DNA of 64,000 nt, taken from assembly GCA_027309085.1 (NCBI GenBank), contig DAIDDL010000017.1, positions 1 to 64,000 of the forward strand, read 5' to 3'. The stretch's first letter is position 1; each line of letters opens with the position of its first letter. Below the pieces are notes generated by a model, which did not search any database, was not told the origin of the DNA, and saw only the letters and a list, made by a program, of their open reading frames with translations. Both the position numbers and the translations under genes were made by a program. Below are positions 1 to 64,000 of the stretch, in pieces. Source of the DNA: Sulfobacillus sp. Lineage in GTDB: Bacteria > Bacillota > Sulfobacillia > Sulfobacillales > Sulfobacillaceae.

Positions 1-207
1 CGGGAGGCCGCGCAAACGGTGGGCGTGACTGATCCGGTGGGGACGCACACGTTGCGGAAGACCTTCGGATACCATGCCTATCAATCCGGGGTGGATCTGG
101 CGGTGATTCAGCAGATTCTCAACCACAGCAGCCCCGGCACGACGCTGGCGTACATTGGGATTCGCCGGGAAGATCGGGATGCGGTGTATTTGGGGCTCAA
201 TTTGTAG
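1..207 (+). CDS. Tyrosine recombinase/integrase, C-terminal fragment
   Basis: The reading frame is open from the first base of the window and ends at 207, so only about 68 C-terminal residues are visible. They carry the end of the tyrosine recombinase catalytic domain: HTLRKTF (the H-x-x-R box), LNHSS (the second His/Trp position) and TLAYIGI, whose Tyr would be the nucleophile that attacks DNA. Proteins of this family integrate or excise mobile elements or resolve dimers. The gene begins outside the window. Its neighbours (small unknown genes, IS ends, an intron) suggest it belongs to a mobile element rather than being XerC/D, but the N-terminal part would be needed to decide. Confidence 0.85.
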   Translation, partial: REAAQTVGVTDPVGTHTLRKTFGYHAYQSGVDLAVIQQILNHSSPGTTLAYIGIRREDRDAVYLGLNL

Positions 208-258
208 CGGAGCTCCTGGTATTATATAAGGAAGACAACGGGACAAGGAGGAGAGCGC

Positions 259-453
259 GTGGCGCGCAACGCGAGCGCACAGGATGCGCAAATCGGACGG
301 ACTCTGTGGCTGAAGGATCACGGAGGCTGGCGGGCCATCGTGGTGCAGGCGGTGGTGCCCAGCGTCAAGGGGCCAAAGGTGCATTTTCGGGATCAAGACG
401 GGCAGGACGGCCAGTGTTTGCTGACCGCCTGCTACCGATCGACCCATTCCTAA
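259..453 (+). CDS. Small hypothetical protein, 64 aa, with a paralogue in this window
   Basis: This is a 64-residue protein starting at GTG 259, with a strong ribosome site (AAGGAGGAG) 5 bases upstream. I do not recognise the family. It is probably real because a diverged copy lies at 2747-2945 with the same start context and clear protein similarity: both have the pattern DAQIGxTLWxKD, then GGWRA, then a RDQDGQ(D/E)G segment and a YRST end. The sequence is soluble, rich in Trp, Gly and basic residues, with no membrane segment. Its location after an integrase suggests a mobile-element accessory protein. No function is assigned. Confidence 0.6.
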   Translation: MARNASAQDAQIGRTLWLKDHGGWRAIVVQAVVPSVKGPKVHFRDQDGQDGQCLLTACYRSTHS

Positions 454-548
454 GGGCCACCATCGCCTTGCGTGGGGAGGAGCCCCGAGGCGGGTGCTAT
501 CAGGAGAGGGATAAAGATTGGCGAGAAAACAGTGATCAGGAGGACACG

Positions 549-1172
549 ATGGCAGCAAAAATCACGCTCACCGGGATGCCCACGGGGGATATTGTCGCGA
601 CGGCGAACTATTTTCGGTTCGAGATGGAGGAAGGGGGGTCACCCGCGCCGCCCAAAGGGCTGCCGGTGGCGAGCGTGATGACCTTTACGGTGTTGGTGTC
701 TACCAAAGCGGGAAAAAAACTCGGCTTCCCCCGGAAGCCCGCTCACCGGCTGTTAGTCCAAGGCGAGTTAGTGGCGGACTTGCCCCTGTCGCAATGCCCG
801 GGCGAGATCGGCGTCATTGCGTTTAAGGTCGAGGAGATCCTGCCCAAAGAGGCCGAGCCACAGTCGACTCCGGTTGCGTCTGTATCGCCCCCGCCTCTGC
901 CCGATCTGTCGGCGTATCCGGTGGTGCCGTTGGAGCAGATTGCCATCCCGGACGCGTTTCAACGCACGCCGCCGAGCGCCCAACGGACGGCGGAATTGCA
1001 GGCCCAGATCAGGGAGCGGGGCCAATTGGATGAACCCCTCGTGGTGGAGCGCACGGTAGAGCCGTCTGGGTATCTGTTGAGGGATGGCTATCGTCGGTAT
1101 CTGATCGCCAGGCAGTTCGGGTGGGATACCGTCCCCGTACGGATTGAACCCGACGCTAATGCCTCAGCTTGA
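549..1172 (+). CDS. ParB/sulfiredoxin-fold domain protein with an unrelated N-terminal half
   Basis: The protein has 207 residues from ATG 549, preceded by a CAGGAGGA ribosome site; the frame is open further upstream but has no better start. Residues about 130-200 read as a ParB-like nuclease (ParB/Srx) domain: a proline-rich linker, then VPLEQI..IPDAFQR, an AELQAQIRERGQL helix, and LLRDGYRRYLIARQFGW, which corresponds to the G-x-R-R box. The N-terminal 100 residues are a beta-rich segment of unknown family; its spacing faintly resembles an OB fold such as SSB, but I cannot confirm that. Such proteins usually occur on plasmids and integrative elements, where they bind or nick DNA. The product is inferred from the C-terminal domain only. 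Confidence 0.65.
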   Translation: MAAKITLTGMPTGDIVATANYFRFEMEEGGSPAPPKGLPVASVMTFTVLVSTKAGKKLGFPRKPAHRLLVQGELVADLPLSQCPGEIGVIAFKVEEILPKEAEPQSTPVASVSPPPLPDLSAYPVVPLEQIAIPDAFQRTPPSAQRTAELQAQIRERGQLDEPLVVERTVEPSGYLLRDGYRRYLIARQFGWDTVPVRIEPDANASA

Positions 1173-1315
1173 GCCATCTGGTGGCAAGGTGTACCGTACC
1201 CGGTCCACGGTAAGCCGTACAACGGAGGCGGGGTAAGCTGCTGCTGGGTGGTGGTAGACGACTGTGATGGACAGCGACGACCAGATCTTGCGATAATAAT
1301 GACACGAAAGGAGCG

Positions 1316-1528
1316 ATGGCCGTGAGCTCGAAGGAAGAACTGCGACGTCTAATTGACCACATGGACGATCGGTGGGTCGACGCTGTGACGGATTATGTCC
1401 AGTGGCTTCAGCAAGACACTGACACGCTAACGCCCGACGAATGGCAACGAGTGCAACACGGTGAGCGGCAGCTTACACAGGGTAAGCGTGTCAACCTTAC
1501 GGATTGGCGCCGCCAACACGATGTATGA
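1316..1528 (+). CDS. Putative antitoxin of a RelE/ParE-type pair
   Basis: This 70-residue acidic and basic helical protein starts at ATG 1316 behind a GAAAGGAG site. It has no recognisable catalytic motif. Its role is inferred from position: its last 8 bases overlap the start of a RelE/ParE-like toxin gene, the usual antitoxin-first arrangement that couples translation. The C-terminal part (DEWQRVQHGERQLTQGK..NLTDWRRQ) is charged and could be the toxin-wrapping tail. An N-terminal DNA-binding fold, as expected for an autoregulating antitoxin, is not obvious. Confidence 0.65.
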   Translation: MAVSSKEELRRLIDHMDDRWVDAVTDYVQWLQQDTDTLTPDEWQRVQHGERQLTQGKRVNLTDWRRQHDV

Positions 1529-1781
1529 AATCGTCCTCTCGCGGCAGGCGGCACGTTATTTGGGACGGCTCGATCGAACTTCCCAGCAGCGGGTTGTAGA
1601 CCGTCTCGAACAACTGGCCGAAAAGCCCATGGGGCCGTTTACAAAACCACTCACAAATGCGGAAGGACTACGGTCGAGCCGGATAGGAACATGGCGTATC
1701 GTTTATCGAGTCGATGAGGCCTCGCATGAGGTTTTGGTCAGCGACATCGCGCCGCGTGGTGAGGTTTATCGCCGACTTTAA
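1521..1781 (+). CDS. RelE/ParE-superfamily toxin
   Basis: The 86-residue protein starts at ATG 1521, inside the end of the antitoxin gene. It has the RelE/ParE layout: a first strand MYEIVLSRQAARYL, two helices with basic residues (RLDRTSQQRVVDRLEQLA), then KPLTNAEGLRSSRIGTWRIVYRVD and a final VLVSDIAPRGEVYRRL. The central R-x-G-x-W-R-I-V-Y segment is the family hallmark. RelE members cleave mRNA in the ribosome and ParE members poison gyrase; the sequence alone does not separate the two. The pair is typical of mobile DNA, where it stabilises the element. Confidence 0.85.
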   Translation: MYEIVLSRQAARYLGRLDRTSQQRVVDRLEQLAEKPMGPFTKPLTNAEGLRSSRIGTWRIVYRVDEASHEVLVSDIAPRGEVYRRL

Positions 1782-2090
1782 TCCGGTGAAAATCTCGCTT
1801 GTTTCGTAGGCGGAGGTTGTGATGATTCCGTCGACGGCCTCGGGACGCGGCCAGCCGCCGCACGGTGCCCTGCGATAATGCGGTGGGGGATCAGTTGGTG
1901 GCATGGTGCCACGAGCAGAGCGTGAATCACTCAGCCACGCTTACGCAGGCGCTGGAGGACCGTACACAGTGGGTCAAATTTCGAATTCTCGTCCGACAGC
2001 GCAAGTTTTGGCCTTCAGACCGGAGTCGTTGACTCGCGATGCCACTCTGGTGACTACTGAATCCGCACGGCACCACCTTCTTGTTAAAAG
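1782..2090. other. Non-coding or decayed stretch
   Basis: About 310 bases follow the toxin gene without a convincing gene. Open frames here lack ribosome sites and family motifs. The stretch ends inside remnants of an IS21-type transposase, so it is best read as mobile-element debris. Confidence 0.4.
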
Positions 2091-2363
2091 TTAAAGCAAA
2101 CATGCATCCTTTAATGGGGTGACCACGGTCGTGAGCCAGGAAAAGACCCCACGACGTCTTAAAATCTCCTGTCTTCCCGTGCATAGATACCCGTTCTGGT
2201 ACGTGTGACGGCTTCGCACATCGGTGGGCGCCTCCTCCGTCCGATTCAAATATTTCCTCACGGTTTTGCGGGAATAATGCAACTCCCGGGCAATCCGCCG
2301 CACGGGCCACCCCTGCCGTTCATGGAGTTGACGAATCGAGTAGATATCGGGCACTGTGACCAC
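2091..2363 (-). pseudogene. IS21-family transposase (IstA), N-terminal remnant
   Basis: The reading frame starts at GTG 2363 on the minus strand behind GGAGGTTAGAGGA. The first 40 residues are a classic IstA N-terminus: VPDIYSIRQLHERQGW followed by the helix-turn-helix RRIARELHYSRKTVRKYLN. After about residue 45 the similarity stops and the frame closes at 90 residues, whereas a full IstA has roughly 400-500. No DDE catalytic core and no IstB ATPase gene follow, so this is a truncated, inactive copy. The expected left end of the element lies just upstream (2364-2529). Confidence 0.8.
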
Positions 2364-2529
2364 TCCTCTAACCTCCGCCCCTGATAGATTGGCTCAGCGA
2401 GCCAGCCTCCATGGTAACGGAAATGGGCGAAAAATGGTCCCCGTTGTCTCAGCCAGAGCCGTACGGCTCTGGCTCCCTTTTGCTCGGCCACGCGGCCTTT
2501 TCTGGTCCCCTTTTAGTCGGCCATTTACA
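2364..2529 (-). mobile_element. Left end of an IS21-family element
   Basis: Read on the minus strand, this stretch begins at 2529 with TGTAAATGGCCGACTAAAAG and contains further related blocks (GGCCGAGCAAAAGGGAGCC, then ACAACGGGGACCATTTTTCG) before the istA remnant starts. Multiple internal repeats of the terminus are typical of IS21-family ends, where they bind transposase. The outermost 24 bases (2506-2529) recur exactly, inverted, at 3324-3347. Confidence 0.7.
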
Positions 2530-2534
2530 CTGAA

Positions 2535-2563
2535 CCCTAGTCTGGCCGACTAGGGCGGTTTTT
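2535..2563 (+). terminator. Rho-independent terminator
   Basis: An 8-bp perfect stem CCCTAGTC/GACTAGGG (2535-2542 with 2548-2555) encloses a 5-base loop and is followed by CGG and a run of five T. No intact gene precedes it on the plus strand; it may have belonged to the gene interrupted by the IS21 end at 2529. Confidence 0.6.
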
Positions 2564-2746
2564 CATTCCGTCATCTATTCACACTGTAGTAGAGTCCGAG
2601 TGTTCTGGCAATGGCGAGAGGCGGTTCGCGCATGCTGTGTGTAACGTGCGGGCTTGATGAGAAGAGAGGGGGGGTGCTTTCGGGACCGTGCTGAGGTATA
2701 TCAAAAGGACGGGAAGAGTCAGAACATCACGAGGGGAGGGAGCCAG

Positions 2747-2945
2747 ATGGCACGCAAGGCCAGCACAGGCGACGCGCAAATCGGCCACACGCTCTGGATC
2801 AAGGATCAAGGATCATGGCGGCTGGCGTGCAGTGGTGGTGCAGGGGGTCGTCGCCAGCACGAAAGGGCTGAAGGTGCGGTTTCGTGATCAAGACGGACAA
2901 GAAGGCAAGCGCCTGCTCGATGCCTTCTACCGATCGACGACATAG
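2747..2945 (+). pseudogene. Frameshifted paralogue of the 64-aa protein at 259-453
   Basis: Translation from ATG 2747 (ribosome site GAGGGGAGGGAG) gives MARKASTGDAQIGHTLWIKD, then loses frame. The rest of the protein (DHGGWRAVVVQGVV through YRSTT) continues one frame over to a stop at 2945. The cause is visible: the 7-base unit AAGGATC occurs twice in tandem (2801-2807 and 2808-2814). Removing one copy restores a 64-residue protein that aligns end to end with the gene at 259. Confidence 0.75.
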
Positions 2946-3114
2946 CGAACCGAATCCCCAACCCGTCTCTTCAGAGACAGGCGCTCATAGGTGGGCGTGA
3001 TGTCTCTGGGGGAACCATAGACGGGGTCCGGCCAACAAAACGCAGATGTTTCCCGGGAGAATGAGCTAATTTTGGGTAAAGAGAGCGGGGATGGGGAGCG
3101 AGTCCGCGGCTCTG

Positions 3115-3323
3115 TCACCCGCGCAAATACTGATAGACCGTCTCGCGGCTAATGCCAAAGAGGCGTGCCATCTGCGTCTTTTTCTCCCCCGCAGGGGCCC
3201 GCCTCTGCAATTCGGCCACCCGGTCGGGCCGTAAGACTTTTTTGCGGCCGCAGTAGACCCCGCGCTGCAGGGCGAGGGCAATGCGTTCGCGAATCAAGGC
3301 CCGCTCACACTCCGCAAAAGTGC
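3115..3323 (-). pseudogene. Serine recombinase (Tn3-type resolvase/invertase), C-terminal fragment
   Basis: On the minus strand the frame running from 3323 to the stop at 3115 reads TFAECERALIRERIALALQR, then GVYCGRKKVL and a helix-turn-helix ending MARLFGISRETVYQYLRG. This is the end of the catalytic domain, the linker helix and the DNA-binding domain of small serine recombinases. The catalytic Ser and the first 110 or so residues are missing: the coding sequence stops exactly where an IS21-type end begins (3324). The gene was therefore probably split by that insertion. Confidence 0.75.
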
Positions 3324-3347
3324 TGTAAATGGCCGACTAAAAGGGGA
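3324..3347 (+). mobile_element. IS21-type terminal repeat, second copy, facing right
   Basis: These 24 bases are the exact reverse complement of 2506-2529 and match the outer end of the IS21-type element to the left. They abut the truncated resolvase on one side. On the other side similarity to the first copy ends after base 3347, where GTACGCC, a plausible group II intron 5' end, begins. Confidence 0.6.
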
Positions 3348-3844
3348 GTACGCCACGAAGCTGACAGTATCCAGTCGGTGCAATTCCGACCCGTCCAAGG
3401 ATTAGCCATCCAGACGGAATCGCGTGTTGCGCCCACCTCCGCGAGGAGGCGGGTGAAGTGTACACAGAGCGACTGCCAGGCCGCAACCGCAAGGTGAAGG
3501 GATGGAGCCTTGTTATACTGTGATGCAGCGGCCGACACCGTTCCCCTTGGTGGAAGGCAACAAGTACCGGACCGTTTGGGCCAGGGCCGGGGAGACGCTG
3601 CCGGGGTCGTAGACCGGGGCATGGCAGGAAAAGGATGATGATCAGAACGTGGGAGATCTCTCGAGGTCGCGCACGGCGCGTACCCGCCACCCAATAGGAA
3701 AAACCGAAGGGCCGGGAATGTCTCGGGAGAAGTCGGAAAACGTCATAGTACTCCGCGCACGGGAAAGCCGTGTACATGGGGAAGGGCGTTGCGATTATCG
3801 GTTGTCTAGCGGACCCATGGTCCGACCACAGAGAGGAGTAACCC

Positions 3845-5153
3845 ATGTCCACCCACCTAGACGACATTGCCTATCGAGCACAGCAGCAGCCTGCCGCGCG
3901 GTTTACCGCGTTGGCGCATCATTTGACGGAAGAGTTTCTGGAGGAAACGTGGCAAACCCTCAACGCCCATGGGGCGCCGGGATTGTCGGGGGAAACTATG
4001 GAGGCGTATGCCCGCGTCCGAGGGTTTCGCATTGCCCAACTGGTCGAGCGGCTGAAGGCACACGCGTACCGCGTGCCGCCCATCCGCCGCGTGTATATTC
4101 CGAAACCGGGGCAACCCCAAAAACAGCGGCCCCTCGGCATCCCCGAAGTGGAGGACCGCCTCTTGCAGGCGGCCGTCAGTCGGTTGCTGACGCCAATTTA
4201 CGAAGCGGAGTTTCGGGACAGCTCCTACGGATTCCGTCCGGGGCGCAGTCCCCACGATGCCCTACGGGCCGTGGAGGAAATAGTCATGCGAAATCCCATC
4301 CGGGAGGTCTTTGAAGCGGACATTCGCGGTTTTTTCGACCATCTCCAACATGACTGGCTGGATGAAAATGCTGGCCCTGTGTGTCGGCGACCCGGGTATT
4401 CTGCAGCTGATACGGAAATGGCTCCGGGCTCCCATTGTGGAGCCAGACGGCCGACACGTGCGGCCCACAGAAGGCACTCCACAAGGCGGTTCGATTTCGC
4501 CACTGTTGGGAAACATCTATCTCCACTATGTGCTGGACTTGTGGTTTGAGAAGGTGGTGCAACCGGCCTGCGGCGGCAAAGCGTACCTTGTACGATTTGC
4601 CGATGATTTTCTCGTCTGCTTTGAGCAGCCGCAGGATGCGCAACGCTTTGCGGCGCAACTGCCCATGCGCATGCATCAATTTGGTCTGGAACTGGCGCCC
4701 GAGAAAACGCGGCGCCTGCCCTTCGGCCATCGCGCATGGATAGCGACCGAGGCGCGTCACGAGCCCCGGGTGACCTTCGACTTCCTCGGCATGACCCACT
4801 TCGGAGCCCGCACCCGGCAAGGCCGGTGGCAGCTCCAGCGGCGACCGACGAAGAAAAGCCGCCGGAAATTCCTCCAGAAAGTGAAACAGACGCTGAAAGC
4901 CCGCTGGCACGACGGCATTCTGGTGCACCAACGGTACCTGAAAGCAGCCCTCCAAGGCTTCTATCGGTACTTCGGGTACCCGGGCTGCCTGCCCGGACTC
5001 AACACGCTCCGCCAACAGGTGCTCTATGCTTGGTACCAAGTGCTCCGCCGTCGTAGTCAACGCAGCCCGCAAGGGATTGCATGGTACTCGGCACAAGGCT
5101 GGTTTATGGCGCCGACGCCCAAACTACGACCGCGCGACACCGCGGCAAGGTAA
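3845..5153 (+). pseudogene. Group II intron reverse transcriptase/maturase, single-base frameshift
   Basis: The start is ATG 3845 behind GAGAGGAG. The first 172 codons give the RT N-terminus, with IPKPGQPQKQRPLGIPEVEDR and SSYGFRPGRSPHDAL, up to ADIRGFFDHLQHDWL. At 4360-4361 one extra G shifts the frame; the next frame continues with MKMLALCV, then GTPQGGSISPLLGNIYLHY and the active-site box VRFADDFLV (FADD rather than YADD), and a maturase X-like domain to the stop at 5153. Without the extra base the protein would have about 435 residues, normal for intron RTs that lack an endonuclease domain. As written it should be inactive unless ribosomes shift or the base is an error. Confidence 0.8.
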
Positions 5154-5158
5154 GCGGG

Positions 5159-5191
5159 GAGCCGGATGCGGTAATTCCGCACGTCCGGTTC
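5159..5191 (+). ncRNA. Group II intron domain V catalytic hairpin
   Basis: The 33-base sequence starts GAGCCGGA and ends TCCGGTTC, the two arms of the lower stem. The upper stem TGCGG/CCGCA closes a TAATT loop, and a two-base CG bulge lies on the 3' side. This matches domain V, the catalytic core of group II introns, including the AGC triad near the 5' end. It follows the reverse transcriptase stop codon by 5 bases. Confidence 0.8.
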
Positions 5192-5290
5192 TGCAGGGGC
5201 TCGCGGCCCAAGAGACACTCGCTAAAACAGCCAAGCCTCGAGGCCGCGTTCTACCTACCACGGGGTTCGCAAGAACCCCTCCTACTCTAC

Positions 5291-5682
5291 CGTAAACCCA
5301 AGCGGCGTCCAGGCCGTAACCCCTTGGGGTGAAGCAATTGAGCTTCGTTAGGGTATAGTCGGAGGGCCGACCGGGTCGAAATAGCGGGAAGGCAGTTTTC
5401 TATCATCTCACCTTAACTCCATAGCGTAACATCCCCGGAAAGTGCTGTGAGGAAACGGGCGGATTTCGACAGGCCAACCGGGGTCACGTATCAGGGGAAA
5501 TGAAAATGTAGCCCATTCCTATTCCTTCCCTCTAGGCATAAATTCCTATCTTGTGTTCTATACTACAACCAAACCACCCGGGCACTCAACGGCATGACGC
5601 GGATTCGAAGCAGTGAGACATGGTACCGTGAAGCATTGCGACAAGCCGAATAGGGAGTCGGAGATTTGCCCGCCTCGTCCGG
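5291..5682. other. Intergenic stretch after the intron
   Basis: About 390 bases with no recognisable gene, RNA or repeat. I looked for a continuation of the IS21 end after the intron's 3' end and did not find it, so the original insertion context seems to be lost or rearranged. Confidence 0.4.
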
Positions 5683-5829
5683 CTAAATTCTGAAATGTTC
5701 GCAGTGTTGTTTTTCCGTCCGCAGGTTACGCAAGCGAAGGATCAATCCGTCCTCATCGTCGATGACATCAATAAGAGCTCTGGTTACGATGTTGACTGAT
5801 TCGCGCACGGACATTTTCCACCAAGGCAT
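5683..5829 (-). CDS. Possible small protein, 48 aa
   Basis: A minus-strand frame from ATG 5829 gives MPWWKMSVRESVNIVTRALI followed by an acidic turn (DDEDG) and a basic end with a CEHFRI tail. The residue pattern (alternating helix, charged) looks protein-like, but there is no clear ribosome site and I recognise no family. A shorter start at the inner ATG 5814 is equally possible. Confidence 0.25.
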   Translation of the reverse strand: MPWWKMSVRESVNIVTRALIDVIDDEDGLILRLRNLRTEKQHCEHFRI

Positions 5830-5866
5830 TTGTAAAGGAACTTGCCGGCGATCGGGAAATACCCCG

Positions 5867-6772
5867 TTATGCCGCCTCCGGACCGGCGAGACCCGCGCTG
5901 TGGAGGGAGGCGGCGATACCTGCGGTGATGAGCGCTAGACTCACCCACACCGGCCAGCTCGGGACTTGGTGCAAGACCAGCCAGGCCAGCACAGCCGACC
6001 CCGGAATTTCACCGACCATGGTGAGGGAGACGCGGGGTGCAGGCACCCAGCGCAGCAGCCAATTGAACACGGTATGGCCACCCAACGTGGGAATGACCGC
6101 CATCAGCAGGTAAAGAACGAGCAAGTGGGGTGACAAGGGGCCCAGGTTATGCTGGCGCGCCATCTCAATAACGGCCAACAGCAGCCCGGCCGCGGTGTAT
6201 GTTCCCCAGGAATATTGGGTAGCGGAGAGTGTTCTGCGGGCATGCGAGCCAGCCAGCAGGTAAAGTCCGGCAAAGACGGCTCCGGCCAGGGCATCTGCGA
6301 CGCCTGTCCAGGACACGCTGTGAAGCCCCGCTAGAGGCAGTGCCATGAGGCCGGCCCCAAGCAGAGCTAGTCCCCATTTGGCCGAGCTTGCCAACGGGCG
6401 CCGGCGCCGTATGCGGCTAGACAGGGCCAGCATTAGGGGATGTGTCGAGACCAGCGCCGTCGACAGCGCCACGGGAAGCAAGCTCAAGGAGCGGATCCAG
6501 AAGATAAAGTGCAGAGCTAAAAATGTTCCGGAGAGGGCGACAGCCGCGAGTTGGCGCCGGGACACCGTGCGCGGCCCAGCCCGAAAGAGCACGGGAGACA
6601 GGATCAGGCTGGTCAGGAACAGGCGCCAGAAGGCAATGGCCGCAGGTGGAGCGGGGGTGAGACGAATGAGGATGGCCGCGCTCGAAACAGACAACACCCC
6701 CACTGCCAAAGCCCCGTAGAGCTGTATGGCAGCCGGGGTGTCAGGTGTCTCGGGACCCTCAGACTTTAGCAT
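5867..6772 (-). CDS. EamA/DMT-superfamily permease
   Basis: The 301-residue, very hydrophobic protein has the ten-helix, two-repeat layout of the drug/metabolite transporter superfamily. The first repeat starts near residue 20 with AVGVLSVSSAAILIRLT and AIAFWRLFLTSL; the second starts near 155 with ADALAGAVFAGLYLLAG and ends with GEIPGSAVLAWLVLHQVPSW. The PPAAIAFWR signature is typical. Substrates in this family range from amino acids to nucleosides and cannot be read from sequence. The start ATG overlaps the end of the upstream SirB1-like gene by 14 bases, so the two are co-transcribed and probably translationally coupled. Confidence 0.85.
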   Translation of the reverse strand: MLKSEGPETPDTPAAIQLYGALAVGVLSVSSAAILIRLTPAPPAAIAFWRLFLTSLILSPVLFRAGPRTVSRRQLAAVALSGTFLALHFIFWIRSLSLLPVALSTALVSTHPLMLALSSRIRRRRPLASSAKWGLALLGAGLMALPLAGLHSVSWTGVADALAGAVFAGLYLLAGSHARRTLSATQYSWGTYTAAGLLLAVIEMARQHNLGPLSPHLLVLYLLMAVIPTLGGHTVFNWLLRWVPAPRVSLTMVGEIPGSAVLAWLVLHQVPSWPVWVSLALITAGIAASLHSAGLAGPEAA

Positions 6773-7610
6773 AGGACTGGGTAAGCATGTCGCGGAAGGC
6801 GCTGAGCGAGTCCGCGCGGTCGGGGTCCTGGGTGCTGTAAATCTGAATGAGATTTGTCAGCATGCGGACCAGCATAAACCGTGTGGGAGTCGGGCTCAGA
6901 TAAGCTGGGTGGAAACCAAAACCGTTCGTCATCAAAAACTGCACACATTCGCCGCGGTTCAGCAACTGACCCTTCTCAAACGCGTCAATGAACAGGCTGT
7001 CGTTGTACTGCAAGAGAAAGTGACCAGGCATGCTGATGCCGACCACCGGAATGCGCAGGCGGCGGGCAATCAGAAGATAGATCAAGGACAGGCTGATAGG
7101 GATGCCCAGGCGGCGGTCCAGCACCTGATTCAAATAGCTGTTATCCGCATCGTAATAGCTCTCGCGATTGCCGATGAATCCCAGTTCTTCAAAGAAGTAA
7201 TGGTTTAATGCCTCAATCAGCTCGCGCCCTTTGAGACCCTGTTCTTCCATCCGTGCTTTGAAGTCCTGCGCCATGGTGTCAAGCATGTCCCGGTAGTGCT
7301 GGCGGTTGATCGTAGGATAACCGGATTCCGCAATCAGAAAAGCGCCTTCTTCCAAGTCAATCCAGGCGGAGGGCATGGCCGCGAAATGCCGGAAGCGCTC
7401 ACCCAGCTCGTCGAGGCGCAGACGTTCCAGAATGCTGTAGACGCGCGTGCGCACATGGGGGTCCAAAGACGTGCGGGCGTCTTCGAGAAATGGCTGGGCC
7501 TCCTGTCGGGATTCGATCAGGCGCTGCCGTGCAATTTGCGCCGTTTTAATATCGTCATCCCCCAGAAGATGAATCAATGCCTTGATTTCCCTTTCAGTCA
7601 GTGTTTTCAT
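6759..7610 (-). CDS. SirB1-family (transglutaminase-like) protein
   Basis: This 283-residue cytoplasmic protein starts at ATG 7610 behind GAAAGGAG. Residues about 85-220 match the SirB1/transglutaminase-like domain, with the conserved block around FIGNRESYYD, NSYLNQVLDRRLGIPISLSL and VVGISMPGHFLL. Members have been described near or fused to TPR repeats; their biochemical role is unclear. The N-terminal 80 residues are helical, HEAT-like in feel. A cysteine nucleophile typical of true transglutaminases is not evident in the core. It is first gene of a two-gene unit with the downstream permease. Confidence 0.75.
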   Translation of the reverse strand: MKTLTEREIKALIHLLGDDDIKTAQIARQRLIESRQEAQPFLEDARTSLDPHVRTRVYSILERLRLDELGERFRHFAAMPSAWIDLEEGAFLIAESGYPTINRQHYRDMLDTMAQDFKARMEEQGLKGRELIEALNHYFFEELGFIGNRESYYDADNSYLNQVLDRRLGIPISLSLIYLLIARRLRIPVVGISMPGHFLLQYNDSLFIDAFEKGQLLNRGECVQFLMTNGFGFHPAYLSPTPTRFMLVRMLTNLIQIYSTQDPDRADSLSAFRDMLTQSYAKV

Positions 7611-8076
7611 GGCCGCCGCTCCTTTCTTCTGTGCTCAAATGCGGCCGAGGTACCGTGGATACCTCCAGTATATGGAACAACTGCCGGCAATGTTCAGGCA
7701 CGACCAGCCGTTATCATAGGTATTCGCGGTGCTTCGCGATTTTCCTGCCTATTCTGAAATCCCGTGGCATGCGGGACTGTAATTCCATTATACAGGGCAT
7801 GGCAAGAGCATATGCCGCCAATATCCCAGATAACGGCCGAAGTGCCCTGGATTGCCATTAACAAACCTTGGGGCACGCGGAGGATCTTACCAGTATTGTT
7901 CCCAATTATGGCCAAGCTCAGCAGGTGCCATCAAAAGAACCCGGCGCGGAGCAGATCCGTGTCGGCGCCTCTTGGCTGTGCTATTCTAATCTGGATAGGA
8001 ATCCCACCGACTGACAGGGCGATTTAACGGGCATGTTTTTAGTGTTGATTCATGCCGCAGAAGGAGGCGCGGTCCA
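7611..8076. other. Intergenic region between divergent units
   Basis: About 465 bases separate the SirB1-like gene (minus) from the encapsulin locus (plus) and must hold both promoters. A minus-strand frame at 7694-7915 and plus-strand frames here lack ribosome sites and family features, so I do not call them. No riboswitch or RNA gene was recognised. Confidence 0.4.
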
Positions 8077-8637
8077 GTGGTCGCAGACCAGCAGAAAATA
8101 TTGGCTTATATTGGCCGGGTAGCACATCAGAGTCCTGTGATTCAGATGGTGGTGGGCTACTTAATGGCCGATCCCGGGCGCCTGAGCTTTGTCCGCCAGT
8201 GGCCTGAAGGTCAGACCTTGGCGATGGCTATGTCTCTTCACCGGCGGCTGGAACTGGCTGGGCCTGTCTGGCAGGGCTATGTGCGCGGAGTCCCCGTGCC
8301 GGATCCGCTGACATGGATTCAGGCAGCAGCGCCTTTTCGGACATCGGGGGTTGCGGTGCGGCTTTCCACGGACGACGCATGGCTCATGGAGGCCGTGCAG
8401 CCAATGATCTTGCGGGAACAGGCGGCAGAGTCCCGGGCCCACCTTGCGGAACGCATGCGCTCTGTCCGCCAGGAACTGGACCGGGCTCTGGATTTGTACA
8501 ATGAAATGCGCCATATTATGGAAGTCGACCGCGAACGCCAGGCCCATCTCGAAAAGTTTCTGGCGATGGCCCAAACCCAGATGCAGGGGATGGGGCAGGA
8601 ACTCAAAATGCTGAAGGATAATCTTGATGAGAGCTAG
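8077..8637 (+). CDS. Coiled-coil protein at the encapsulin locus, unknown function
   Basis: The 186-residue protein starts at GTG 8077 with AAGGAGG 9 bases upstream. Residues 1-110 form a mixed domain that I do not recognise. Residues about 112-186 are one long charged helix (EQAAESRAHLAERMRSVRQE, later MAQTQMQGMGQELKMLKDNL), likely a coiled coil. No membrane segment or signal peptide is present. It is the first of three closely spaced genes; the ferritin-like cargo follows after about 50 bases and the shell after that. It lacks the GSL-type targeting tail seen on the cargo, so if it joins the compartment it does so another way. Confidence 0.7.
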   Translation: MVADQQKILAYIGRVAHQSPVIQMVVGYLMADPGRLSFVRQWPEGQTLAMAMSLHRRLELAGPVWQGYVRGVPVPDPLTWIQAAAPFRTSGVAVRLSTDDAWLMEAVQPMILREQAAESRAHLAERMRSVRQELDRALDLYNEMRHIMEVDRERQAHLEKFLAMAQTQMQGMGQELKMLKDNLDES

Positions 8638-8687
8638 CACCCGAGCGGTCTGGAAGGAGGAGAGTCATCATCGATAAGGAACAGCAG

Positions 8688-9503
8688 GTGGTGTTACTGA
8701 ATGCGGATATTCGCGGAGAACACGATGCCATTGTGCATTATCTGACACATTCGTGGACCGTGGCCGAGGTATACGGCTCGCGCATTGAGTCTATTGCCCG
8801 TGACGAGATGCGGCACTTGAAATGGCTGGCGCACACGGTAGTCTATCTGCAGGGCGTTCCGGATTTTTCACCCCGGGAAGCGGAGCCGGTGCTGTCGCTG
8901 AATGAGGCGCTCGACATCGATATCGCGGCGGAAAATCAGGCGATAGCGCAGTATGAGGATCACTTGGCGCGTCTCGGCGACCCCAAAGTCCAGGCACTGA
9001 TTTCGCGCATTCTGATAGATGAAAGAGACCATCGCCGCCAGTTTCAGGAAATGGCCGCCGAGGCCCCCGAGACTCTGCGGGCAGAGGGGGGAAAGGACAA
9101 GCCCACGGCCGCCGTGGCGCAAGACCTCCAGCAGATTCTCAGCTTTGAATACCGCCAAATTTTGGAATATCTGTTCCGGTATTTTGTGGGCGTGCATGGC
9201 CGGGCGATGGGCATGACGGATGAAGACCGGGCCGTCGATGAGATGAAACATATGGGCTGGGTGGCGGAGTCCATGGCTTTTGTGGGACAGTTTCCCCGGT
9301 GGCAGAAGGCACCGGGAGACAGGCTGTCGCCGGCCAGACGAGACGAACAGCAGGTGTATGCGCGTGTGCTGGCGTGGTCCGAACAGGAAGCGCCCGACGT
9401 GGCTCCCCTCCTGCGCCGCATTATCGCCCATGAGGAATACCAGGTCCGCACGATGCAGACCGAGCCGTGGACAGTGGGATCCTTAAAAGATCAAGAAGGG
9501 TAG
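8688..9503 (+). CDS. Dual ferritin-like protein, encapsulin cargo with targeting tail
   Basis: The protein (271 residues from GTG 8688) contains two ferritin-like four-helix units. The first has EHDAI, RDEMRHL, AENQAIAQYE and DERDHRRQF; the second has FEYRQILEY, DEMKHM and AHEEYQ. The repeated E-x-x-H and E/D metal ligands suggest di-iron centres for iron oxidation and storage. The C-terminus PWTVGSLKDQEG fits the encapsulin cargo-loading peptide (T/I-V/I-G-S-L-K/R), and the shell gene follows after 8 bases. The ribosome site AAGGAGGAG (8654-8662) lies 25 bases before GTG 8688 but 7 bases before an in-frame ATC at 8670, so translation may really start at that non-standard codon. Confidence 0.85.
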   Translation: MVLLNADIRGEHDAIVHYLTHSWTVAEVYGSRIESIARDEMRHLKWLAHTVVYLQGVPDFSPREAEPVLSLNEALDIDIAAENQAIAQYEDHLARLGDPKVQALISRILIDERDHRRQFQEMAAEAPETLRAEGGKDKPTAAVAQDLQQILSFEYRQILEYLFRYFVGVHGRAMGMTDEDRAVDEMKHMGWVAESMAFVGQFPRWQKAPGDRLSPARRDEQQVYARVLAWSEQEAPDVAPLLRRIIAHEEYQVRTMQTEPWTVGSLKDQEG

Positions 9504-9511
9504 GGTACATC

Positions 9512-10363
9512 ATGACAATCGACTACTTATCACGGGACCAAGCGCCGCTGAATGCCTCCGAATGGGCGGAACTGGATGAGGCCGTCCGCCGGGTTATCGC
9601 CAACCAAGTGACAGGCCGGCGGTTTCTGTCGCTATTTGGTCCAGTGGGCGCTGGGGTTCAGGTGATTCCAGTGGACCGCACCCCGGGCATTGACCAGGGT
9701 CAGGTGGACATGGTGGGGGAAGTCAACGACGCCGTCAGACTGTCCAGCAGAATCTACCAAAAAGTGCCTATGCTGCATATGGATTTCATGGTTTTCTGGC
9801 GGGATATTGAATCGTCAAGAACTCAAGGAGTGCCGCTGGACTGGTCAATGGCCGAAGCGGCGGCGGCGTTTGTCGCTCAGGCGGAGGACCGCCTCATTCT
9901 GGAGGGGGATGCGGACGACCAGGTGGATGGGCTGCTTACCGTTCCCGGACGCCAGATTCGGACGGCCGCGGCGCATGGGGAATCCGGGAGCGGTTTTCAT
10001 GATGTGGTCAAAGCCGTCGACGACTTAAGTGCAGCCGGATTTTACCCTCCCTATACGGTGGTGGTAGGTCCCAGTCTCTATGCGGCATGGCACCGCCTAT
10101 ACGGAAACAGCGGAGTGTTGGAGATTGAACAGATACGCCGCTTGGCGGACCAAGGGGTATACGTAACGCCGCTCATGCCGGCGCATTCGGTGCTGGTGCT
10201 GGCGGCCGGGGCGCAGAATATGGATTTGGCGGTGGGCGCTGATGCCCAGGTGGCCTACGTGGAGTCGACCTCGATGAACCACCGCCTCCGCGTCATGGAG
10301 ACCCTAACGCTGCGCATCAAGCGTCCGGGCGCCATCTGCCACATTGCTCCCGCCAAGTCCTGA
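9512..10363 (+). CDS. Encapsulin shell protein (family 1, linocin/CFP29-like)
   Basis: The 283-residue protein from ATG 9512 aligns with family 1 encapsulins, which have the HK97 phage capsid fold and self-assemble into icosahedral protein compartments. Landmarks are LNASEWAELDEAVRRV, the TGRRFLSLFGPVGAGVQVIP block, the LHMDFMVFWRDIE segment of the long helix region, and the C-terminal CHIAP tail. Together with the ferritin-like gene just upstream, which has a targeting tail, this should form an iron-storing or oxidative-stress nanocompartment. The gene is the last of the unit; a GC-rich hairpin lies about 117 bases downstream. Confidence 0.9.
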   Translation: MTIDYLSRDQAPLNASEWAELDEAVRRVIANQVTGRRFLSLFGPVGAGVQVIPVDRTPGIDQGQVDMVGEVNDAVRLSSRIYQKVPMLHMDFMVFWRDIESSRTQGVPLDWSMAEAAAAFVAQAEDRLILEGDADDQVDGLLTVPGRQIRTAAAHGESGSGFHDVVKAVDDLSAAGFYPPYTVVVGPSLYAAWHRLYGNSGVLEIEQIRRLADQGVYVTPLMPAHSVLVLAAGAQNMDLAVGADAQVAYVESTSMNHRLRVMETLTLRIKRPGAICHIAPAKS

Positions 10364-10479
10364 ACGGCGAAACGGGGTCCGCAATAAGATTTGCCGGGCT
10401 TGGGGACAGGCGGCACGAGTTGAGGCCGGGACTGCCAGGCAGGAGAACTGAGAGTCTGCCGGGGAATCTTAGACACATT

Positions 10480-10512
10480 GGTGTGGCCTCCCGGACGCGA
10501 ACCGGCCACACC
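10480..10512. repeat. Inverted repeat downstream of encapsulin
   Basis: A 9-bp perfect stem GGTGTGGCC/GGCCACACC encloses a 15-base loop. No T run follows on either strand, so it is either a non-canonical terminator for the encapsulin unit or a structural element in the leader of the Nudix gene. Confidence 0.4.
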
Positions 10513-10548
10513 AGAAGCAGCACAATACTCTGAAGATGAGGAGCTCGC

Positions 10549-11175
10549 TTGCCGGGAATGAATTCCGAGCATGCTCGCGAGCATTTGGTGATGCGGATGC
10601 CAGATAACGGTGGAAACGACACAAACAATTTCGTGCAATGGAGGCATGCGCCTGCCCGGGAGTGGAAGTTTTGTCCGCTGTGCAGCCATGCTCTATGTTC
10701 GCGCGTCTGGGACGGGAAGGACCGCAGATACTGTGAGCATTGTGGTTTTGTCTACTGGGAGAGGGCGCTGCCGGCCGCGGCGGTGCTGGTTTATGAGCCG
10801 GCGCGCCAGGATGTCCTGCTGGTCACCCGCCGCTATCCCCCTGCGGCGGGCGGACTGACCTTTCCTGGAGGCGGGATTGAACTGGGGGAAAGCGTAGCGG
10901 CGGCGGCAGTCCGTGAAGTCCGGGAGGAGACCGGTGTCCACGTAGCAATTGACCGCCAATTCGGCACGTGGTCCACCCCGACGAACGAAACCATCATCAG
11001 CTTCTTCCTAGGCCATCCGGTCGGCGGGCAGTTGAGCGCGGGAACTGATGCGTTGGAGGCGCGGTATTTTCCCTTGGCTACCGCCCCGTCACTGGTCTTT
11101 GACTTGCATGATATGGTGTTGAGGCTCTTTCGGACTGAAATGCTGATGGCGTTTCACTCTTGGGATCATTCGTAG
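10549..11175 (+). CDS. Nudix hydrolase with N-terminal zinc ribbon
   Basis: Translation probably starts at TTG 10549, behind TGAGGAG; later ATGs at 10588 and beyond are alternatives. Two CxxC pairs (CPLC and CEHC) near residues 40-65 form a zinc ribbon as in NudC-type proteins. The Nudix box follows: GGGIELGESV, then REVREETGV, matching G-x5-E-x7-R-E-U-x-E-E-x-G-U, which binds Mg and cleaves nucleoside diphosphate derivatives. NADH pyrophosphatase activity is possible, but the SQPWPFPxS box of NudC is not visible, so the substrate is open. Confidence 0.8.
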   Translation: MPGMNSEHAREHLVMRMPDNGGNDTNNFVQWRHAPAREWKFCPLCSHALCSRVWDGKDRRYCEHCGFVYWERALPAAAVLVYEPARQDVLLVTRRYPPAAGGLTFPGGGIELGESVAAAAVREVREETGVHVAIDRQFGTWSTPTNETIISFFLGHPVGGQLSAGTDALEARYFPLATAPSLVFDLHDMVLRLFRTEMLMAFHSWDHS

Positions 11176-11352
11176 CGGCTCGCAAGAGGCAGGGAGCTGC
11201 ACGGCTAGCGCATCTAATATTTCGTGCATGAGGGCTAACTGCTGGTACAGGTGGCGGGCACTGGTGTCCCGGTGATAGTCGTCAGCCATTGACTGAAGCG
11301 CGTCGTGAAGGCGCTGGATAAGAATATCGACATGCCAGGGGTCCGGTTTCAC
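11089..11352 (-). CDS. Small helical hypothetical protein, 87 aa
   Basis: The start is GTG 11352 with AAGGAGGG 8 bases upstream, a strong signal. The protein is mainly helical (LIQRLHDALQSMADD, LYQQLALMHEILDALAVQL) followed by a basic His-rich tail. I recognise no family. Its last 87 bases overlap the 3' end of the convergent Nudix gene, which is unusual in such a compact but not overlapping neighbourhood; the overlap falls in the poorly conserved tails of both proteins. Confidence 0.55.
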   Translation of the reverse strand: MKPDPWHVDILIQRLHDALQSMADDYHRDTSARHLYQQLALMHEILDALAVQLPASCEPLRMIPRVKRHQHFSPKEPQHHIMQVKDQ

Positions 11353-11444
11353 TGAAAATCCCTCCTTTGCCAAGAAGCCCGCTGGCAGCGGTGCCGCCCA
11401 ACGAGTGGGGTTGCGGTGTAGTATACAGTTATGGTTGAGGGATC

Positions 11445-11486
11445 AAAAATGTGAGCCTGTGGCGGCTTGTCCACTGGCTCACATTT
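11445..11486 (-). terminator. Terminator for the DUF948 gene
   Basis: An 11-bp perfect stem AAATGTGAGCC/GGCTCACATTT (11447-11457 with 11476-11486) with extra pairing inside the loop is followed, on the minus strand, by a run of T. It lies 27 bases beyond the stop of the minus-strand envelope gene. Confidence 0.65.
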
Positions 11487-11512
11487 CGTTCGGGTGCTTG
11501 AATATCTGGGCT

Positions 11513-11932
11513 CTATGAAGAGACATGAGAGGATGGAGGCTGGCTGGGCTGGGAGCGCCTGCGGTCTTTCCAGAGGGAATAGCCGAATGCTAAACCAGAA
11601 ACCCACCAGGGACGCGCCTTGGCACGGGGGGCTGTCTTGGCGCCGCGCCGCGATTGCAAAAAACCCGTAATGCCTGCCGCAACCAAGCCCACACGATAGG
11701 CCGATGTGCGGACTTCCTGCACGGTCTGTCCTAGCCGTGAAGTGGATTCTCTCGCTACATGCATGATTCCCGCCAACTGGCCTTTAATTTCTGAAATTTC
11801 TTTGGCAATTGTCTGTTCGAGACGGATAACCCGCAGGGCGATGATGAGGATCATAATCCCCGCTCCGAGCACGAGAAGCGTGAGAACGGCAAAACAAATC
11901 GCAATAACCGTCAGCGCGCCGGCACTAGTCAT
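11513..11932 (-). CDS. DUF948-type single-pass membrane protein
   Basis: This 139-residue protein has one N-terminal membrane helix (residues about 5-35, ALTVIAICFAVLTLLVLGAG), then a long helix with heptads (LEQTIAKEISEIKGQLAGIM) and a basic, Pro/Ser-rich tail. The plan fits the DUF948 family, usually found beside YtxH in Bacillota and often linked with general stress. Its start overlaps the end of the YtxH-like gene by 4 bases (ATGA), so the two are coupled. Function is not known beyond an envelope association. Confidence 0.7.
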   Translation of the reverse strand: MTSAGALTVIAICFAVLTLLVLGAGIMILIIALRVIRLEQTIAKEISEIKGQLAGIMHVARESTSRLGQTVQEVRTSAYRVGLVAAGITGFLQSRRGAKTAPRAKARPWWVSGLAFGYSLWKDRRRSQPSQPPSSHVSS

Positions 11933-12213
11933 GCACCTTGGTCCTCGTGCGGGTCGGAGTCCGCCATGTCGGCGTCATCCAGCGGAATTTCGGTGACGGC
12001 CTTTTTAAAGAGAGTTTGACCTTTCTGCGTCAAGGAGTCCCGAATATCGCGGACACTGCTCTGAAACTGGTCAAGAGAGTCCTGCGTCTTCTGTTTCAGC
12101 GTGCCCCGCGTGTCTTCGCCTGTGCTGGGCGCCATCAGAATGCCAGCCACCACTCCCAAAGCCGCGCCGATAATCATCCCGCTTAGCCGATCCCATGATC
12201 TGTCGTTCATCAT
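11929..12213 (-). CDS. YtxH-like protein
   Basis: The 94-residue protein has a glycine-rich hydrophobic segment at residues 10-28 (GMIIGAALGVVAGILMAPSTG), the hallmark of YtxH proteins, with the APSTG end of the helix well conserved. The remainder is a charged amphipathic helix (TLKQKTQDSLDQFQSSVRD). It begins at ATG 12213 or 12210 behind GGAGGCGAT. In Bacillus the relatives belong to the general stress regulon; a sigma-B-like promoter was not identified here. Confidence 0.75.
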   Translation of the reverse strand: MMNDRSWDRLSGMIIGAALGVVAGILMAPSTGEDTRGTLKQKTQDSLDQFQSSVRDIRDSLTQKGQTLFKKAVTEIPLDDADMADSDPHEDQGA

Positions 12214-12509
12214 ATCGCCTCCCTGAATTTCTTCTATTGTGACACATCTGCGGACCGGGGAAAAGTGCTAGGGCAGCGTCAGGATATTCTCCGGCGATGG
12301 CAAGGCACGATTTTTTGGATAAAATGACAGGACTGCCAGCAGAAAATCTCCGCTGGCGGAAAACATTCGGGTCCACGGGATCCATTGAGGAAACGACAGG
12401 ATAGAACGGCTATGATATACTATGTGGGTTTCGAAGTCACAGTAAGGTTTAACTTGGACAACATGGTGGGATTTGGTGTGCGAATCAAGCGTTCTGGGAC
12501 GGCAACTGG

Positions 12510-13640
12510 ATGAAAATTGCAATCGTGACCGAAACCTGGTGGCCATCTACGGATGGTGTTGTCACGCGCGTGACGGCGACCGTGAGGGAACTGCGGCGTA
12601 TGGGCCATGAATTGCTGATTGTGGCCCCGCAGGGGGGCGCCAGTGAGTTCGAAGGCATCCCCGTCAAATCGGTGCCGACGTTTTCTGTCGGGTTTGTCTA
12701 TGGTGGCAAGCCTTGGGGATGGCCTTCCCCGCGTGTCAAGAGGTACCTGAGGGATTTTGAACCCGATGTGGTGCATGTTGTCAACCCTTTTGTTCTGGGG
12801 ATTGCGGGAGTGATGGCAGCCCGCCAGCTTGAATGTCCGCTGGTGGCGTCTTACCATACCAATATCGCTCAATATGCGGACTTCTATCATTTGGGGGTTT
12901 TCAAACCAGCGGTGTGGGGACTGTTGCGAATGCTGCACAACCAAGCGGTGTACAATCTTGCCACGTCGGAAGCGATTAAGAAAGAAATCACCGCGCACGG
13001 GATTGAACGGGTCCAGGTATGGCGGCGCGGGGTGGATCTGGAATCTTTTCACCCCCGACACCGGGACAAGGCCATGAGGGAGCGCTTGACGTCGGGACAC
13101 CCGGATCAGACGATTGCGCTGTATGTGGGCCGCATCGCCAAGGAAAAGGGGCTGGCGCGGCTGCTGTCGCTGTTTCAGAAAAATCCGGATGTCAATCTCG
13201 CTCTGGTCGGGGACGGCCCTGCGGTCGAGTATTTCCAGGACCGTTTCCAGAAGACGCCCACGACGTTTGCAGGAAAACTTTTAGGGCAGGATCTGGCTGC
13301 TGCCTACGCCTCGGCGGACTTTTTCGTATTTCCGAGCACGACGGAAACCCTGGGACTGGTTCTTCTGGAGGCTATGGCCTCGGGGCTGCCTATTGTGGCG
13401 GCCGAATCGGCGCCGTCCCATGAACTGATCGACCATTCGGGGGCCGGCCGCCTGTTTCCGAGCAATCAGCCGTACCTCCTCGGGGAGATTGCGCACGGGC
13501 TGATTCATGATGGCCCCGGACTGGGAGTGTTGTCGGTGAAAGCCCGGCAGGAAGCGGAGAAGTGGGGATGGCAGGAACCAACGAGAGAATTAGTCCACCT
13601 ATACGAAAAAGCGATACGAGAGTTCCGGGCAGGGAGATGA
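12510..13640 (+). CDS. GT4-family glycosyltransferase
   Basis: The 376-residue protein has the GT-B fold of family 4 retaining transferases. The N-terminal domain carries WWPSTDGVVTRV (acceptor side) and DVVHVVNPF; the C-terminal domain carries VGRIAKEKGLARLL and the nucleotide-sugar E-x7-E motif in TTETLGLVLLEAMASGLP. The closest described groups are the mannosyltransferases (MgtA/PimB-like) and sulfolipid synthases (SQD2-like) acting on lipid acceptors. The next gene overlaps by 4 bases and encodes a GtrA membrane protein, which points to cell-envelope glycolipid or polysaccharide synthesis. The ribosome site is weak (ACGGCAACTGG). Confidence 0.85.
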   Translation: MKIAIVTETWWPSTDGVVTRVTATVRELRRMGHELLIVAPQGGASEFEGIPVKSVPTFSVGFVYGGKPWGWPSPRVKRYLRDFEPDVVHVVNPFVLGIAGVMAARQLECPLVASYHTNIAQYADFYHLGVFKPAVWGLLRMLHNQAVYNLATSEAIKKEITAHGIERVQVWRRGVDLESFHPRHRDKAMRERLTSGHPDQTIALYVGRIAKEKGLARLLSLFQKNPDVNLALVGDGPAVEYFQDRFQKTPTTFAGKLLGQDLAAAYASADFFVFPSTTETLGLVLLEAMASGLPIVAAESAPSHELIDHSGAGRLFPSNQPYLLGEIAHGLIHDGPGLGVLSVKARQEAEKWGWQEPTRELVHLYEKAIREFRAGR

Positions 13641-14062
13641 CCCGGCTCTATCAATTTGTTCAGTTTGTTTCGGTGGGCTTTGGCAATGCCGTCATCGATC
13701 TTCTTTTTTTTAATGGACTCTACTGGCTGTTTCCGACACGCAATGTGGACCAGCTGGTGGTTTACAATACGATCGCAGTGGTGGCCGCCATTCTTAACAG
13801 CTATATCTGGAACAGCCGCTGGACGTTTCGCCAGCAAGTGCGTTCCCGGGGCAAAGATGCTTTGCGCCAGCGTGTCCTGTTTGTTATCCAGTCTCTGATT
13901 AACATTGTCGTGAACGACCTGATCCTCTGGCTGATTGCTCCGATGGTGCTGGAGGTGCATGCGATTCCTCATGTCATGGCAAACAACATTGCCAAATTGG
14001 TGGCGATGTTCTTAGCATCACTAACCAGCTTTATCATGATGAAGCTGTTTGTGTTTGTGTGA
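13637..14062 (+). CDS. GtrA-family membrane protein
   Basis: The 141-residue protein has four membrane helices and the GtrA pattern: QFVQFVSVGFGNAVIDLLFF, AVVAAILNSYIWNSRWTF (the conserved NYxxxRxWxF-like box) and a final NNIAKLVAMFLASLTSFIM. GtrA proteins help flip or present polyprenyl-linked sugars for decorating surface polymers. Its ATG overlaps the stop of the glycosyltransferase gene (ATGA), so the two enzymes are translated together and probably act on the same lipid-linked sugar. Confidence 0.85.
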   Translation: MTRLYQFVQFVSVGFGNAVIDLLFFNGLYWLFPTRNVDQLVVYNTIAVVAAILNSYIWNSRWTFRQQVRSRGKDALRQRVLFVIQSLINIVVNDLILWLIAPMVLEVHAIPHVMANNIAKLVAMFLASLTSFIMMKLFVFV

Positions 14063-14312
14063 AGTCGCCTTATCCAGTTTTATCCACACCCTCTCCCTTG
14101 ATATTTCCAGTGCCAGATGTTTTGCTCCGCAATCCGCCTATTTTTGCGCTGTTCGTAGGGGTGTTCCCCGAGTTCCGTCCAAATTATGGAACATCCATGC
14201 AAAACTGGGCAGATTGTCCCGGAAGACCGCAAGGATGGGACCATAGGCGCTTAATGGGCGTCAGCGCTGCAGGCGGAGTCTGACAGGATCGGCAATCTTT
14301 TTTACACTGGCC

Positions 14313-14430
14313 CCAGCCAAATTGTTGGAAAATCAACAACCGGGGGATCCACACTTGGGGTGAATCTGGCACATTGTGCCGGAAGGGCCACTCTCCGCGT
14401 CCCAACCCGTCAGCTAACTCCGGAGGCAAT
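14313..14430 (+). promoter_or_regulatory. c-di-AMP riboswitch (ydaO/yuaA type)
   Basis: The leader of the 3D-domain gene contains the conserved blocks of the ydaO aptamer in the right order: CCGGGGGATCC, TTGGGGTGAATC, a variable hairpin, and CCCGTCAGCTAACTCCGGAGGC. In Bacillota these riboswitches bind cyclic di-AMP and turn off cell-wall hydrolase and osmolyte genes. Here the aptamer runs directly into the ribosome site AAAGGGGAG (starting near 14436) with no terminator between, which suggests control of translation rather than of transcription. The 5' boundary is approximate, since the P1 pairing is weak. Confidence 0.8.
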
Positions 14431-14453
14431 ATTCTAAAGGGGAGAATTGACTA

Positions 14454-15551
14454 ATGCACTTTCGATTTTGGCAGGGAACCGCAATGGCTGGCATCACCGC
14501 AGCTGCAGGAATGATGGTCTCCAGTGCCGCCATGGCCGCGTCTGTAACGGCTACCACGGCGGCGCTGGCACAGGAACACCCAGCGATGACTCAAGTGCTG
14601 CAGCAAGGCAGTGTCTCTCACTGGGTGGCGACTTTGCAGGCAGATCTCTATCTTCTCGGCTATCACAGTGTCGGCGCAGATGACGGGATCTTCGGTCCCG
14701 AGACGCTGGGCGCTCTAAAAGCTTTTCAGTCCGCAAACGGCTTTCAGCCCACGGGGATCACCAGTGCGCCGGTTTGGCAGGATATACTGGCGGGATTCAA
14801 TTTGGCGCCGCGCTACCAGGGGCCGATGACCTTGTCAGTCAGCGCTCCGGCAATTCCCGAGCAAATGCATCCCGCGTTCTACCAGCAACTGAGCAATGGC
14901 AGCCAGGGACCGTGGGTGGTGACGCTGCAAGATGACCTTAAGCTTCTCGGCTACCCGCAAGTCGGACCCAGTGACGGAATTTTTGGTCCGAAGACCCAAC
15001 AGGCCCTGGAAGATTTCCAGACCAGCCAGAACCTGGCGCCATCAGGAGTGACGACCTTTCAGACGTGGCGGCAGATTCTTACCGGGCTGGGCATCCTCGG
15101 CAGCACGACCTCCATCGAGAAAGCTCCAGCACCGCCGGCGAGCACGGCGACAGCACCGGCCGCCAGCGCAGGCTACGCGCGCACTGGCCCCGTGGCGCCT
15201 GCCGCCCAGTCAATCGATGGCCGCCCCATTCTTGCCGTCTACAAGGTGCGGGCGACAGCGTATGGGCCGAGTCTTCAAGACAACTACCCGTATGGGCCCG
15301 TCGATGCTTTTGGGCAGCCGCTGGAGCCGGGCATGGTGGCGGTTGACCCCTCTCTCATTCCGCTCAAGTCCTACCTGTATGTCACAGGTTACAGCGATGG
15401 AAATCTGCCTTCGGGAGGATTTCTGGGACGAGCGATGGATACAGGGGGAGCGATTGTGGGGCATCACATTGACATTTACCTGAACGCCAATTCCCAGACA
15501 GTGTCCAATTTCGGTATCGAGCCTGTCACGGTCTATGTCTTAGGACAGTAG
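14454..15551 (+). CDS. Secreted cell-wall protein: two peptidoglycan-binding domains and a 3D domain
   Basis: The 365-residue protein has a signal peptide (cleavage probably after SSAAMA or AALA, near residue 30-40). Two peptidoglycan-binding_1 repeats follow (residues about 50-105 and 140-200), each with the WVxxLQxDLxLLGY...DGIFGPxT core. After a Pro/Ala-rich linker comes a C-terminal 3D domain: KVRATAYGP, MVAVDPSLIPLKS, RAMDTGGAIVG and HHIDIYL, including the three conserved aspartates seen in MltA/YabE/RpfB-type muralytic proteins. It is therefore a likely peptidoglycan hydrolase acting outside the membrane, under c-di-AMP riboswitch control, which fits the known link of that messenger to wall homeostasis. 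Confidence 0.85.
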   Translation: MHFRFWQGTAMAGITAAAGMMVSSAAMAASVTATTAALAQEHPAMTQVLQQGSVSHWVATLQADLYLLGYHSVGADDGIFGPETLGALKAFQSANGFQPTGITSAPVWQDILAGFNLAPRYQGPMTLSVSAPAIPEQMHPAFYQQLSNGSQGPWVVTLQDDLKLLGYPQVGPSDGIFGPKTQQALEDFQTSQNLAPSGVTTFQTWRQILTGLGILGSTTSIEKAPAPPASTATAPAASAGYARTGPVAPAAQSIDGRPILAVYKVRATAYGPSLQDNYPYGPVDAFGQPLEPGMVAVDPSLIPLKSYLYVTGYSDGNLPSGGFLGRAMDTGGAIVGHHIDIYLNANSQTVSNFGIEPVTVYVLGQ

Positions 15552-15552
15552 A

Positions 15553-15612
15553 GACCGGTTATGCAAGAGCCCCGTGCCGCAACTTGGCCGCGGGGCTCTT
15601 GCATAACCGGTC
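15553..15612 (+). terminator. Long perfect hairpin after the 3D-domain gene
   Basis: A 22-bp perfect stem (15553-15574 with 15591-15612, starting GACCGGTTATGCAAGAGCC) with a 16-base loop begins two bases after the stop codon. There is no T run, only TCTTGTT downstream. It is the obvious candidate for transcription termination, or for mRNA 3' stabilisation. Confidence 0.55.
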
Positions 15613-15709
15613 ATCTTGTTCCGGGCCATCCCGCAATTTTTGGCCAGGTCACGGTCAGGCAGGATTTTCCTGCCTGACCCGCGAAATACTATAACGAGGT
15701 GAAACAGAG

Positions 15710-16057
15710 ATGAGAATTCACTCATTTAACGAGTTCTGGCCACTTTATCTACACCAGCACCAACAGCCGGGCACACGCCTGCTGCATTTTATTGGGACTG
15801 GCGGCGGGGTCATCCTGGTCCTTTTAGCGCTGCTGATGATGAATGTCTGGGACTTGTTCATGGGTGTCGTGGTGGGCTACGGTCTGGCCTGGTACGGACA
15901 CTTCTTTGTGGAAAAAAATCGTCCGTCGACTTGGCGGCATCCGCTATATTCCTTGCGGGCAGACGTTGTGCTCTTCTGGATGATGCTGACCAGAGGATTT
16001 GCCTTTGACGACGCGACTCTCCAGCGGAATTCGTTAAAGGGCAAGCGGGGCGTTTAG
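15710..16057 (+). CDS. Mpo1/DUF962-family membrane protein
   Basis: The 115-residue protein matches DUF962 end to end: SFNEFWPLYLHQHQQPGTRL, LLHFIGTGGG, two hydrophobic helices, then AWYGHFFVEKNRPSTWRHPL and SLRADVVLFW. The conserved His residues (HQHQ, LHF, GHF, RHP) are those of yeast Mpo1, an iron-dependent dioxygenase that alpha-oxidises 2-hydroxy fatty acids. Bacterial members are less studied; a role in lipid modification at the membrane is an inference. It stands alone between two terminators. Confidence 0.8.
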   Translation: MRIHSFNEFWPLYLHQHQQPGTRLLHFIGTGGGVILVLLALLMMNVWDLFMGVVVGYGLAWYGHFFVEKNRPSTWRHPLYSLRADVVLFWMMLTRGFAFDDATLQRNSLKGKRGV

Positions 16058-16123
16058 CCGCCATCCTTTTGGCATACCGCGCTCCTCCTTTCTATATAGA
16101 TGAGAAAAGAGGAGGCGAACTCC

Positions 16124-16633
16124 GTGAGACGACGTTTATTCCGCCGCGCCCTGGCGTTGGCCGCAATTATGGGTGCCGGCGCGATATTAGCCGGATGCGG
16201 CAGCCAGACGAGCATGGGCAATATGCCGGGACCTGTCAGGAGGGTGGTCAACACACCAACGCTGACGGGGCGGAATATTGCCGTCAACATGCTGAACGCC
16301 ACAGGTAACCAGTCCTATATCGGCACAGGCCGGATTCCTGGCTATTACAGCTACGGCCCGTCTTATGACGACGGCAGCAACACCTATTATGTAACCTTTG
16401 AGGTGCCGGTCAACACGCGGGGGATTGAGAAGCAGCTGAGTTACATCCCACGCCCCGTCGAGTCCACTACGATTCTGGATGATGTGTATATCAATATCCC
16501 GCAATTGCCAGGTTTGGCGTATGATCGTTTGTATTACGACCCGAGCACCCGCTTGGCGCCATTTTCGTTTAAACTGCTGCCGACAGGCGCTGTGCTTGAT
16601 GAGTCGTGGGATGCGGTGCTGGTCAATAGTTGA
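16124..16633 (+). CDS. Putative lipoprotein
   Basis: The start at GTG 16124 is chosen because GGAGG lies 8 bases upstream; an ATG at 16100 would be badly spaced. The N-terminus is a lipoprotein signal: RRRLFRR, a hydrophobic stretch ALALAAIMGAG, then the lipobox LAGC, with Cys about residue 25. The remaining 145 residues are Tyr/Pro/Asn-rich and beta-like, and show no family I recognise. It should be anchored to the outer face of the cytoplasmic membrane. The PLP enzyme gene begins 21 bases later and may share its transcript. Confidence 0.65.
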   Translation: MRRRLFRRALALAAIMGAGAILAGCGSQTSMGNMPGPVRRVVNTPTLTGRNIAVNMLNATGNQSYIGTGRIPGYYSYGPSYDDGSNTYYVTFEVPVNTRGIEKQLSYIPRPVESTTILDDVYINIPQLPGLAYDRLYYDPSTRLAPFSFKLLPTGAVLDESWDAVLVNS

Positions 16634-16654
16634 GACCGCACCGCAGGGGACAGT

Positions 16655-17827
16655 ATGGGAAAGGCGGTGGGACACGCGGACCGTTACGAAGAAAACCGCT
16701 GGGGGTTCACAACCCGGGCCATCCATAAGGGACAAGCTCCTGACCCGGTGACAGGCGCCACAATCATGCCCATCTACCAAACCAGCACGTATACACAGAA
16801 GCTGGATGGGAACCCGGTCCCGTACGAATATGCCCGGGGGGACAGTCCCAACCGGGATGCTCTGGAAGAGGCGCTGGCCTCTTTGGAAGGCGGGGATTTC
16901 GCGGTGTCTTTTGCCTCCGGAATGGCGGCAGACGACGCCGTGCTCCGGCGTTTGGCGCCCGGCGACCATATCATCGCGGGAGCAGATTTGTACGGCGGGG
17001 TGTACCGCCTGTTGGAGAGCATCTACCGCCCGCAAGGTATTCGCACCGATTACTGCGACCTGTCCCGGCCCGGTTGGGTGGACCGCATCCAGCCCGCCAC
17101 GCGCTTGGTGTGGCTGGAGACGCCCACCAACCCCCTCTTGCAGATAGCTCCCATGGAGTTCATCACGGAGGCGGCGCACCGCCATAATCTGGAGGTGGTT
17201 GTCGACAATACCTTTGCGTCGCCGTATTTGCAAAATCCGCTGCAGTGGGGCGCGGACCTAGTCATGCATTCCATGACTAAATACATTGCGGGCCACTCAG
17301 ATGTGATCGGGGGGATTGTCGCCGGACGCAGCACGTCATGGCGTGAGCACCTGACGTTTGTGCGCAACGCTGCGGGCGCTGTGATCAGTCCCTTCGACGC
17401 ATGGCTGACACTCCGGGGCCTCAAGACGCTGGCCTTGCGCATGGAGCGGCACAGCGAGAACGCTGGGCGCATCGCCGAATGGCTGGCGGCTCAGCCGGCC
17501 GTGGGGACAGTGTATTATCCCGGCCGTCAAAGAGGGTGGCAGCAGCAGATGCGGCTCCCGGGCGGCATGGTCTCTTTTGTGCTGAAGGATGCGGGAGCCG
17601 AAGAGGCATTTCGTGTGCTGCGCCGGCTCAGGGTGTTCAGTGTGGCGGAAAGCCTGGGCGGGGTCGAGTCGCTGGCCAGCCACCCCGCCACGATGACCCA
17701 CGCGGCGCTGCCCCCAGAAGAGCGGGAACGCCGGGGGATCGTCGCGGGTCTTATCCGGCTGTCTGTCGGGATTGAAGATCTGGGCGACTTGCTGGCAGAC
17801 CTGGAGCAGGCGCTGGCCCCCTCCTGA
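16655..17827 (+). CDS. Cystathionine gamma-synthase/lyase-family PLP enzyme
   Basis: The 390-residue protein belongs to the Cys/Met metabolism PLP family. It shows the phosphate-binding SFASGMAADDAV loop, WLETPTNPLLQI, VVDNTFASPYLQNP (the PLP-ring Asp), and the Schiff-base lysine K209 in HSMTKYIAGHSDVIGG. The C-terminal SLGGVESLASHPATMTHA box binds the substrate carboxylate. The family includes cystathionine gamma-synthase, gamma-lyase, beta-lyase and methionine gamma-lyase, which similar motifs cannot separate. Neighbouring genes give no sulfur pathway, so a catabolic or transsulfuration role stays open. Confidence 0.85.
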   Translation: MGKAVGHADRYEENRWGFTTRAIHKGQAPDPVTGATIMPIYQTSTYTQKLDGNPVPYEYARGDSPNRDALEEALASLEGGDFAVSFASGMAADDAVLRRLAPGDHIIAGADLYGGVYRLLESIYRPQGIRTDYCDLSRPGWVDRIQPATRLVWLETPTNPLLQIAPMEFITEAAHRHNLEVVVDNTFASPYLQNPLQWGADLVMHSMTKYIAGHSDVIGGIVAGRSTSWREHLTFVRNAAGAVISPFDAWLTLRGLKTLALRMERHSENAGRIAEWLAAQPAVGTVYYPGRQRGWQQQMRLPGGMVSFVLKDAGAEEAFRVLRRLRVFSVAESLGGVESLASHPATMTHAALPPEERERRGIVAGLIRLSVGIEDLGDLLADLEQALAPS

Positions 17828-17839
17828 AAGGGGGAGCGG

Positions 17840-18976
17840 TTAGCCGCCCGCCAATATTTCGCTGAGGCGGGTGACGCCTTGCGCCAGATCGTTGTCCGAC
17901 GAGGCCAGGGAGATGCGCACGTAAGACTCCGTGGCCGACCCGAAAGCTGACCCGGGGGCTACGGCAATATGTTCTTGGGCCAGAAGGTTCAAGGCGAAAG
18001 TGCGGGAGTCGGCGTGGGTCCGGGAAATATCCACCAAGAGGTAAAAGGCGCCGGCCGGAGCCTGGACTGGAATATTTCGCGAACGCAAGATGTCGAGGCA
18101 CAGGTCCCGGCGCTCCCGGTAGTGGCCCAGCCGGGTCTGAATTCCCGGCCCGCCCGCTGCCAAGGCAGCCATCCCCGCGTACTGCAGAGGCTCGGACACG
18201 GAGGACCACAGTCCCATCGCAATCCGGTTGAGAGATTCCATGGCCCGCTCTGGTCCCGCCAGATATCCCAGGCGCCAGCCTGTCATCGCGTACGTCTTTG
18301 AAAAGGAATACACCGATAATGTCCTTTGCGGGGCGAGCACGGCCGGAGAGAGGGGAGGCCGTCCGTAGACAATCTGGTCATACACCTCATCAGAGATAAT
18401 CCATAAATCGTGCTGCTCAGCGAAGGCGACAAGTTTTTCGGTGAGTTCCGGGCCGGGGATGCTGCCGGCGGGATTTCCCGGAAAGTTGACAACGAGGGCC
18501 CGGGTCTTAGGAGACACCAGATTCTGGAGGGCGCTCAGGTCGGGCCAAAAATCGGGAGCCGCCAGCGGGTACAGCACGGGTTCCAAGTGCAGGGCTTGCA
18601 CCCCGCCCAGGTAGTCAGGCCATCCCGGATTGGGCACCAGCACTTGCTCGCCGGGCCGCAAAGAGCCCATGAATGAGACGAACAGCGCCGGGATGCCGCC
18701 GGGGGTCACGAGGATTTCTTGCGGGGAGCGGACCACGTGGTTGACGCGCTGGATTTTTTCGGCAAGGGCCTCCCGCAGGGGGGCAATTCCCCATGATGAC
18801 GTGTAGTGGTTGTGTCCATCATGGGCCGCCCGGCAATAGGCGTCGATGACGGCCGGATCCGGGGGAAAATCTGGTTCGCCTGTTTCCAGACGGATGACAT
18901 CCGGCATTTGCAGGGCCAGATCCAATATTTCTCTAATGCCTGAAGTTGGCAAATCTTCGCTTTGAGCCCAATGCAC
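17840..18976 (-). CDS. Class I/II PLP aminotransferase
   Basis: The likely start is GTG 18976, with AAAGGGGA 10 bases upstream; an in-frame ATG at 19012 has no ribosome site. The 378-residue protein has the aspartate aminotransferase family I fold type: TSGIREILDLALQMPDVIRL with GEPDF at the N-terminus, NFPGNPAG, the ISDEVYDQIVYG box, and the PLP-lysine motif SFSKTYAMTGWRLGY. The final YVRISLASS holds the Arg that binds the substrate carboxylate. Substrate range is not readable. It is convergent with the Cys/Met enzyme; 12 bases separate the two stops. Confidence 0.85.
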   Translation of the reverse strand: MHWAQSEDLPTSGIREILDLALQMPDVIRLETGEPDFPPDPAVIDAYCRAAHDGHNHYTSSWGIAPLREALAEKIQRVNHVVRSPQEILVTPGGIPALFVSFMGSLRPGEQVLVPNPGWPDYLGGVQALHLEPVLYPLAAPDFWPDLSALQNLVSPKTRALVVNFPGNPAGSIPGPELTEKLVAFAEQHDLWIISDEVYDQIVYGRPPLSPAVLAPQRTLSVYSFSKTYAMTGWRLGYLAGPERAMESLNRIAMGLWSSVSEPLQYAGMAALAAGGPGIQTRLGHYRERRDLCLDILRSRNIPVQAPAGAFYLLVDISRTHADSRTFALNLLAQEHIAVAPGSAFGSATESYVRISLASSDNDLAQGVTRLSEILAGG

Positions 18977-19104
18977 GGTACCGTTGTCCCCTTTCGCAGA
19001 TGGCTGGACCATCACGTCACTAGTGTACGGCTTCCGCCGCCAGGCCAGCAACAACACCGAGCACAATTAAGAACCAGATCGCGAAAAGATGGAAATTTAG
19101 AGGA

Positions 19105-21213
19105 ATGCGCGCGGCCGATAGCGAATGTTACGATATGGACTATAAAGGGATCGCACCAGAACTTCACAGACAAATTGCCCAGACACTGCATGACATCTTC
19201 CAGCTGGATCACTTCCGGCCAATGCAGCAAGAAATCATCACTAGTGTTTTTCTGCATCGCAGCCAGTTGGCGATTTTGCCAACGGGAGCCGGAAAATCTT
19301 TGTGCTATCAGCTTCCGGCTGCCCTTTTGCCGTCCGTGACCGTGGTCATTTCACCGCTGCTGGCACTGATGAAAGATCAGGTCGACCGGCTGCAGGCCCT
19401 GGGAATCCCCGCTTACCAGTTGAGCCATTGGGACTCGGCGCAAGAGCAGCGGCGGGTGATGCAGTTGTGGGAAAAGGGTCAGCTTAAAATTGTGTTTATG
19501 GCTCCGGAACGATTGCGGCATCCGGAAATTGCGCGCCGGCTGCCCGCTTTGGGCTGCGGACTTCTTGTCGTGGATGAAGCCCATTCGATTTCAGAGTGGG
19601 GGCACGATTTCCGCCCGGACTACCGGAGGATCCGGCGCTTTCACGAACAGATCGGCCAGCCCCCGATTCTGGCCCTGACCGCGACCGCTACCCCGGCGGT
19701 GGAGGAAGACATCTTACGGCAGTTGGGGCTCGACCGCGCATCGTGCCGGGTGATCCGGCGGCCCATTGACCGACCTAATATTTATTTAGGGGTGGACGTT
19801 GTGAAAAGCCGCACGGCCCAACGCGCCCAGGTGCTGGAACGCATTCGGGCTGAGGCTGGCGCGGTGATTTTATACACAGACACCCGGCGTCAGGCGGAGG
19901 ATTGGGGAGCGTGGCTGGCACGGGCGGTGGCGGAACCCGTGGCCGTATACCATGCGGGCTTGGCGCGGGACGTGCGCCTGACGGTGCAGGACGGATTTGC
20001 CTCGCGCCGCATCCGCCTGGTCGTGGCCACCACGGCCTTCGGCATGGGAATAGACCGGTCCGACGTGAAAGGTGTCATCAATGTGGGCATGCCCGAATCC
20101 ATTGATGCTTACAGTCAGGAGTGGGGCCGCGCCGGGCGCGATGGGGAGCCGGCCTGGTCGTCCATGGTGATTACGGCGTCCGATATTCAGGGCCGGCGCC
20201 GGATGATTGAGCGGGACCGGCCACAGCGGGCCGAGATTCAAGAGTTCGCTGCGCGCCTCCAGCAATTGCCCGTGGGACGGCCGTTTTGGTGGACGCCCCC
20301 GCTCCGGGACGGCGACAGCAGCGGTGACCTGGCCGAAAATCACCTGGCCGCTCTGGAAGAGATGGGTCAAATCACTGTGGCCTCAAAGCGGGCGCACGAA
20401 ATGCTGCTGACGATTGCCCAGCCGATTGAGGACTGGACAGTGTCCGCGCTTTATGACCGCATGCAGCATCAATTCACCCGCCGCATGGAGCGCTATGAGG
20501 CCATGAAGGCTTACGTAGTGTCCACGACGTGCCGCCGGCAAGCCGTTAGCGGGTATTTTCAACAGGTGCTCGAGCAGCGTCCTGAGGTGTGTTGCGACTG
20601 CTGTGACCGGCAGCAGCACCCGGAGCCGCCCGCACCCAAGGCGGAAGCCGGCGGATTGGAAGACCGCGTGCGCCAGTGGCGGAAAGCCCGTGCGGCGCAA
20701 GACCAGGTTCCCTCCTATATCGTGTTCAGCGACAAGGTGCTGCGCGAATTGTGCGAGAGGCGTCCCCAAGACGAGGCCCAGTTGGCCCAGTGCCCAGGGA
20801 TGGGCCCCGTGCGCACGGCCCGTTACGGGGACGACTTGCTGGCTATGTTCCAGGGAGAGGGACCCCGCGCCCGCAAGGCCGCCCCATCTGCTAAAGAAGA
20901 GGCCTGGCTGCTGTTTGCGGAAGGCATGCCCCTGGCCGGGGTGGCGCTGCGGGTGCGGCGGCAACCGTCTACGGTGGTGGGGTATCTGGAGGACTGGATT
21001 GCGGCGAATGAGACGGAGTCCTGGCAGTGGTACTGCGGCAGCGTGCTGCCCGCGGATGTCCGGCGCCATCTTGCCGAAGCCTGCGAGCAGATGCCGGAGG
21101 CGTCTCTTCGCGAACTCTATGACTATTTCCATGGAGAATACAGTTTTGACGCCCTGCGCATCGGGCGCGCGGTGCATGCCAAGCTAGGGAGCGCGGCCCA
21201 CGCGGGCCGCTAG
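19105..21213 (+). CDS. recQ: ATP-dependent DNA helicase RecQ
   Basis: The 702-residue protein carries the RecQ motifs in order: FRPMQQE (motif 0), ILPTGAGKSLCYQLPA (Walker A), ISPLLALMKDQVDRL, VDEAHSISEWGHDFRPDY (DEAH box and aromatic loop), ALTATAT (III), YHAGL, VVATTAFGMGIDRSDV and QEWGRAGRDG (VI). Past residue 430 a zinc-binding region follows, with C in TTCRR and CCDCC spaced as in RecQ-Ct; then an HRDC-like segment (RELCERRPQDEAQLAQCPGMGP) and a helix-turn-helix tail. It unwinds DNA in recombination and fork repair. The last 30 bases overlap the 3' end of the convergent terpene-synthase gene. Confidence 0.92.
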   Translation: MRAADSECYDMDYKGIAPELHRQIAQTLHDIFQLDHFRPMQQEIITSVFLHRSQLAILPTGAGKSLCYQLPAALLPSVTVVISPLLALMKDQVDRLQALGIPAYQLSHWDSAQEQRRVMQLWEKGQLKIVFMAPERLRHPEIARRLPALGCGLLVVDEAHSISEWGHDFRPDYRRIRRFHEQIGQPPILALTATATPAVEEDILRQLGLDRASCRVIRRPIDRPNIYLGVDVVKSRTAQRAQVLERIRAEAGAVILYTDTRRQAEDWGAWLARAVAEPVAVYHAGLARDVRLTVQDGFASRRIRLVVATTAFGMGIDRSDVKGVINVGMPESIDAYSQEWGRAGRDGEPAWSSMVITASDIQGRRRMIERDRPQRAEIQEFAARLQQLPVGRPFWWTPPLRDGDSSGDLAENHLAALEEMGQITVASKRAHEMLLTIAQPIEDWTVSALYDRMQHQFTRRMERYEAMKAYVVSTTCRRQAVSGYFQQVLEQRPEVCCDCCDRQQHPEPPAPKAEAGGLEDRVRQWRKARAAQDQVPSYIVFSDKVLRELCERRPQDEAQLAQCPGMGPVRTARYGDDLLAMFQGEGPRARKAAPSAKEEAWLLFAEGMPLAGVALRVRRQPSTVVGYLEDWIAANETESWQWYCGSVLPADVRRHLAEACEQMPEASLRELYDYFHGEYSFDALRIGRAVHAKLGSAAHAGR

Positions 21214-22242
21214 CCAGATACCGATGCTGATGCTGCCCCCTGTCGCCAGGAGCTGGCAGGCCGGTTTGTTCAGGTGGTGCCGGACCTTGCGGTCCGACAG
21301 GTAAAAACCCAGCAGGCCCCGCGCGACGTAGCGGTGAAATGGCGCATCAGGCAGGCCTTTGGCCTGGACCAGCACATGGCGGTAAATCATCTGAATCCGC
21401 CCGGTGGCGTGGCTTGGCGTGTCATAGTACGTCACAAAATTGAGATCGCCGCCTTGAAGGTCTTCTTCTTGGTCAATGAGGTAATCCAGCAAAATGTGGA
21501 GAGCGCCCAGCCACGGAAAATAGAGCGCAAATACCCGCTGCACCGTCGCGGAATCTGGATGGGCATCTTGGGCCATGGTCAGCAGGGCAAAGAGTCCGAG
21601 GGTCGATCCGGCGGCTGCGGAGAATTCCCACCAGAACAGCCCGTCGTGAGGATTCGCTTCCCGCCGGAACCACGCATCCAGGTTCGCCACGCGCGTGTCT
21701 GCCGGCCCGTGTTTGTACACCTGCAAATCGATGTACAGCTCAACCAGCTTGCGCATGGGCGCGGCAATGGCTGCGTATCCCGGAAAGAACTGCAGAGCTG
21801 TCTGCGAGCTTTTGACGAGAGATGCCATGTAGCCGCCGTCTTCTCCCTGGGGATGGTCCCGGTAATAATCCCGAACGGGAGCGGAGGGCGTGACGGCATC
21901 CAGCAGCGACTGGTGAAGCCACCGCAAATTCCCAGGATCCTGGGACGGTCCGCGGTCAGTGACAGTATCCAGGTAGTCGCACAGTGTCTGGTACGGTACC
22001 AGAAATTCCAGAAGATAGCCTTGGGGATCCCGGGACGGTCCCCCAAAGACGCCTCCGCCCTCGCAGTGAAACTGTTTGTCGCGCAGAGAAATCAGGGCCT
22101 GCTGGCGCAGCATCGGGTCGGGAATATGTTCGGCGGTTTCTTTCAGTTGGGTGATCGCATGGATGACGCGGGGGCGGACGGACCGGAAATATTCTGTCCC
22201 CCAGCGCCATGATCTCACGAAATCCACCGAGTTTACGCTCAT
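21184..22242 (-). CDS. DUF2600 / YtpB-like terpene synthase (tetraprenyl-beta-curcumene synthase family)
   Basis: The 352-residue protein belongs to DUF2600, the family of Bacillus YtpB, which cyclises long C35 prenyl diphosphates to make sesquarterpenes. Diagnostic blocks are ISLRDKQFHCEGGGVFGG, EFLVPYQTLCDYLDTVTDR (with the Asp-rich DxxTD), and FPWLGALHILLDYLIDQEEDLQGGDLNF. These large class IB enzymes lack the usual DDxxD plus NSE pair. The product here is not defined by sequence; in Bacillus the pathway provides lipids that protect membranes and spores. No prenyltransferase neighbour is present in this window. Confidence 0.8.
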   Translation of the reverse strand: MSVNSVDFVRSWRWGTEYFRSVRPRVIHAITQLKETAEHIPDPMLRQQALISLRDKQFHCEGGGVFGGPSRDPQGYLLEFLVPYQTLCDYLDTVTDRGPSQDPGNLRWLHQSLLDAVTPSAPVRDYYRDHPQGEDGGYMASLVKSSQTALQFFPGYAAIAAPMRKLVELYIDLQVYKHGPADTRVANLDAWFRREANPHDGLFWWEFSAAAGSTLGLFALLTMAQDAHPDSATVQRVFALYFPWLGALHILLDYLIDQEEDLQGGDLNFVTYYDTPSHATGRIQMIYRHVLVQAKGLPDAPFHRYVARGLLGFYLSDRKVRHHLNKPACQLLATGGSISIGIWLAARVGRAP

Positions 22243-22351
22243 TGTGTTCTGGTCCTTTCTTGCTGACGATTGCCTGTGATGCCGCCCAAGGTCTGTACGC
22301 AGTCCCCGGGGCCTGTACTCTTAGGCTATGCCGGGTTCTGCGGTGGTTAGA

Positions 22352-22412
22352 CCGCCTTCCGGGGAAGGCGGAGGCCAAGGAAGTCCCGGACGGGCGAACC
22401 TCCTTGGCCTCC
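22352..22412. terminator. Two overlapping hairpins between tricorn and DUF2600 genes
   Basis: Hairpin A pairs CCGCCTTCC (22352-22360) with GGAAGGCGG (22363-22371). Hairpin B pairs GGAGGCCAAGGA (22370-22381) with TCCTTGGCCTCC (22401-22412). They share two bases, so they compete. They sit downstream of the minus-strand tricorn gene and upstream of the DUF2600 start, and could terminate one transcript or form a small attenuator for the other. Confidence 0.4.
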
Positions 22413-22527
22413 CGCTGGGCAGACACTGTGAGAGCGCGGGACGGAAATGCTCTGCATACTCCATTTATGGAGAAAGTTTCCTCATTGTATCACGTTGTCT
22501 CCGCCCGCCGGTCCCATCCGCCGCCCG

Positions 22528-25500
22528 CTATTGCCCGGTCCCCGGCCGTTTGGGCAGCGGGGGCGGGGCAAGATGGGGCTTCACAGAAAAGTCCGGCCAG
22601 GACGGCGGGGCGTCCTTCAGCCGGTCCATGGCCTCTTGAATGGACCGGCGCAGCTGCTCGTCGTGGTGGCGGGCATAATCCTCCGGGGTGTTCTCGACGG
22701 GAATGGTCGGGTCCGTGCCGTAGTTTTCCACGCCCCAGCCGACATCATTGAACCAGAAAGAAAATTCCGGCTGGGTGGTAATGCTGCCGTCCACGAGACG
22801 GTGCCGGGCCCAGATGCCGATGACTCCCCCCCAAGTGCGCTGCCCCACCAAGGGGCCGATGCCCATCAGTTTGAACGAGTGGGAGAAAATGTCGCCGTCC
22901 GAGCCGGCATATTCGTTGGTCAGTGCCACGATTGGGCCCACCACACTATCTCCGGGGTAAGGTTCAGGCTGGCCGTGGCGGGGGACGTCGTATCCCAGGC
23001 GTTTTCGCTGCAAATTTTCCAAAATAAGTTGAGACACATGGCCGCCGCCATTGAAGCGCACGTCAACGATAACTCCCTCCCGCTCCGATTCGGCGAGATA
23101 TGCGCGGTAAAATTCGGCGAAGCCGCGGGGCCCCATGTCCGGGATGTGCACATAGCCAATTCGGCCGCCAGAGGCTTGGTGGACGGTTTCGCGATTCTTG
23201 TTGACCCACTCGCGGTAGCGTGCCGGCATTTCCTGTTCGAGCGGCACGACGGTGGTGTGGAATTTCTCACGGGTGGTTGCTTTCAGAACTTCGAGCCCTA
23301 CTTCTTTTCCCGCTTGGCTGACCAGGTGCGCCAGAGGCGGGAGATCTGGGCCGAGGGGCTTATTGTCAATCATGACGATGATGTCGCCTTCCTCGATGCC
23401 GGTGCCCGGGGCGGCTAGCGGCGAGGTCTCTCCGGGCTGGGTGCTGTCCCCGCGCACTATATGCACGAGGCGGTAGCCATTGGCTGATGCATCCCATTCC
23501 CAGTCTGCTGCCAGGAGCCCTGCCTGGTTTCTCGGTTCCGGGCGGTAGTCCCCTCCCATTTCATAGGCGTGCGAGGTGCCGAGTTCTCCTTGCATCTCCC
23601 ATACGACATCGGAAAACTCAGATCGGGTGGCAACGCGGGGCAAGAGCCGCTGGTAGCGTAGGAACATGCTGTCCCAGTCGAGTCCTGACATCGCCTGCGA
23701 CCAGAAATTGTCCCGCATCAGACGCCACGCTTCGCGCAGCATCTGGTTCCACTCGGCGGGCTGGTTGACAGCGACGACAATGCGGTGAAAATCGACGTAG
23801 CCGCTCGCGCGTCCCGGCTTTTTGGGCGTTTTGTCATCCGTTTTCTCTCCGGCTTTGACGACTCTGAGGTGTTTGCCCGCCCGCAGCGCCAGTGTGGAGC
23901 GGTCAGCGCTCAGGGTGAAACTGGTCATGTGCGTTGCCAGCGTCTCGGTTTTGAGATCTTTAAGAGAAAATTGATGGAGCACTGCGCGGGCGCCACCCTC
24001 TGCATAAAAGGAAGAATGCACGCTGCCGTGGGGTTCCGTCGTGGTCCAATACACATTGTCGGCGTCACAGGCGAGCTGCAGGTACAGCCCTTCACCGACA
24101 GGAAAGGGCACGGCGCGGTCAGCAATGCGGTCGAAGTCAATCTCTACGGCCGCCACAGACTCCTTGCCTTGCGGGGCGGCATCCGTATCCTTCTCTTTTA
24201 GCGGCCGTGGTTCGGGCCAGAATGGGGACTTCCCGTCCTTTTGCAAGGGGATGGCATAGGGATGCATCCCATTAGGGAAACTCAGGTCAAACCGCAGATT
24301 GTCATAGACTGGGTCAAACACCCGGTGAGACAAAAAGTACAGGTAGCGGCCTTTCGGGTCGAATACCGGGCTCTGGTCCACCAGCACCGGACGGGTGACC
24401 CAGTGGGACTCCTGGCTGGGAATGTGGTAAATTTTGATGGCACTGGTCTTGGCCCCTTGGTGCAGGCCGTAAGCAAGCCACTGGCTGTCCGCAGAAAAAT
24501 CCACGCCGCGGACAGGACCGTAGGCGGACGAGTCGATTTGCCTGAGGCTGAGAGTCTTCAGATCGGCCAGCCACAGTTCGTGGCGGTGATTCGCGAATGC
24601 TGCCAAAGTTCCGTCTGCGGACACTTCCAGTGCGGTGATTTCTCCCGTGTCCCCAGGAATTCGCACCGTGCTCTGCGCCTCGAGGTCGATGAGCTCCAGC
24701 CCTTCCTCGCCGCCGTCGTCGGAGACGGTGAGGACGCACGAGCTCCCGGGGACAAATCGGCTGAGCCGGTAGCGGACGCCTGCCAGCGCGCCCAGTGGCG
24801 TGCACGGCCCCTCCCAGTTGCCCATGTGAAACAGCTTGCCCCGAGAGGTCATGAGCAGGCTCTCGCCGTGTCCGGAAAGCTCATACTCCGTCCAGTAGTC
24901 TTGTGAGGGCACATAGCGGGTTTCAGACTGTGTGCGCTGGCTGTAGTAGCTGATGGCCAAACGGTGGTCTTCGCCGGTGCCAGGATTCAGCACGTACAGA
25001 TCTCCGCCGGAATGGTACACAATCACGTCACCGTCGGTGGCGGCGTTGCGTACGAAATATGTTTCATGATCGGTATGCCGCTTGAGGTCTGAACCGTGGG
25101 CATCAGTGGAGTATATGTTGGCGTAGCCCTCATGGTCGGAGATGAAGTACAGGCGCGGGCCCACCCACATGGGAGAGGCCAGATTCCCATCGATGCCTTC
25201 GAGACGGTCAAAATGCGAGGAATCCTGGCGGCCGACCCAGATTTGCCCGCGAGTGCCGCCGCGGTACCGCTTCCAGCGGGCCGGATCAGCCGTGTTGCGC
25301 CCGAGCGCCAGCGCGCCCCCTGGCCCAAAGGCGAGATTGTTGGCCGGCCCCAGATTCAAAGGCTCTGGATCGCCGCCAGTCAGGGACACGCGGTAGAGCA
25401 TAAACTGGGGGCGAAATGCCTGCTTGGCGTTCGAGGAAATGATCAGGTGCCCCTCAGGGGAAAAGGCAACGGGCTGGGTGTTGGCGGCCAGATAAGTCAG

Positions 25501-25749
25501 GCGGGTGATGGGCCCGCCCTCGGAGGCCATCAGGTAGACTTCGCTGTCTCCTTCCTCCCGGCCGACGAAGGCTACCTGGCTCCCATCCAGGGAGAGGACG
25601 GGCCGTGTCGCGGAACCCCATCCAGCTGTGAGGCGCCGGGCTGTCCCGCCGCTTTGGGGCACAGTCCACAGTTCATCTTCTGAGACAAAAACAATACGGT
25701 TTTGCGCAATGGTTGGATACCGGTAGTAGCCAGACTGCGGCATAGTCAT
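22528..25749 (-). CDS. Tricorn-like S41 protease
   Basis: The 1073-residue protein has the tricorn protease plan. Residues about 1-350 and 350-660 contain beta-propeller repeats (TAGWGSATRPVLSLDGSQVA and similar blades). Residues about 690-760 are a helical core (NQMLREAWRLMRDNFW), 760-860 a PDZ domain with IEEGDIIVMIDNKPL, and 870-1070 the S41 catalytic domain with IVDVRFNGGGHVSQ and the nucleophile region TNEYAGSDGDIFSHSFKLM, followed by VGQRTWGG. Tricorn is a large cytosolic complex that trims peptides from the proteasome or other proteases; bacterial homologues have the same domain order. It starts at ATG 25749 or 25743 with GAGGAGGATGAC upstream. The S9 peptidase gene at 29830 could work in the same peptide-degrading route. 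Confidence 0.9.
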   Translation of the reverse strand: MTMPQSGYYRYPTIAQNRIVFVSEDELWTVPQSGGTARRLTAGWGSATRPVLSLDGSQVAFVGREEGDSEVYLMASEGGPITRLTYLAANTQPVAFSPEGHLIISSNAKQAFRPQFMLYRVSLTGGDPEPLNLGPANNLAFGPGGALALGRNTADPARWKRYRGGTRGQIWVGRQDSSHFDRLEGIDGNLASPMWVGPRLYFISDHEGYANIYSTDAHGSDLKRHTDHETYFVRNAATDGDVIVYHSGGDLYVLNPGTGEDHRLAISYYSQRTQSETRYVPSQDYWTEYELSGHGESLLMTSRGKLFHMGNWEGPCTPLGALAGVRYRLSRFVPGSSCVLTVSDDGGEEGLELIDLEAQSTVRIPGDTGEITALEVSADGTLAAFANHRHELWLADLKTLSLRQIDSSAYGPVRGVDFSADSQWLAYGLHQGAKTSAIKIYHIPSQESHWVTRPVLVDQSPVFDPKGRYLYFLSHRVFDPVYDNLRFDLSFPNGMHPYAIPLQKDGKSPFWPEPRPLKEKDTDAAPQGKESVAAVEIDFDRIADRAVPFPVGEGLYLQLACDADNVYWTTTEPHGSVHSSFYAEGGARAVLHQFSLKDLKTETLATHMTSFTLSADRSTLALRAGKHLRVVKAGEKTDDKTPKKPGRASGYVDFHRIVVAVNQPAEWNQMLREAWRLMRDNFWSQAMSGLDWDSMFLRYQRLLPRVATRSEFSDVVWEMQGELGTSHAYEMGGDYRPEPRNQAGLLAADWEWDASANGYRLVHIVRGDSTQPGETSPLAAPGTGIEEGDIIVMIDNKPLGPDLPPLAHLVSQAGKEVGLEVLKATTREKFHTTVVPLEQEMPARYREWVNKNRETVHQASGGRIGYVHIPDMGPRGFAEFYRAYLAESEREGVIVDVRFNGGGHVSQLILENLQRKRLGYDVPRHGQPEPYPGDSVVGPIVALTNEYAGSDGDIFSHSFKLMGIGPLVGQRTWGGVIGIWARHRLVDGSITTQPEFSFWFNDVGWGVENYGTDPTIPVENTPEDYARHHDEQLRRSIQEAMDRLKDAPPSWPDFSVKPHLAPPPLPKRPGTGQ

Positions 25750-25846
25750 CCTCCTCGTGTCATATCCATATCTTTAATGGGCTGTCAGTGTTTTGCATGC
25801 TGACTCACGCCGGGTAGTATGGGAGAAACCCATCCGTTCCATGTTG

Positions 25847-26443
25847 TCAGCGCGGGGCGGCTGCCCATTGCCACAGCGCATCCAACAAGGCGTTCAATAC
25901 GGCAAGCTGGTCGTGCAGGCCCATGGTCGGCACTTTGGGCTGGGTGACAGCCTGGGAAGGCAGCAGGGGCAAGTGCAGAAATCCTGCCGGGATTTCTGGC
26001 GCTGTGTGCCGGCTCAGGTACAAGGCCTGATTGCACATGAAGGTGCCGGCCGACAGAGACAGCTCTAGGGGATATCCCCTGGCGTGGACTGCGTCTTGCA
26101 GCTTCTTGAGCGGAAGGGTGCTGAAATACGCATCGGGCCCACTCGCGGCTACAGGGTGATCGTGGTAAATTTCTCCACGGTTGTCCGCTATGCGGCTTTC
26201 CAGAAGATTGATCCCCACCCGCTCCAAAGTGGGCACAGGACGTCCCTGAGCTTGGCCCAAGGACAGTATTGCCTGCGGGTGGACTTGGCGGATCAGAGCC
26301 GGGAGTTGGCGCTCGACATCCTGTTTGCTCGTGGCCAGCTCTCGGGTGAGGACATACTCCCGCGGAAGCAGGCGGGTGGCCACCTCCCGCGACACATTGA
26401 CCGGGTCTTCTCCGAACGGGTCAAAATACGTCACCAAAATCAC
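25847..26443 (-). CDS. pcp: Pyroglutamyl-peptidase I
   Basis: The start GTG 26443, behind GGAGAGGTGGG, gives 198 residues, normal for the family. It matches the C15 peptidase pattern: VTYFDPFGEDPVNVS at the N-terminus, SLGQAQGRP (usually GQAGGR), the Glu loop LERVGINLLESRIADN, the catalytic Cys in SAGTFMCNQALY, and the catalytic His in GFLHLPLLPSQ. The enzyme removes N-terminal pyroglutamate from peptides. The Q for G change in the GQAxGR box is unusual but next to, not at, the catalytic residues. The gene continues the run of peptidases on this strand. Confidence 0.85.
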   Translation of the reverse strand: MILVTYFDPFGEDPVNVSREVATRLLPREYVLTRELATSKQDVERQLPALIRQVHPQAILSLGQAQGRPVPTLERVGINLLESRIADNRGEIYHDHPVAASGPDAYFSTLPLKKLQDAVHARGYPLELSLSAGTFMCNQALYLSRHTAPEIPAGFLHLPLLPSQAVTQPKVPTMGLHDQLAVLNALLDALWQWAAAPR

Positions 26444-26604
26444 TGATGATTTCCCACCTCTCCGGTGCCATTCCATACGGGAAGACGCGCCGCAAACAAA
26501 CTGCAACGGCAGGTCTATGGGTGCCCTGCCGCTGTTTATGACACTGCAGATTTCATCGACAAAAACCCTTTTCTAGTATATGGAAGTCCGGGGAATCCGG
26601 CAAC

Positions 26605-26796
26605 TTATGCGCTGTGGCTGATGGGGGATGGATAATCGGCTACGATTAAATCTAGGGGAATCCATGCCTCGAGATCTTCGACATACGAGCAAATGGGGTA
26701 ATTGTCGCAAATTTTGTAAACGTCTCCAGACAAGTGGTTGGTGACTGTGCGCACGGCATGGCGGCGGCATTTTGGACAAATCATAATAGTGAGCAT
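26605..26796 (-). CDS. Small zinc-ribbon protein, 63 aa
   Basis: The ATG at 26796 has a perfect GGAGGTC 4-10 bases upstream. The protein has CPKC, then ICDNYPICSYVEDLE, the spacing of the C4 zinc finger found at the end of bacterial topoisomerase I. The remainder is a short hydrophobic/acidic tail. Such stand-alone ribbons often bind nucleic acid or partner proteins; nothing here shows which. It lies between pcp and the divergent csoR-like gene. Confidence 0.6.
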   Translation of the reverse strand: MLTIMICPKCRRHAVRTVTNHLSGDVYKICDNYPICSYVEDLEAWIPLDLIVADYPSPISHSA

Positions 26797-26922
26797 CGTG
26801 GACCTCCTTTTTTGATCTTCTAATGCTATTAAACAAATCACATGTTTCCAATGTGTTACCAATGCCTGAAGATCCGCTGGTTGCGAAAGTTTCCCCAAGG
26901 AGCTGGCGGCGCCACCCTCGGG

Positions 26923-26943
26923 ATACCATCACGGGTATATAAT
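26923..26943 (+). promoter_or_regulatory. Promoter with overlapping inverted repeat, likely operator of the CsoR-like gene
   Basis: An inverted repeat ATACC-N6-GGTAT (26923-26927 with 26934-26938) runs directly into a good -10 box TATAAT (26938-26943), about 70 bases before the CsoR-like start. CsoR-family proteins bind GC-flanked inverted repeats with a similar TACC/GGTA half-site and repress their own genes. No good -35 is visible. Assignment to CsoR is inference from distance and shape. Confidence 0.4.
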
Positions 26944-27014
26944 AAAATGGTGAATAGCATCGTTTATCAGGCGCGGGGACATCCTACGTCATGGACAAAG
27001 GGCGGTGAAGAGGA

Positions 27015-27308
27015 ATGGACTCGGCAAAACGCCCTGTCATCGCGAAGTACTGGGACCGGGACGACCTCATCCGGCGCATGCGCCGGATTGAGGGACAGGC
27101 CCGCGGCGTGCAGGCGATGCTGGACCGCGACGAGGACTGCAAAGCGATCCTCACCCAGTTGGCAGCCATATCCGGCGCGCTCAGCCAGGTGGCCCGGGTG
27201 GTCAGCGCCTGTGGGGTGGTTGACGGGATTGAACAGGCCGCAGGCCCTTTAGACCCCCAGCAGATCCGGGCCATTTTATCTGAACTCAATGCGAAAGGGC
27301 GGCTCTAA
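27015..27308 (+). CDS. CsoR/RcnR-family metal- or sulfur-responsive repressor
   Basis: The 97-residue all-helical protein matches the CsoR/RcnR (DUF156) family: LIRRMRRIEGQARGVQAMLD and DCKAILTQLAAISGALSQVARVV. Family members are tetrameric repressors released by Cu(I), Ni, formaldehyde or persulfide. The first ligand, Cys42, is present. The usual His about 25 and Cys about 29 residues later are not; the only other Cys, Cys66, is 24 later. The protein may thus sense something other than copper, for example a thiol-modifying signal. No copper transporter gene is near; the next gene is a secreted CAP-domain protein. Confidence 0.85.
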   Translation: MDSAKRPVIAKYWDRDDLIRRMRRIEGQARGVQAMLDRDEDCKAILTQLAAISGALSQVARVVSACGVVDGIEQAAGPLDPQQIRAILSELNAKGRL

Positions 27309-27360
27309 TTCCTCCTGCGGGTGGGAGTGCGAGAAAAACTTCAGGAACGGGGAGGTCTGG

Positions 27361-28920
27361 GTGGCGAGGCTGACACGGACAGGGAAAATAGTGTTGGTGG
27401 TCCTTCTGGCATGGGCGGGAACCCAACTCGACCCGGGCACGGCGCAGGTGACGGTGTCGGGTCCCGCGGACGGTGTCCTGCCGGTGCCATTTGCGGTGTT
27501 TGGGCCCTACTCGACCCGGGCCAATGATGGGTATGAGGGGCCTAATGCCATGAGTCCTGTTGTGCCGTCCTCGTATACAGCATTTTTCCCTCCCCGGACC
27601 ATCGGCATCCAGTTTATCAGCGATTCACCCCGGCACCTGGCGGGTGATGGACTGTCCATTGCCCTGTCGTCACCCCATGGTCCGGTCACGACGGGGCCCA
27701 TGGAGTATCAGTCTGATGGATTTGCGGGGGTTCTGACCCATTCGCCTCTGGCACCCGGGCGTTACCGGGTGCTTTTCAGAAGTCCCGGCTTCCAGACGGC
27801 GCAGAGCGCCTGGAATTTGACTGTGCGTCCCCTGCCCGCCCGGCAGCAGGCAGCGGAGCGAGCTTGTCTGGTGCCGGCGCGGGCGCCGGCGTACCTCGCG
27901 ACGCTGAATGCGGAGCGCCAGACACTGGGGGAGGCTGCGGTGCAGTGGAATGCTTCACTGGCGTGGGCCGCGGCTGCCCACGCCCTGTATGTGCAGCGAA
28001 ACGGATATGATGCGCCGTCTTTCCATCTCGAATCGGCCAAGGCTCCAGACTTCACCGGACTCAACCCGTGGGACCGGGACATGGCTTTTGGCTGGGCCAG
28101 TCCGCTGGACGGAGAGGTGGGAATTGAGTGGACGAAAGCCATGCCGGCTGCGGCTGTCATTCAGAATCTGGTGGACACGGTCTACCACAGGCTGTCCCTG
28201 CTGTCACCGAATGTGCTGGCCGTGGGTGCGGGCCAGAGCACGGGGGCCACGGGGGCTGTCGTGATGGATCTGGGCTACGGCTACCGCGCCCGCCTGCCCT
28301 TGGCCATTACCTACCCAGCGTCCGGACAGGCGGGGGTGCCAACCGGCTGGACCGACATGGAAAGCCCGGACCCAGTGCCTGGTGGATTTTCCCGTGAATT
28401 TGGGTACCCCGTCACGGTGGATTTCCCGACGGTGCAGCAGCTGGAGGGGGTGCATGCGGAGCTTTCCACGGCGGGCAAGGCAGTCGCCATCTACATTGAC
28501 AGTCCGGGTGTCGGCGGGATGGCGGACAACCAGCTGGGCATCGTACCGCGCCGTGTGCTGTTTCCGGACACGACCTATGCCGTCAAAGTCTCGGCCCAAG
28601 CGCTGTTTAACTCGCAGGTGAAAAAGCCTGTAGCGCTGCACTGGTATTTTTCCACCGGAGCTACCGACCAGTCAGTGGCGGTGGACCCTGTCAAATCGGG
28701 AGAGGTGGCCGTGTCGGTGGTGCATGCGGGCAGTGGAAGGCCCGTTGCCGGAGATCCCGTCCGCATCTACCAGGTGGGTTCGGACTCCCGCCTGAGTTCC
28801 GTGGCCGAAGGCATCACCGATGCTGAGGGGATGGCCCGGTGCTCTGTAAAACGGCCGGCCCGGCGCAGTCTGTTTGAAGCCGTGGCCGGTGGCGGCACAA
28901 GTATGCAATTTTGGTGGTGA
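27361..28920 (+). CDS. Secreted protein with a CAP/SCP-like domain
   Basis: The start at GTG 27361 has GGGGAGG 4 bases before it and places a signal peptide at once: RLTRTGKIVLVVLLAWAG. The mature protein (about 490 residues) has a beta-rich N-terminal domain to about residue 155. Residues about 180-310 resemble the CAP/SCP-like fold (YLATLNAERQTLG, WNASLAWAAAAHALYVQRNG, then a Glu in DGEVGIEW and a VIQNLVDTVYHRLSLLSPN segment). A final Ig-like beta domain ends in FEAVAGGGTSMQFWW. CAP proteins in spore formers are often cell-surface or spore-coat proteins. The exact role is unknown. Confidence 0.7.
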   Translation: MARLTRTGKIVLVVLLAWAGTQLDPGTAQVTVSGPADGVLPVPFAVFGPYSTRANDGYEGPNAMSPVVPSSYTAFFPPRTIGIQFISDSPRHLAGDGLSIALSSPHGPVTTGPMEYQSDGFAGVLTHSPLAPGRYRVLFRSPGFQTAQSAWNLTVRPLPARQQAAERACLVPARAPAYLATLNAERQTLGEAAVQWNASLAWAAAAHALYVQRNGYDAPSFHLESAKAPDFTGLNPWDRDMAFGWASPLDGEVGIEWTKAMPAAAVIQNLVDTVYHRLSLLSPNVLAVGAGQSTGATGAVVMDLGYGYRARLPLAITYPASGQAGVPTGWTDMESPDPVPGGFSREFGYPVTVDFPTVQQLEGVHAELSTAGKAVAIYIDSPGVGGMADNQLGIVPRRVLFPDTTYAVKVSAQALFNSQVKKPVALHWYFSTGATDQSVAVDPVKSGEVAVSVVHAGSGRPVAGDPVRIYQVGSDSRLSSVAEGITDAEGMARCSVKRPARRSLFEAVAGGGTSMQFWW

Positions 28921-28928
28921 CAAGGCTG

Positions 28929-29762
28929 ATGCTGAAAGATCCGCGAAAATACACTGCGACCGTGAATCTGCGGGGTCAGGCCGTAAGGATGGCCTGGTCT
29001 TTTTGGGAAGGCACTGGAGGAAAGACGCCGTGGATCTTTCTTCACGGCATGGGATCGTCCAGGTGGGCTTATGCGGACCTGCTGTCGCGCTCTCCGCTGG
29101 ATGGGCGCTATTATGCGCTGGACCTGCCGGGATTCGGAGATTCAGGACTCCCGCCTTTTACTCAGACGCTTGGCGATTTTCGCGAGGCTCTGCGCCAGTT
29201 TATCGATTTGCTGGGAGAGCGGGCGCCTGTTCTGGTGGGCCATTCCTTCGGGGGCATGGTGGCAGGCGACTTTGCGGGAGCCTGCCCGGACCGCGTGGGA
29301 GGATTGATCTTGGTTTCCAGCGCGGGCTACTTTCCGCCCCACAACGCCATGAGCCCGAGCCCCTGGCCCTGGGTCAACCGGATCGGACTGTGGGTTACAG
29401 GCATGGATCACTGGGGAAACCGCATGCTGGAGGCATTGGGGCTCGACTCCCAGCGCATCCCGCCAGAGTCCCGCCGGCGTATGCGGTACGGGTGGCGCCG
29501 GGCGAGGGAAATGGCCCGCATGGGCAAGTTCTATGAAGTCCCGGAGTTTGTCAGGAACATCGTCTCCTCCGGGGTTCCGGCGGCTGCCATCCACGGCGAC
29601 CGCGACATCCTGTTTCCGCTGCCCGAAGTGCTGCAGGCCGTCGGCCGTGCGTTTCCCGTCTTGGTGGAACCAGGCGCGGGGCACCTGCCCTATGACTACG
29701 ACATGGATGAGTTCGTGGCCTTGCTGAATCAGGCGGCCCGGACGGTGAACCCTGCACCGTGA
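28929..29762 (+). CDS. Alpha/beta-hydrolase
   Basis: I choose ATG 28929; a TTG at 28911 within the previous gene's end is an alternative, and no start has a strong ribosome site. The 277-residue protein has the canonical fold: oxyanion-hole FLHGMGSSRW, LDLPGFGDSG, the nucleophile elbow GHSFGGMVAGD (Ser about residue 106), the acid in IHGDRDILFP and the His in EPGAGHLPYDYD. A 60-residue cap rich in Trp and Arg lies between. Substrate is not predictable; esters, lactones or haloalkanes are all possible. It is 8 bases beyond the CAP-domain gene and probably in its operon. Confidence 0.8.
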   Translation: MLKDPRKYTATVNLRGQAVRMAWSFWEGTGGKTPWIFLHGMGSSRWAYADLLSRSPLDGRYYALDLPGFGDSGLPPFTQTLGDFREALRQFIDLLGERAPVLVGHSFGGMVAGDFAGACPDRVGGLILVSSAGYFPPHNAMSPSPWPWVNRIGLWVTGMDHWGNRMLEALGLDSQRIPPESRRRMRYGWRRAREMARMGKFYEVPEFVRNIVSSGVPAAAIHGDRDILFPLPEVLQAVGRAFPVLVEPGAGHLPYDYDMDEFVALLNQAARTVNPAP

Positions 29763-29780
29763 GGCCCGCATGCATAAGAG

Positions 29781-29815
29781 AGCCGGCGGGGCCCCATCAG
29801 GAGCGCCGCCGGGCT
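29781..29815. terminator. Weak GC hairpin between convergent genes
   Basis: AGCCGGCGG (29781-29789) pairs, with one bulge, with CCGCCGGGCT (29806-29815) between the convergent hydrolase and S9 peptidase genes. No T run accompanies it, so termination is only a guess. Confidence 0.3.
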
Positions 29816-29829
29816 GTCTGATATCAGTT

Positions 29830-31833
29830 TTAGAGAAGGAACTGGTCGAGCCATTCAGTAAAGCTGTTGAGGCGGAACACGCGGTGCCAAGGCTTGCCGT
29901 TGCGGCTCATGCCGTGGAATTCGCCCGGATAGCGGATAAACTTGGCAGGCGCCTTGTTGAGATATTTGACGGCAGTATAAAGAATTTCCCCCTGTTCAAT
30001 CGGGCAGCGCAAGTCGCCTTCCTGGTGCTCGATCAAAAGGGGTGTGGTGATGTTCTCGACATAGGTGATCGGGCTTTGCTCCCGGTACCAGGCATCATCT
30101 GGATGCCAGGGAGCGGTGCCTTCAGCCCGGCGCATCCAGTGCCAGCCCCCGTCGCCAGTGCCGACCATGGCCTTCCAGTCCACCACTGAGCGCATGGTGA
30201 TAGCGGCTTGAAAACGGTCGGTGTGCCCCACAATCCAATTGGTCATATAGCCGCCGTAGGAGCCGCCCGCCACCGCGAGGTGCGACGGGTCGATCCAGGG
30301 ATAGGCGGCCAGAGCGGTGTCCAAACCCGCCATGATGTCGTCGTAATCTTTATGCCCCCACTCTTTTTGAATGGCCAGGCAGAATTCGCGGCCATAGCCC
30401 TGGGACCCCCGGGGATTGGTGTAGACCACGCCGTAACCATGAGCGGCCAGCCACTGGAACTCGAGAAAGAAGCTGTCGGCATACATCATCATCGGACCGC
30501 CGTGAATCTCCAGCACGGCTGGGTACTGCTGGCCTTCTTGGGCTCCCACCGGCTTCATGACCCAGCCGTCGATTTCCGGACCCCCCGCGGCATGAAACTG
30601 GAACCGTTCGGGCGCGGACAGCGCCAGCTGCTGCAGCAAGTCGTGGTTGGGGTCCGCCAAGAGGCTGACCAGATCCTGGTCCAAGTCGAGCCACTCCAAC
30701 TGGCTGGGATTGGTGGGAGTGCTCTTGGCCATGATGGCCCGAAGCCCGTCCGGGCTCATGTCATAGCTGTAGTAGGCATGCGGCCCCTGGGTGAGGAGCT
30801 CGATGGTGTCCGCTCTCCAGTCCACCTGCGCCAGCTGCACCGTGCCGTTGCGGCTGGTCAACGTGACCACATAGCGGCCGTCATGGCGGAAATGCAGGGG
30901 ATTGGTGGCGGTGCCCATCATATCCGAAAGCGATTCATCGGCCATTGGCCGGTCCCATGACGGGGCGATTTGACGTACCTGCTCGGGATGGTGAAAGCTG
31001 GCGACATACAGAGACGGATTGTCGTAGCCCAGGTCATCGGTGCGCGAACCCGTGAAAAAAATGTGCTCGCCGTCCGGATGGCAGGCTGCCTTGCCAGCGG
31101 AGATCCCCTCGGGGCTGATGCGCACCGGCTCGCTAGGTTCGCCAGCCGGGTTGGGCAGGGCGTATACGTGCTGCTCAAAGGATTCCCGGTCATAATCTTC
31201 CCCGTAACGCGAGGTGAATAACAGCAGCGAGCCATCTGCCGAAACGGCCAGCTCTTCATGCCTGTAGGGTCCGTGGGTCAATTGGTCGGAGGTGTCCCCG
31301 TTTAGGGACAAGCGGACGATCTGTGGACGCCGCGCGCCGTAATATCCGGTGCCGTCCATCTTGTGGGACAACTCAGTAATCACCTTGACGTCTTGGTTGA
31401 ACCGGCGGTATTCGTCTTTTTCCTCAGAGCGGGTTTCGTTCTGGATGCCGTCGTCTGTGATGAGTGCCGTGGCATAGACCGTATGGGAGTCCGGCGCCCA
31501 GACGAAGGAGTCGATGCCGCCGTCGATGCGGCTCAGTTGGCGCGCTTCACCGCCGCCGGTGGCCATGACCCAGATTTGCTTCTGGCCGCTGCGCTTGGAC
31601 AGAAATCCCAGCCACTGCCCGTCTGGAGAGAACCGGGGGGCAGAATCTTCGGGACCGTGGGTAAAGGGGACAGGGTCTTGCCCCGGCCACACTTTCATAA
31701 TGCGCGTGTGGTAGCCGTTTTCGGTGTGGTCAGCCTGGCTTTCCACGTAAACGGCCAGACTTTTGCCTGGGCACAGGCGAACATCTCCTGCCAGCCGGAA
31801 TGCAAACAAGTCTTCTGCAGCGAGAGAACGCAT
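29830..31833 (-). CDS. S9-family acylaminoacyl/oligopeptidase
   Basis: The start ATG 31833 lies 7 bases after GGAGGAG, giving 667 residues. Residues about 30-400 are a seven-bladed beta-propeller (repeats such as APRFSPDGQWLGFLSKRSG). Residues about 410-667 are an alpha/beta-hydrolase domain with EIHGGPMMMYADSF, the nucleophile GGSYGGYMTNW, and HQEGDLRCP plus GEFHGMSRNG for Asp and His. This is the prolyl-oligopeptidase family, acylaminoacyl-peptidase-like branch, cytosolic enzymes that cut short peptides. Together with tricorn and pcp on the same strand it fits late steps of protein turnover. Confidence 0.9.
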   Translation of the reverse strand: MRSLAAEDLFAFRLAGDVRLCPGKSLAVYVESQADHTENGYHTRIMKVWPGQDPVPFTHGPEDSAPRFSPDGQWLGFLSKRSGQKQIWVMATGGGEARQLSRIDGGIDSFVWAPDSHTVYATALITDDGIQNETRSEEKDEYRRFNQDVKVITELSHKMDGTGYYGARRPQIVRLSLNGDTSDQLTHGPYRHEELAVSADGSLLLFTSRYGEDYDRESFEQHVYALPNPAGEPSEPVRISPEGISAGKAACHPDGEHIFFTGSRTDDLGYDNPSLYVASFHHPEQVRQIAPSWDRPMADESLSDMMGTATNPLHFRHDGRYVVTLTSRNGTVQLAQVDWRADTIELLTQGPHAYYSYDMSPDGLRAIMAKSTPTNPSQLEWLDLDQDLVSLLADPNHDLLQQLALSAPERFQFHAAGGPEIDGWVMKPVGAQEGQQYPAVLEIHGGPMMMYADSFFLEFQWLAAHGYGVVYTNPRGSQGYGREFCLAIQKEWGHKDYDDIMAGLDTALAAYPWIDPSHLAVAGGSYGGYMTNWIVGHTDRFQAAITMRSVVDWKAMVGTGDGGWHWMRRAEGTAPWHPDDAWYREQSPITYVENITTPLLIEHQEGDLRCPIEQGEILYTAVKYLNKAPAKFIRYPGEFHGMSRNGKPWHRVFRLNSFTEWLDQFLL

Positions 31834-31965
31834 AGGGAACTCCTCCATTACGGTGTATTGGGGCGAATATGTAGACCATTCCAAACAAAAAGCCGAACAA
31901 TCGGCGGCTCCTTGCTATAATGTCCATGAACCTTGTTATTCGCGTCCCGATAGGAAAATTCCTGC

Positions 31966-32484
31966 ATGGCGCAGGAAAGGGGGCAGACGTTGGAGCAGGC
32001 AGCAGGAACCAAGCCGGCAGCCGTGTCGGTGTGCACCGTCGCCCGCGGCCATGAGTGGTGGGTGCTGGTAATCCGCCGTGCGGACGACTTGCGCGAGCAT
32101 GCTGGCCAGTGCGGCTTTCCTGGGGGGCGGCCTGACGCTCAGGACCGTTCACTGTGGGAGACGGCGCAGCGGGAAACTTTTGAGGAAGTGGGAATCACGC
32201 TGCAAGATTCCCAGTGTGCCGGGCGCCTGGCGCAAGTGACGGCCAGGGGCAGCGGGTATGCGATCGTTCCCTGGCTGGTGGTGCTCGGAGACTTCCCCAG
32301 TCTGGTCCTGAACCGCTCTGAAGTGGCCAGCGCCGACTGGGTTTCCGGTCGCCGGCTGTCCCAGAGCCGGCAGATGACCCCGGCTGGGTGGGCGTATGCC
32401 TGCCCGGCGGGAACCATCTGGGGAGCGAGTGCGCGCATTGTGCGGCAACTGGAGGAACTGAAAGACAGGAAGGATTTTATCTGA
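31966..32484 (+). CDS. Nudix hydrolase, CoA pyrophosphatase-like
   Basis: The 172-residue protein has the NudL/PCD1 (UPF0035) signature before and in the Nudix box: VIRRADDLREHAGQCGFPGG followed by RPDAQDRSLWETAQRETFEEVGI. In this subgroup the LRxHxGQxxFPGG part recognises coenzyme A and the enzyme splits it to phosphopantetheine and 3',5'-ADP. The stop overlaps the next gene's ATG by one base, so it is translationally coupled with the acyltransferase at 32484. That suggests a link between CoA turnover and the N-acyl pathway that follows. Confidence 0.8.
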   Translation: MAQERGQTLEQAAGTKPAAVSVCTVARGHEWWVLVIRRADDLREHAGQCGFPGGRPDAQDRSLWETAQRETFEEVGITLQDSQCAGRLAQVTARGSGYAIVPWLVVLGDFPSLVLNRSEVASADWVSGRRLSQSRQMTPAGWAYACPAGTIWGASARIVRQLEELKDRKDFI

Positions 32485-33200
32485 TGAGAGAAATCGGGCC
32501 AGTGACCATCCGGACGGTACACGCGGTAGAGGAATTTGGCGCGGTCAAGGCTATTGAGGATGCGGTCTGGCAAGACGGGGAAAGCACTCCCGCCTCTCTG
32601 CTCAAGGTCTTCGCCGACCACGGCGGGCTTGTGCTGGGGGCCTATGCCCCCGGGGGGATGGCGGTGGGAATGGCCGTTGCATTTCCGGGACGGCACGAAG
32701 GCGCCTGGTACCTGCATTCCCACATGATGGCGATTTTGCCCGCCTACCGCAGTGCGGGCATCGGCCGCCTCCTGAAAGAACGGCAGGTGGCGTGGGCCCG
32801 GGAGCACGGCTACGCGTACGTCGGGTGGACCTTTGACCCGATGCAGGCCAGAAACGCGGTGTTCAATCTGCGCACTCTGCACGCCCGGGTCATTGCATTT
32901 GAGCCCAACTATTACGGGGTGCTGGGGGATGTCCTGAACGGCAGTTTTCCCAGCCACCGATTTTTTGTGACGGCAGGGGATGGAAGCCCGGTCCGGGATT
33001 GGCGACGCGCCCGGCGTCTCCTGCCGATTCCTGCAGATATTGCGGAACTGAGGCGTGAGGACCCGGTGCGGGCACGTCAGTGGGCCGATGCTTATGCGCG
33101 GTTTTTTGCCCGGCGGAATCCTCAGGGCTGCGCGGTTTTAGGGCTCGCCCGCTCGCCTGCGGGGCATTTATGTTACGTTATTGGCGAAGCGCAGCCCTGA
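32484..33200 (+). CDS. GNAT acyltransferase (COG3375-like), probable amino-acid N-succinyltransferase
   Basis: The 238-residue protein starts at ATG 32484. It is a GNAT enzyme: GAWYLHSHMMAILPAYRSAG and GIGRLLKERQVAWAREHG give the acyl-CoA binding beta4-alpha3 part (R/Q-x-x-G-x-G/A is represented by RSAGIG), then YVGWTFDPMQARNAVFNLRTL and EPNYYG, which are typical for COG3375. Members beside enolase-superfamily N-acylamino acid racemases acylate D-amino acids with succinyl-CoA. The next two genes encode precisely such a racemase and an M20 hydrolase, so the assignment is by context plus family. Confidence 0.75.
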   Translation: MREIGPVTIRTVHAVEEFGAVKAIEDAVWQDGESTPASLLKVFADHGGLVLGAYAPGGMAVGMAVAFPGRHEGAWYLHSHMMAILPAYRSAGIGRLLKERQVAWAREHGYAYVGWTFDPMQARNAVFNLRTLHARVIAFEPNYYGVLGDVLNGSFPSHRFFVTAGDGSPVRDWRRARRLLPIPADIAELRREDPVRARQWADAYARFFARRNPQGCAVLGLARSPAGHLCYVIGEAQP

Positions 33201-33237
33201 CAGCGCCCGCCCGGGAAAAATAAAGGAGAGACCGCTG

Positions 33238-34413
33238 ATGCATCTGGACCAAGTGGTATTGCAGTTTATTGCCCTGCCCCTGAAGTCGCCCTTCGAGACC
33301 TCGTTCGGACTCGAGCGCGACAAGCGCGCATGGCTGGTGACCGTACGCGGCGAGGGAGTCGAAGGGTATGCGGAGTCAGTGGCGTCGGACGCGCCGCTTT
33401 ACAGCGAAGAGACTAGCGCCAGTGTCTATTACTGTATCCGGGACCACATTGTGCCCCGTCTCGGAGGCGATATTGGCAGGCCGGAAGAGATATGGGAGCG
33501 GCTGGCACCCTTGCGAGGAAACCGGATGGCCAAAGCCAGCGTGGAAATGGCTATCTGGGACTGGTTTGCCCGGGCCCGCCGCGTCCCGCTCCACCGCCTC
33601 CTGGGAGGGCGCGAGGAGGCCCGCCACATTCCGGTGGGGGTGTCGATTGGCATACAGCCGTCCGCGCAGGATCTGGTGCGGGTGGCCGCGGACTACTGGT
33701 CGCAGGGCTACCGGCGGCTCAAAATTAAAATACGGCCAGGGTGGGACGTGGAGCCTCTGCGGGCCGTGCGCGAGGCGCTGGGGCCGGACGTGCCGATGAT
33801 GGCCGATGCCAACTCCGCCTACACGCTGGACGATCTGGCCGAGCTTCAGGCATTTGACCCCCTGCGCCTGATGATGATTGAGCAGCCCTTGGGGTATGAT
33901 GACTATATTGACCATGCTGTGCTGGCCCGCAGCATTGAGACCCCCATATGCCTCGATGAGTCGGTGCATTCTCCCGCCGATGCCCGCAAGGCGATGGACC
34001 TGGGCGCCTGCCAGGTCATCAATCTCAAGGTAGGCCGGGTAGGCGGGTACACGGCGTCTCTGGGCATCCACCAGCTGGCCCTGGCGCGCCAAATTCCTCT
34101 GTGGTGCGGGGGCATGCTGGAAACGGGAATCGGGCGGGCCCACAATTTGCACCTGACCACTCTGGCCGGATTCACCCTGCCGGGAGATACGTCCGCCAGT
34201 GACCGCTACTTTGCCGAGGATATCATTGATCACCCGTTTGCGCTTAATCCAGACGGCACGCTCACGGTGCCAGCAGGGGACGGCATCGGGGTGAAGGTCG
34301 ATCCCAAGCGTCTGCGGGCGGTCTCGGCGTATGAGGAGGTGCTGCCGGTAGACAGGCAGGACAAAGGCAGCCGCAGCAGCAAAGGAGGATTTCCGGATCA
34401 TGACTTGGGATGA
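33238..34413 (+). CDS. N-succinylamino acid racemase / o-succinylbenzoate synthase (enolase superfamily)
   Basis: The start ATG 33238 follows AAAGGAGAG. The 391-residue protein has the NSAR/OSBS catalytic set: KASVEMAIWDW, the acid/base lysine in RLKIKIRPGWD, the metal ligands in MADANSAY, MIEQPLG and CLDESVHSP, and the second catalytic lysine in INLKVGRVGG. OSBS activity belongs to menaquinone synthesis, NSAR activity epimerises N-succinyl amino acids, and many proteins do both. No men genes are adjacent, but an acyltransferase and a desuccinylase-like gene are, which favours the racemase. Its end overlaps the M20 gene by 14 bases. Confidence 0.85.
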   Translation: MHLDQVVLQFIALPLKSPFETSFGLERDKRAWLVTVRGEGVEGYAESVASDAPLYSEETSASVYYCIRDHIVPRLGGDIGRPEEIWERLAPLRGNRMAKASVEMAIWDWFARARRVPLHRLLGGREEARHIPVGVSIGIQPSAQDLVRVAADYWSQGYRRLKIKIRPGWDVEPLRAVREALGPDVPMMADANSAYTLDDLAELQAFDPLRLMMIEQPLGYDDYIDHAVLARSIETPICLDESVHSPADARKAMDLGACQVINLKVGRVGGYTASLGIHQLALARQIPLWCGGMLETGIGRAHNLHLTTLAGFTLPGDTSASDRYFAEDIIDHPFALNPDGTLTVPAGDGIGVKVDPKRLRAVSAYEEVLPVDRQDKGSRSSKGGFPDHDLG

Positions 34414-35509
34414 TGGCCGGCTGAAACGCCTTGTGAAGGATTTGGTGTGCATGGAATCGCCCTCATTCGATGCGGAGGGAGTGGAGCAGGTGGAGCTCCG
34501 GCTGGCTGAAGAAATGGACGCTCAGGGAGCGGAGTGCCTCTTTTACCCGACAGACCGCGGGCCGGTGCTGGAGGTGCGGCGCGGGCAGGGCGGCGCCCTG
34601 CTCCTGGGCCACGCGGACACAGTGTGGCCCAGGAGCACCCTGCAAAAGATGCCGTTTGGGGATGCGGGAGGGGTGCTGTCCGGCCCGGGTGTCCTGGATA
34701 TGAAGGCGGGGCTCGTGTATACCCTGGCCGCCGTATCGCAACTCGACACGGAGGTGCCGTTCGACTGGCTTGTCACTCCGGACGAGGAGGTGGGCAGCGA
34801 AGCCAGCCGGACTCTGATCGAGGACCGCGCGCATGGCGCTCCGGTGGTGCTGGTGGCGGAGCCGGGGGCGGCAGGAGGAGCTCTCAAGATCGGGCGCGCC
34901 GGGGTCGGCAACTTTCTTCTGGAAATAGTGGGGATCCAAAGCCACGCCGGGCTGGACCCGGAAGCGGGGGCCAGCGCCATCCGGGAACTGGCCCAGCAGA
35001 TTTTGTGGCTGGGCAGTCTGGAGAATCACCTGCTGGGGACCACGGTCAATGTCGGAGTCGTGGAAGGAGGCAGCAGGCCCAATGTGATAGCGGGCCAGGC
35101 CAAGGCGCAGATTGACATCCGTGTGCGCACTTCCAAAGAGATGGAGCGCATGCAGGAGACATTGAATCACCCGCCCCATTTTGATGCGCGGACGTCCATC
35201 CACTATGTCGGAGGATTCAGCCGTCCGCCTATGGACCTCCGGCCGGAAGCGGCCCGGTGGTTCGATGTGGCGGCAGACATCTGGCAGGGTCTGACGGGCG
35301 CCCGGCTGGATGGGCTGAATGTGGGAGGGGCGAGCGACGGCAACTTTACGGCAGCTTTGGCGCCCACGCTGGACGGCCTGGGAGCGGTGGGCCAAGGGGC
35401 GCACGCTGTGCACGAGCAGGTGCAGTGGGACTATACCCAGCCGCGCATTCAGCTGATCCGCTCGCTGGTCGAGCAGGCTTTCCGCAATGGCCAGGAGGGA
35501 ACCCTGTGA
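34400..35509 (+). CDS. M20-family metallopeptidase, probable N-acyl-L-amino acid desuccinylase
   Basis: This 369-residue zinc amidohydrolase has the M20 pattern: LLLGHADTVWP (first His and nearby Asp), GPGVLDMKAGL (bridging Asp), TPDEEVGSEAS (catalytic Glu and metal Glu), VAEPGAAGG and a final GAHAVHEQVQ (last His). The lid domain (residues about 175-280) has GIQSHAGLDPEAGASA. Close families are glutamate carboxypeptidase (CPG2-like) and acyl-amino acid hydrolases. Behind the racemase gene it would remove the succinyl group from the L-form and drive the conversion. The ribosome site GCAAAGGAGG lies inside the racemase gene. Confidence 0.8.
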   Translation: MTWDDGRLKRLVKDLVCMESPSFDAEGVEQVELRLAEEMDAQGAECLFYPTDRGPVLEVRRGQGGALLLGHADTVWPRSTLQKMPFGDAGGVLSGPGVLDMKAGLVYTLAAVSQLDTEVPFDWLVTPDEEVGSEASRTLIEDRAHGAPVVLVAEPGAAGGALKIGRAGVGNFLLEIVGIQSHAGLDPEAGASAIRELAQQILWLGSLENHLLGTTVNVGVVEGGSRPNVIAGQAKAQIDIRVRTSKEMERMQETLNHPPHFDARTSIHYVGGFSRPPMDLRPEAARWFDVAADIWQGLTGARLDGLNVGGASDGNFTAALAPTLDGLGAVGQGAHAVHEQVQWDYTQPRIQLIRSLVEQAFRNGQEGTL

Positions 35510-36432
35510 AGGTGTATGCGCTGGTTGGCCCCAGCGGAACAGGCAAAAGCCACCGTGCTTCCATGGTGGCAATCGAGAAAAATGCTGAGGCGATTATCGA
35601 TGACGGCCTGCTCATCACCGATGGGCGCATTGTGGCCGGATATTCCGCCAAGCGGGAAGCCACCATGGTGGCTGCGGTTAAGCGGGCGATTCTTGCCGAC
35701 CCGGAGCACGCCCGGCTAATCAAAGAAGCCATTGCCCGGCTCCACCTGTCCTCGATTTTGATTCTGGGGACCTCCACCCACATGATCCAGCGGATTATGC
35801 ATGCCATGGACATGGACGAGGTGCCAGTGCACTGGATTCTCATCGAATCCGTCGCCAGCCTGGAAGAACGCACTCTGGCCCAGCGGGTCCGGCGCGAACA
35901 GGGCAAGCATGTGATTCCAGCCCCGACTATGGAGGTGCGCAAGTCTTTTTCCGGCTATCTGATTGACCCGTTGCGCTTTATGTTCCGCCGTAAGGGCCGG
36001 GCTGTGATGGTGGAGAAGTCTATTGTTCGCCCGACCTATTCCGGGCTGGGACGGTTTTACATTTCCGACACCGTCATCACCAATCTGACCACACATGTGG
36101 CCCGCCACTGTTCAGGCTTGGTTCAGGTGCACCGGGTCATGATTCAAAGCGCGTCCGCGGGGCTCAGCATTTCCCTCGAAGTGAGTGTGGCCACGGCAGG
36201 AAATTTGTTTACGGTGCTGAAAGAGGTTCAGGTGCAGGTGAAGCAGCAGATCGAAATGATGACCGCCTTGAATGTGCTGGTGTTGAACGTCGTGGCCAAA
36301 CACTGGGTGCACAAAGACTGGGCGCCGCAGCTGTCTCTTGAGCCGGCCGCCGCTGGGTCCACAATCCCGGTGAGCCAGGGATCTTTGCGGCCACAGGGCC
36401 GGGCAGGAGCTCTGCAGGGCAAGGGACAATAG
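35506..36432 (+). CDS. P-loop NTPase fused to an Asp23-like domain
   Basis: The start GTG 35506 overlaps the M20 stop (GTGA) and has CAGGAGGG upstream. The first 150 residues form a P-loop domain: MKVYALVGPSGTGKSHRA is a Walker A, IIDDGLLI a short beta turn with Asp pair, ILILGTSTHMIQRIM a third strand region. Residues about 185-275 (FYISDTVITNLTTHVARHCS, then SISLEVSVATAGNLF and EVQVQVKQQIEMMTALNVLV) fit the Asp23/Gls24 family of envelope-stress proteins. The tail is Pro/Gly-rich. Separate Asp23 proteins are common in Bacillota; this fusion suggests an ATP-dependent membrane-stress function, which is inferred only. Confidence 0.7.
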   Translation: MKVYALVGPSGTGKSHRASMVAIEKNAEAIIDDGLLITDGRIVAGYSAKREATMVAAVKRAILADPEHARLIKEAIARLHLSSILILGTSTHMIQRIMHAMDMDEVPVHWILIESVASLEERTLAQRVRREQGKHVIPAPTMEVRKSFSGYLIDPLRFMFRRKGRAVMVEKSIVRPTYSGLGRFYISDTVITNLTTHVARHCSGLVQVHRVMIQSASAGLSISLEVSVATAGNLFTVLKEVQVQVKQQIEMMTALNVLVLNVVAKHWVHKDWAPQLSLEPAAAGSTIPVSQGSLRPQGRAGALQGKGQ

Positions 36433-36450
36433 TCGGAAAGGCAGGCTACT

Positions 36451-37146
36451 ATGCCGCAGCGAGTGCTTGTGGTGGATGATGAAGCCGCAATTGTCGAATT
36501 GGTGGCTTACAATCTAAACCGGGAAGGATTTGACGTCCTGACCGAGAGTGACGGCGAACGCGGGTTGAGGCGGGCGCTGATGGAAAAACCGGATTTGATT
36601 GTCCTCGACGTGATGCTGCCGGGGCTGTCCGGCATGGATGTGTGCCGGGCCATCCGCAAGGAGACAGACATCCCCGTGATTATGCTGACCGCTCGCAAGG
36701 ATGAACTGGACCGGGTTCTGGGTCTGGAACTGGGAGCGGATGACTACGTGACCAAGCCATTTTCTCCCCGGGAACTGGTGGCGCGGGTCAAGGCCATCTT
36801 GCGGCGCACCCAGCGCATTCGTGACAAGGATGCGGCCGAAACCGGAGATGTGGAGCGCCACGGATTGCGGCTGGAATTGGACAAGCGGGAAGCTGCCGTA
36901 GACGGGATTCCACTGCATCTCACCTTTACCGAATTTGAGCTTCTAGCCATTCTAGCCAGAAATCCGGGACGGGCGTTTACCCGGGATGACCTGCTGGTCC
37001 GGGTTTGGGGACAGGATTTTTTTGGCGATGCCCGAACGGTTGACGTCCATATCCGCCACCTGCGCGAGAAGCTGCAGGAAGACCCGCAGTCCCCGCGGTT
37101 TATTGAAACCGTCCGCGGAGTGGGATACCGGCTGAAAGAGCTATGA
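36451..37146 (+). CDS. phoB: OmpR/PhoB-family response regulator
   Basis: The 231-residue protein has a receiver domain (residues 1-120; acidic pair D9-D10, phospho-acceptor D53 in LIVLDVMLPG, Thr in MLTARKDE, Lys in VTKPFSPREL) and a winged-helix DNA-binding domain (130-231; FTEFELLAILARNPGRAFTR, DARTVDVHIRHLREKL, IETVRGVGYR). Context identifies it as PhoB/PhoP: a PhoR-like kinase gene overlaps its stop by 4 bases and the pst transport genes follow. It should activate this operon and others when phosphate is scarce. A Pho box was not identified in the 18-base gap upstream. Confidence 0.9.
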   Translation: MPQRVLVVDDEAAIVELVAYNLNREGFDVLTESDGERGLRRALMEKPDLIVLDVMLPGLSGMDVCRAIRKETDIPVIMLTARKDELDRVLGLELGADDYVTKPFSPRELVARVKAILRRTQRIRDKDAAETGDVERHGLRLELDKREAAVDGIPLHLTFTEFELLAILARNPGRAFTRDDLLVRVWGQDFFGDARTVDVHIRHLREKLQEDPQSPRFIETVRGVGYRLKEL

Positions 37147-38522
37147 AGAAATGCAACCGGTGCTTCTTGCTGCCGCTAGGGATTATGGTGCTGGCTACTG
37201 TGGCGGGGCTGGTGGTTCCGACGCCCCACGGGCCGGTGGAAGCGGTCATTTTGTACCTGGTGGCGTGGTTTTGGGCCCTGCGCTTTGCTGACTGGCTGCG
37301 CCAGCGTGACCGCCTGCTGGATGAGACCGTGGTCCAGCTGACAGAGACGGTGGACCGCTGGGCGTCAGGCGACTTGCAGGCCCGCGTTTACCTTGACCAG
37401 GCAGACCCGCTCGACTCTCTGGCTCACGGCATGAACCGTGTGGCGGAAGTGCTGGCGGAGCGGACGGAGGATTTGCAGCAAGACAAGGAGCGTCTGGAAG
37501 CGATCCTCAGCAGCATGGCCAACGGCATTATCATTTTAGGCCACGGGCTGACCATTACCCTTATCAACCAGGCTGCCTATGAACTGTTTGGCATTGCGCC
37601 TGTCCCGGTGGTAGGCCAGCACCTGCTCGAGGTCATCCGGGACATGACGCTGGATGACGCCGTGGCGAAGGTTACCCAGGAGGGGGGGACAGAAACGGTG
37701 TTGTGGAGCCCCCCCGACAACGACAGCTTTGTGGTGGAGGTGACGGCGGGAGCCCTCAACCAGCCGATTGGGGGACTGGGCGCGGTGCTGGTGGCCCGCA
37801 ATATCTCCGCGCAAAAACAGGTGGAGCGCATGCGCCAGGACTTTGTGGCGAATGTTAGCCATGAGCTGCAAACGCCGCTGACGGTGATCCGGGGGTTTAC
37901 GGAAACACTGTTGGACAATCCCGACGACCCTTCATCCCGGCGCTTTCTGGAACTGATTCACGAAGAGGCCGGACGCATGAGCCGGCTGGTCGACGACTTG
38001 CTGACGCTGTCGCGCATGGAGCACCACTCGATGCCAATGACCCGCCAGCCCGTTGATGTCCCCGTGCTGATTGAGTCGATGGCGGTGAAACTGGCCCCCC
38101 GGATCCAAGCGGCGGACCTGACGCTCGACAACCGCATTCCCCAGCATATGCCCCTGGTGTCTGGAGATCCGGACCTGCTAGCGGAAGTCTTCATCAACTT
38201 GGTCGCGAATGCCGTTCAGTACACTCCTGCAGGGGGACTGATTACCTTGGGCGTGGCGCTCGATGTGTCGAGCCGCATGGTCGGGATCTCAGTCAGAGAT
38301 ACCGGGATTGGGATTCCCGCGCACGACGTGTCCCGCATATTTGAGCGGTTTTACCGGGTGGACCGCGCGCGTTCCAGGGCCTCTGGGGGCACGGGGTTGG
38401 GACTGGCCATTGTCAAACATATCATGGAACTGCATGGTGGGCGCATAGAAGTAAAGAGCACGGTAGGGGCAGGGACAGAGTTCCTGATCTGGCTTCCGGA
38501 ATATGAGAGTGAGCGCGATTGA
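37143..38522 (+). CDS. phoR: PhoR-like sensor histidine kinase
   Basis: The 459-residue protein has two close membrane helices at residues about 8-48 with almost no outside loop, then a HAMP-like linker, a PAS domain (about 115-210; RLEAILSSMANGIIILGHGL), the dimerisation/phospho-acceptor domain with H240 in FVANVSHELQTPLTVIRGFTE, and the ATPase domain (NLVANAVQYTPAGG, DTGIGIPAHDVSRIFERFYRVD, GGTGLGLAIVKHI). The lack of an outer sensing domain is the rule for PhoR, which senses flux through Pst/PhoU. It is coupled on both sides, by 4 bases to phoB and by a near-zero gap to pstS. Confidence 0.9.
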   Translation: MKKCNRCFLLPLGIMVLATVAGLVVPTPHGPVEAVILYLVAWFWALRFADWLRQRDRLLDETVVQLTETVDRWASGDLQARVYLDQADPLDSLAHGMNRVAEVLAERTEDLQQDKERLEAILSSMANGIIILGHGLTITLINQAAYELFGIAPVPVVGQHLLEVIRDMTLDDAVAKVTQEGGTETVLWSPPDNDSFVVEVTAGALNQPIGGLGAVLVARNISAQKQVERMRQDFVANVSHELQTPLTVIRGFTETLLDNPDDPSSRRFLELIHEEAGRMSRLVDDLLTLSRMEHHSMPMTRQPVDVPVLIESMAVKLAPRIQAADLTLDNRIPQHMPLVSGDPDLLAEVFINLVANAVQYTPAGGLITLGVALDVSSRMVGISVRDTGIGIPAHDVSRIFERFYRVDRARSRASGGTGLGLAIVKHIMELHGGRIEVKSTVGAGTEFLIWLPEYESERD

Positions 38523-38524
38523 TC

Positions 38525-39352
38525 ATGAGTTCTCGCCGACAGTTTCTCCATGCCATGGGAGTGGCCGGCAGCGGGGTTCTTTTAGGACGCTGGCCAGCCT
38601 GGGCGGGCGGGCCGGAGGCCCGCTATATCACAATTATGGGGGCAACATCCTGTATCAGCTACGTGAAGGCCGTCCTCCCCGAATGGGAGCGCACCCACCA
38701 CGGGGTAAAAGTCGCGGTCACCGGGGGTGGGTCGTATGCAGGGCTGCACGCGCTGGCCTTGGCCCAGGCAGATATAGCAATGGCAGACCTGGCCCCGCCA
38801 GGGTCTATGGCGGTGCCCGTGCGCCGCTACCTGTTGGGACGTCTTCCCATTGTGCTGGCAGCCTGGCCGCATATCGGGGTGGACCGGCTGTCTTGGGGCC
38901 AGGCGGGGGCGCTCTTAGCTGGAGACATTGTGAACTGGCGCCAGGTGGGCGGCGCCGACGTGCCGGTGGTGACGGTCTCCCGGCCTGAGAGTTCAGGAGC
39001 CCGGGAGGTCGTTCAGCAGCGTGTTTTGGGCACGCGCCGCTTTTCCCCAGACAGCATCATCCAACTATCCAATGGCGCCGTGCTCCGCACCGTTATGGAG
39101 ACGCCGGGGGCCGTCGGCTACCTGGAGGCGACGGCCCCCATGCACCGGGTGCGGATTCTCAGCATGGGCTCGCGGTCATTCAGCCCCCATGCGTGGAGGC
39201 TGTGGCCGCTCTACGCTGAACCGTCTCTCTATGTCCGAGTTCAGGCGCCCAAGGAGGTGCGGAATCTGGCGGTGTTTCTGCAAGGCCGCCCGAAGCGGCA
39301 AGACTTCGGCATCTATTTTGAACAGCGTCCGGGACAAGCCGATGCGCGCTGA
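38525..39352 (+). CDS. pstS: Phosphate-binding protein PstS-like, Tat-exported
   Basis: The protein (275 residues from ATG 38525; TTG 38519 is an alternative) starts with a twin-arginine signal, SSRRQFLHAMGVAGSGVLL, and has AWA as the likely cleavage site, with no lipobox Cys. The mature part matches short PstS proteins: the ligand loop TGGGSYAGLHAL, ADIAMADLAPPG, GDIVNWRQVGG, and the anion-binding SRPESSGARE block, then NGAVLRTVMETPGAVGYLE. Export in folded form by Tat is unusual for PstS, normally a Sec lipoprotein in Gram-positives. Assignment as phosphate binding is by homology and the adjacent permease genes. Confidence 0.8.
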   Translation: MSSRRQFLHAMGVAGSGVLLGRWPAWAGGPEARYITIMGATSCISYVKAVLPEWERTHHGVKVAVTGGGSYAGLHALALAQADIAMADLAPPGSMAVPVRRYLLGRLPIVLAAWPHIGVDRLSWGQAGALLAGDIVNWRQVGGADVPVVTVSRPESSGAREVVQQRVLGTRRFSPDSIIQLSNGAVLRTVMETPGAVGYLEATAPMHRVRILSMGSRSFSPHAWRLWPLYAEPSLYVRVQAPKEVRNLAVFLQGRPKRQDFGIYFEQRPGQADAR

Positions 39353-40190
39353 CCGGATTGCCGCCCTTGTGATGAAAGGGGCTCTGGCACTGTTTATTGC
39401 GGTGTGGGTGATGGTGGCCGTGATTGTCGGCGCAGGAGCCTGGCGGTTTGTGTCTGCCAACGGGTTGGTGGGGCCCCTAGTGTCTTCGCGGTGGAGTCCT
39501 TTGGCTGCGCATTACGGAATTCTGGCCTTTGTCGTGGGGAGTATGGCCGTCACCGGACTGGCCCTGGTGCTGGCAGCGCCCGGGGTCCTGGCCCTGAGTG
39601 TGACGGGCGCTAGGATTTTGCGCGGAGCTCCCCAGAGAGCATTCATCCAGATTCTGACTCTCTTTGTAGCCGTGCCCTCGGTGGTGTACGGGTGGTGGGG
39701 ACTGAGCGTGGCGGTCCCATTGATCCGCCGGCTGACCGGCACGGCGGGCTTTGGCCCCTTGAGTGCGGGCATTGTGCTGGCCGTGATGATTGTGCCAACG
39801 TTCAGCATTATGGCTCTGCAAACGCTGCGCCAGGTGCCTTCTTCCCTGGTGGAAGGGTCTCTGGGCCTGGGGGCCAGCGAGGATCAGACCCTGTGGCATG
39901 TCATTCTGCCTGCATCCCGGGCAGGACTGTCGCAGGGATTTCTGGTGGCAGTGGGACGGGCGCTGGGGGAGACGATTGCGGTGCAGATGGTTATCGGCGG
40001 GCAGAGCCGGGTGCTGTCCCTGCTGAAGCCGGGTGCGACACTGACCACCCAGTTGCTGACGGATCTGGCCCTGATGCCTGCGAGGACGCCGGGCCACGAT
40101 GCGCTGGACTTCATGGCCCTGTGGCTGATGATTCTGATGGCCGTGCTGGTCTGGCTCCAGAGCCGGGTGAGGGGGATGTCCCGTGGCTGA
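39342..40190 (+). CDS. pstC: Phosphate ABC transporter permease PstC
   Basis: The 282-residue membrane protein has about six helices and the binding-protein-dependent permease loop (EAA motif) at LVEGSLGLGASEDQTLWHVI, which docks to PstB. The start ATG 39342 overlaps pstS by 11 bases. PstC homology rests on GPLSAGIVLAVMIVPTFSIM and on VGRALGETIAVQMVIGG, the ALGET box conserved in PstC and PstA. It forms the inner-membrane channel with PstA. Confidence 0.9.
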   Translation: MRADRIAALVMKGALALFIAVWVMVAVIVGAGAWRFVSANGLVGPLVSSRWSPLAAHYGILAFVVGSMAVTGLALVLAAPGVLALSVTGARILRGAPQRAFIQILTLFVAVPSVVYGWWGLSVAVPLIRRLTGTAGFGPLSAGIVLAVMIVPTFSIMALQTLRQVPSSLVEGSLGLGASEDQTLWHVILPASRAGLSQGFLVAVGRALGETIAVQMVIGGQSRVLSLLKPGATLTTQLLTDLALMPARTPGHDALDFMALWLMILMAVLVWLQSRVRGMSRG

Positions 40191-41037
40191 CAGGCAGTGG
40201 AGAGGAGCGCGGCCGCTCAAACCCCCAGGTCAGGGACGGGCCGCGCACAAAATCTTGGCGGGAATGGCCGTGCTGGCTGTGCTGCTCTTGCTGTCCGTCA
40301 TTATCCCCTTAGTAGCCCAGGCTGTGCCCGCATTGAATGCCGCCTTTCTGTTCGGGCGAGCGCCCGGGTCCATCGCCCCCGAGGCGGTAAACACCGTGAC
40401 GATGGTGGCCATCAGCGCGGCGGTGTCCTTTCCCCTGGCCCTGCTGGCCGGGCTCTACCTGGTCGAGTTCGCCAGACCTTCCCGCTGGACGCGGGCCTTT
40501 GACCAGTTTACGGGCACCGTGCTGAGCGTGCCGAGCATTGTGGTGGGGCTGGTGGTTGTGGATGTGGCGGTGGTGCGCTGGCACTGGCCGGTGTCCACAC
40601 TCACGGGAATTTTGGCGCTGACGCTCATGAACTGGCCGCTGACTGTAGCCTTGGTCGTGGAAGCGCTCCAAAGCGTGCCAGGTCTCTACCGGGACGGCTC
40701 ATGGGCATTGGGCGCCTCGCGCTGGCAGACGGTGACCAGGCTTATTCTGCCGTTGGCTCTGCCCCAGATGATTGAGCAGGGGGGGATGGCCGTGGCGAGG
40801 TTGATGGGCGAGACCGCGGTGCTGATCTACACGGCTGGGGTGAATGTGGGCCCTGGCTGGGCCCTGGGGGGCCCCGGTGAATCTCTGGCGGTGCACCTGT
40901 GGCTGCTGCGCACGGAGGGGGTCACGGATCTGGCGTCATCCCAGGCGGCGGCCACCGGCGTGGTGCTGCTGGGATTGGTGTTTCTGGTCCTGTGGGGCAG
41001 CCGCCGACTCGCGGAATGGCTCCAGGACACGGCATGA
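40183..41037 (+). CDS. pstA: Phosphate ABC transporter permease PstA
   Basis: The 284-residue permease starts at GTG 40183, 8 bases inside pstC. It has six membrane helices, the family segments VNTVTMVAISAAVSFPLALL and TGTVLSVPSIVVGLVV, the EAA-loop LYRDGSWALGASRWQTVTRLI, and a MGETAVLIYTAG box equivalent to the ALGETAP signature. It pairs with PstC in the high-affinity phosphate importer. Confidence 0.9.
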   Translation: MADRQWRGARPLKPPGQGRAAHKILAGMAVLAVLLLLSVIIPLVAQAVPALNAAFLFGRAPGSIAPEAVNTVTMVAISAAVSFPLALLAGLYLVEFARPSRWTRAFDQFTGTVLSVPSIVVGLVVVDVAVVRWHWPVSTLTGILALTLMNWPLTVALVVEALQSVPGLYRDGSWALGASRWQTVTRLILPLALPQMIEQGGMAVARLMGETAVLIYTAGVNVGPGWALGGPGESLAVHLWLLRTEGVTDLASSQAAATGVVLLGLVFLVLWGSRRLAEWLQDTA

Positions 41038-41064
41038 GAAGGTAGGGGCGGAAGGAGGCGGACA

Positions 41065-41817
41065 GTGGCGCCGGATATCGAAGTGGACAGCCTGGACGTG
41101 TGGTACGGACAGGCGCGGGCCCTGAAAGAGGTCACGCTGCATCTCGGCCCGGGCAAAGTGCTGGCGCTGATTGGACCCTCGGGATGCGGCAAGTCTACGT
41201 TTTTACGGGTGCTCAACCGCATGATTGACCGCGCCCCGCAGGTGCGGGTGAAGGGGGCGGTGCGGGTGGGAGCCTTTGAGGTGCTGGCGGGAGATGTGGA
41301 CGTGACGGCGCTCAGGCGGACGGTCGGCATGGTGTTTCAGCAGCCCAACCCCTTTCCCATGACAATTTTTGACAACGTCGCCTATGGTCCCCGGATTGCC
41401 GGGCTGCGCCAGATGGCCAAACTGCGGCAGACGGTGGAGGACAGTCTCAAGAAGGCGGCGCTGTGGGATGAGGTGCGGGGGAAACTGCGGCGGAGCGCCA
41501 TGTCGCTGTCCGGAGGGCAGCAGCAGCGGCTGTGCATCGCGCGGGCGCTGGCGGTGAACCCGCAGGTCTTGCTGCTGGATGAGCCCACCGCCAGTCTGGA
41601 TCCTGTGTCCACCGCTAAAATCGAGGAGCTGATTGTACAGTTTAAAACGCATTACACGATGGTCATTGTGACCCACAACTTGCAGCAGGCCGCCCGGGTG
41701 TCCGATGCCGTGGCCTTTTTCGAGCATGGCAGATTGGTGGAAATGGGCCCGACCCATGATATTTTCACGGCGCCGCGCGAGCGCCGTACCGAAGAGTTTC
41801 TTACTGGGCGGGTTTGA
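41065..41817 (+). CDS. pstB: Phosphate ABC transporter ATPase PstB
   Basis: The 250-residue ATPase starts at GTG 41065 behind GAAGGAGG. It has Walker A GPSGCGKSTFLRVLNRMID, a Q-loop FQQPNPFPMTIFDNVAYGPR (the NPFPMTI segment is diagnostic for PstB), ABC signature MSLSGGQQQRLCIARALA, Walker B VLLLDEPTASLDPVSTAKIE, and the switch His in VIVTHNLQQAARVSD. It powers phosphate import through PstCA. It is 27 bases after pstA and 49 bases before phoU. Confidence 0.95.
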   Translation: MAPDIEVDSLDVWYGQARALKEVTLHLGPGKVLALIGPSGCGKSTFLRVLNRMIDRAPQVRVKGAVRVGAFEVLAGDVDVTALRRTVGMVFQQPNPFPMTIFDNVAYGPRIAGLRQMAKLRQTVEDSLKKAALWDEVRGKLRRSAMSLSGGQQQRLCIARALAVNPQVLLLDEPTASLDPVSTAKIEELIVQFKTHYTMVIVTHNLQQAARVSDAVAFFEHGRLVEMGPTHDIFTAPRERRTEEFLTGRV

Positions 41818-41866
41818 CTGAGCGGTGCCTGGCAGTCCGATGCACCGAAGGCAGGAGGGAAGACAC

Positions 41867-42523
41867 ATGATCCGGCAGTCCTTTCACCAGGAACTGGCCC
41901 AGCTGGAACAGGAACTGATCCGCATGGGGGCCTTGGTCGAAGACCAGCTAAGACGTGCGGTCCGCTCGCTCACGGACCGCAATATCACTCTGGCCCGCCA
42001 GGTGATTGAGGAGGATGACCGTGTGGATGCGATGGAGATGGATATTGAGAGGCGCTGCCTGACGCTGCTGGCTTTGCAGCAGCCGCTGGCGAGTGATTTG
42101 CGGGTGGTGTCCACCGCCTTGAAGATCATCACGGACTTGGAGCGCATGGCGGACCATGCTTCAGACATCGCCAAAGTGACGGTGCGGCTCAATCAGGAGC
42201 CGTTGATCAAACCGCTGGTGGATATTCCGGAGATGGCGCGAATTGCGAGTTCCATGGTCCGTCTGGCGCTGAATGCATACATCCACCGGAGCATAGAGGA
42301 AGCCATGACGATGATCCGGCTTGATGATGATGTGGACCACCTTTATGCCAGAGTTTTTCGGGAACTGCTGGATATTATGCGGACGCGCCCGGACACGGTG
42401 GCGCAGGGCACCTATCTGCTCTTCGTGGCGAACTATATCGAACGGGTGGCGGACCATGCCACCAATCTTGGCGAATGGGTCATCTATATGGTGACCGGCC
42501 AGCGCAAGGAACTGAATGACTGA
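41867..42523 (+). CDS. phoU: Phosphate uptake regulator PhoU
   Basis: The ATG at 41867 follows GCAGGAGGGA. The 218-residue protein is a tandem of two three-helix PhoU repeats (residues about 10-110 and 120-215). Each has the metal-binding E/DxxxD pattern: ALKIITDLERMADHASDIAK and VANYIERVADHATNLGEWV. PhoU links the Pst transporter to PhoR and turns the regulon off when phosphate is plentiful. It ends the operon that begins with phoB. Confidence 0.95.
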   Translation: MIRQSFHQELAQLEQELIRMGALVEDQLRRAVRSLTDRNITLARQVIEEDDRVDAMEMDIERRCLTLLALQQPLASDLRVVSTALKIITDLERMADHASDIAKVTVRLNQEPLIKPLVDIPEMARIASSMVRLALNAYIHRSIEEAMTMIRLDDDVDHLYARVFRELLDIMRTRPDTVAQGTYLLFVANYIERVADHATNLGEWVIYMVTGQRKELND

Positions 42524-42580
42524 CCGTTCACCCCCTCCAGTCCACAAAATTGGCAAAACTCTGCTCAGTTCACGCCGTAA

Positions 42581-44868
<2,288 letters not shown>

Positions 44869-44887
44869 GGAAGAGGAGGGGACATCC

Positions 44888-45646
44888 ACGCGGGAAAAGC
44901 TGCTGGTAGCCAATTGGAAAATGCATAAGACGGTGGAAGAAGGGCGGGCTTTTGGCAGAAATCTTGTCCGCCGCCTACAGGAAGCCGGGGATGGCCACCC
45001 TGCTCTGGTGATTTGCCCGACATCACCCGGACTGTGGCCCTTGGCGAGGGAACTCGCGGGCACTCCTGTCAGTGTCGGGGCCCAAAACCTGGACCTGGGC
45101 CGGGAAGGAGCCTTGACGGGAGCGGTGTCCGGATATCTGCTGCGGGAAGCCGGTGCACGGTTTGTCCTGGTTGGACATTCGGAGAGGCGCACGATTTTCC
45201 ACGAAGGCGACGAACTGGTCGCTCAGAAGGTGGCCCAGGCCTACCAAGCGCACCTGCGCCCCATCCTGTGCGTGGGGGAGTCGGCCCAGGACTACCGGGA
45301 AGGCAGCACCATGGCAGTGATTGACCGGCAGCTGGCGGCCCTGTCGGCATATGCCGACGGGGGCATGATGCAGCAGCTGATAGTCGCCTACGAACCCGTG
45401 TGGGCGATCGGAACCGGTGAGGTGCCGGAGCCGGGGCAGGCCAATCAGGCCGCATCCCATATCCGGGCGGTGCTGGCAGAGATGTCGCCCGGGCAGGGGA
45501 ATTTTGTTCCGGTGCTGTATGGCGGGAGTGTCAGCGCCCAGAATATTGGACTATTTATGGGGGAGAAGGATATTGACGGCGCTCTTGTGGGCGGGGCATC
45601 ATTGCAAGTGGAAGAATTTCTTGCAATGGCCAAGAATGGCCGCTGA
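44888..45646 (+). CDS. tpiA: Triosephosphate isomerase, apparently with an ACG start
   Basis: The protein reads REKLLVANWKMHKT at its start, then GHSERRTIFHE (catalytic His), AYEPVWAIGTG (catalytic Glu) and YGGSVSAQN (phosphate loop), normal for TIM. The first in-frame ATG, at 44921, lies after the NWKM motif that contains the catalytic lysine, so it cannot be the true start. Upstream, no ATG, GTG or TTG exists before an in-frame stop at 44858. The codon ACG 44888 has GAGGAGGGG 7 bases upstream and gives the usual N-terminus. I place the start there; a T-to-C change from ATG is the simplest history. The gene ends the gap-pgk-tpiA operon. Confidence 0.9.
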   Translation, partial: TREKLLVANWKMHKTVEEGRAFGRNLVRRLQEAGDGHPALVICPTSPGLWPLARELAGTPVSVGAQNLDLGREGALTGAVSGYLLREAGARFVLVGHSERRTIFHEGDELVAQKVAQAYQAHLRPILCVGESAQDYREGSTMAVIDRQLAALSAYADGGMMQQLIVAYEPVWAIGTGEVPEPGQANQAASHIRAVLAEMSPGQGNFVPVLYGGSVSAQNIGLFMGEKDIDGALVGGASLQVEEFLAMAKNGR

Positions 45647-45703
45647 CGAGGGAAAGAAGGGATGCCCTGGTGCACTTGGCCATCGGGGTGAGCGTGTTCA
45701 AGA

Positions 45704-45733
45704 GGGACGGGCGCAGATATCTGCGCCCGTCCC
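45704..45733. terminator. Perfect 30-base palindrome after tpiA
   Basis: GGGACGGGCGCAGAT is followed directly by its reverse complement. It lies 57 bases beyond the tpiA stop and would form a 13-15 bp stem in RNA. There is no T run. It probably ends the gap-pgk-tpiA transcript; the remaining 300 bases before eno hold a further hairpin (CCCAGTC/GACTGGG) and presumably the eno promoter. Confidence 0.5.
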
Positions 45734-46050
45734 GTGCATGCTGCGGACTGTGAAGCAGCAGCTGGACACAGCCCCGGAATGTTTTTGCCGGCAGCTGCCC
45801 CGTATTTTTTGTTCATCCCGGGCAATAGTGATATGGTGGAGCAGACAGGAGAATTCTCCAGACCCAGTCCTGACTGGGATGGGCGCCGGAAGGGGAAGGG
45901 GTATTGCTATTTTGGCTGCTGCAGGGCATTCTAACGTGCCGGGGTCCGGTGGGAGTTCGTCCGCAGTGCATTCAGGCGTGCCCCGCGAATTGTGACGAGT
46001 TGGCGAGCCGCCCATTGTTGGTTAAAATGTAAGCAAAGGGGTCGGAATAG

Positions 46051-47325
46051 ATGATGGATGATACCATCCGTGATATGCATGCGATGGAAATTTTGGACTC
46101 GCGCGGCAATCCTACGGTAGCTGTGAGGTTGGAACTGGCCGACGGATCGTCTGTGGTGTCGCGTGTGCCGGCCGGTGCATCGACTGGAGCCCATGAGGCG
46201 GTGGAGCTGCGTGACCGCGACATGTCCCGCTACCGCGGCTTGGGGGTCTCGCAGGCTATTCACAACGTCAACACCATTATCGGACCAGCACTGAAGGATC
46301 TTCCCGTCACAGAGCAGCTGGCCGTGGACCAGCGGATGATCGAGATTGATGGGGATCCCCAAAAGGCGCGCTTAGGCGCCAATGCCATTTTAGCGGTCTC
46401 TCTGGCGGTGATGGCCGCTGCCGCCAAGTGCCGCCGCCAGCCTCTATACCGGTACATTGGAGGATTGAATGCGGCCCTCCTGCCCGTGCCCCTGCTCAAT
46501 GTGCTGAACGGCGGCGCTCATGCGGACAACAATGTCGACATTCAGGAATTCATGCTGGTGCCGGTCGGGGCCGCGACATTCCGGGAGGGGCTGCAAATGG
46601 CCCAGGAAACCTATCAGGCCCTCAAAGCGCTCCTGCAATCCCAGTCCCTGCGCACAGCGGTCGGGGACGAAGGCGGGTTCGCGCCTGACCTGCAGTCCAA
46701 TCGGCACGCGCTGGATCTGCTGGTCGAAGCCATGGAGCGCGCGCATCTGAAACCGGGACAGGACATGGTGCTGGCGCTGGATGTGGCAGCCAATGAACTG
46801 AAGCAGGGCGATGGCTACCGGCTGGAAGGCGATGTTCTGACAGGGATGCAGTTGATTGACTATTATCAGCATCTGGTGCGGGATTATCCCGTCATCTCCA
46901 TCGAAGATGGCCTGGCTGAAGATGACTGGGACCACTGGCAGCTGCTGAACGACCGGCTGGGCGACCGCATACAGCTCGTCGGGGACGATCTGTTTGTCAC
47001 CAATCCCGCCCGCATTGCCCGGGGCATTGACGAAGCCAGCGCGAATGCGGTGCTGATCAAGCCGAATCAGATTGGCACGGTCAGTGAAACTTTGGAGGCC
47101 ATCCGCCTGACCCAAAGTGCAGGCTGGAATGCCGTGGTGTCGCACCGTTCGGGGGAGACTGAGGATACGACCATCGCCGATTTAGCCGTGGCCATCAATG
47201 GCGGCCAGATCAAGACGGGAGCGCCAGCCCGGGGAGAGCGGATTGCGAAATATAACCGGCTGCTGGCGATTGAACAGGCTGATTCCAGTCTCAGCTATGC
47301 CGGATGGGAGGCCTTTCGCCGATGA
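46051..47325 (+). CDS. eno: Enolase
   Basis: The 424-residue protein starts at ATG 46051 (or 46054) behind AAAGGGG. It has AMEILDSRGNPTVAV, PAGASTGAHEAVELRD (the mobile loop), the catalytic Glu in VGDEGGFAPDLQ, metal ligands in VLALDVAANE, SIEDGLAEDD and LVGDDLFVTN, the catalytic Lys in LIKPNQIGTVSET and SHRSGETEDTTIADLAV. It converts 2-phosphoglycerate to phosphoenolpyruvate. It is separated from gap-pgk-tpiA by 400 bases; a phosphoglycerate mutase gene, often between tpiA and eno, is absent here. Confidence 0.97.
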   Translation: MMDDTIRDMHAMEILDSRGNPTVAVRLELADGSSVVSRVPAGASTGAHEAVELRDRDMSRYRGLGVSQAIHNVNTIIGPALKDLPVTEQLAVDQRMIEIDGDPQKARLGANAILAVSLAVMAAAAKCRRQPLYRYIGGLNAALLPVPLLNVLNGGAHADNNVDIQEFMLVPVGAATFREGLQMAQETYQALKALLQSQSLRTAVGDEGGFAPDLQSNRHALDLLVEAMERAHLKPGQDMVLALDVAANELKQGDGYRLEGDVLTGMQLIDYYQHLVRDYPVISIEDGLAEDDWDHWQLLNDRLGDRIQLVGDDLFVTNPARIARGIDEASANAVLIKPNQIGTVSETLEAIRLTQSAGWNAVVSHRSGETEDTTIADLAVAINGGQIKTGAPARGERIAKYNRLLAIEQADSSLSYAGWEAFRR

Positions 47326-48332
47326 ATCTGGAACTATCGCAGGTTGGGGACGGAGTCTTTGCCACCAACCGGGCTGCGATGCAGGCCGAAGTGGCGGACG
47401 TGATTGTATTCGATATGGACGGGGTGCTGATTAATGTGCACGGCAGCTATCCGGTCGTGATCTGCCAAACGGTGACCGCATTTTTGCATGAATTAGGATT
47501 TTCCGGCCAGGAGTTGGCGGTGACGCCGGAAGAAACTGCCTATTTTAAGGCCGCGGGGGGATTTAACAGCGATTGGGCGCTGTCGCAAGGCTTGGCCCTG
47601 GTGTTTTTGGTGAAGTCCGTGATGGCAGGCAGCCGCGAACTGGCGGGACTGCGCCACCTGGCGCCCAGTTTTCTCAGCTTGTCCCGCGCCGTGGCGCAGC
47701 AGGGCGGGGGGCTCGACGGACTCTGCCGCACACTGCAGGGGCTTGTGGACGAGAACGATTTTCGGGAAATCCGCGGCTGGTGGGACCGCCATCGCATTTC
47801 CCAGCTTGCCATGGAATATTACGCTGGGGATGAGATGCTGGACGTCTTTGGGGTGCCCAACGAGACCGTGAAAGGGCTAGGACTGATGCACCAAGAACAC
47901 GCCCTCATCTCGCGGGAAGAGCTTCTGAAGGCGCCTTTTCGCTACGGGCTCTATACTGGGCGCAATTACGGCGAAGCTCAAATGGCGATGCGCGCGTCCG
48001 GTCTGGAGGGGATCTGGACCCGTGAGGCGATGATGACCGAGGACCGGGGCGTGCACAAGCCGGACCCGGCCGGCCTGGTCAATATCGCCCAGGCGCTGTC
48101 GCCACGGCTGATGATCTATGTGGGGGACAATCTGGACGACTGGCAGGCGGCAGCCCGCTACGAGGCGGAACGCTCCCTGGACGATCCCCCGTGCCTTTTC
48201 TGCGGGATGCTGGGCGGCTCTCCTGGCCCGCTGGCGTACGCTCTGTTTCAAGAGCGGGGGGTTGACTTAATGGCGCACAGCGTCAGCCAATTGCTGAACT
48301 GGCTGACGCGCCGGCGGGAACGGACTGCCTGA
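47322..48332 (+). CDS. HAD-superfamily hydrolase
   Basis: The 336-residue protein starts at ATG 47322, overlapping the eno stop by 4 bases. HAD motifs are VFDMDGVLIN (nucleophile and acid Asp), LYTGRNYGE for motif II, KPDP for motif III and MIYVGDNLDDW for motif IV. A helical cap of about 130 residues separates motifs I and II, larger than usual. Members with this DMDGVLI start include histidinol-phosphatase-like and phosphoglycolate phosphatase-like enzymes. Coupling with enolase suggests a phosphorylated metabolite or repair of a glycolytic by-product, but this is inference. Confidence 0.8.
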   Translation: MNLELSQVGDGVFATNRAAMQAEVADVIVFDMDGVLINVHGSYPVVICQTVTAFLHELGFSGQELAVTPEETAYFKAAGGFNSDWALSQGLALVFLVKSVMAGSRELAGLRHLAPSFLSLSRAVAQQGGGLDGLCRTLQGLVDENDFREIRGWWDRHRISQLAMEYYAGDEMLDVFGVPNETVKGLGLMHQEHALISREELLKAPFRYGLYTGRNYGEAQMAMRASGLEGIWTREAMMTEDRGVHKPDPAGLVNIAQALSPRLMIYVGDNLDDWQAAARYEAERSLDDPPCLFCGMLGGSPGPLAYALFQERGVDLMAHSVSQLLNWLTRRRERTA

Positions 48333-48364
48333 CATTCTGGCAGGCCAGAGGCTGGCCGCTTGTC

Positions 48365-48391
48365 CCCGGGCTTGGTGCCCGGGATTTTTTT
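48365..48391 (+). terminator. Rho-independent terminator of the eno unit
   Basis: A 7-bp GC stem CCCGGGC/GCCCGGG with loop TTGGT is followed by A and seven T. It lies 32 bases beyond the HAD stop codon and is the clearest terminator in the window. Confidence 0.9.
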
Positions 48392-48474
48392 GTGACACCC
48401 CCCACCATTCGCCTGATGAACATTCCTGACGCCACTCCGTATCATGGAGTATCGCCGAAGGAGGGCTAAAAGTC

Positions 48475-49782
48475 ATGCAGGCAGAAGAAAGCTTTGAAGA
48501 ATCCAAAATGACCCACTTTCACTACCGGCTGATTACCGTTGCCGGCCTGGGCACCTTGTTTGACTCGATGGATGTGGGGATTATCTCATTTGTGCTGGCG
48601 GCCCTGATTGGCGCCTGGCGGCTCGATAGCCTGATGGTGGGCGTGGTCGGGTCGATAAGTCTGGTGGGCATGGCCATTGGCGCGGCCCTGGCGGGTACCG
48701 TCGCCGACCACATAGGCCGCCGGAAAATTTTTATGCTGACGCTGGCGGTTTACAGCTTGGCGACTGGACTGTCGGCTGCTTCCCTGGCCGTGTGGATGCT
48801 GATTTTGTTCCGCTTTATTGTGGGCCTGGGACTGGGGGGTGAATTGCCTGTCACGAGCACCATGGTTACCGAGTTCTTGCCGAAAAAGACCCGGGGCCGG
48901 GGCATCGTGCTGCTGGAAAGCTTCTGGGCGGTGGGATGGCTGGTCGCGGCCCTCGTGGCGTATCTCCTCATTCCCCGCTTCGGCTGGCGTATTGCATTTC
49001 TGGTCGGCATGCTGCCGGCTTTATACATCTTGTACCTGCGCCGCAACATTCCCGAAAGTCCGCGCTACCTGCTGCGCACCGGCCACGTGACAGAAGCCGC
49101 CCGCGTAATGACGATGGCGGCCGGCCATGAAGTGGCGGCGGCCAGCCTGGCGGCCCCCGTCCAGGCTCCGCGGCCCCGGGTGTCTGACCTCTTCCGGCAC
49201 GGCCAGAGCCCCAAGACAGTGATGCTCTGGATACTCTGGACCGGCATGAATTTTGCTTATTACGGGATGTTCTTGTGGCTGCCGTCGGTGCTGGTGACGC
49301 ATGGATATTCTTTGATAAATTCTCTGAAATACACACTGATTGTAACGGTCGTGCAGCTGCCGGGATACTTTTCGGCAGGGCTGCTGGTGGACCGTGTGGG
49401 ACGAAAGCCAGTGCTCGTCCTCTATATTCTGCTGTCGGCCATCTCGGCCTACCTGTTTGGCCACGCTCACGGCACGGAGCAGATCTTGCTCTTTGGGTCC
49501 ATGCTCTCCTTCTTTAATCTTGGAGCGTGGGGCGTGACTTACGCCTATACCGTGGAACAGTACCCGACGATGATTCGCGGCACCGGTTCAGGCTGGGCGA
49601 TGGGGATCGGGAGGATTGGCGGAATTGTCGGCCCGTTTGTCGTGGGAGTGCTGCTGGCGATGAAATTCGGGTTGGCATCGGTGTTCGGGCTGTTTGCCGT
49701 GGCCTTGGTGATCGCTGCCATGGCTGTGCTCGTTCTGGGCAAGGAAACGCGGGGCACTGCCCTGGATGAAGGAGAATCCTGA
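48475..49782 (+). CDS. MFS transporter (sugar/aromatic-acid symporter-like)
   Basis: The 435-residue protein starts at ATG 48475 behind GAAGGAGGG. It has 12 predicted membrane helices, the MFS motif A ADHIGRRKIFML between helices 2 and 3, a repeat ofit in VDRVGRKPVLVL between 8 and 9, FRFIVGLGLGGELPVTSTMVTEF in helix 4, and PESPRYLLRTG after helix 6. This combination is typical of the sugar porter and the aromatic-acid:H+ symporter groups. The FDSMDVGIISFVL first helix favours organic-acid carriers (D-x-x-D type). The unit is monocistronic, between two terminators. Confidence 0.8.
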   Translation: MQAEESFEESKMTHFHYRLITVAGLGTLFDSMDVGIISFVLAALIGAWRLDSLMVGVVGSISLVGMAIGAALAGTVADHIGRRKIFMLTLAVYSLATGLSAASLAVWMLILFRFIVGLGLGGELPVTSTMVTEFLPKKTRGRGIVLLESFWAVGWLVAALVAYLLIPRFGWRIAFLVGMLPALYILYLRRNIPESPRYLLRTGHVTEAARVMTMAAGHEVAAASLAAPVQAPRPRVSDLFRHGQSPKTVMLWILWTGMNFAYYGMFLWLPSVLVTHGYSLINSLKYTLIVTVVQLPGYFSAGLLVDRVGRKPVLVLYILLSAISAYLFGHAHGTEQILLFGSMLSFFNLGAWGVTYAYTVEQYPTMIRGTGSGWAMGIGRIGGIVGPFVVGVLLAMKFGLASVFGLFAVALVIAAMAVLVLGKETRGTALDEGES

Positions 49783-49796
49783 GGAGGCGGGCGTGG

Positions 49797-49831
49797 CGCC
49801 TAATGCCGAAATTCTGGCATTAGGCGTTTTT
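49797..49831 (+). terminator. Rho-independent terminator of the MFS gene
   Basis: An 11-bp perfect stem CGCCTAATGCC/GGCATTAGGCG with an 8-base loop is followed by five T. It starts 15 bases after the MFS stop codon. Confidence 0.9.
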
Positions 49832-49835
49832 GTGG

Positions 49836-49841
49836 TATAAT
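49836..49841 (+). promoter_or_regulatory. Extended -10 promoter for secG
   Basis: The hexamer TATAAT is preceded by TGG, giving the TGn extended -10 form, immediately after the MFS terminator and about 50 bases before the secG start. No convincing -35 is present at 17 bases, which an extended -10 element can tolerate. Confidence 0.6.
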
Positions 49842-49892
49842 GGACTGACTTGTAAAGCGGGGACATCTTGTATAGAACGGGGTCGAGTGCCG

Positions 49893-50129
49893 GTGATTAT
49901 CACATTGTTTGTGCTGGAAGTCGTGTTGGCGGTGGCAGTGGTTGCGGCGATTATTCTGCAGACAGGTTACAGCGCGGGTATTTCCGGCGCTTTTGGCGGC
50001 GGCGGCGGTGGCCCGTCCACCTATGGCGGCAAGAAGCAGGGTGTCGACCAGCTCCTGGAAAAGGTGTCGCTGTATCTGGCCATTGCGCTGGGAATTGTCA
50101 CGCTGTTGCTAGCGCATTACTGGCGGTGA
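49893..50129 (+). CDS. secG: Protein-export membrane protein SecG
   Basis: The 78-residue protein from GTG 49893 (or GTG 49887) has the SecG layout: helix 1 IITLFVLEVVLAVAVVAAIILQ, then the loop with the conserved G-x-S/G...FGG stretch (GYSAGISGAFGGG), and helix 2 LYLAIALGIVTLLLA. SecG assists SecYE in moving proteins across the membrane. As in many Gram-positives it precedes rnr and smpB-ssrA. Confidence 0.9.
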   Translation: MIITLFVLEVVLAVAVVAAIILQTGYSAGISGAFGGGGGGPSTYGGKKQGVDQLLEKVSLYLAIALGIVTLLLAHYWR

Positions 50130-50264
50130 ACAAGGCGGGCGGCTGAGGGGGAAAGAATACGGTGTGGTTCCGGATTTTCCTTCACAATACACCTCTAGGC
50201 CGGTCTCCAGCCGGGTGGAGGATTTGTGTCTACCCGGAACCTTTTCGCTCGGCCGAGCATCAAT

Positions 50265-50298
50265 ACAGGGGAAAGCCTTGTCTAAGGCTTTCCCCTGT
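50265..50298. terminator. Perfect 15-bp hairpin between secG and rnr
   Basis: ACAGGGGAAAGCCTT (50265-50279) pairs without mismatch with 50284-50298 around a GTCT loop. It lacks a T run on the plus strand. The 418-base gap 50130-50547 holds this hairpin and no other recognised feature; rnr must have its promoter in the remaining part. Confidence 0.55.
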
Positions 50299-50547
50299 TG
50301 TGGAATGCGGCGCCAGTCTCGGTGCCGCACTAGCTACGCTGTTCACACTGCTGGCTGGATAGGTATGGCGCAGGGGCAGCTGGCCCTCGGTGTCGCCAAG
50401 TTATGGGAATTCGCAGCCTGGGCAAAATTGTTAGGGGAGCAAGGTTTAAAGCCGGAACCCAGGAGTTGGGTTGGCAGGCTGCAGGGGAAAATGTAGGAAT
50501 GAATGCCAGATGAGCGGTGCTTTCAAGCCGCAGAAGGAGGTCGAACT

Positions 50548-52728
50548 GTGGCAAGAAAAAGCAAAGCGCCAGCAGTGCGGAAAATCCCGGGCAAGGACTC
50601 GTCCTATCAGGACCGTTTGAAGCGTCTGCCTGAGAGGATGTTTGCGCTGTTGGCGGACCATCCGCCGCTTGTGGAAGACCAGCTGTTAAAAAAGCTGAAC
50701 ATCGGCCGGAGTCCGGAAAAAGGGTTGTTTAAGCTGTATGGGCAGTACCGCCGGGAAGGGTGGCTGGTGCGTGATGACGAGGGCAGAATTGGACTGCGCA
50801 CGCGCAGCGGCCACCTGCGGATTAATCCCCGGGGATTTGGATTTGTGATGAATCCGCAATACGCCGGCGACGATATTTTCGTGCCGGAACGGTGGTTTGC
50901 GGGGGCCCGTCATGACGATGATGTGCTGGTGTGGTTTCGTGACACCCCCAATGGACTGGAAGGGCGGGTCATGAATGTGATCGGCAGGGCCACGCATGAG
51001 GTGACGGGACGTTTGGAGCGCAACCGCCTGGGCTGGCGGGTGATTCCGGATGATTCCCGCAAACCTGCGGTAGACGTTGCCCTCCCAGGGGCCCACAAAG
51101 CGAAACCTGGCGATATTGTGCAGGCGACTATTACGGAATGGCCACTGGACCCGCGCCGGCCCGTGAAAGGTGAAGTGACACGGACACTGGGCAATCCATT
51201 GCTGCCGGGTGTTGACGTGTCAGTCGTGGCTCTGGAGCACCACCTCCCCTTGGAATTTCCAAAGGCCGTGCTGCAGGCAGCGGACAAGCTGCCCGACACT
51301 GTCCAGCCGGAAGACTGGAAGGGGCGGCTGGATTTGAGAGATGAGCTGGTCGTCACCATTGATGGCAGCGACTCCAAAGATTTGGACGATGCGATATCCT
51401 TGCGGGCACTGGATGATGGGGGCTATGAGGTGGGCGTGCACATTGCCGACGTCAGCTATTATGTTCCAGAAAACTCTCCGCTGGATTTGGAAGCCATGGA
51501 GCGGGGGACCAGTGTGTATCTGGTGGACCGGGTGATCCCAATGCTTCCGGAGAGGCTTTCAAACGGTATCGCCAGTCTGAACCCCGGCGTGCCGCGGCTG
51601 TGCGTCTCCGCTTTAATCCGGCTGGACCGGGTGGGGAGGAGGGTGCAAGCCGAGTTCCGCCGGTCGGTGATTCGCTCACGGCACCGCCTCACTTATGAAG
51701 GGGTGAATGCTCTGCTGTCCGGGGAACAAGAGGACACGTCCGGGCTGTTGCCCTTCCTGGAAACGGCGGTGCGGGTGCGAAACCTCCTGCGCGACCTCCG
51801 GCTGGCCCGGGGCGCTGTGGACTTTGACCTTCCGGAGTCAAAAGTCATTCTTGACGTGAACGGCTTGCCCGTTGATGTGGTGCCCAGAGGTCGCGGCTTG
51901 GCGGAGACGCTGATTGAGGAGTTTATGCTGCTGGCCAACGAAACCGTGGCGCATGCTCTCCTGGAGCACAAACTGCCCGGCTTGTACCGCATTCATGAGG
52001 AGCCCGGGGAGCGCATGGAGCAGTTCCGCGAGATGATCGGCGCTCTGGGATATCACTTGCCTGAAAAAATTACGCCCAAGCACCTGCAAGAGCTGATCTT
52101 CCGGGTGAAGGGAAAGCCTGAGGAGAGGGTTGTGAACAGCGCACTCCTGCGAACTATGAAACAGGCGCGCTACCAGCCGGAAAACACGGGGCATTTTGGG
52201 TTGGCGGCCGAGGAGTACACGCATTTCACATCACCTATCCGGCGCTATCCAGACTTGTGGGTGCACCGGATCCTAACGGGGTGGATGGAAAAGCGGGCCA
52301 CGGGGGAAGCGCTGTCACGCTGGCAGGCCAAAGTGTCGACGGTCGGAGAGGTATCGTCCTTGCGCGAGAGGGCAGCGATGGAAGCCGAACGGGATTCCGT
52401 CTCCTTGAAGGAGGCGCAGTTCATGGCGGACAAGCTGGGCGAACGCTATGAAGCGGTGATTTCCGGGGTCACAAATTTTGGGATCTTTGTCGAACTGCCC
52501 AATTTGATTGAGGGGCTGGTGCGGATGGAGGATTTGCCTCCGGACTACTGGGTGCATGACCCGGTTCATTACCGGCTCAAGGGTCAGCGCACTGGCCGCG
52601 AATACCAATTGGGGCAGACGGTCACGGCCGAGGTAGTCCGGGTGGACATCGCGATGAAACGGATTGATTTCCGCCTGGTGCAAGAAGGGGAAGCGAGAAT
52701 TCCGGCCAGACGCCGGCAGAAGGGATAA
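50548..52728 (+). CDS. rnr: Ribonuclease R
   Basis: The start GTG 50548 lies 7 bases after AAGGAGG, giving 726 residues. Order: N-terminal winged-helix region, two cold-shock domains (about 70-210; GFGFVMNPQYAGDDIFVP), the RNB exonuclease domain with the metal cluster TIDGSDSKDLDDAIS and the EFMLLANETVA and HFTSPIRRYPDLWVHRI segments, then a C-terminal S1 domain (about 640-720; GERYEAVISGVTNFGIFVEL). RNase R degrades structured RNA 3' to 5' and, with tmRNA and SmpB, removes defective mRNAs. Both of those genes follow within 1.5 kb. Confidence 0.95.
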   Translation: MARKSKAPAVRKIPGKDSSYQDRLKRLPERMFALLADHPPLVEDQLLKKLNIGRSPEKGLFKLYGQYRREGWLVRDDEGRIGLRTRSGHLRINPRGFGFVMNPQYAGDDIFVPERWFAGARHDDDVLVWFRDTPNGLEGRVMNVIGRATHEVTGRLERNRLGWRVIPDDSRKPAVDVALPGAHKAKPGDIVQATITEWPLDPRRPVKGEVTRTLGNPLLPGVDVSVVALEHHLPLEFPKAVLQAADKLPDTVQPEDWKGRLDLRDELVVTIDGSDSKDLDDAISLRALDDGGYEVGVHIADVSYYVPENSPLDLEAMERGTSVYLVDRVIPMLPERLSNGIASLNPGVPRLCVSALIRLDRVGRRVQAEFRRSVIRSRHRLTYEGVNALLSGEQEDTSGLLPFLETAVRVRNLLRDLRLARGAVDFDLPESKVILDVNGLPVDVVPRGRGLAETLIEEFMLLANETVAHALLEHKLPGLYRIHEEPGERMEQFREMIGALGYHLPEKITPKHLQELIFRVKGKPEERVVNSALLRTMKQARYQPENTGHFGLAAEEYTHFTSPIRRYPDLWVHRILTGWMEKRATGEALSRWQAKVSTVGEVSSLRERAAMEAERDSVSLKEAQFMADKLGERYEAVISGVTNFGIFVELPNLIEGLVRMEDLPPDYWVHDPVHYRLKGQRTGREYQLGQTVTAEVVRVDIAMKRIDFRLVQEGEARIPARRRQKG

Positions 52729-52795
52729 AGCCTTTGGGGACTGGGACCCGTCTCGCGGACAGGACCGGGAGGACGGGTGGGGGATGTTGGCGGGG

Positions 52796-52815
52796 CCGGC
52801 CTCGAATGAGGCCGG
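52796..52815 (+). terminator. Hairpin after rnr
   Basis: CCGGCCTC and GAGGCCGG pair perfectly around GAAT, 67 bases after the rnr stop. The trailing sequence TGGTTCCCTTTAGG is only moderately T-rich, so termination may be partial. Confidence 0.5.
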
Positions 52816-52957
52816 TGGTTCCCTTTAGGGCTCGACCTAAGGTCGACTGCGCGCTCTACCCGTCTATTATGAATTTTTCATGAAAAACTCATCCTCTCCC
52901 CTCAAAGGGTGAAACCTTTTGCAGTGGACGGCGTTATTGCTGTTAGAGGTGAGAAAT

Positions 52958-53356
52958 ATGCGGTTGTGGAGCAACTGCTACATTGGCAATCCCAAACGCG
53001 CTATGGCTCCGTTTCAAGCGCATATTGCGCTGGCATTTGAAGGGACCCGCATTGTCTGGAGCTCATTCGGATCGGCTCCTTTGTGGGTGGAGGGACGCTA
53101 CATCTGGCATCTTCAGAGCCCAGTATGGACCAGGTTGCAAGAAGGTTCGAGCGTGTGGTGGTGCGGTCAGAAGGGGGAGACTGTGGTGATTGTGGGCCGT
53201 GGGCCACGGCCTGCCCTGGTGATGAGTCAGGAGCCGTGGACGGGAATTTTGCCTGCGGGCCGCGGGTCAGCCGCTGCGATATTGCCCCAGGCCAGCAGCT
53301 GCCAGGTAAAGTTCTTGGCGGCTGGACCGCTCCATCATCAGCAGGTGGCGCGCTGA
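52958..53356 (+). CDS. Hypothetical protein, 132 aa
   Basis: The ATG at 52958 has GAGGTGAG 5 bases upstream. The protein is Trp- and Gly-rich and apparently beta-structured (AFEGTRIVWSSFGSAPLWVE, GETVVIVGRGPRPALVM), with no signal peptide or membrane helix. I do not recognise a family. It sits between rnr and smpB, which usually are adjacent or nearly so. The frame is open and its start is well placed, so it is likely but not certainly a gene. Confidence 0.5.
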   Translation: MRLWSNCYIGNPKRAMAPFQAHIALAFEGTRIVWSSFGSAPLWVEGRYIWHLQSPVWTRLQEGSSVWWCGQKGETVVIVGRGPRPALVMSQEPWTGILPAGRGSAAAILPQASSCQVKFLAAGPLHHQQVAR

Positions 53357-53479
53357 CGTGACCAGAGTATGAATGAAGCGGTGCCTGGGCGCCGCTTCGC
53401 ATTCCGCTGCAGACTGCAATTGAAATCGCGCGCAAATGATCATATAATTAAGAAGCAGGACGTGACGGGGGACGACAGG

Positions 53480-53941
53480 ATGCCCAGGACAGAAAAGCCC
53501 ATTGCGGAGAACCGTAAAGCGCGTCACGACTATTTTATTGACGAGGTCGTTGAGGCAGGCTTGGTGTTAGCCGGCACGGAAGTCAAGTCACTGCGGGCAG
53601 GACGCGTGAATTTGCGTGACAGTTTTGCCAGGTTTGAACAGGGAGAGCTTTTTCTCTTTAACTGTCATATTGCCCCATACGAATTTGGCAATCGGTACAA
53701 TCATGATCCGTACCGCAGCCGGAAACTTCTGGTGCACCGCAAGCAGCTAAAAGAACTTGCTGCTCGGGTGAAGCAGGACGGAATGACACTAATTCCCCTG
53801 CGGATGTATTTTGATGTGCATGGGCGTGCCAAACTGGCTTTGGCTGTGGCGCGCGGCAAAAAAAGCTATGACAAGCGGCAGACAATTGCGGCCAAAGAGG
53901 CCAGCCGCCGCATTGAGCGGGCTATGAAGCAGCACGTCTAG
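53480..53941 (+). CDS. smpB: SsrA-binding protein SmpB
   Basis: The 153-residue protein starts at ATG 53480. It matches SmpB throughout: IAENRKARHDYFIDEVVEAG, LVLAGTEVKSLRAGRVNLRDSFA, GELFLFNCHIAPYEFGNRYNHDP, RSRKLLVHRKQLKEL, TLIPLRMYF and the basic tail AVARGKKSYDKRQTIAAKE. It binds tmRNA and brings it to stalled ribosomes. The tmRNA gene follows after 21 bases. Confidence 0.97.
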   Translation: MPRTEKPIAENRKARHDYFIDEVVEAGLVLAGTEVKSLRAGRVNLRDSFARFEQGELFLFNCHIAPYEFGNRYNHDPYRSRKLLVHRKQLKELAARVKQDGMTLIPLRMYFDVHGRAKLALAVARGKKSYDKRQTIAAKEASRRIERAMKQHV

Positions 53942-53962
53942 TCTGACTCAGGCAACTCATTT

Positions 53963-54318
53963 GGGGGCGAACTAGATTCGACGGGGATGAACGGGGTGTT
54001 GGAACGCGAGCCGAGGACCTGAGCCTCGTTAAAAAGCAGGAACCTATTAAGTGCCAAAAACACTGAAGAAAACTACGCTTTAGCTGCCTAAAACCCAGCT
54101 AACGCCTGAGTCCCCAGTTCCTGCCCGGTGGCTTACGGCGTAAACAATGCAGGATACCTGGTATAGTGTCCGGGATACCGTGGGAAACTAAGGACTGGTT
54201 TGGCAGTGACCGCGCTGTGGCGATTCTGTCAAGCGACATTAATACCACAACTACGCTCGTAGGGGTCTAACATGACGTATCTTCGGACGGGACGGGCAGT
54301 ACGTCCCCGCCTCCACCA
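53963..54318 (+). ncRNA. ssrA: Transfer-messenger RNA (tmRNA)
   Basis: The RNA begins GGGGGCGAACTAGATTCGAC and ends CGCCTCCACCA, whose acceptor strands pair. The tag frame is GCC AAA AAC ACT GAA GAA AAC TAC GCT TTA GCT GCC TAA, giving AKNTEENYALAA, a typical hydrophobic-ended degradation tag. Length, 356 bases, is normal. One odd point is the T arm: GGGACG/CGTCCC closes a GGCAGTA loop instead of the usual TTCGANT. The role is to free stalled ribosomes and tag the incomplete protein, together with SmpB. Confidence 0.93.
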
Positions 54319-54324
54319 AGTTTT

Positions 54325-54353
54325 CTCCCGCCTACCTGGTGGGAGTTTTTTTT
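54325..54353 (+). terminator. Rho-independent terminator of ssrA
   Basis: CTCCCGCC pairs with GGTGGGAG (one G-T) around a 5-base loop, followed by eight T. It begins 6 bases past the tmRNA end, and the ribosome site of rph starts only 2 bases after its T run. Confidence 0.9.
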
Positions 54354-54362
54354 CGAGAGGAG

Positions 54363-55109
54363 ATGATGGTCATTCAGCGCCATGATGGACGGAGCAATGA
54401 CGCGATTCGTCCGGTGGAATTGCAGATGGGGTTTAACGAATGGGCCGAAGGCTCGTGCCTGATTACAGCGGGGCACACCCGGGTGCTGGTGACAGCGACT
54501 GTGGAGGACCGGGTGCCGCCTTTTGTCCGCGGCAGCGGGCAGGGATGGATTTCTGCCGAATACGGCATGTTGCCGCGCGCCACTAACGACCGGACCTTCC
54601 GGGAAGCGGCACGGGGCAAGCAGCAGGGGCGTACAGTGGAAATTCAGCGTCTGATCGGTCGGTCCCTGCGGGCTGCGGTGAATCTCAAGGCGATGGGGGA
54701 AAAGAGCATTCTGCTGGACTGTGACGTCATTCAGGCAGACGGCGGGACCCGGACTGCTGCGATTACCGCAGGGTTCATGGCACTCACGCAGGCATTGCTT
54801 AAAATACATAGAACCACTCCTTTTGCGGCCAAGCCGTTGAAAGACTGGATGGCCGCTATCAGTGTCGGTCTCTTGATGGGTGAGGTCTATCTCGACCTCG
54901 ACTACCACGAAGATGTCCAGATTGGCGTGGACATGAACGTGGTGATGACCGCGCAGCACCAGCTTATTGAAATTCAAGGCACAGCGGAGCACGGATTGTT
55001 CAGCCGGCCCCAGCTGGAACTGCTGCTGGATTTCGTGGAGCCGGGGATTGACGCACTAGTAGCGCTGGAACGGCAGGCGCTGCCGGAAGGAGCGCAGCTG
55101 ATTGGCTGA
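54363..55109 (+). CDS. rph: Ribonuclease PH
   Basis: The 248-residue protein starts at ATG 54363 or 54366, just after GAGAGGAG. RNase PH blocks are present: RHDGRSNDAIRPVELQMGFN, EGSCLITAGHTRVLVTATVED, GWISAEYGMLPRAT, GRTVEIQRLIGRSLRAAVN, LLDCDVIQADGGTRTAAITA and VDMNVVMTAQHQLIEIQGTAE. It trims the 3' ends of tRNA precursors phosphorolytically. It overlaps rdgB by 8 bases, a common pairing. Confidence 0.95.
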   Translation: MMVIQRHDGRSNDAIRPVELQMGFNEWAEGSCLITAGHTRVLVTATVEDRVPPFVRGSGQGWISAEYGMLPRATNDRTFREAARGKQQGRTVEIQRLIGRSLRAAVNLKAMGEKSILLDCDVIQADGGTRTAAITAGFMALTQALLKIHRTTPFAAKPLKDWMAAISVGLLMGEVYLDLDYHEDVQIGVDMNVVMTAQHQLIEIQGTAEHGLFSRPQLELLLDFVEPGIDALVALERQALPEGAQLIG

Positions 55110-55704
55110 CATACACGATTACCCGATTATTCTGGCCAGCCACAATCCGGGGAAGCTGGAGGAGTTCCGGCGGCTGTTTGCGCAGGGAAACATTCCGTTG
55201 GTTCTCGATGACTACGGGGGCCAAGAGATCATAGAGGAGACCGGGGACAGTTACCGGGCCAACGCTGAGCTTAAGGCCAGAACCGTAGCGGAGCGCTCCG
55301 GTCACTGGGCGCTGGCGGATGATTCTGGGGTGGAAGTGGACGCATTGGGCGGTCTGCCGGGCATCCACTCGGCTCGCTTTGTCAGCCAGGACAGCTGGGA
55401 AAACAACCGGGAAATTCTGCTGCGCCTGCTGGAGGTGCCGTGGGATCACCGTACCGCCCGCATGCGGGCGGTATTGTGCCTGGCTTCGCCGGACGGTCTA
55501 GTATTTTTTTCCGAGGGGGTTGTCGAAGGCCGCATTCTGACCTGGCCGCGCGGGCAAGGGGGATTTGGCGTCGATCCCATTTTCAGCATTGATGGCGAGA
55601 CATCGTTTGCTGAATGGCCCCAGGAATACAAAGACCGGGTGTCTCACCGCGGCATGGCGGTTCAGGGCATTATTCCGGTGATCCAGCAGGTCATGGCGCT
55701 GTAA
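55102..55704 (+). CDS. rdgB: XTP/dITP pyrophosphatase (RdgB/HAM1 family)
   Basis: The start TTG 55102 lies inside the rph end. The 200-residue protein has the HAM1 motifs ILASHNPGKLEEFRRLF, EETGDSYRANAELKART, WALADDSGVEVDALGGLPGI, and the end segment GQGGFGVDPIF with VSHRGMA. It hydrolyses non-standard purine triphosphates such as dITP and XTP and so prevents their incorporation into DNA. Its stop overlaps the start of the phosphodiesterase gene by one base (TAATG). Confidence 0.95.
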   Translation: MADIHDYPIILASHNPGKLEEFRRLFAQGNIPLVLDDYGGQEIIEETGDSYRANAELKARTVAERSGHWALADDSGVEVDALGGLPGIHSARFVSQDSWENNREILLRLLEVPWDHRTARMRAVLCLASPDGLVFFSEGVVEGRILTWPRGQGGFGVDPIFSIDGETSFAEWPQEYKDRVSHRGMAVQGIIPVIQQVMAL

Positions 55705-56183
55705 TGCGCTATCTAGTTATCAGCGATACCCATGGCCACCTCGGCCAAATGTCCATTCCTCCGCAGGAGGAGCGCCCGCGCGTGGACGGAATCATTTGTG
55801 CCGGCGACTTTTACCGGGACGGGCTGTGGCTGGCCCGCCGCATGGGGATCCCCTGCTTCGGCGCCCAAGGCAATAATGATCATGACGCGAAGGCGCCGTG
55901 GGCAACGTTCTGGCAAGTTCACGGCGTGCGGCTAGGGGTCATTCACGGGCACCAGTGGTCTTCTCACAAGCGTCTGGCTGGACTCGGCGGGCTGGCGGCC
56001 CGCCATCGCCTCCATGTGCTGGTGTTCGGACACAGCCACCAGCGGGAGCAGTACCGGACGCCCTCTGCTCTTTTGGTCAATCCGGGCGCAGGATTCCGCC
56101 CCGTGGATTCCCCGCCGAGCCTCGGGTGGCTGGAAATTGATACTGAAGGTTCCCTGAAATTTGCGTGGGACGTGTTTTATTGA
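55704..56183 (+). CDS. YfcE/MJ0936-type metallophosphoesterase
   Basis: The 159-residue protein has the calcineurin-like set: ISDTHGH (D and H ligands), CAGDFYRDG (bridging Asp, with F instead of the usual H/L-S/T), GNNDHD (GNND), GVIHGHQW and VFGHSHQREQY. Family members hydrolyse phosphodiesters in vitro, with unknown physiological substrates. The rph-rdgB-phosphodiesterase gene order is widespread in Bacillota, which supports the call. Confidence 0.9.
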   Translation: MRYLVISDTHGHLGQMSIPPQEERPRVDGIICAGDFYRDGLWLARRMGIPCFGAQGNNDHDAKAPWATFWQVHGVRLGVIHGHQWSSHKRLAGLGGLAARHRLHVLVFGHSHQREQYRTPSALLVNPGAGFRPVDSPPSLGWLEIDTEGSLKFAWDVFY

Positions 56184-56255
56184 GCGCTGCCGCAGATAAA
56201 ATGAGGGCAGTGCCCGAGGCATCGATCCTATCAGGAACGCGGGAGGAGGAGCGCC

Positions 56256-56978
56256 GTGAATTTATATGTGCTGGTAGCATCTTTTTTGGCCTCATCGGTT
56301 GAATTTGTCGAGGCGCTGTCCATTGTGCTTGCGGCCGTGGCATTTGGCTTCCGCCCGGCTCTGCGGGGAGTGCTCTATGCCGTGCTGACGCTGGCGGTTC
56401 TGGTGCTCGTGCTGGGAGAAGGCATCTTGCGGTTCGTTCCCATGTCTGTTCTCCAAGGGATTGTGGGGGTCTTGTTGCTGCTGTTTGGTCTGAAATGGAT
56501 CCGTAAGGCAATCTTGCGGTTTGCTGGCCTGAAAGCTCTGCACAATGAAGAGCAGGCTTATGCCCGCCAGGTCCAAAAAATGGAATCGAGTGGACAGGGT
56601 GCTTTTGAAGCGCAGGCGACGGCTTTTAATGGAGTGCTGCTTGAAGGCCTCGAAGTGGTCGTCATTATCCTGACGATGGGGTCCGGTGCACACGCTTTTG
56701 GCAGTGCTATTTTAGGATCGGCGATTGGTCTGGTGGCGGTGCTGGCGCTGGGATTTGCCCTCAGGTCCCCTTTGTCGAGAGTCCCGGAGAACACGTTGAA
56801 ATTTGTTGTGGGGATTATGCTGACGAGTTTTGGCACGTTTTGGGCAGGCAAGGCGTTGGGTGTGCGCTGGCCGCTCTCTGAGGCGACACTCTTGGTGCTC
56901 ATTGCAGGATATCTGGCCGTCGCCGCATGGTATGTCAAGATGCTGAAGGCAGGGGTGGCACGCCATGAAGTGGGTTAG
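56256..56978 (+). CDS. COG4280/FTR1-like membrane protein
   Basis: The 240-residue protein has six or seven membrane helices. It starts at GTG 56256, behind GGAGGAG. Two glutamate motifs stand out: VEFVEALSIVLA in helix 1 and LLEGLEVVVII in helix 4, similar in place and form to the REGLE motifs of the FTR1 iron permease. The family (COG4280) is thought to be distantly related to FTR1 and may carry a metal ion; this is inferred from the motifs only. A 59-residue membrane protein gene overlaps its end by 14 bases. Confidence 0.75.
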   Translation: MNLYVLVASFLASSVEFVEALSIVLAAVAFGFRPALRGVLYAVLTLAVLVLVLGEGILRFVPMSVLQGIVGVLLLLFGLKWIRKAILRFAGLKALHNEEQAYARQVQKMESSGQGAFEAQATAFNGVLLEGLEVVVIILTMGSGAHAFGSAILGSAIGLVAVLALGFALRSPLSRVPENTLKFVVGIMLTSFGTFWAGKALGVRWPLSEATLLVLIAGYLAVAAWYVKMLKAGVARHEVG

Positions 56979-57144
56979 AAAGGTTTACGGACTGTTTGTA
57001 GAAGACCCGCTGCTGGCGGGGTTAGGCCTGGTGTCGCTGCTGGCGGCATTTCTTCTATCCCGTGCAGGGTTGGCAGAGCTAGCTGGCCTGGTGCTCTTCT
57101 TGCTATTATCACTGTCTATTCTCATTAGCGTCCGCCGACACTGA
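56965..57144 (+). CDS. Small two-helix membrane protein, 59 aa
   Basis: The ATG at 56965 lies inside the end of the previous gene (14-base overlap). The product MKWVRKVYGLFVEDPLLAGL has a short cytoplasmic start, then two hydrophobic helices (LVSLLAAFLLSRAG and LAGLVLFLLLSLSILISV) and ends RRH. Homologues were not recognised. Coupling with the COG4280 protein makes it a likely subunit or regulator. Confidence 0.65.
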   Translation: MKWVRKVYGLFVEDPLLAGLGLVSLLAAFLLSRAGLAELAGLVLFLLLSLSILISVRRH

Positions 57145-57198
57145 AGGCAATTGGCCAATTGACGCAACCGGTGAATTATGTTATATTATACTTTGTGT

Positions 57199-57275
57199 CG
57201 GGGCGTAGCGCAGCTTGGTAGCGCACCTGCTTTGGGAGCAGGGGGTCGCAGGTTCAAATCCTGTCGCCCCGACCA
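57199..57275 (+). tRNA. tRNA-Pro (anticodon TGG)
   Basis: The 77-base sequence folds as a tRNA: acceptor CGGGGCG/CGCCCCG, D arm GCGC..GCGC with AGCTTGGTA, anticodon loop TTTGGGA with anticodon TGG, T loop TTCAAAT, and an encoded CCA. An AT-rich -10-like element (TATATTATAC) precedes it. Confidence 0.97.
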
Positions 57276-57353
57276 TGTTTTTTGGATTACGGAAACATGC
57301 AAGGCAGCGGGAGACATCACAAATCAAAGAGTCACTGGACACGGTTCTTTAGC

Positions 57354-57429
57354 GTCCCCGTAGCTCAGTGGATAGAGCGCGGGACTTCTAATCCCGGCGT
57401 CGCAGGTTCAAATCCTGCCGGGGACACCA
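57354..57429 (+). tRNA. tRNA-Arg (anticodon TCT)
   Basis: The 76-base sequence folds as a tRNA: acceptor GTCCCCG/CGGGGAC, D arm GCTC..GAGC, anticodon loop CTTCTAA with anticodon TCT, T loop TTCAAAT, encoded CCA. The accessory island begins right after it, so this gene is a possible integration site. Confidence 0.97.
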
Positions 57430-57437
57430 TCTCAAAG

Positions 57438-57467
57438 CCGCATCCCATCAGGGATTGCGGGTTTTTT
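57438..57467 (+). terminator. Terminator after tRNA-Arg
   Basis: CCGCATCCC (57438-57446) pairs with GGGATTGCGG (57451-57460, one bulge) around an ATCA loop, followed by six T. Part of it recurs at 63601-63621. Confidence 0.85.
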
Positions 57468-57521
57468 ATTTCGTGTAGATTGTCCACAAATGGCCCGTTA
57501 CCCACACGAATACCCACACGA
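57451..57521 (+). repeat. Left copy of the island-flanking repeat with paired CCACACGA boxes
   Basis: Bases 57451-57471 (starting GGGATTGCGGG) recur exactly at 63601-63621. About 30 bases later both copies carry two CCACACGA boxes 12 bases apart (here 57502-57509 and 57514-57521). This arrangement, at a tRNA 3' end, looks like an attachment core with recombinase arm sites. Confidence 0.5.
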
Positions 57522-57584
57522 ACCAGCGAACAGAACGATACGGAAACGGTCTACGCCATACGGGATGTACAAAATACCCGGGAT

Positions 57585-57616
57585 TGGCGGTGGTGGCACC
57601 ATTGCCACCACCGCCA
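57585..57616. repeat. Perfect 14-bp inverted repeat
   Basis: TGGCGGTGGTGGCA (57585-57598) and its complement (57603-57616) flank CCAT. It lies in the gene-free stretch at the left of the island and has no T run; it may be a REP-like or recombination element. Confidence 0.45.
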
Positions 57617-58221
57617 GCAAGCCATAAATTCAGCAGGGAGTGACCCAGCCCGTGAATCGTTGTAAGCCTTCCCCCGCTGTGCGCAGAACACCGACACGTG
57701 GTCGACCTGCCGAGCCAGAACCATGCAGGGCCGCTGAATCGGTTTCTCAGGCATCGGACCCACTAAATTTTTTTCAGAGGATACTCCATAGAAAAGGCAA
57801 ATATGATATCCTGTCCCTGGTCCACTTTTGTGTTGTCATGATGGCTCCCTTTTGCTCTGCCATTCATAATTCTTCACTCGGCACTGCAATACGGACGAGC
57901 TTGGTCAGACATGTGGACTTAATTTCCCATGCGGTTGGAGGCTCGGCCATGCTAATATTTCCATCGCCTTGCAGGTATACGGACAGTTGCTACCGAAGAT
58001 GCAGGCGGAGGCGACACATAAAATGGATTATTTGTTGGCTTTCGAAAAATCCATTATGGACTCACCGCCATGCCAACATGCGGATGACTGCGGTCGGTAG
58101 GTCCATGTGGCGGGGAAATGAGGCTAAACAAGTTTAGATGTTATCTTTGGTGCTTTCAATGACGTTAGAATATGCAAGGATGTTGTCTTCACTATTATGG
58201 GTTTATTGTGCGAGGTGAAAA
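57617..58221. other. Gene-free left arm of the island
   Basis: About 600 bases without a supported gene. Frames here lack ribosome sites and resemble no family. GC content falls towards the right, and the last 80 bases, rich in AT, should contain the promoter of the defence-like cluster. Confidence 0.4.
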
Positions 58222-58725
58222 ATGCGTCAAGTATTTGTAAGCCGTCCTACAACCTTGAATACGGAGCAACGCGGATTGCTCGATTCCATATCCGACTTGT
58301 TTAATGCCTATAATCTTGTTCCAAGGACGGTCGGGATTAGTAATTTCACAAATAAGAGTCCATTGGTAGCTGTTCGTGCAGTAATGAAAGAATGTTCGGG
58401 AGCCCTTGTGTTGGGATTGCGCCAGTTACGAATTGTCCGGGGAGTAGAGAAAGAAGGAACCTCGTTGGAATGTAATAGAGATGACTTCTATCTTCCTACA
58501 GCATGGAATCACATCGAAGCCAGCATGGCGTACTCAATGGGTATGCCAATTTTATTGGTAAAGGAGCGCGGTGTGGGGGGAGGAGTTTTTGACCTCGGAG
58601 CAACGGAGTACTTTATTCACTCCGTCATCTCCCCTGGGTCAAATTGGGTTTTGTCTGATGAATTTCGACTGTCATTTCAAGAATGGCACGAAGATATGGT
58701 GGCTTGGGACAGACGCCCCAAATAG
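58222..58725 (+). CDS. Deoxyribosyltransferase/TIR-like protein
   Basis: The 167-residue protein starts at ATG 58222 behind GAGGTG. It begins MRQVFVSRPTTLNTEQRGLL, a first strand followed by a Ser/Arg turn, has SPLVAVRAVMKECSGALVLG in the middle, and WNHIEASMAYSMGMPILLVKE with Glu99. This is the plan of the nucleoside 2-deoxyribosyltransferase/TIR/SLOG superfamily, in which a Glu before an A-x-x-x-G-x-P helix is catalytic and acts on a nucleotide N-glycosidic bond. It is the first of four codirectional genes that end with a caspase-like protease. A role in making or degrading a NAD-derived signal is inferred. Confidence 0.6.
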   Translation: MRQVFVSRPTTLNTEQRGLLDSISDLFNAYNLVPRTVGISNFTNKSPLVAVRAVMKECSGALVLGLRQLRIVRGVEKEGTSLECNRDDFYLPTAWNHIEASMAYSMGMPILLVKERGVGGGVFDLGATEYFIHSVISPGSNWVLSDEFRLSFQEWHEDMVAWDRRPK

Positions 58726-58851
58726 GTCAGGTCTAAGCTCGCGTGATATTAAACCGATTAACCGCACCTTTCATGGTGGATGAGAGGCTCTTCCCAAAGA
58801 GGTTGCAGATAGAATTCGAAATAAGGATAGCATTTAGAAAGGATGGGACAA

Positions 58852-59238
58852 GTGGCCAAAACACCCGTGTTTATAAGTTTTGATTACGATCATGATGAGG
58901 ACTTAAAAATTCTGTTGGTTGGTCAGGGCAAAAATGAGGATTCGCCATTTGACGTTGCAGACTGGTCTATTAAGGAAGCATCTCAAGATTGGCAGGAAAA
59001 GGCACGGAGTCGAATCAAACGTGCTAAACAGATTATAGTTATTTGCGGAGAACATACTGACAATGCAATGGGAGTTAACATTGAGCTGCGAATTGCTCGA
59101 GAAGAGGGGAAGCCATATTTTTTGTTAAATGGCCGGGCTGAACGGACCTGTAAAAAACCCAGTGGAGCACTTGACAATGATAAGCTATATAAATGGAAAT
59201 GGGACAATCTAAAGCTTCTCATATCTGGGGCACGATGA
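58852..59238 (+). CDS. TIR-like protein 1 (DUF1863/ThsB-type)
   Basis: I choose GTG 58852, 7 bases after GAAAGGA; ATG 58843 directly abuts the ribosome site. The 128-residue product starts MAKTPVFISFDYDHDEDLKI, then LVGQGKNEDSPFDVADWSIK, WQEKARSRIKRAKQIIVICGE and GVNIELRIAREEGKPYFLL. This is the TIR-like fold of DUF1863 (MTH538) proteins, including ThsB of the Thoeris defence. The Glu in NIELRIA is at the NADase position, although the usual Trp before it is missing. ThsB proteins sense phage and turn NAD+ into a cyclic ADP-ribose signal. Confidence 0.75.
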   Translation: MAKTPVFISFDYDHDEDLKILLVGQGKNEDSPFDVADWSIKEASQDWQEKARSRIKRAKQIIVICGEHTDNAMGVNIELRIAREEGKPYFLLNGRAERTCKKPSGALDNDKLYKWKWDNLKLLISGAR

Positions 59239-59328
59239 ATGGCTTTGAAGGACCCTAAGATTATGAAAGCGTAAGTAATCACTGGATTGATAGTGCTGAT
59301 GTGTCGTACGGGGAAAGGTGAATAGGGA

Positions 59329-59712
59329 TTGGCTAAGCGGCGTATCTTTGTTAGTTTTGCTATTGAAGACAGGAATTTAAGAGATTTGTTGGTCGGCCAA
59401 GCCAAAAACGTCCAATCGCCCTTTAAGTTTGTTGACTTGTCTGTCAAACGTCCATGGGATTCGGCATGGAAGAGTAGGTGTCGCACCAGAATTAAGGGGT
59501 GCGCTGGCGTTCTCGTAATTGTGACCCGGGACACCATGAAAGCTGACGGACAGCTATGGGAGATAAATTGTGCGCGAGAGGAAGAGATCCCTCGAAGGGC
59601 AATCTGGGGAAGGCAAGAAGACAGGCCGCGGCGACTTCCCTCGGAATTAAATGGAATGCGTATTGTCAATTGGACATGGGATAACATTTCCAACTGGATT
59701 AATTCCCTATAG
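59329..59712 (+). CDS. TIR-like protein 2 (DUF1863/ThsB-type)
   Basis: The 127-residue protein from TTG 59329 is a paralogue of the previous gene: MAKRRIFVSFAIEDRNLRDL, LVGQAKNVQSPFKFVDLSVK, RTRIKGCAGVLVIVTRDTM, and the canonical Trp-Glu pair in QLWEINCAREEEIP with Glu78. It ends NWTWDNISNWI, similar to KWKWDNLKLLI of copy 1. Two or more ThsB paralogues around one effector gene are common in Thoeris, where each copy may recognise other phages. GC content is well below that of the core genes, which is a sign of transfer. Confidence 0.75.
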   Translation: MAKRRIFVSFAIEDRNLRDLLVGQAKNVQSPFKFVDLSVKRPWDSAWKSRCRTRIKGCAGVLVIVTRDTMKADGQLWEINCAREEEIPRRAIWGRQEDRPRRLPSELNGMRIVNWTWDNISNWINSL

Positions 59713-59733
59713 ACGGTAAGGAGGGTGTAGTAA

Positions 59734-60702
59734 TTGAGAAAGGCGCTGGTAGTAGGAATAAACAAGTATCCTTCTTCGCCATTGTACGGTTGCACTAATG
59801 ATGCGACTGAGTTCGCGAAAATTATTGAAACAAACGGGGACGGCTCTCCAAACTTTGACACAAGGTTAGTCTTGGATGTTCGCACAAAATCGGAACTTAA
59901 ACGTTTAATACTTGACTTGTTTACCGGTGAGAGTGAAGCGGCACTTTTATATTTTTCTGGGCACGGACACATCGATGGAGTCGGGGGGTACATAGTAACC
60001 CCGGATTTCACTTCTGATGATTTTGGGGTGTCCATGGACGAGATCTTGATTATGGTGAACAGTTCCCATGCTAAGAACAGGATCGTCATACTTGATTGTT
60101 GTTTCAGCGGAGCGGTCGGCTCTCCGCAGATAACCGGAGGGCAGTCGTCTCACCTCAGAGAAGGCGTCTCGGTGCTTACCGCCAGTAGGGCCTCGGAGCC
60201 TTCGTTGGAGGTGAATGGCCATGGGGTTTTCACGAATCTACTCTTGAACGCGTTAAGGGGCGGAGCGTCTGATTTAACCGGGAATATCACACCAGGCAGT
60301 GTGTATGCCTATATTGATCAGGCGTTGGGGCCTTGGGAACAGAGGCCGATTTTCAAAACTAATATATCGCAATTCATTTCATTGCGCTCCGTCGCTCCGC
60401 AAGTTCCCTTGACTTCATTAAGAAAGTTGACTAATTATTTCCCGAATTCCCAAGAAGAGTTCCTTCTGGACCCTTCTTTTGAGGATACGAATTCCCCAAG
60501 CGTTGCCCATCAGGTTGTAACGCCTTATGCAATTCCTGAAAACGTGGCCAAATTTAAGGACCTCCAGCAGTTCGAGAGCGTTGGTTTGGTCGTGCCCAGT
60601 GGAGAGGAACATATGTATTTCGCCGCGATGAACTCAAAATCATGTAGACTTACTGCTTTAGGATATCATTATTGGCGCCTGGTCAGAGATAAAAGAATTT
60701 GA
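59734..60702 (+). CDS. Caspase-like protease (peptidase C14), probable defence effector
   Basis: The 322-residue protein starts at TTG 59734, 10 bases after AAGGAGG. The caspase domain spans residues about 1-220: ALVVGINKYPSSPLYGCTND, the catalytic His77 in LLYFSGHGHIDG, the catalytic Cys123 in IVILDCCFSGAVG, and VLTASRASEPSLE. The last 80 residues (FKDLQQFESVGLVVPSGEEH, CRLTALGYHYWRLVRDK) look like a winged-helix or sensor appendix. Placed behind two ThsB-like genes it fits the effector of a protease-type (type IV-like) Thoeris system, where a TIR-made cyclic nucleotide switches on a caspase that kills or halts the infected cell. Confidence 0.8.
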   Translation: MRKALVVGINKYPSSPLYGCTNDATEFAKIIETNGDGSPNFDTRLVLDVRTKSELKRLILDLFTGESEAALLYFSGHGHIDGVGGYIVTPDFTSDDFGVSMDEILIMVNSSHAKNRIVILDCCFSGAVGSPQITGGQSSHLREGVSVLTASRASEPSLEVNGHGVFTNLLLNALRGGASDLTGNITPGSVYAYIDQALGPWEQRPIFKTNISQFISLRSVAPQVPLTSLRKLTNYFPNSQEEFLLDPSFEDTNSPSVAHQVVTPYAIPENVAKFKDLQQFESVGLVVPSGEEHMYFAAMNSKSCRLTALGYHYWRLVRDKRI

Positions 60703-60963
60703 CGGACTTGTTTCCTATCTACCTAATTACTGAAAACTCGGGTGAAGCTGTGACTGAATGGGCACATCAACGATTAACGCCACCAATGACAGCACGTGGA
60801 GTTAACCGAAGTGGACCAAACTTGGGCATAGAGAACCGCAGGGCCATCCCTTCACCTGATGCTTAGGGAGTGCGGGGGATGGCCTAGGAGTTTGTCCGTT
60901 TATTGGGATTAGGCCGACATCGTCCACTGTATATAGCGCTATAAACAAAGTATAAGCGTTGTT

Positions 60964-62306
60964 GTGGTTGGGCGAGTAGTGATTTCGATTAATGGACGAG
61001 CCCCTAGCATTAAGATGGCGCCACAAGCGCATCGGAACAGCCAGAATAGTTCCAAGCCGCCCTCGAGCGATGGGTACCGGAAACCTCCGCCGAAAAGCCC
61101 ACGCCAGTCCCGTGGGAAAAAGGTCGGAGGCCAACTGGGTCATCCGGGGCACGCGTAAATACCTGTGCAGACGCCCAGGTACCATTCAAGTCCATGCAGT
61201 GAGCACTTGTGCTCACTGTGGCGTCTCGCTCATCGACCAACCGCCGAAGGCGGCCAGGCGCCGTCAGGTGTTTGATTTGCCTCCCCAACGTTTGCACGTG
61301 ACGGAGCACCAGGCTGAGAGCAAAGAATGCCCCGCCTGCCACCAGCGCACCACCGCGGCCTTTCCTTCCGGGGTGGAGGCCCAGGCGCCGTACGGTCCCA
61401 TCGTGATGGCGTTGGCCGTCTATTTCAACCACTTTCCACTCGTGCCTTATGCCCGCCTGCGGGAGGTCTTTCGGGATCTCTGGGATGTGGCGCTCAGTGC
61501 CGGCCCCCTCCTGCGCGCAAACCGCTTTGTTGCTCAGGAGCTGGCCCCCATCACCGAATCCATCCGGACGGCCATGCAAACGGAGCCCGTCGTCAACATA
61601 GGCGAAACCGGTATGCGAGTCATGTGCCATTTGTACTGGTTTCACACCGTCTCGACCCCCTTGTTAACGTTTTTGTTTGCCCATCCGAAGCGAGGACGAG
61701 ACGCTATCAATGCGATGGACATCTGGCCCCACCCGGAAGGTACTACCGTCCATGATGGGCTGCCGACGTATGATGCCTATCCCGGGACCCAAGCCCGATG
61801 CAATGCCCATCACGGCCGGGAACTGACAGCGGTCACCGAGGCCACCCAGCAGAGTTGGGCCGCCGATCTCAAATCGTTGTTAGGGGAAATGAAGGAGGCC
61901 ACGGATAGCGCCCGCGCCGCGGGTGAAGCTCAAGTGAATCCGGCCCTTCAGGCCGCTTGGGCGTACCCGTTATGACTGCTTAATTCGCATGGGTCTGGCG
62001 GAAAACCCTGCGGTCGAACCTCCTCCCGGCCGCCGACGGCGGCCCGCCCAAAGCTTTACCCGCAATGTGTTGGAGCGCCTCGACACGAAGCGGGACGAGG
62101 TGCTCTGCTTTCTCGGGGACCTCGAGGTGCCTTTCGACAACAACCTGGCGGAAAGAGATTTACGGATGGTCAAGATGAAGCAAAAGGTTTCCGGCACGTT
62201 CCGAACAGAGGACGGAGCCATTGGGTTCGCCATCATTCGTGGATATTTATCGACTGCACGCAAACAAGGCCAATCCATGCTCGCCGTATGGCAATCCCGT
62301 GATTGA
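60964..62306 (+). pseudogene. IS66-family transposase, frameshifted and catalytically damaged
   Basis: Three frames together rebuild an IS66 TnpC. Frame 1 (from 60964) has the [15 protein letters not shown] and [10 protein letters not shown] start and stops near 61160. Frame 2 carries VHAVSTCAHCG, the zinc-binding middle and the body to 61975. Frame 3 holds the end with DNNLAERDLRMVK and GFAIIRGYLSTARKQG. Two indels, near 61158 and 61970, separate them. The first Asp of the DDE triad, normally DETGxRV, reads NIGETGMRV, so the enzyme would be dead even if the frame were restored. Confidence 0.85.
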
Positions 62307-62440
62307 GGGAACCCCCTGGCAGCCTCTGACGTAATCGGCCCTCGGCCGATAGAGCAAGATGAAAGATGGTCCGCGGCCATCTCCGGGTACCCACATGTCT
62401 TAAACGAGAATTCCGTCAAAGGGCTGAATCGCCTTCTCTA

Positions 62441-62460
62441 GGGGGTACCTGAATAGTTAC
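62441..62460 (-). mobile_element. Right terminal repeat of the IS66 element
   Basis: On the minus strand this reads GTAACTATTCAGGTACCCCC, which fits IS66 ends (GTAA...CAGGTACCCCC). The adjoining sequence, starting at 62461, is the interrupted sliding-clamp gene. The matching left end was not found near 60.7-60.96 kb. Confidence 0.65.
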
Positions 62461-62862
62461 GAAACAAGACTATTGAAATCGGGTCCTTGTCCGTGTTGAT
62501 AGGAGGGAACAGGGCAAGCGTTTCGCGCCCAAACCCGTTGATAACCGCTTTGTTGCGGCCATAGCGGATGGTCGCCCGCGCGTTGGATTCTTCTGTCGAC
62601 AAGGAGAAAGTGGCCGTCGCCAGCCGCTGAATCTGGGCTGTGAGAGTCGCGGCGGGAAGCACCACGACTCCGGGTTTTGGACGTCGCAAGGAATGTTCGC
62701 CACGATGTGGCTAGAGAGGTCTGTGGCCGAGAGACTCAAGCGTCCGTAGTCGGCCTGAAGTGCAATGTCGGTGAGGACCGCCATGGTGTTTTGGGGTTTC
62801 ATCACCCGGATGACTTGCTGGAGGGCCCGGGCCATTTGATCTTGAGTGGCGGTAAATTGCAT
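62461..62862 (-). pseudogene. DNA polymerase III beta-clamp (DnaN) fragment
   Basis: From ATG 62862, behind AAGGAGAG, the minus strand encodes MQFTATQDQMARALQQVIRV, then MAVLTDIALQAD and LSLSATDLSSHIVANIPCDV, the first DnaN domain. A one-base slip in the AAAACCC run near 62683 moves the frame, after which GVVVLPAATL and a FGRETLALFPPIN segment continue. The IS66 end cuts the gene after about 130 of the usual 370 residues. It is probably a plasmid- or element-borne clamp rather than the chromosomal copy. Confidence 0.7.
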
Positions 62863-62905
62863 AGCAATACTCTCCTTCCTGAGATGAGGCGAATGGCCGT
62901 GGCTG

Positions 62906-63260
62906 TTAAGCCACAGACTCCGCTTGTTGAGATGCGGTAATGGGTGCCGAGGCCAGCACCTGGGTGATCGCGTCGAAACGGCGGCGGACCGTCTCAATCA
63001 GCTGATGGATGATTGCAGAATTCGCATTGGACCAGGAAGCCACATAAGCGCTGCTGTAGGCAATGTTGTCGAGGCCGATGCAGATACGCGGTGGATTCGG
63101 CCGCGCATTCTTCCCAACTCCGGGTCGTGAAGACCGGCTGATCATCTGCGGTGACGCCGTAGTGATGGGCCAGTTCATGCAGCAATGTTTTGAGCTGTTG
63201 GTCGACGGCCAAGTGGCGGCCGAGGTGAATGGTGTGTTCGAAAGTTTGATAAGAACCGTT
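62906..63260 (-). pseudogene. ArdC-like antirestriction/metallopeptidase fragment
   Basis: Two minus-strand frames together give a metallopeptidase end: HLAVDQQLKTLLHELAHHYG with the zinc motif HELAH, then WEECAAESTAY, an indel near 63084, and ICIGLDNIAYSSAYVASWSN through IIHQLIETVRRRFDAITQ. This is the C-terminal domain of ArdC-type proteins (E-x-x-A-E-S-x-A-Y after HExxH), which protect incoming plasmids. The N-terminal DNA-binding half is absent; sequence stops at a tRNA fragment near 63260. Confidence 0.65.
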
Positions 63261-63278
63261 AGCGCCGTGGTGAGTAGC

Positions 63279-63306
63279 AGGGGTTCAAGTCCCTTCGGGC
63301 GCACCA
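63279..63306 (+). repeat. tRNA 3' fragment (T arm and acceptor)
   Basis: AGGGG-TTCAAGT-CCCTT forms a T arm, followed by CGGGCGC, a discriminator A and CCA. The anticodon and D arms are missing, although GCGCCG at 63262-63267 resembles the other acceptor strand. It is the kind of partial copy left at an attachment site in a tRNA gene. Confidence 0.55.
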
Positions 63307-63528
63307 AACCTTTCAAACCCGCACCCCGCAAGGGACTGCGGGTTTTAGGAAAATATCGCATGCGCGGGAGGCGCTGGGTGGAGAGATGGTGGAGTCTCTC
63401 GGGGGGACATATGGACATAAGGTCCTATGATTAAGGGAGGCTTTGCCATAACTGCTAGCCCAGATATTTGACGATAGTGATGCATGGGTTATCCCTGCCT
63501 AGCCGGAATTTTGAGGATAGATTTGGCG

Positions 63529-63579
63529 CACTGACTCTTAATCAGCGGGTCCACAGTTCGAATCTGCGCGTGCCCACCA
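63529..63579 (+). repeat. tRNA-Lys(CTT)-like 3' part
   Basis: CTGA-CTCTTAA-TCAG makes an anticodon arm with anticodon CTT. It is followed by a variable loop, a T arm around TTCGAAT and CGTGCCC-A-CCA. No matching 5' half (GGGCACG and a D arm) precedes it. As with 63279-63306 this looks like the distal att copy of an element inserted in a tRNA gene. Confidence 0.6.
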
Positions 63580-63600
63580 CATCAAACCAAGACACCGCAA

Positions 63601-63670
63601 GGGATTGCGGGTTTTTTATTTTGCAGATATTTGCGCAAAAACCTTTCCATCCACACGACCATCCACACGA
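63601..63670 (+). repeat. Right copy of the island-flanking repeat with paired CCACACGA boxes
   Basis: Bases 63601-63621 repeat 57451-57471 exactly and again belong to a terminator placed after a tRNA sequence. Two CCACACGA boxes follow at 63651-63658 and 63663-63670, the same 12-base spacing as on the left. A third weaker copy of the terminator lies near 63325-63350. Confidence 0.5.
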
Positions 63671-63753
63671 GCATGTGAACACGGTGATGCGAGAGGCTTT
63701 TCGGTGATATGAGATGTACTGTCAAAAGGTTGAATAGGGGCTAGAAGGATGCC

Positions 63754-63891
63754 ATGCGAGCGAGAGTTAGATCCACTGAGGAATCTTTAGTCTTCGAGGA
63801 TCCATTTGGTATTGAAGATATTGAGCTGAACCGACAAGCAATTTCCTCCATCCACGCCTATCCACACGAATGGCTGAGTGAGGCGCCGTAG
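63754..63891 (+). CDS. Possible small protein, 45 aa
   Basis: ATG 63754, with AAGGA 6 bases upstream, opens a 45-codon frame: MRARVRSTEESLVFEDPFGI, then an acidic helix and a YPHEW end. The acidic composition and ribosome site make it plausible. I recognise no family, and the CCACACGA-like box lies within its 3' part, so it may be chance. Confidence 0.3.
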   Translation: MRARVRSTEESLVFEDPFGIEDIELNRQAISSIHAYPHEWLSEAP

Positions 63892-64000
63892 TTTCGTACT
63901 TGAAACATTGGTCCCACTTGACAACCTCAGCGGCAGTGGCACTTCAAATAACCGGGTATCCGTATTTCGCTGTTTGGCGGACGTTCGGTTTGCCGATTTG

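Follow-up and report, generated by a model that had tools for sequence, protein, structure and literature searches.

The 64,000-nucleotide stretch of Sulfobacillus sp. DNA analysed in this study (the window) very probably carries a family 1 encapsulin operon of the known 'Bfr cargo' type (Bfr-like FLP, formerly Flp+Flp). The operon comprises a gene for a tandem bacterioferritin-like cargo (8670..9503, + strand) and, after a gap of 8 nt, the gene for a family 1 encapsulin shell protein (9512..10363, + strand). The initial annotation had placed a shell gene directly after a cargo with two ferritin-like units and a TVGSLK tail, and this assignment as an encapsulin operon was confirmed by HMM matches, AlphaFold2 models and the tail sequence. 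It had also proposed a new architecture, which was rejected, because Bfr/Flp+Flp cargos are described in the literature and a solved protein (PDB 9viw) matches the cargo end to end. The locus is a new and clear member of a cargo type that is known but has been little studied.

Gene order and genomic context

In the host's bacterial family, the genes are arranged in the order transglutaminase-like gene (on the opposite strand), upstream gene, cargo, shell and NUDIX hydrolase. The operon had initially been drawn from position 8077 and thus included the separate upstream gene (8077-8637), which is kept in many encapsulin-free relatives. The best Pfam match of its product had an E-value of 0.011, and its family was not recognised. 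Of 101 relatives, 54 have a homologue, some alongside an encapsulin and some lacking one, whereas an encapsulin was found in 25 of the 101; in G002 and G008, the NUDIX gene comes after the upstream gene, with nothing recognisable as cargo or shell between them. The upstream gene was therefore ruled out as a specific encapsulin component and, being commoner than the shell among relatives, is better regarded as a resident neighbour than as a part of the compartment. The genome contains one encapsulin of this kind. Elsewhere in the window, an open reading frame at 4311-5153 (+ strand) encodes reverse-transcriptase-like motifs (GGSISPLLGN and VRFADDF, read by eye) and is probably part of a group II intron reverse transcriptase.

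Shell protein

The HK97-fold shell protein (283 aa, starting at ATG 9512) matched the family 1 encapsulin shell model NF041155 over its entire length (positions 1-261 of 261) with an E-value of 4.7e-76 and 255.6 bits, at a cut-off of 100 bits, and Pfam Linocin_M18 with an E-value of 1.1e-65. The nearest solved shells were M. xanthus EncA (1.2e-71) and then the IMEF-type shell 6nj8 (4.7e-59); the T. maritima shell followed far behind, at only about 1e-16. The T. maritima shell is a T=1 particle and M. xanthus EncA a T=3 particle. From this ranking, with EncA and 6nj8 nearest, we infer that a T=3 or T=4 particle would be more likely than T=1.

Fold of the cargo protein

The cargo has 277 aa if read from AUC 8670 and 271 aa if read from GTG 8688. 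The length of 271 residues given initially thus holds if GTG 8688 is the start codon and gives way to 277 if translation begins at AUC 8670; the start is uncertain and is discussed below. Pfam Ferritin (PF00210) matched the cargo with an E-value of 1.1e-13, over residues 9-129 only, and a second unit was not recognised by Pfam alone (E 0.15). The corresponding second half of a relative (L068) was recognised by Pfam at 3.7e-10.

An AlphaFold2 model of the whole cargo, generated from an alignment of 37 relatives, had a mean pLDDT of 84.1 and a pTM of 0.81 and showed eight long helices in two bundles, as expected from the initial annotation, which had proposed two ferritin-like units and a structure prediction of the cargo alone. 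Bundle 1 (residues 3-131; 8676..9062, + strand) is formed by helices 3-29, 33-59, 77-101 and 105-131, and bundle 2 (residues 147-261; 9108..9452, + strand) by helices 147-173, 184-204, 223-240 and 245-261. Since Foldseek searches with the whole model covered mainly the first half, the second half was predicted and searched separately; on its own it again gave four helices (mean pLDDT 78.0). The structural matches of the first half included mini-bacterioferritin 9qq5 (Z 20.4) and E. coli bacterioferritin (Z 19.6), and the best matches of the second half belonged to the ferritin superfamily (bacterioferritin, Dps and mini-bacterioferritin; Z about 13). Because the L068 half matches Pfam and the separate model yields a ferritin-superfamily bundle, the cargo comprises two four-helix ferritin-like units, the second of which has diverged.

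Diiron site and putative haem site

Bundle 1 carries a complete diiron ferroxidase site (E17, E46, H49, E88, E118 and H121), all six ligands of which were identical in 40 of 40 aligned relatives. In bundle 2, E160, M192 and H194 were invariant in the 40 relatives, whereas E191 and the ligand of the fourth helix varied, the fourth-helix histidine being replaced, mostly by tyrosine. As the six ligands of the first half never vary and some of those of the second do, the protein likely has one working diiron site and one remnant; with the second site degenerate, the two ferritin units are not equal.

Two methionines, M47 and M192, were identical in 40/40 sequences. M47 aligns with Met50 of mini-bacterioferritin 9qq4, and M192 occupies the equivalent position in the second half (DEMRH of the first half aligned with DEMKH). 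Met50 of mini-bacterioferritin binds coproheme at the dimer interface, and the haem-binding methionine is strictly conserved in mini-bacterioferritins, mostly kept in bacterioferritins and absent from other ferritins (PMC13168243). Given that this methionine is invariant in both halves and that M47 aligns with a coproheme ligand, it is a good inference that a haem would be shared between the halves, as it is between two bacterioferritin chains. Bundle 2, in which the diiron site is partly lost while the haem-side methionine is kept, is probably a structural, haem-sharing half.

The first half is also matched by Pfam Rubrerythrin (5.8e-10), and a rubrerythrin and a further protein of the ferritin family PF00210 are encoded in the genome; the compartment is thus not its only ferritin-like protein, and iron storage need not depend on it. 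Both observations would fit a cargo that scavenges peroxide or oxygen in the manner of rubrerythrin-kind diiron proteins, in a compartment devoted to oxidative-stress defence with iron storage as a secondary role. This reading is unlikely, however: the Ferritin model scores better than the Rubrerythrin model, the solved structures closest to the cargo are bacterioferritins, and both its ligands and its haem-side methionine follow the bacterioferritin pattern.

Relation to known cargo proteins

'Bfr' cargos with two four-helix bundles and targeting peptides were described in Firmicutes and other phyla by Andreas & Giessen (2021), and models in a review of 2024 present them as fused Bfr dimers. 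In the review PMC11202242, the same kind of protein goes under the name 'Bfr-like FLP (previously named Flp + Flp)'; its two bundles are said to resemble a bacterioferritin homodimer, with one full ferroxidase site in bundle 1 and a variable site in bundle 2. The cargo of the window agrees with these proteins (PMC8346489; PMC11202242) in having two bundles in one chain, a C-terminal targeting peptide, a Firmicutes host, a gene directly upstream of a family 1 shell gene, a conserved diiron site in bundle 1 and a variable centre in bundle 2. It departs from them in the very short tail linker (6 residues) seen in the host's bacterial family, which is a modest difference. The suggestion that a tandem four-helix cargo would be a different architecture thus cannot stand, since cargos of this type have been known since 2021, a tandem structure has been solved and PMC11202242 describes the two-bundle class. 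The initial proposal was to fall if a characterised cargo family of this two-unit fold was already known, and this is largely the case; the class is known from genome surveys, although no functional study or characterisation of it was found in the papers searched.

The solved 306-residue 'Bacterioferritin' 9viw (9viw_A) aligned with the whole cargo including the tail (E 7.6e-58). Both bundles are homologous over their full length, and 9viw ends in a targeting-peptide-like tail (RFTIGGLRE); over the aligned range it is about 20 residues longer than the cargo. The match was made by sequence only, 9viw being absent among the structural matches listed (fold library entries up to 2026-04-08), and a literature search found no paper for 9viw or for an 'encapsulated bacterioferritin'. 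Mper-mBfr (PDB 9qq4, PMC13168243) shares the four-helix core of bundle 1 (Z about 20) and the haem-binding methionine but, unlike the cargo, has a single bundle, forms a 12-mer and lacks a targeting peptide. With respect to the mini-bacterioferritin signature His29/Gly34/Met52, the methionine is kept in the cargo and the histidine lies one place off in the pairwise alignment. Mini-bacterioferritins are without extensions, whereas the tandem arrangement and the tail of the cargo constitute extensions.

The cargo had been set apart initially from EncFtn proteins of about 100 residues and from the IMEF cargo of about 200, and this distinction was borne out by its tandem four-helix fold and its length of about 277 residues. 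The IMEF cargo of Q. thermotolerans (PMC6668986) is likewise a ferritin-like Firmicute cargo with a TVGSL tail; unlike the present protein it has one four-helix unit in about 200 residues and a 37-residue linker, and it is often accompanied by an encapsulated ferredoxin. An identity as IMEF was ruled out by the two bundles and the 6-residue linker, and no gene for an encapsulated ferredoxin was seen next to the operon. EncFtn, EncB and EncC resemble the cargo as ferroxidase-type cargos of a family 1 shell, an activity that is predicted here, and differ from it in their size (about 100 residues), their single two-helix unit and their assembly into decamers. Helices 3-4 of bundle 1 matched the EncB family weakly (E 1.2e-6; 28.5 bits vs a cut-off of 90), and TIGR04535 scored 16.3 against the cargo (cut-off 125); with both scores under the cut-offs, an identity as EncFtn was ruled out.

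Putative targeting tail and its co-occurrence with the shell

The cargo ends in EPWTVGSLKDQEG. Within this end lies the putative targeting peptide TVGSLK (residues 268-273; 9471..9488, + strand), the core of which, TVGSL, is identical to the characterised targeting peptides of M. xanthus and IMEF quoted in PMC7925596 and PMC6668986. Besides its sequence, its linker length and its occurrence together with the shell identify it as such. A search for the same cargo near encapsulins in related genomes, as proposed initially, covered genomes of the same family, order, class and phylum as well as named contigs of Thermosediminibacter and two Latescibacterota. A TVG-type tail was present in all 28 distinct cargo copies that adjoin an encapsulin gene (L013 among them, which has an upstream stop codon in frame) and in none of the 17 copies without an adjoining shell. 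Both kinds of cargo, tailed and tail-less, were found in G001, G005, G006, G012, G018, G027 and G031.

Related genomes are treated as separate in these counts, so that a tree rather than a table is the fair measure. On the maximum-likelihood tree, the tail-less state requires at least three changes, which are forced by well-supported branches and correspond to one clade of free paralogues, L067 and L017. L017 lies inside the tailed clade and is still located downstream of the ancestral neighbour gene; its tail and shell are gone, with no shell found in the approximately 650 bases to the contig end or by a search of the genome. The strict co-occurrence of tail and shell and the loss of both from L017 at the ancestral site are new here, as, it seems, is the AUC/AUU start discussed below.

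Free tail-less paralogues elsewhere in the same genus and family could suggest that cargo and shell are chance neighbours and that the cargo acts as a free ferritin. Such a coincidence is extremely improbable, given that the adjacency is kept in 28/28 shell-bearing loci from two phyla and that tail and shell come and go together.

The linker between the last helix and the tail comprises 6-7 residues in all relatives of the host's bacterial family (6 in this cargo) and 16-29 residues in more distant relatives; linkers of 10-20 residues are the rule for targeting peptides (PMC7925596). A linker of only about 6 residues restricts the ways in which a cargo assembled as a cage could contact the shell. 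It bears on the possibility that the tandem protein forms a 12-chain (24-bundle) Bfr-like, iron-storing cage of its own, with the encapsulin as an outer container. This 'cage in a cage' was proposed from models in PMC11202242, and a shell within a shell in PMC8346489; it would accord with the bacterioferritin matches of both halves and with the two invariant haem-side methionines. It remains a doubtful though reasonable alternative, since a tether of 6 residues could bridge only a small gap between the shell and a closed cage of 12 nm. The host's bacterial family offers a natural comparison in this respect, as tailed copies with shells occur in the same genomes as free tail-less paralogues, one copy has lost its tail and shell without leaving the ancestral site, and the operon has decayed in two genomes; with this matched set, the question of a cage within the shell becomes directly testable.

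The free tail-less tandem bacterioferritins (L018, L020-L022, L024-L026, L028 and L035-L041) form a clade from the same family and order, often occur in the same genome as an encapsulated copy and constitute a natural soluble control for the cargo. One of them, L022, has the C-terminus TLGSSSP. In L043 (G057), the gene order is reversed, with the shell preceding a fast-evolving cargo that ends in SVGSLKPK. Stages of operon loss were observed at one and the same site: the cargo is kept in L017/L044 (G029), a fused scar remains in L048 (G003), where cargo residues 38-64 are joined to the shell C-terminus, and broken pieces of both cargo and shell are left in L045 (G032).

Proposed mechanism

In the favoured reading as an encapsulin operon of the Bfr cargo type, the cargo would be a bacterioferritin dimer made as one chain and anchored inside the shell by its TVGSLK tail. 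Fe(II) would enter via the shell pores and be oxidised by the diiron site of the first half, after which it would be deposited inside the shell as a mineral store. A haem bound between the halves would pass electrons and may help in the release of iron.

Start codon of the cargo gene

In most relatives, an ATG or GTG is located 2-4 codons before a conserved DR(R/Q)EQV stretch. In five of the six operon-bearing genomes of the same genus, ATC or ATT stands just before this stretch instead (ATC in the window, L004, L005 and L007; ATT in L006), and no ATG, GTG or TTG was found at the homologous start position in the window or in L004-L007. In L006, moreover, the stretch from the in-frame stop to codon 20, which extends beyond the first iron ligand, is free of ATG, GTG and TTG. 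The window contains a strong Shine-Dalgarno sequence (AAGGAGG, 8654-8660) 9 nt before the proposed start ATC (8670-8672; whole element 8654..8672, + strand). In L004-L007, the stop codon of the upstream gene ends exactly 2 nt before the ATC or ATT, a layout suited to termination and reinitiation.

Judged from this conservation, the cargo seems to start at the conserved AUC/AUU in the same-genus genomes, and the arrangement suggests a non-AUG start that is translationally coupled; in the window, where the region concerned spans 8664-8690, GTG 8688 is the alternative. In S. aureus, non-canonical initiation at AUU and AUA has been documented and, in poor medium, yielded roughly one tenth of the level obtained with AUG (PMC13009471). 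A more elaborate and quite improbable reading would combine these features: a haem-carrying fused Bfr dimer, held by its 6-residue tether so near the shell wall that electrons would pass along a single route made up of haem, diiron site and shell, with reinitiation at the conserved AUC/AUU after the upstream gene setting the dose of cargo relative to shell. Each of its pieces is compatible with the data. Should the non-AUG start be real, automatic annotation probably trims the N-terminus of such cargos.
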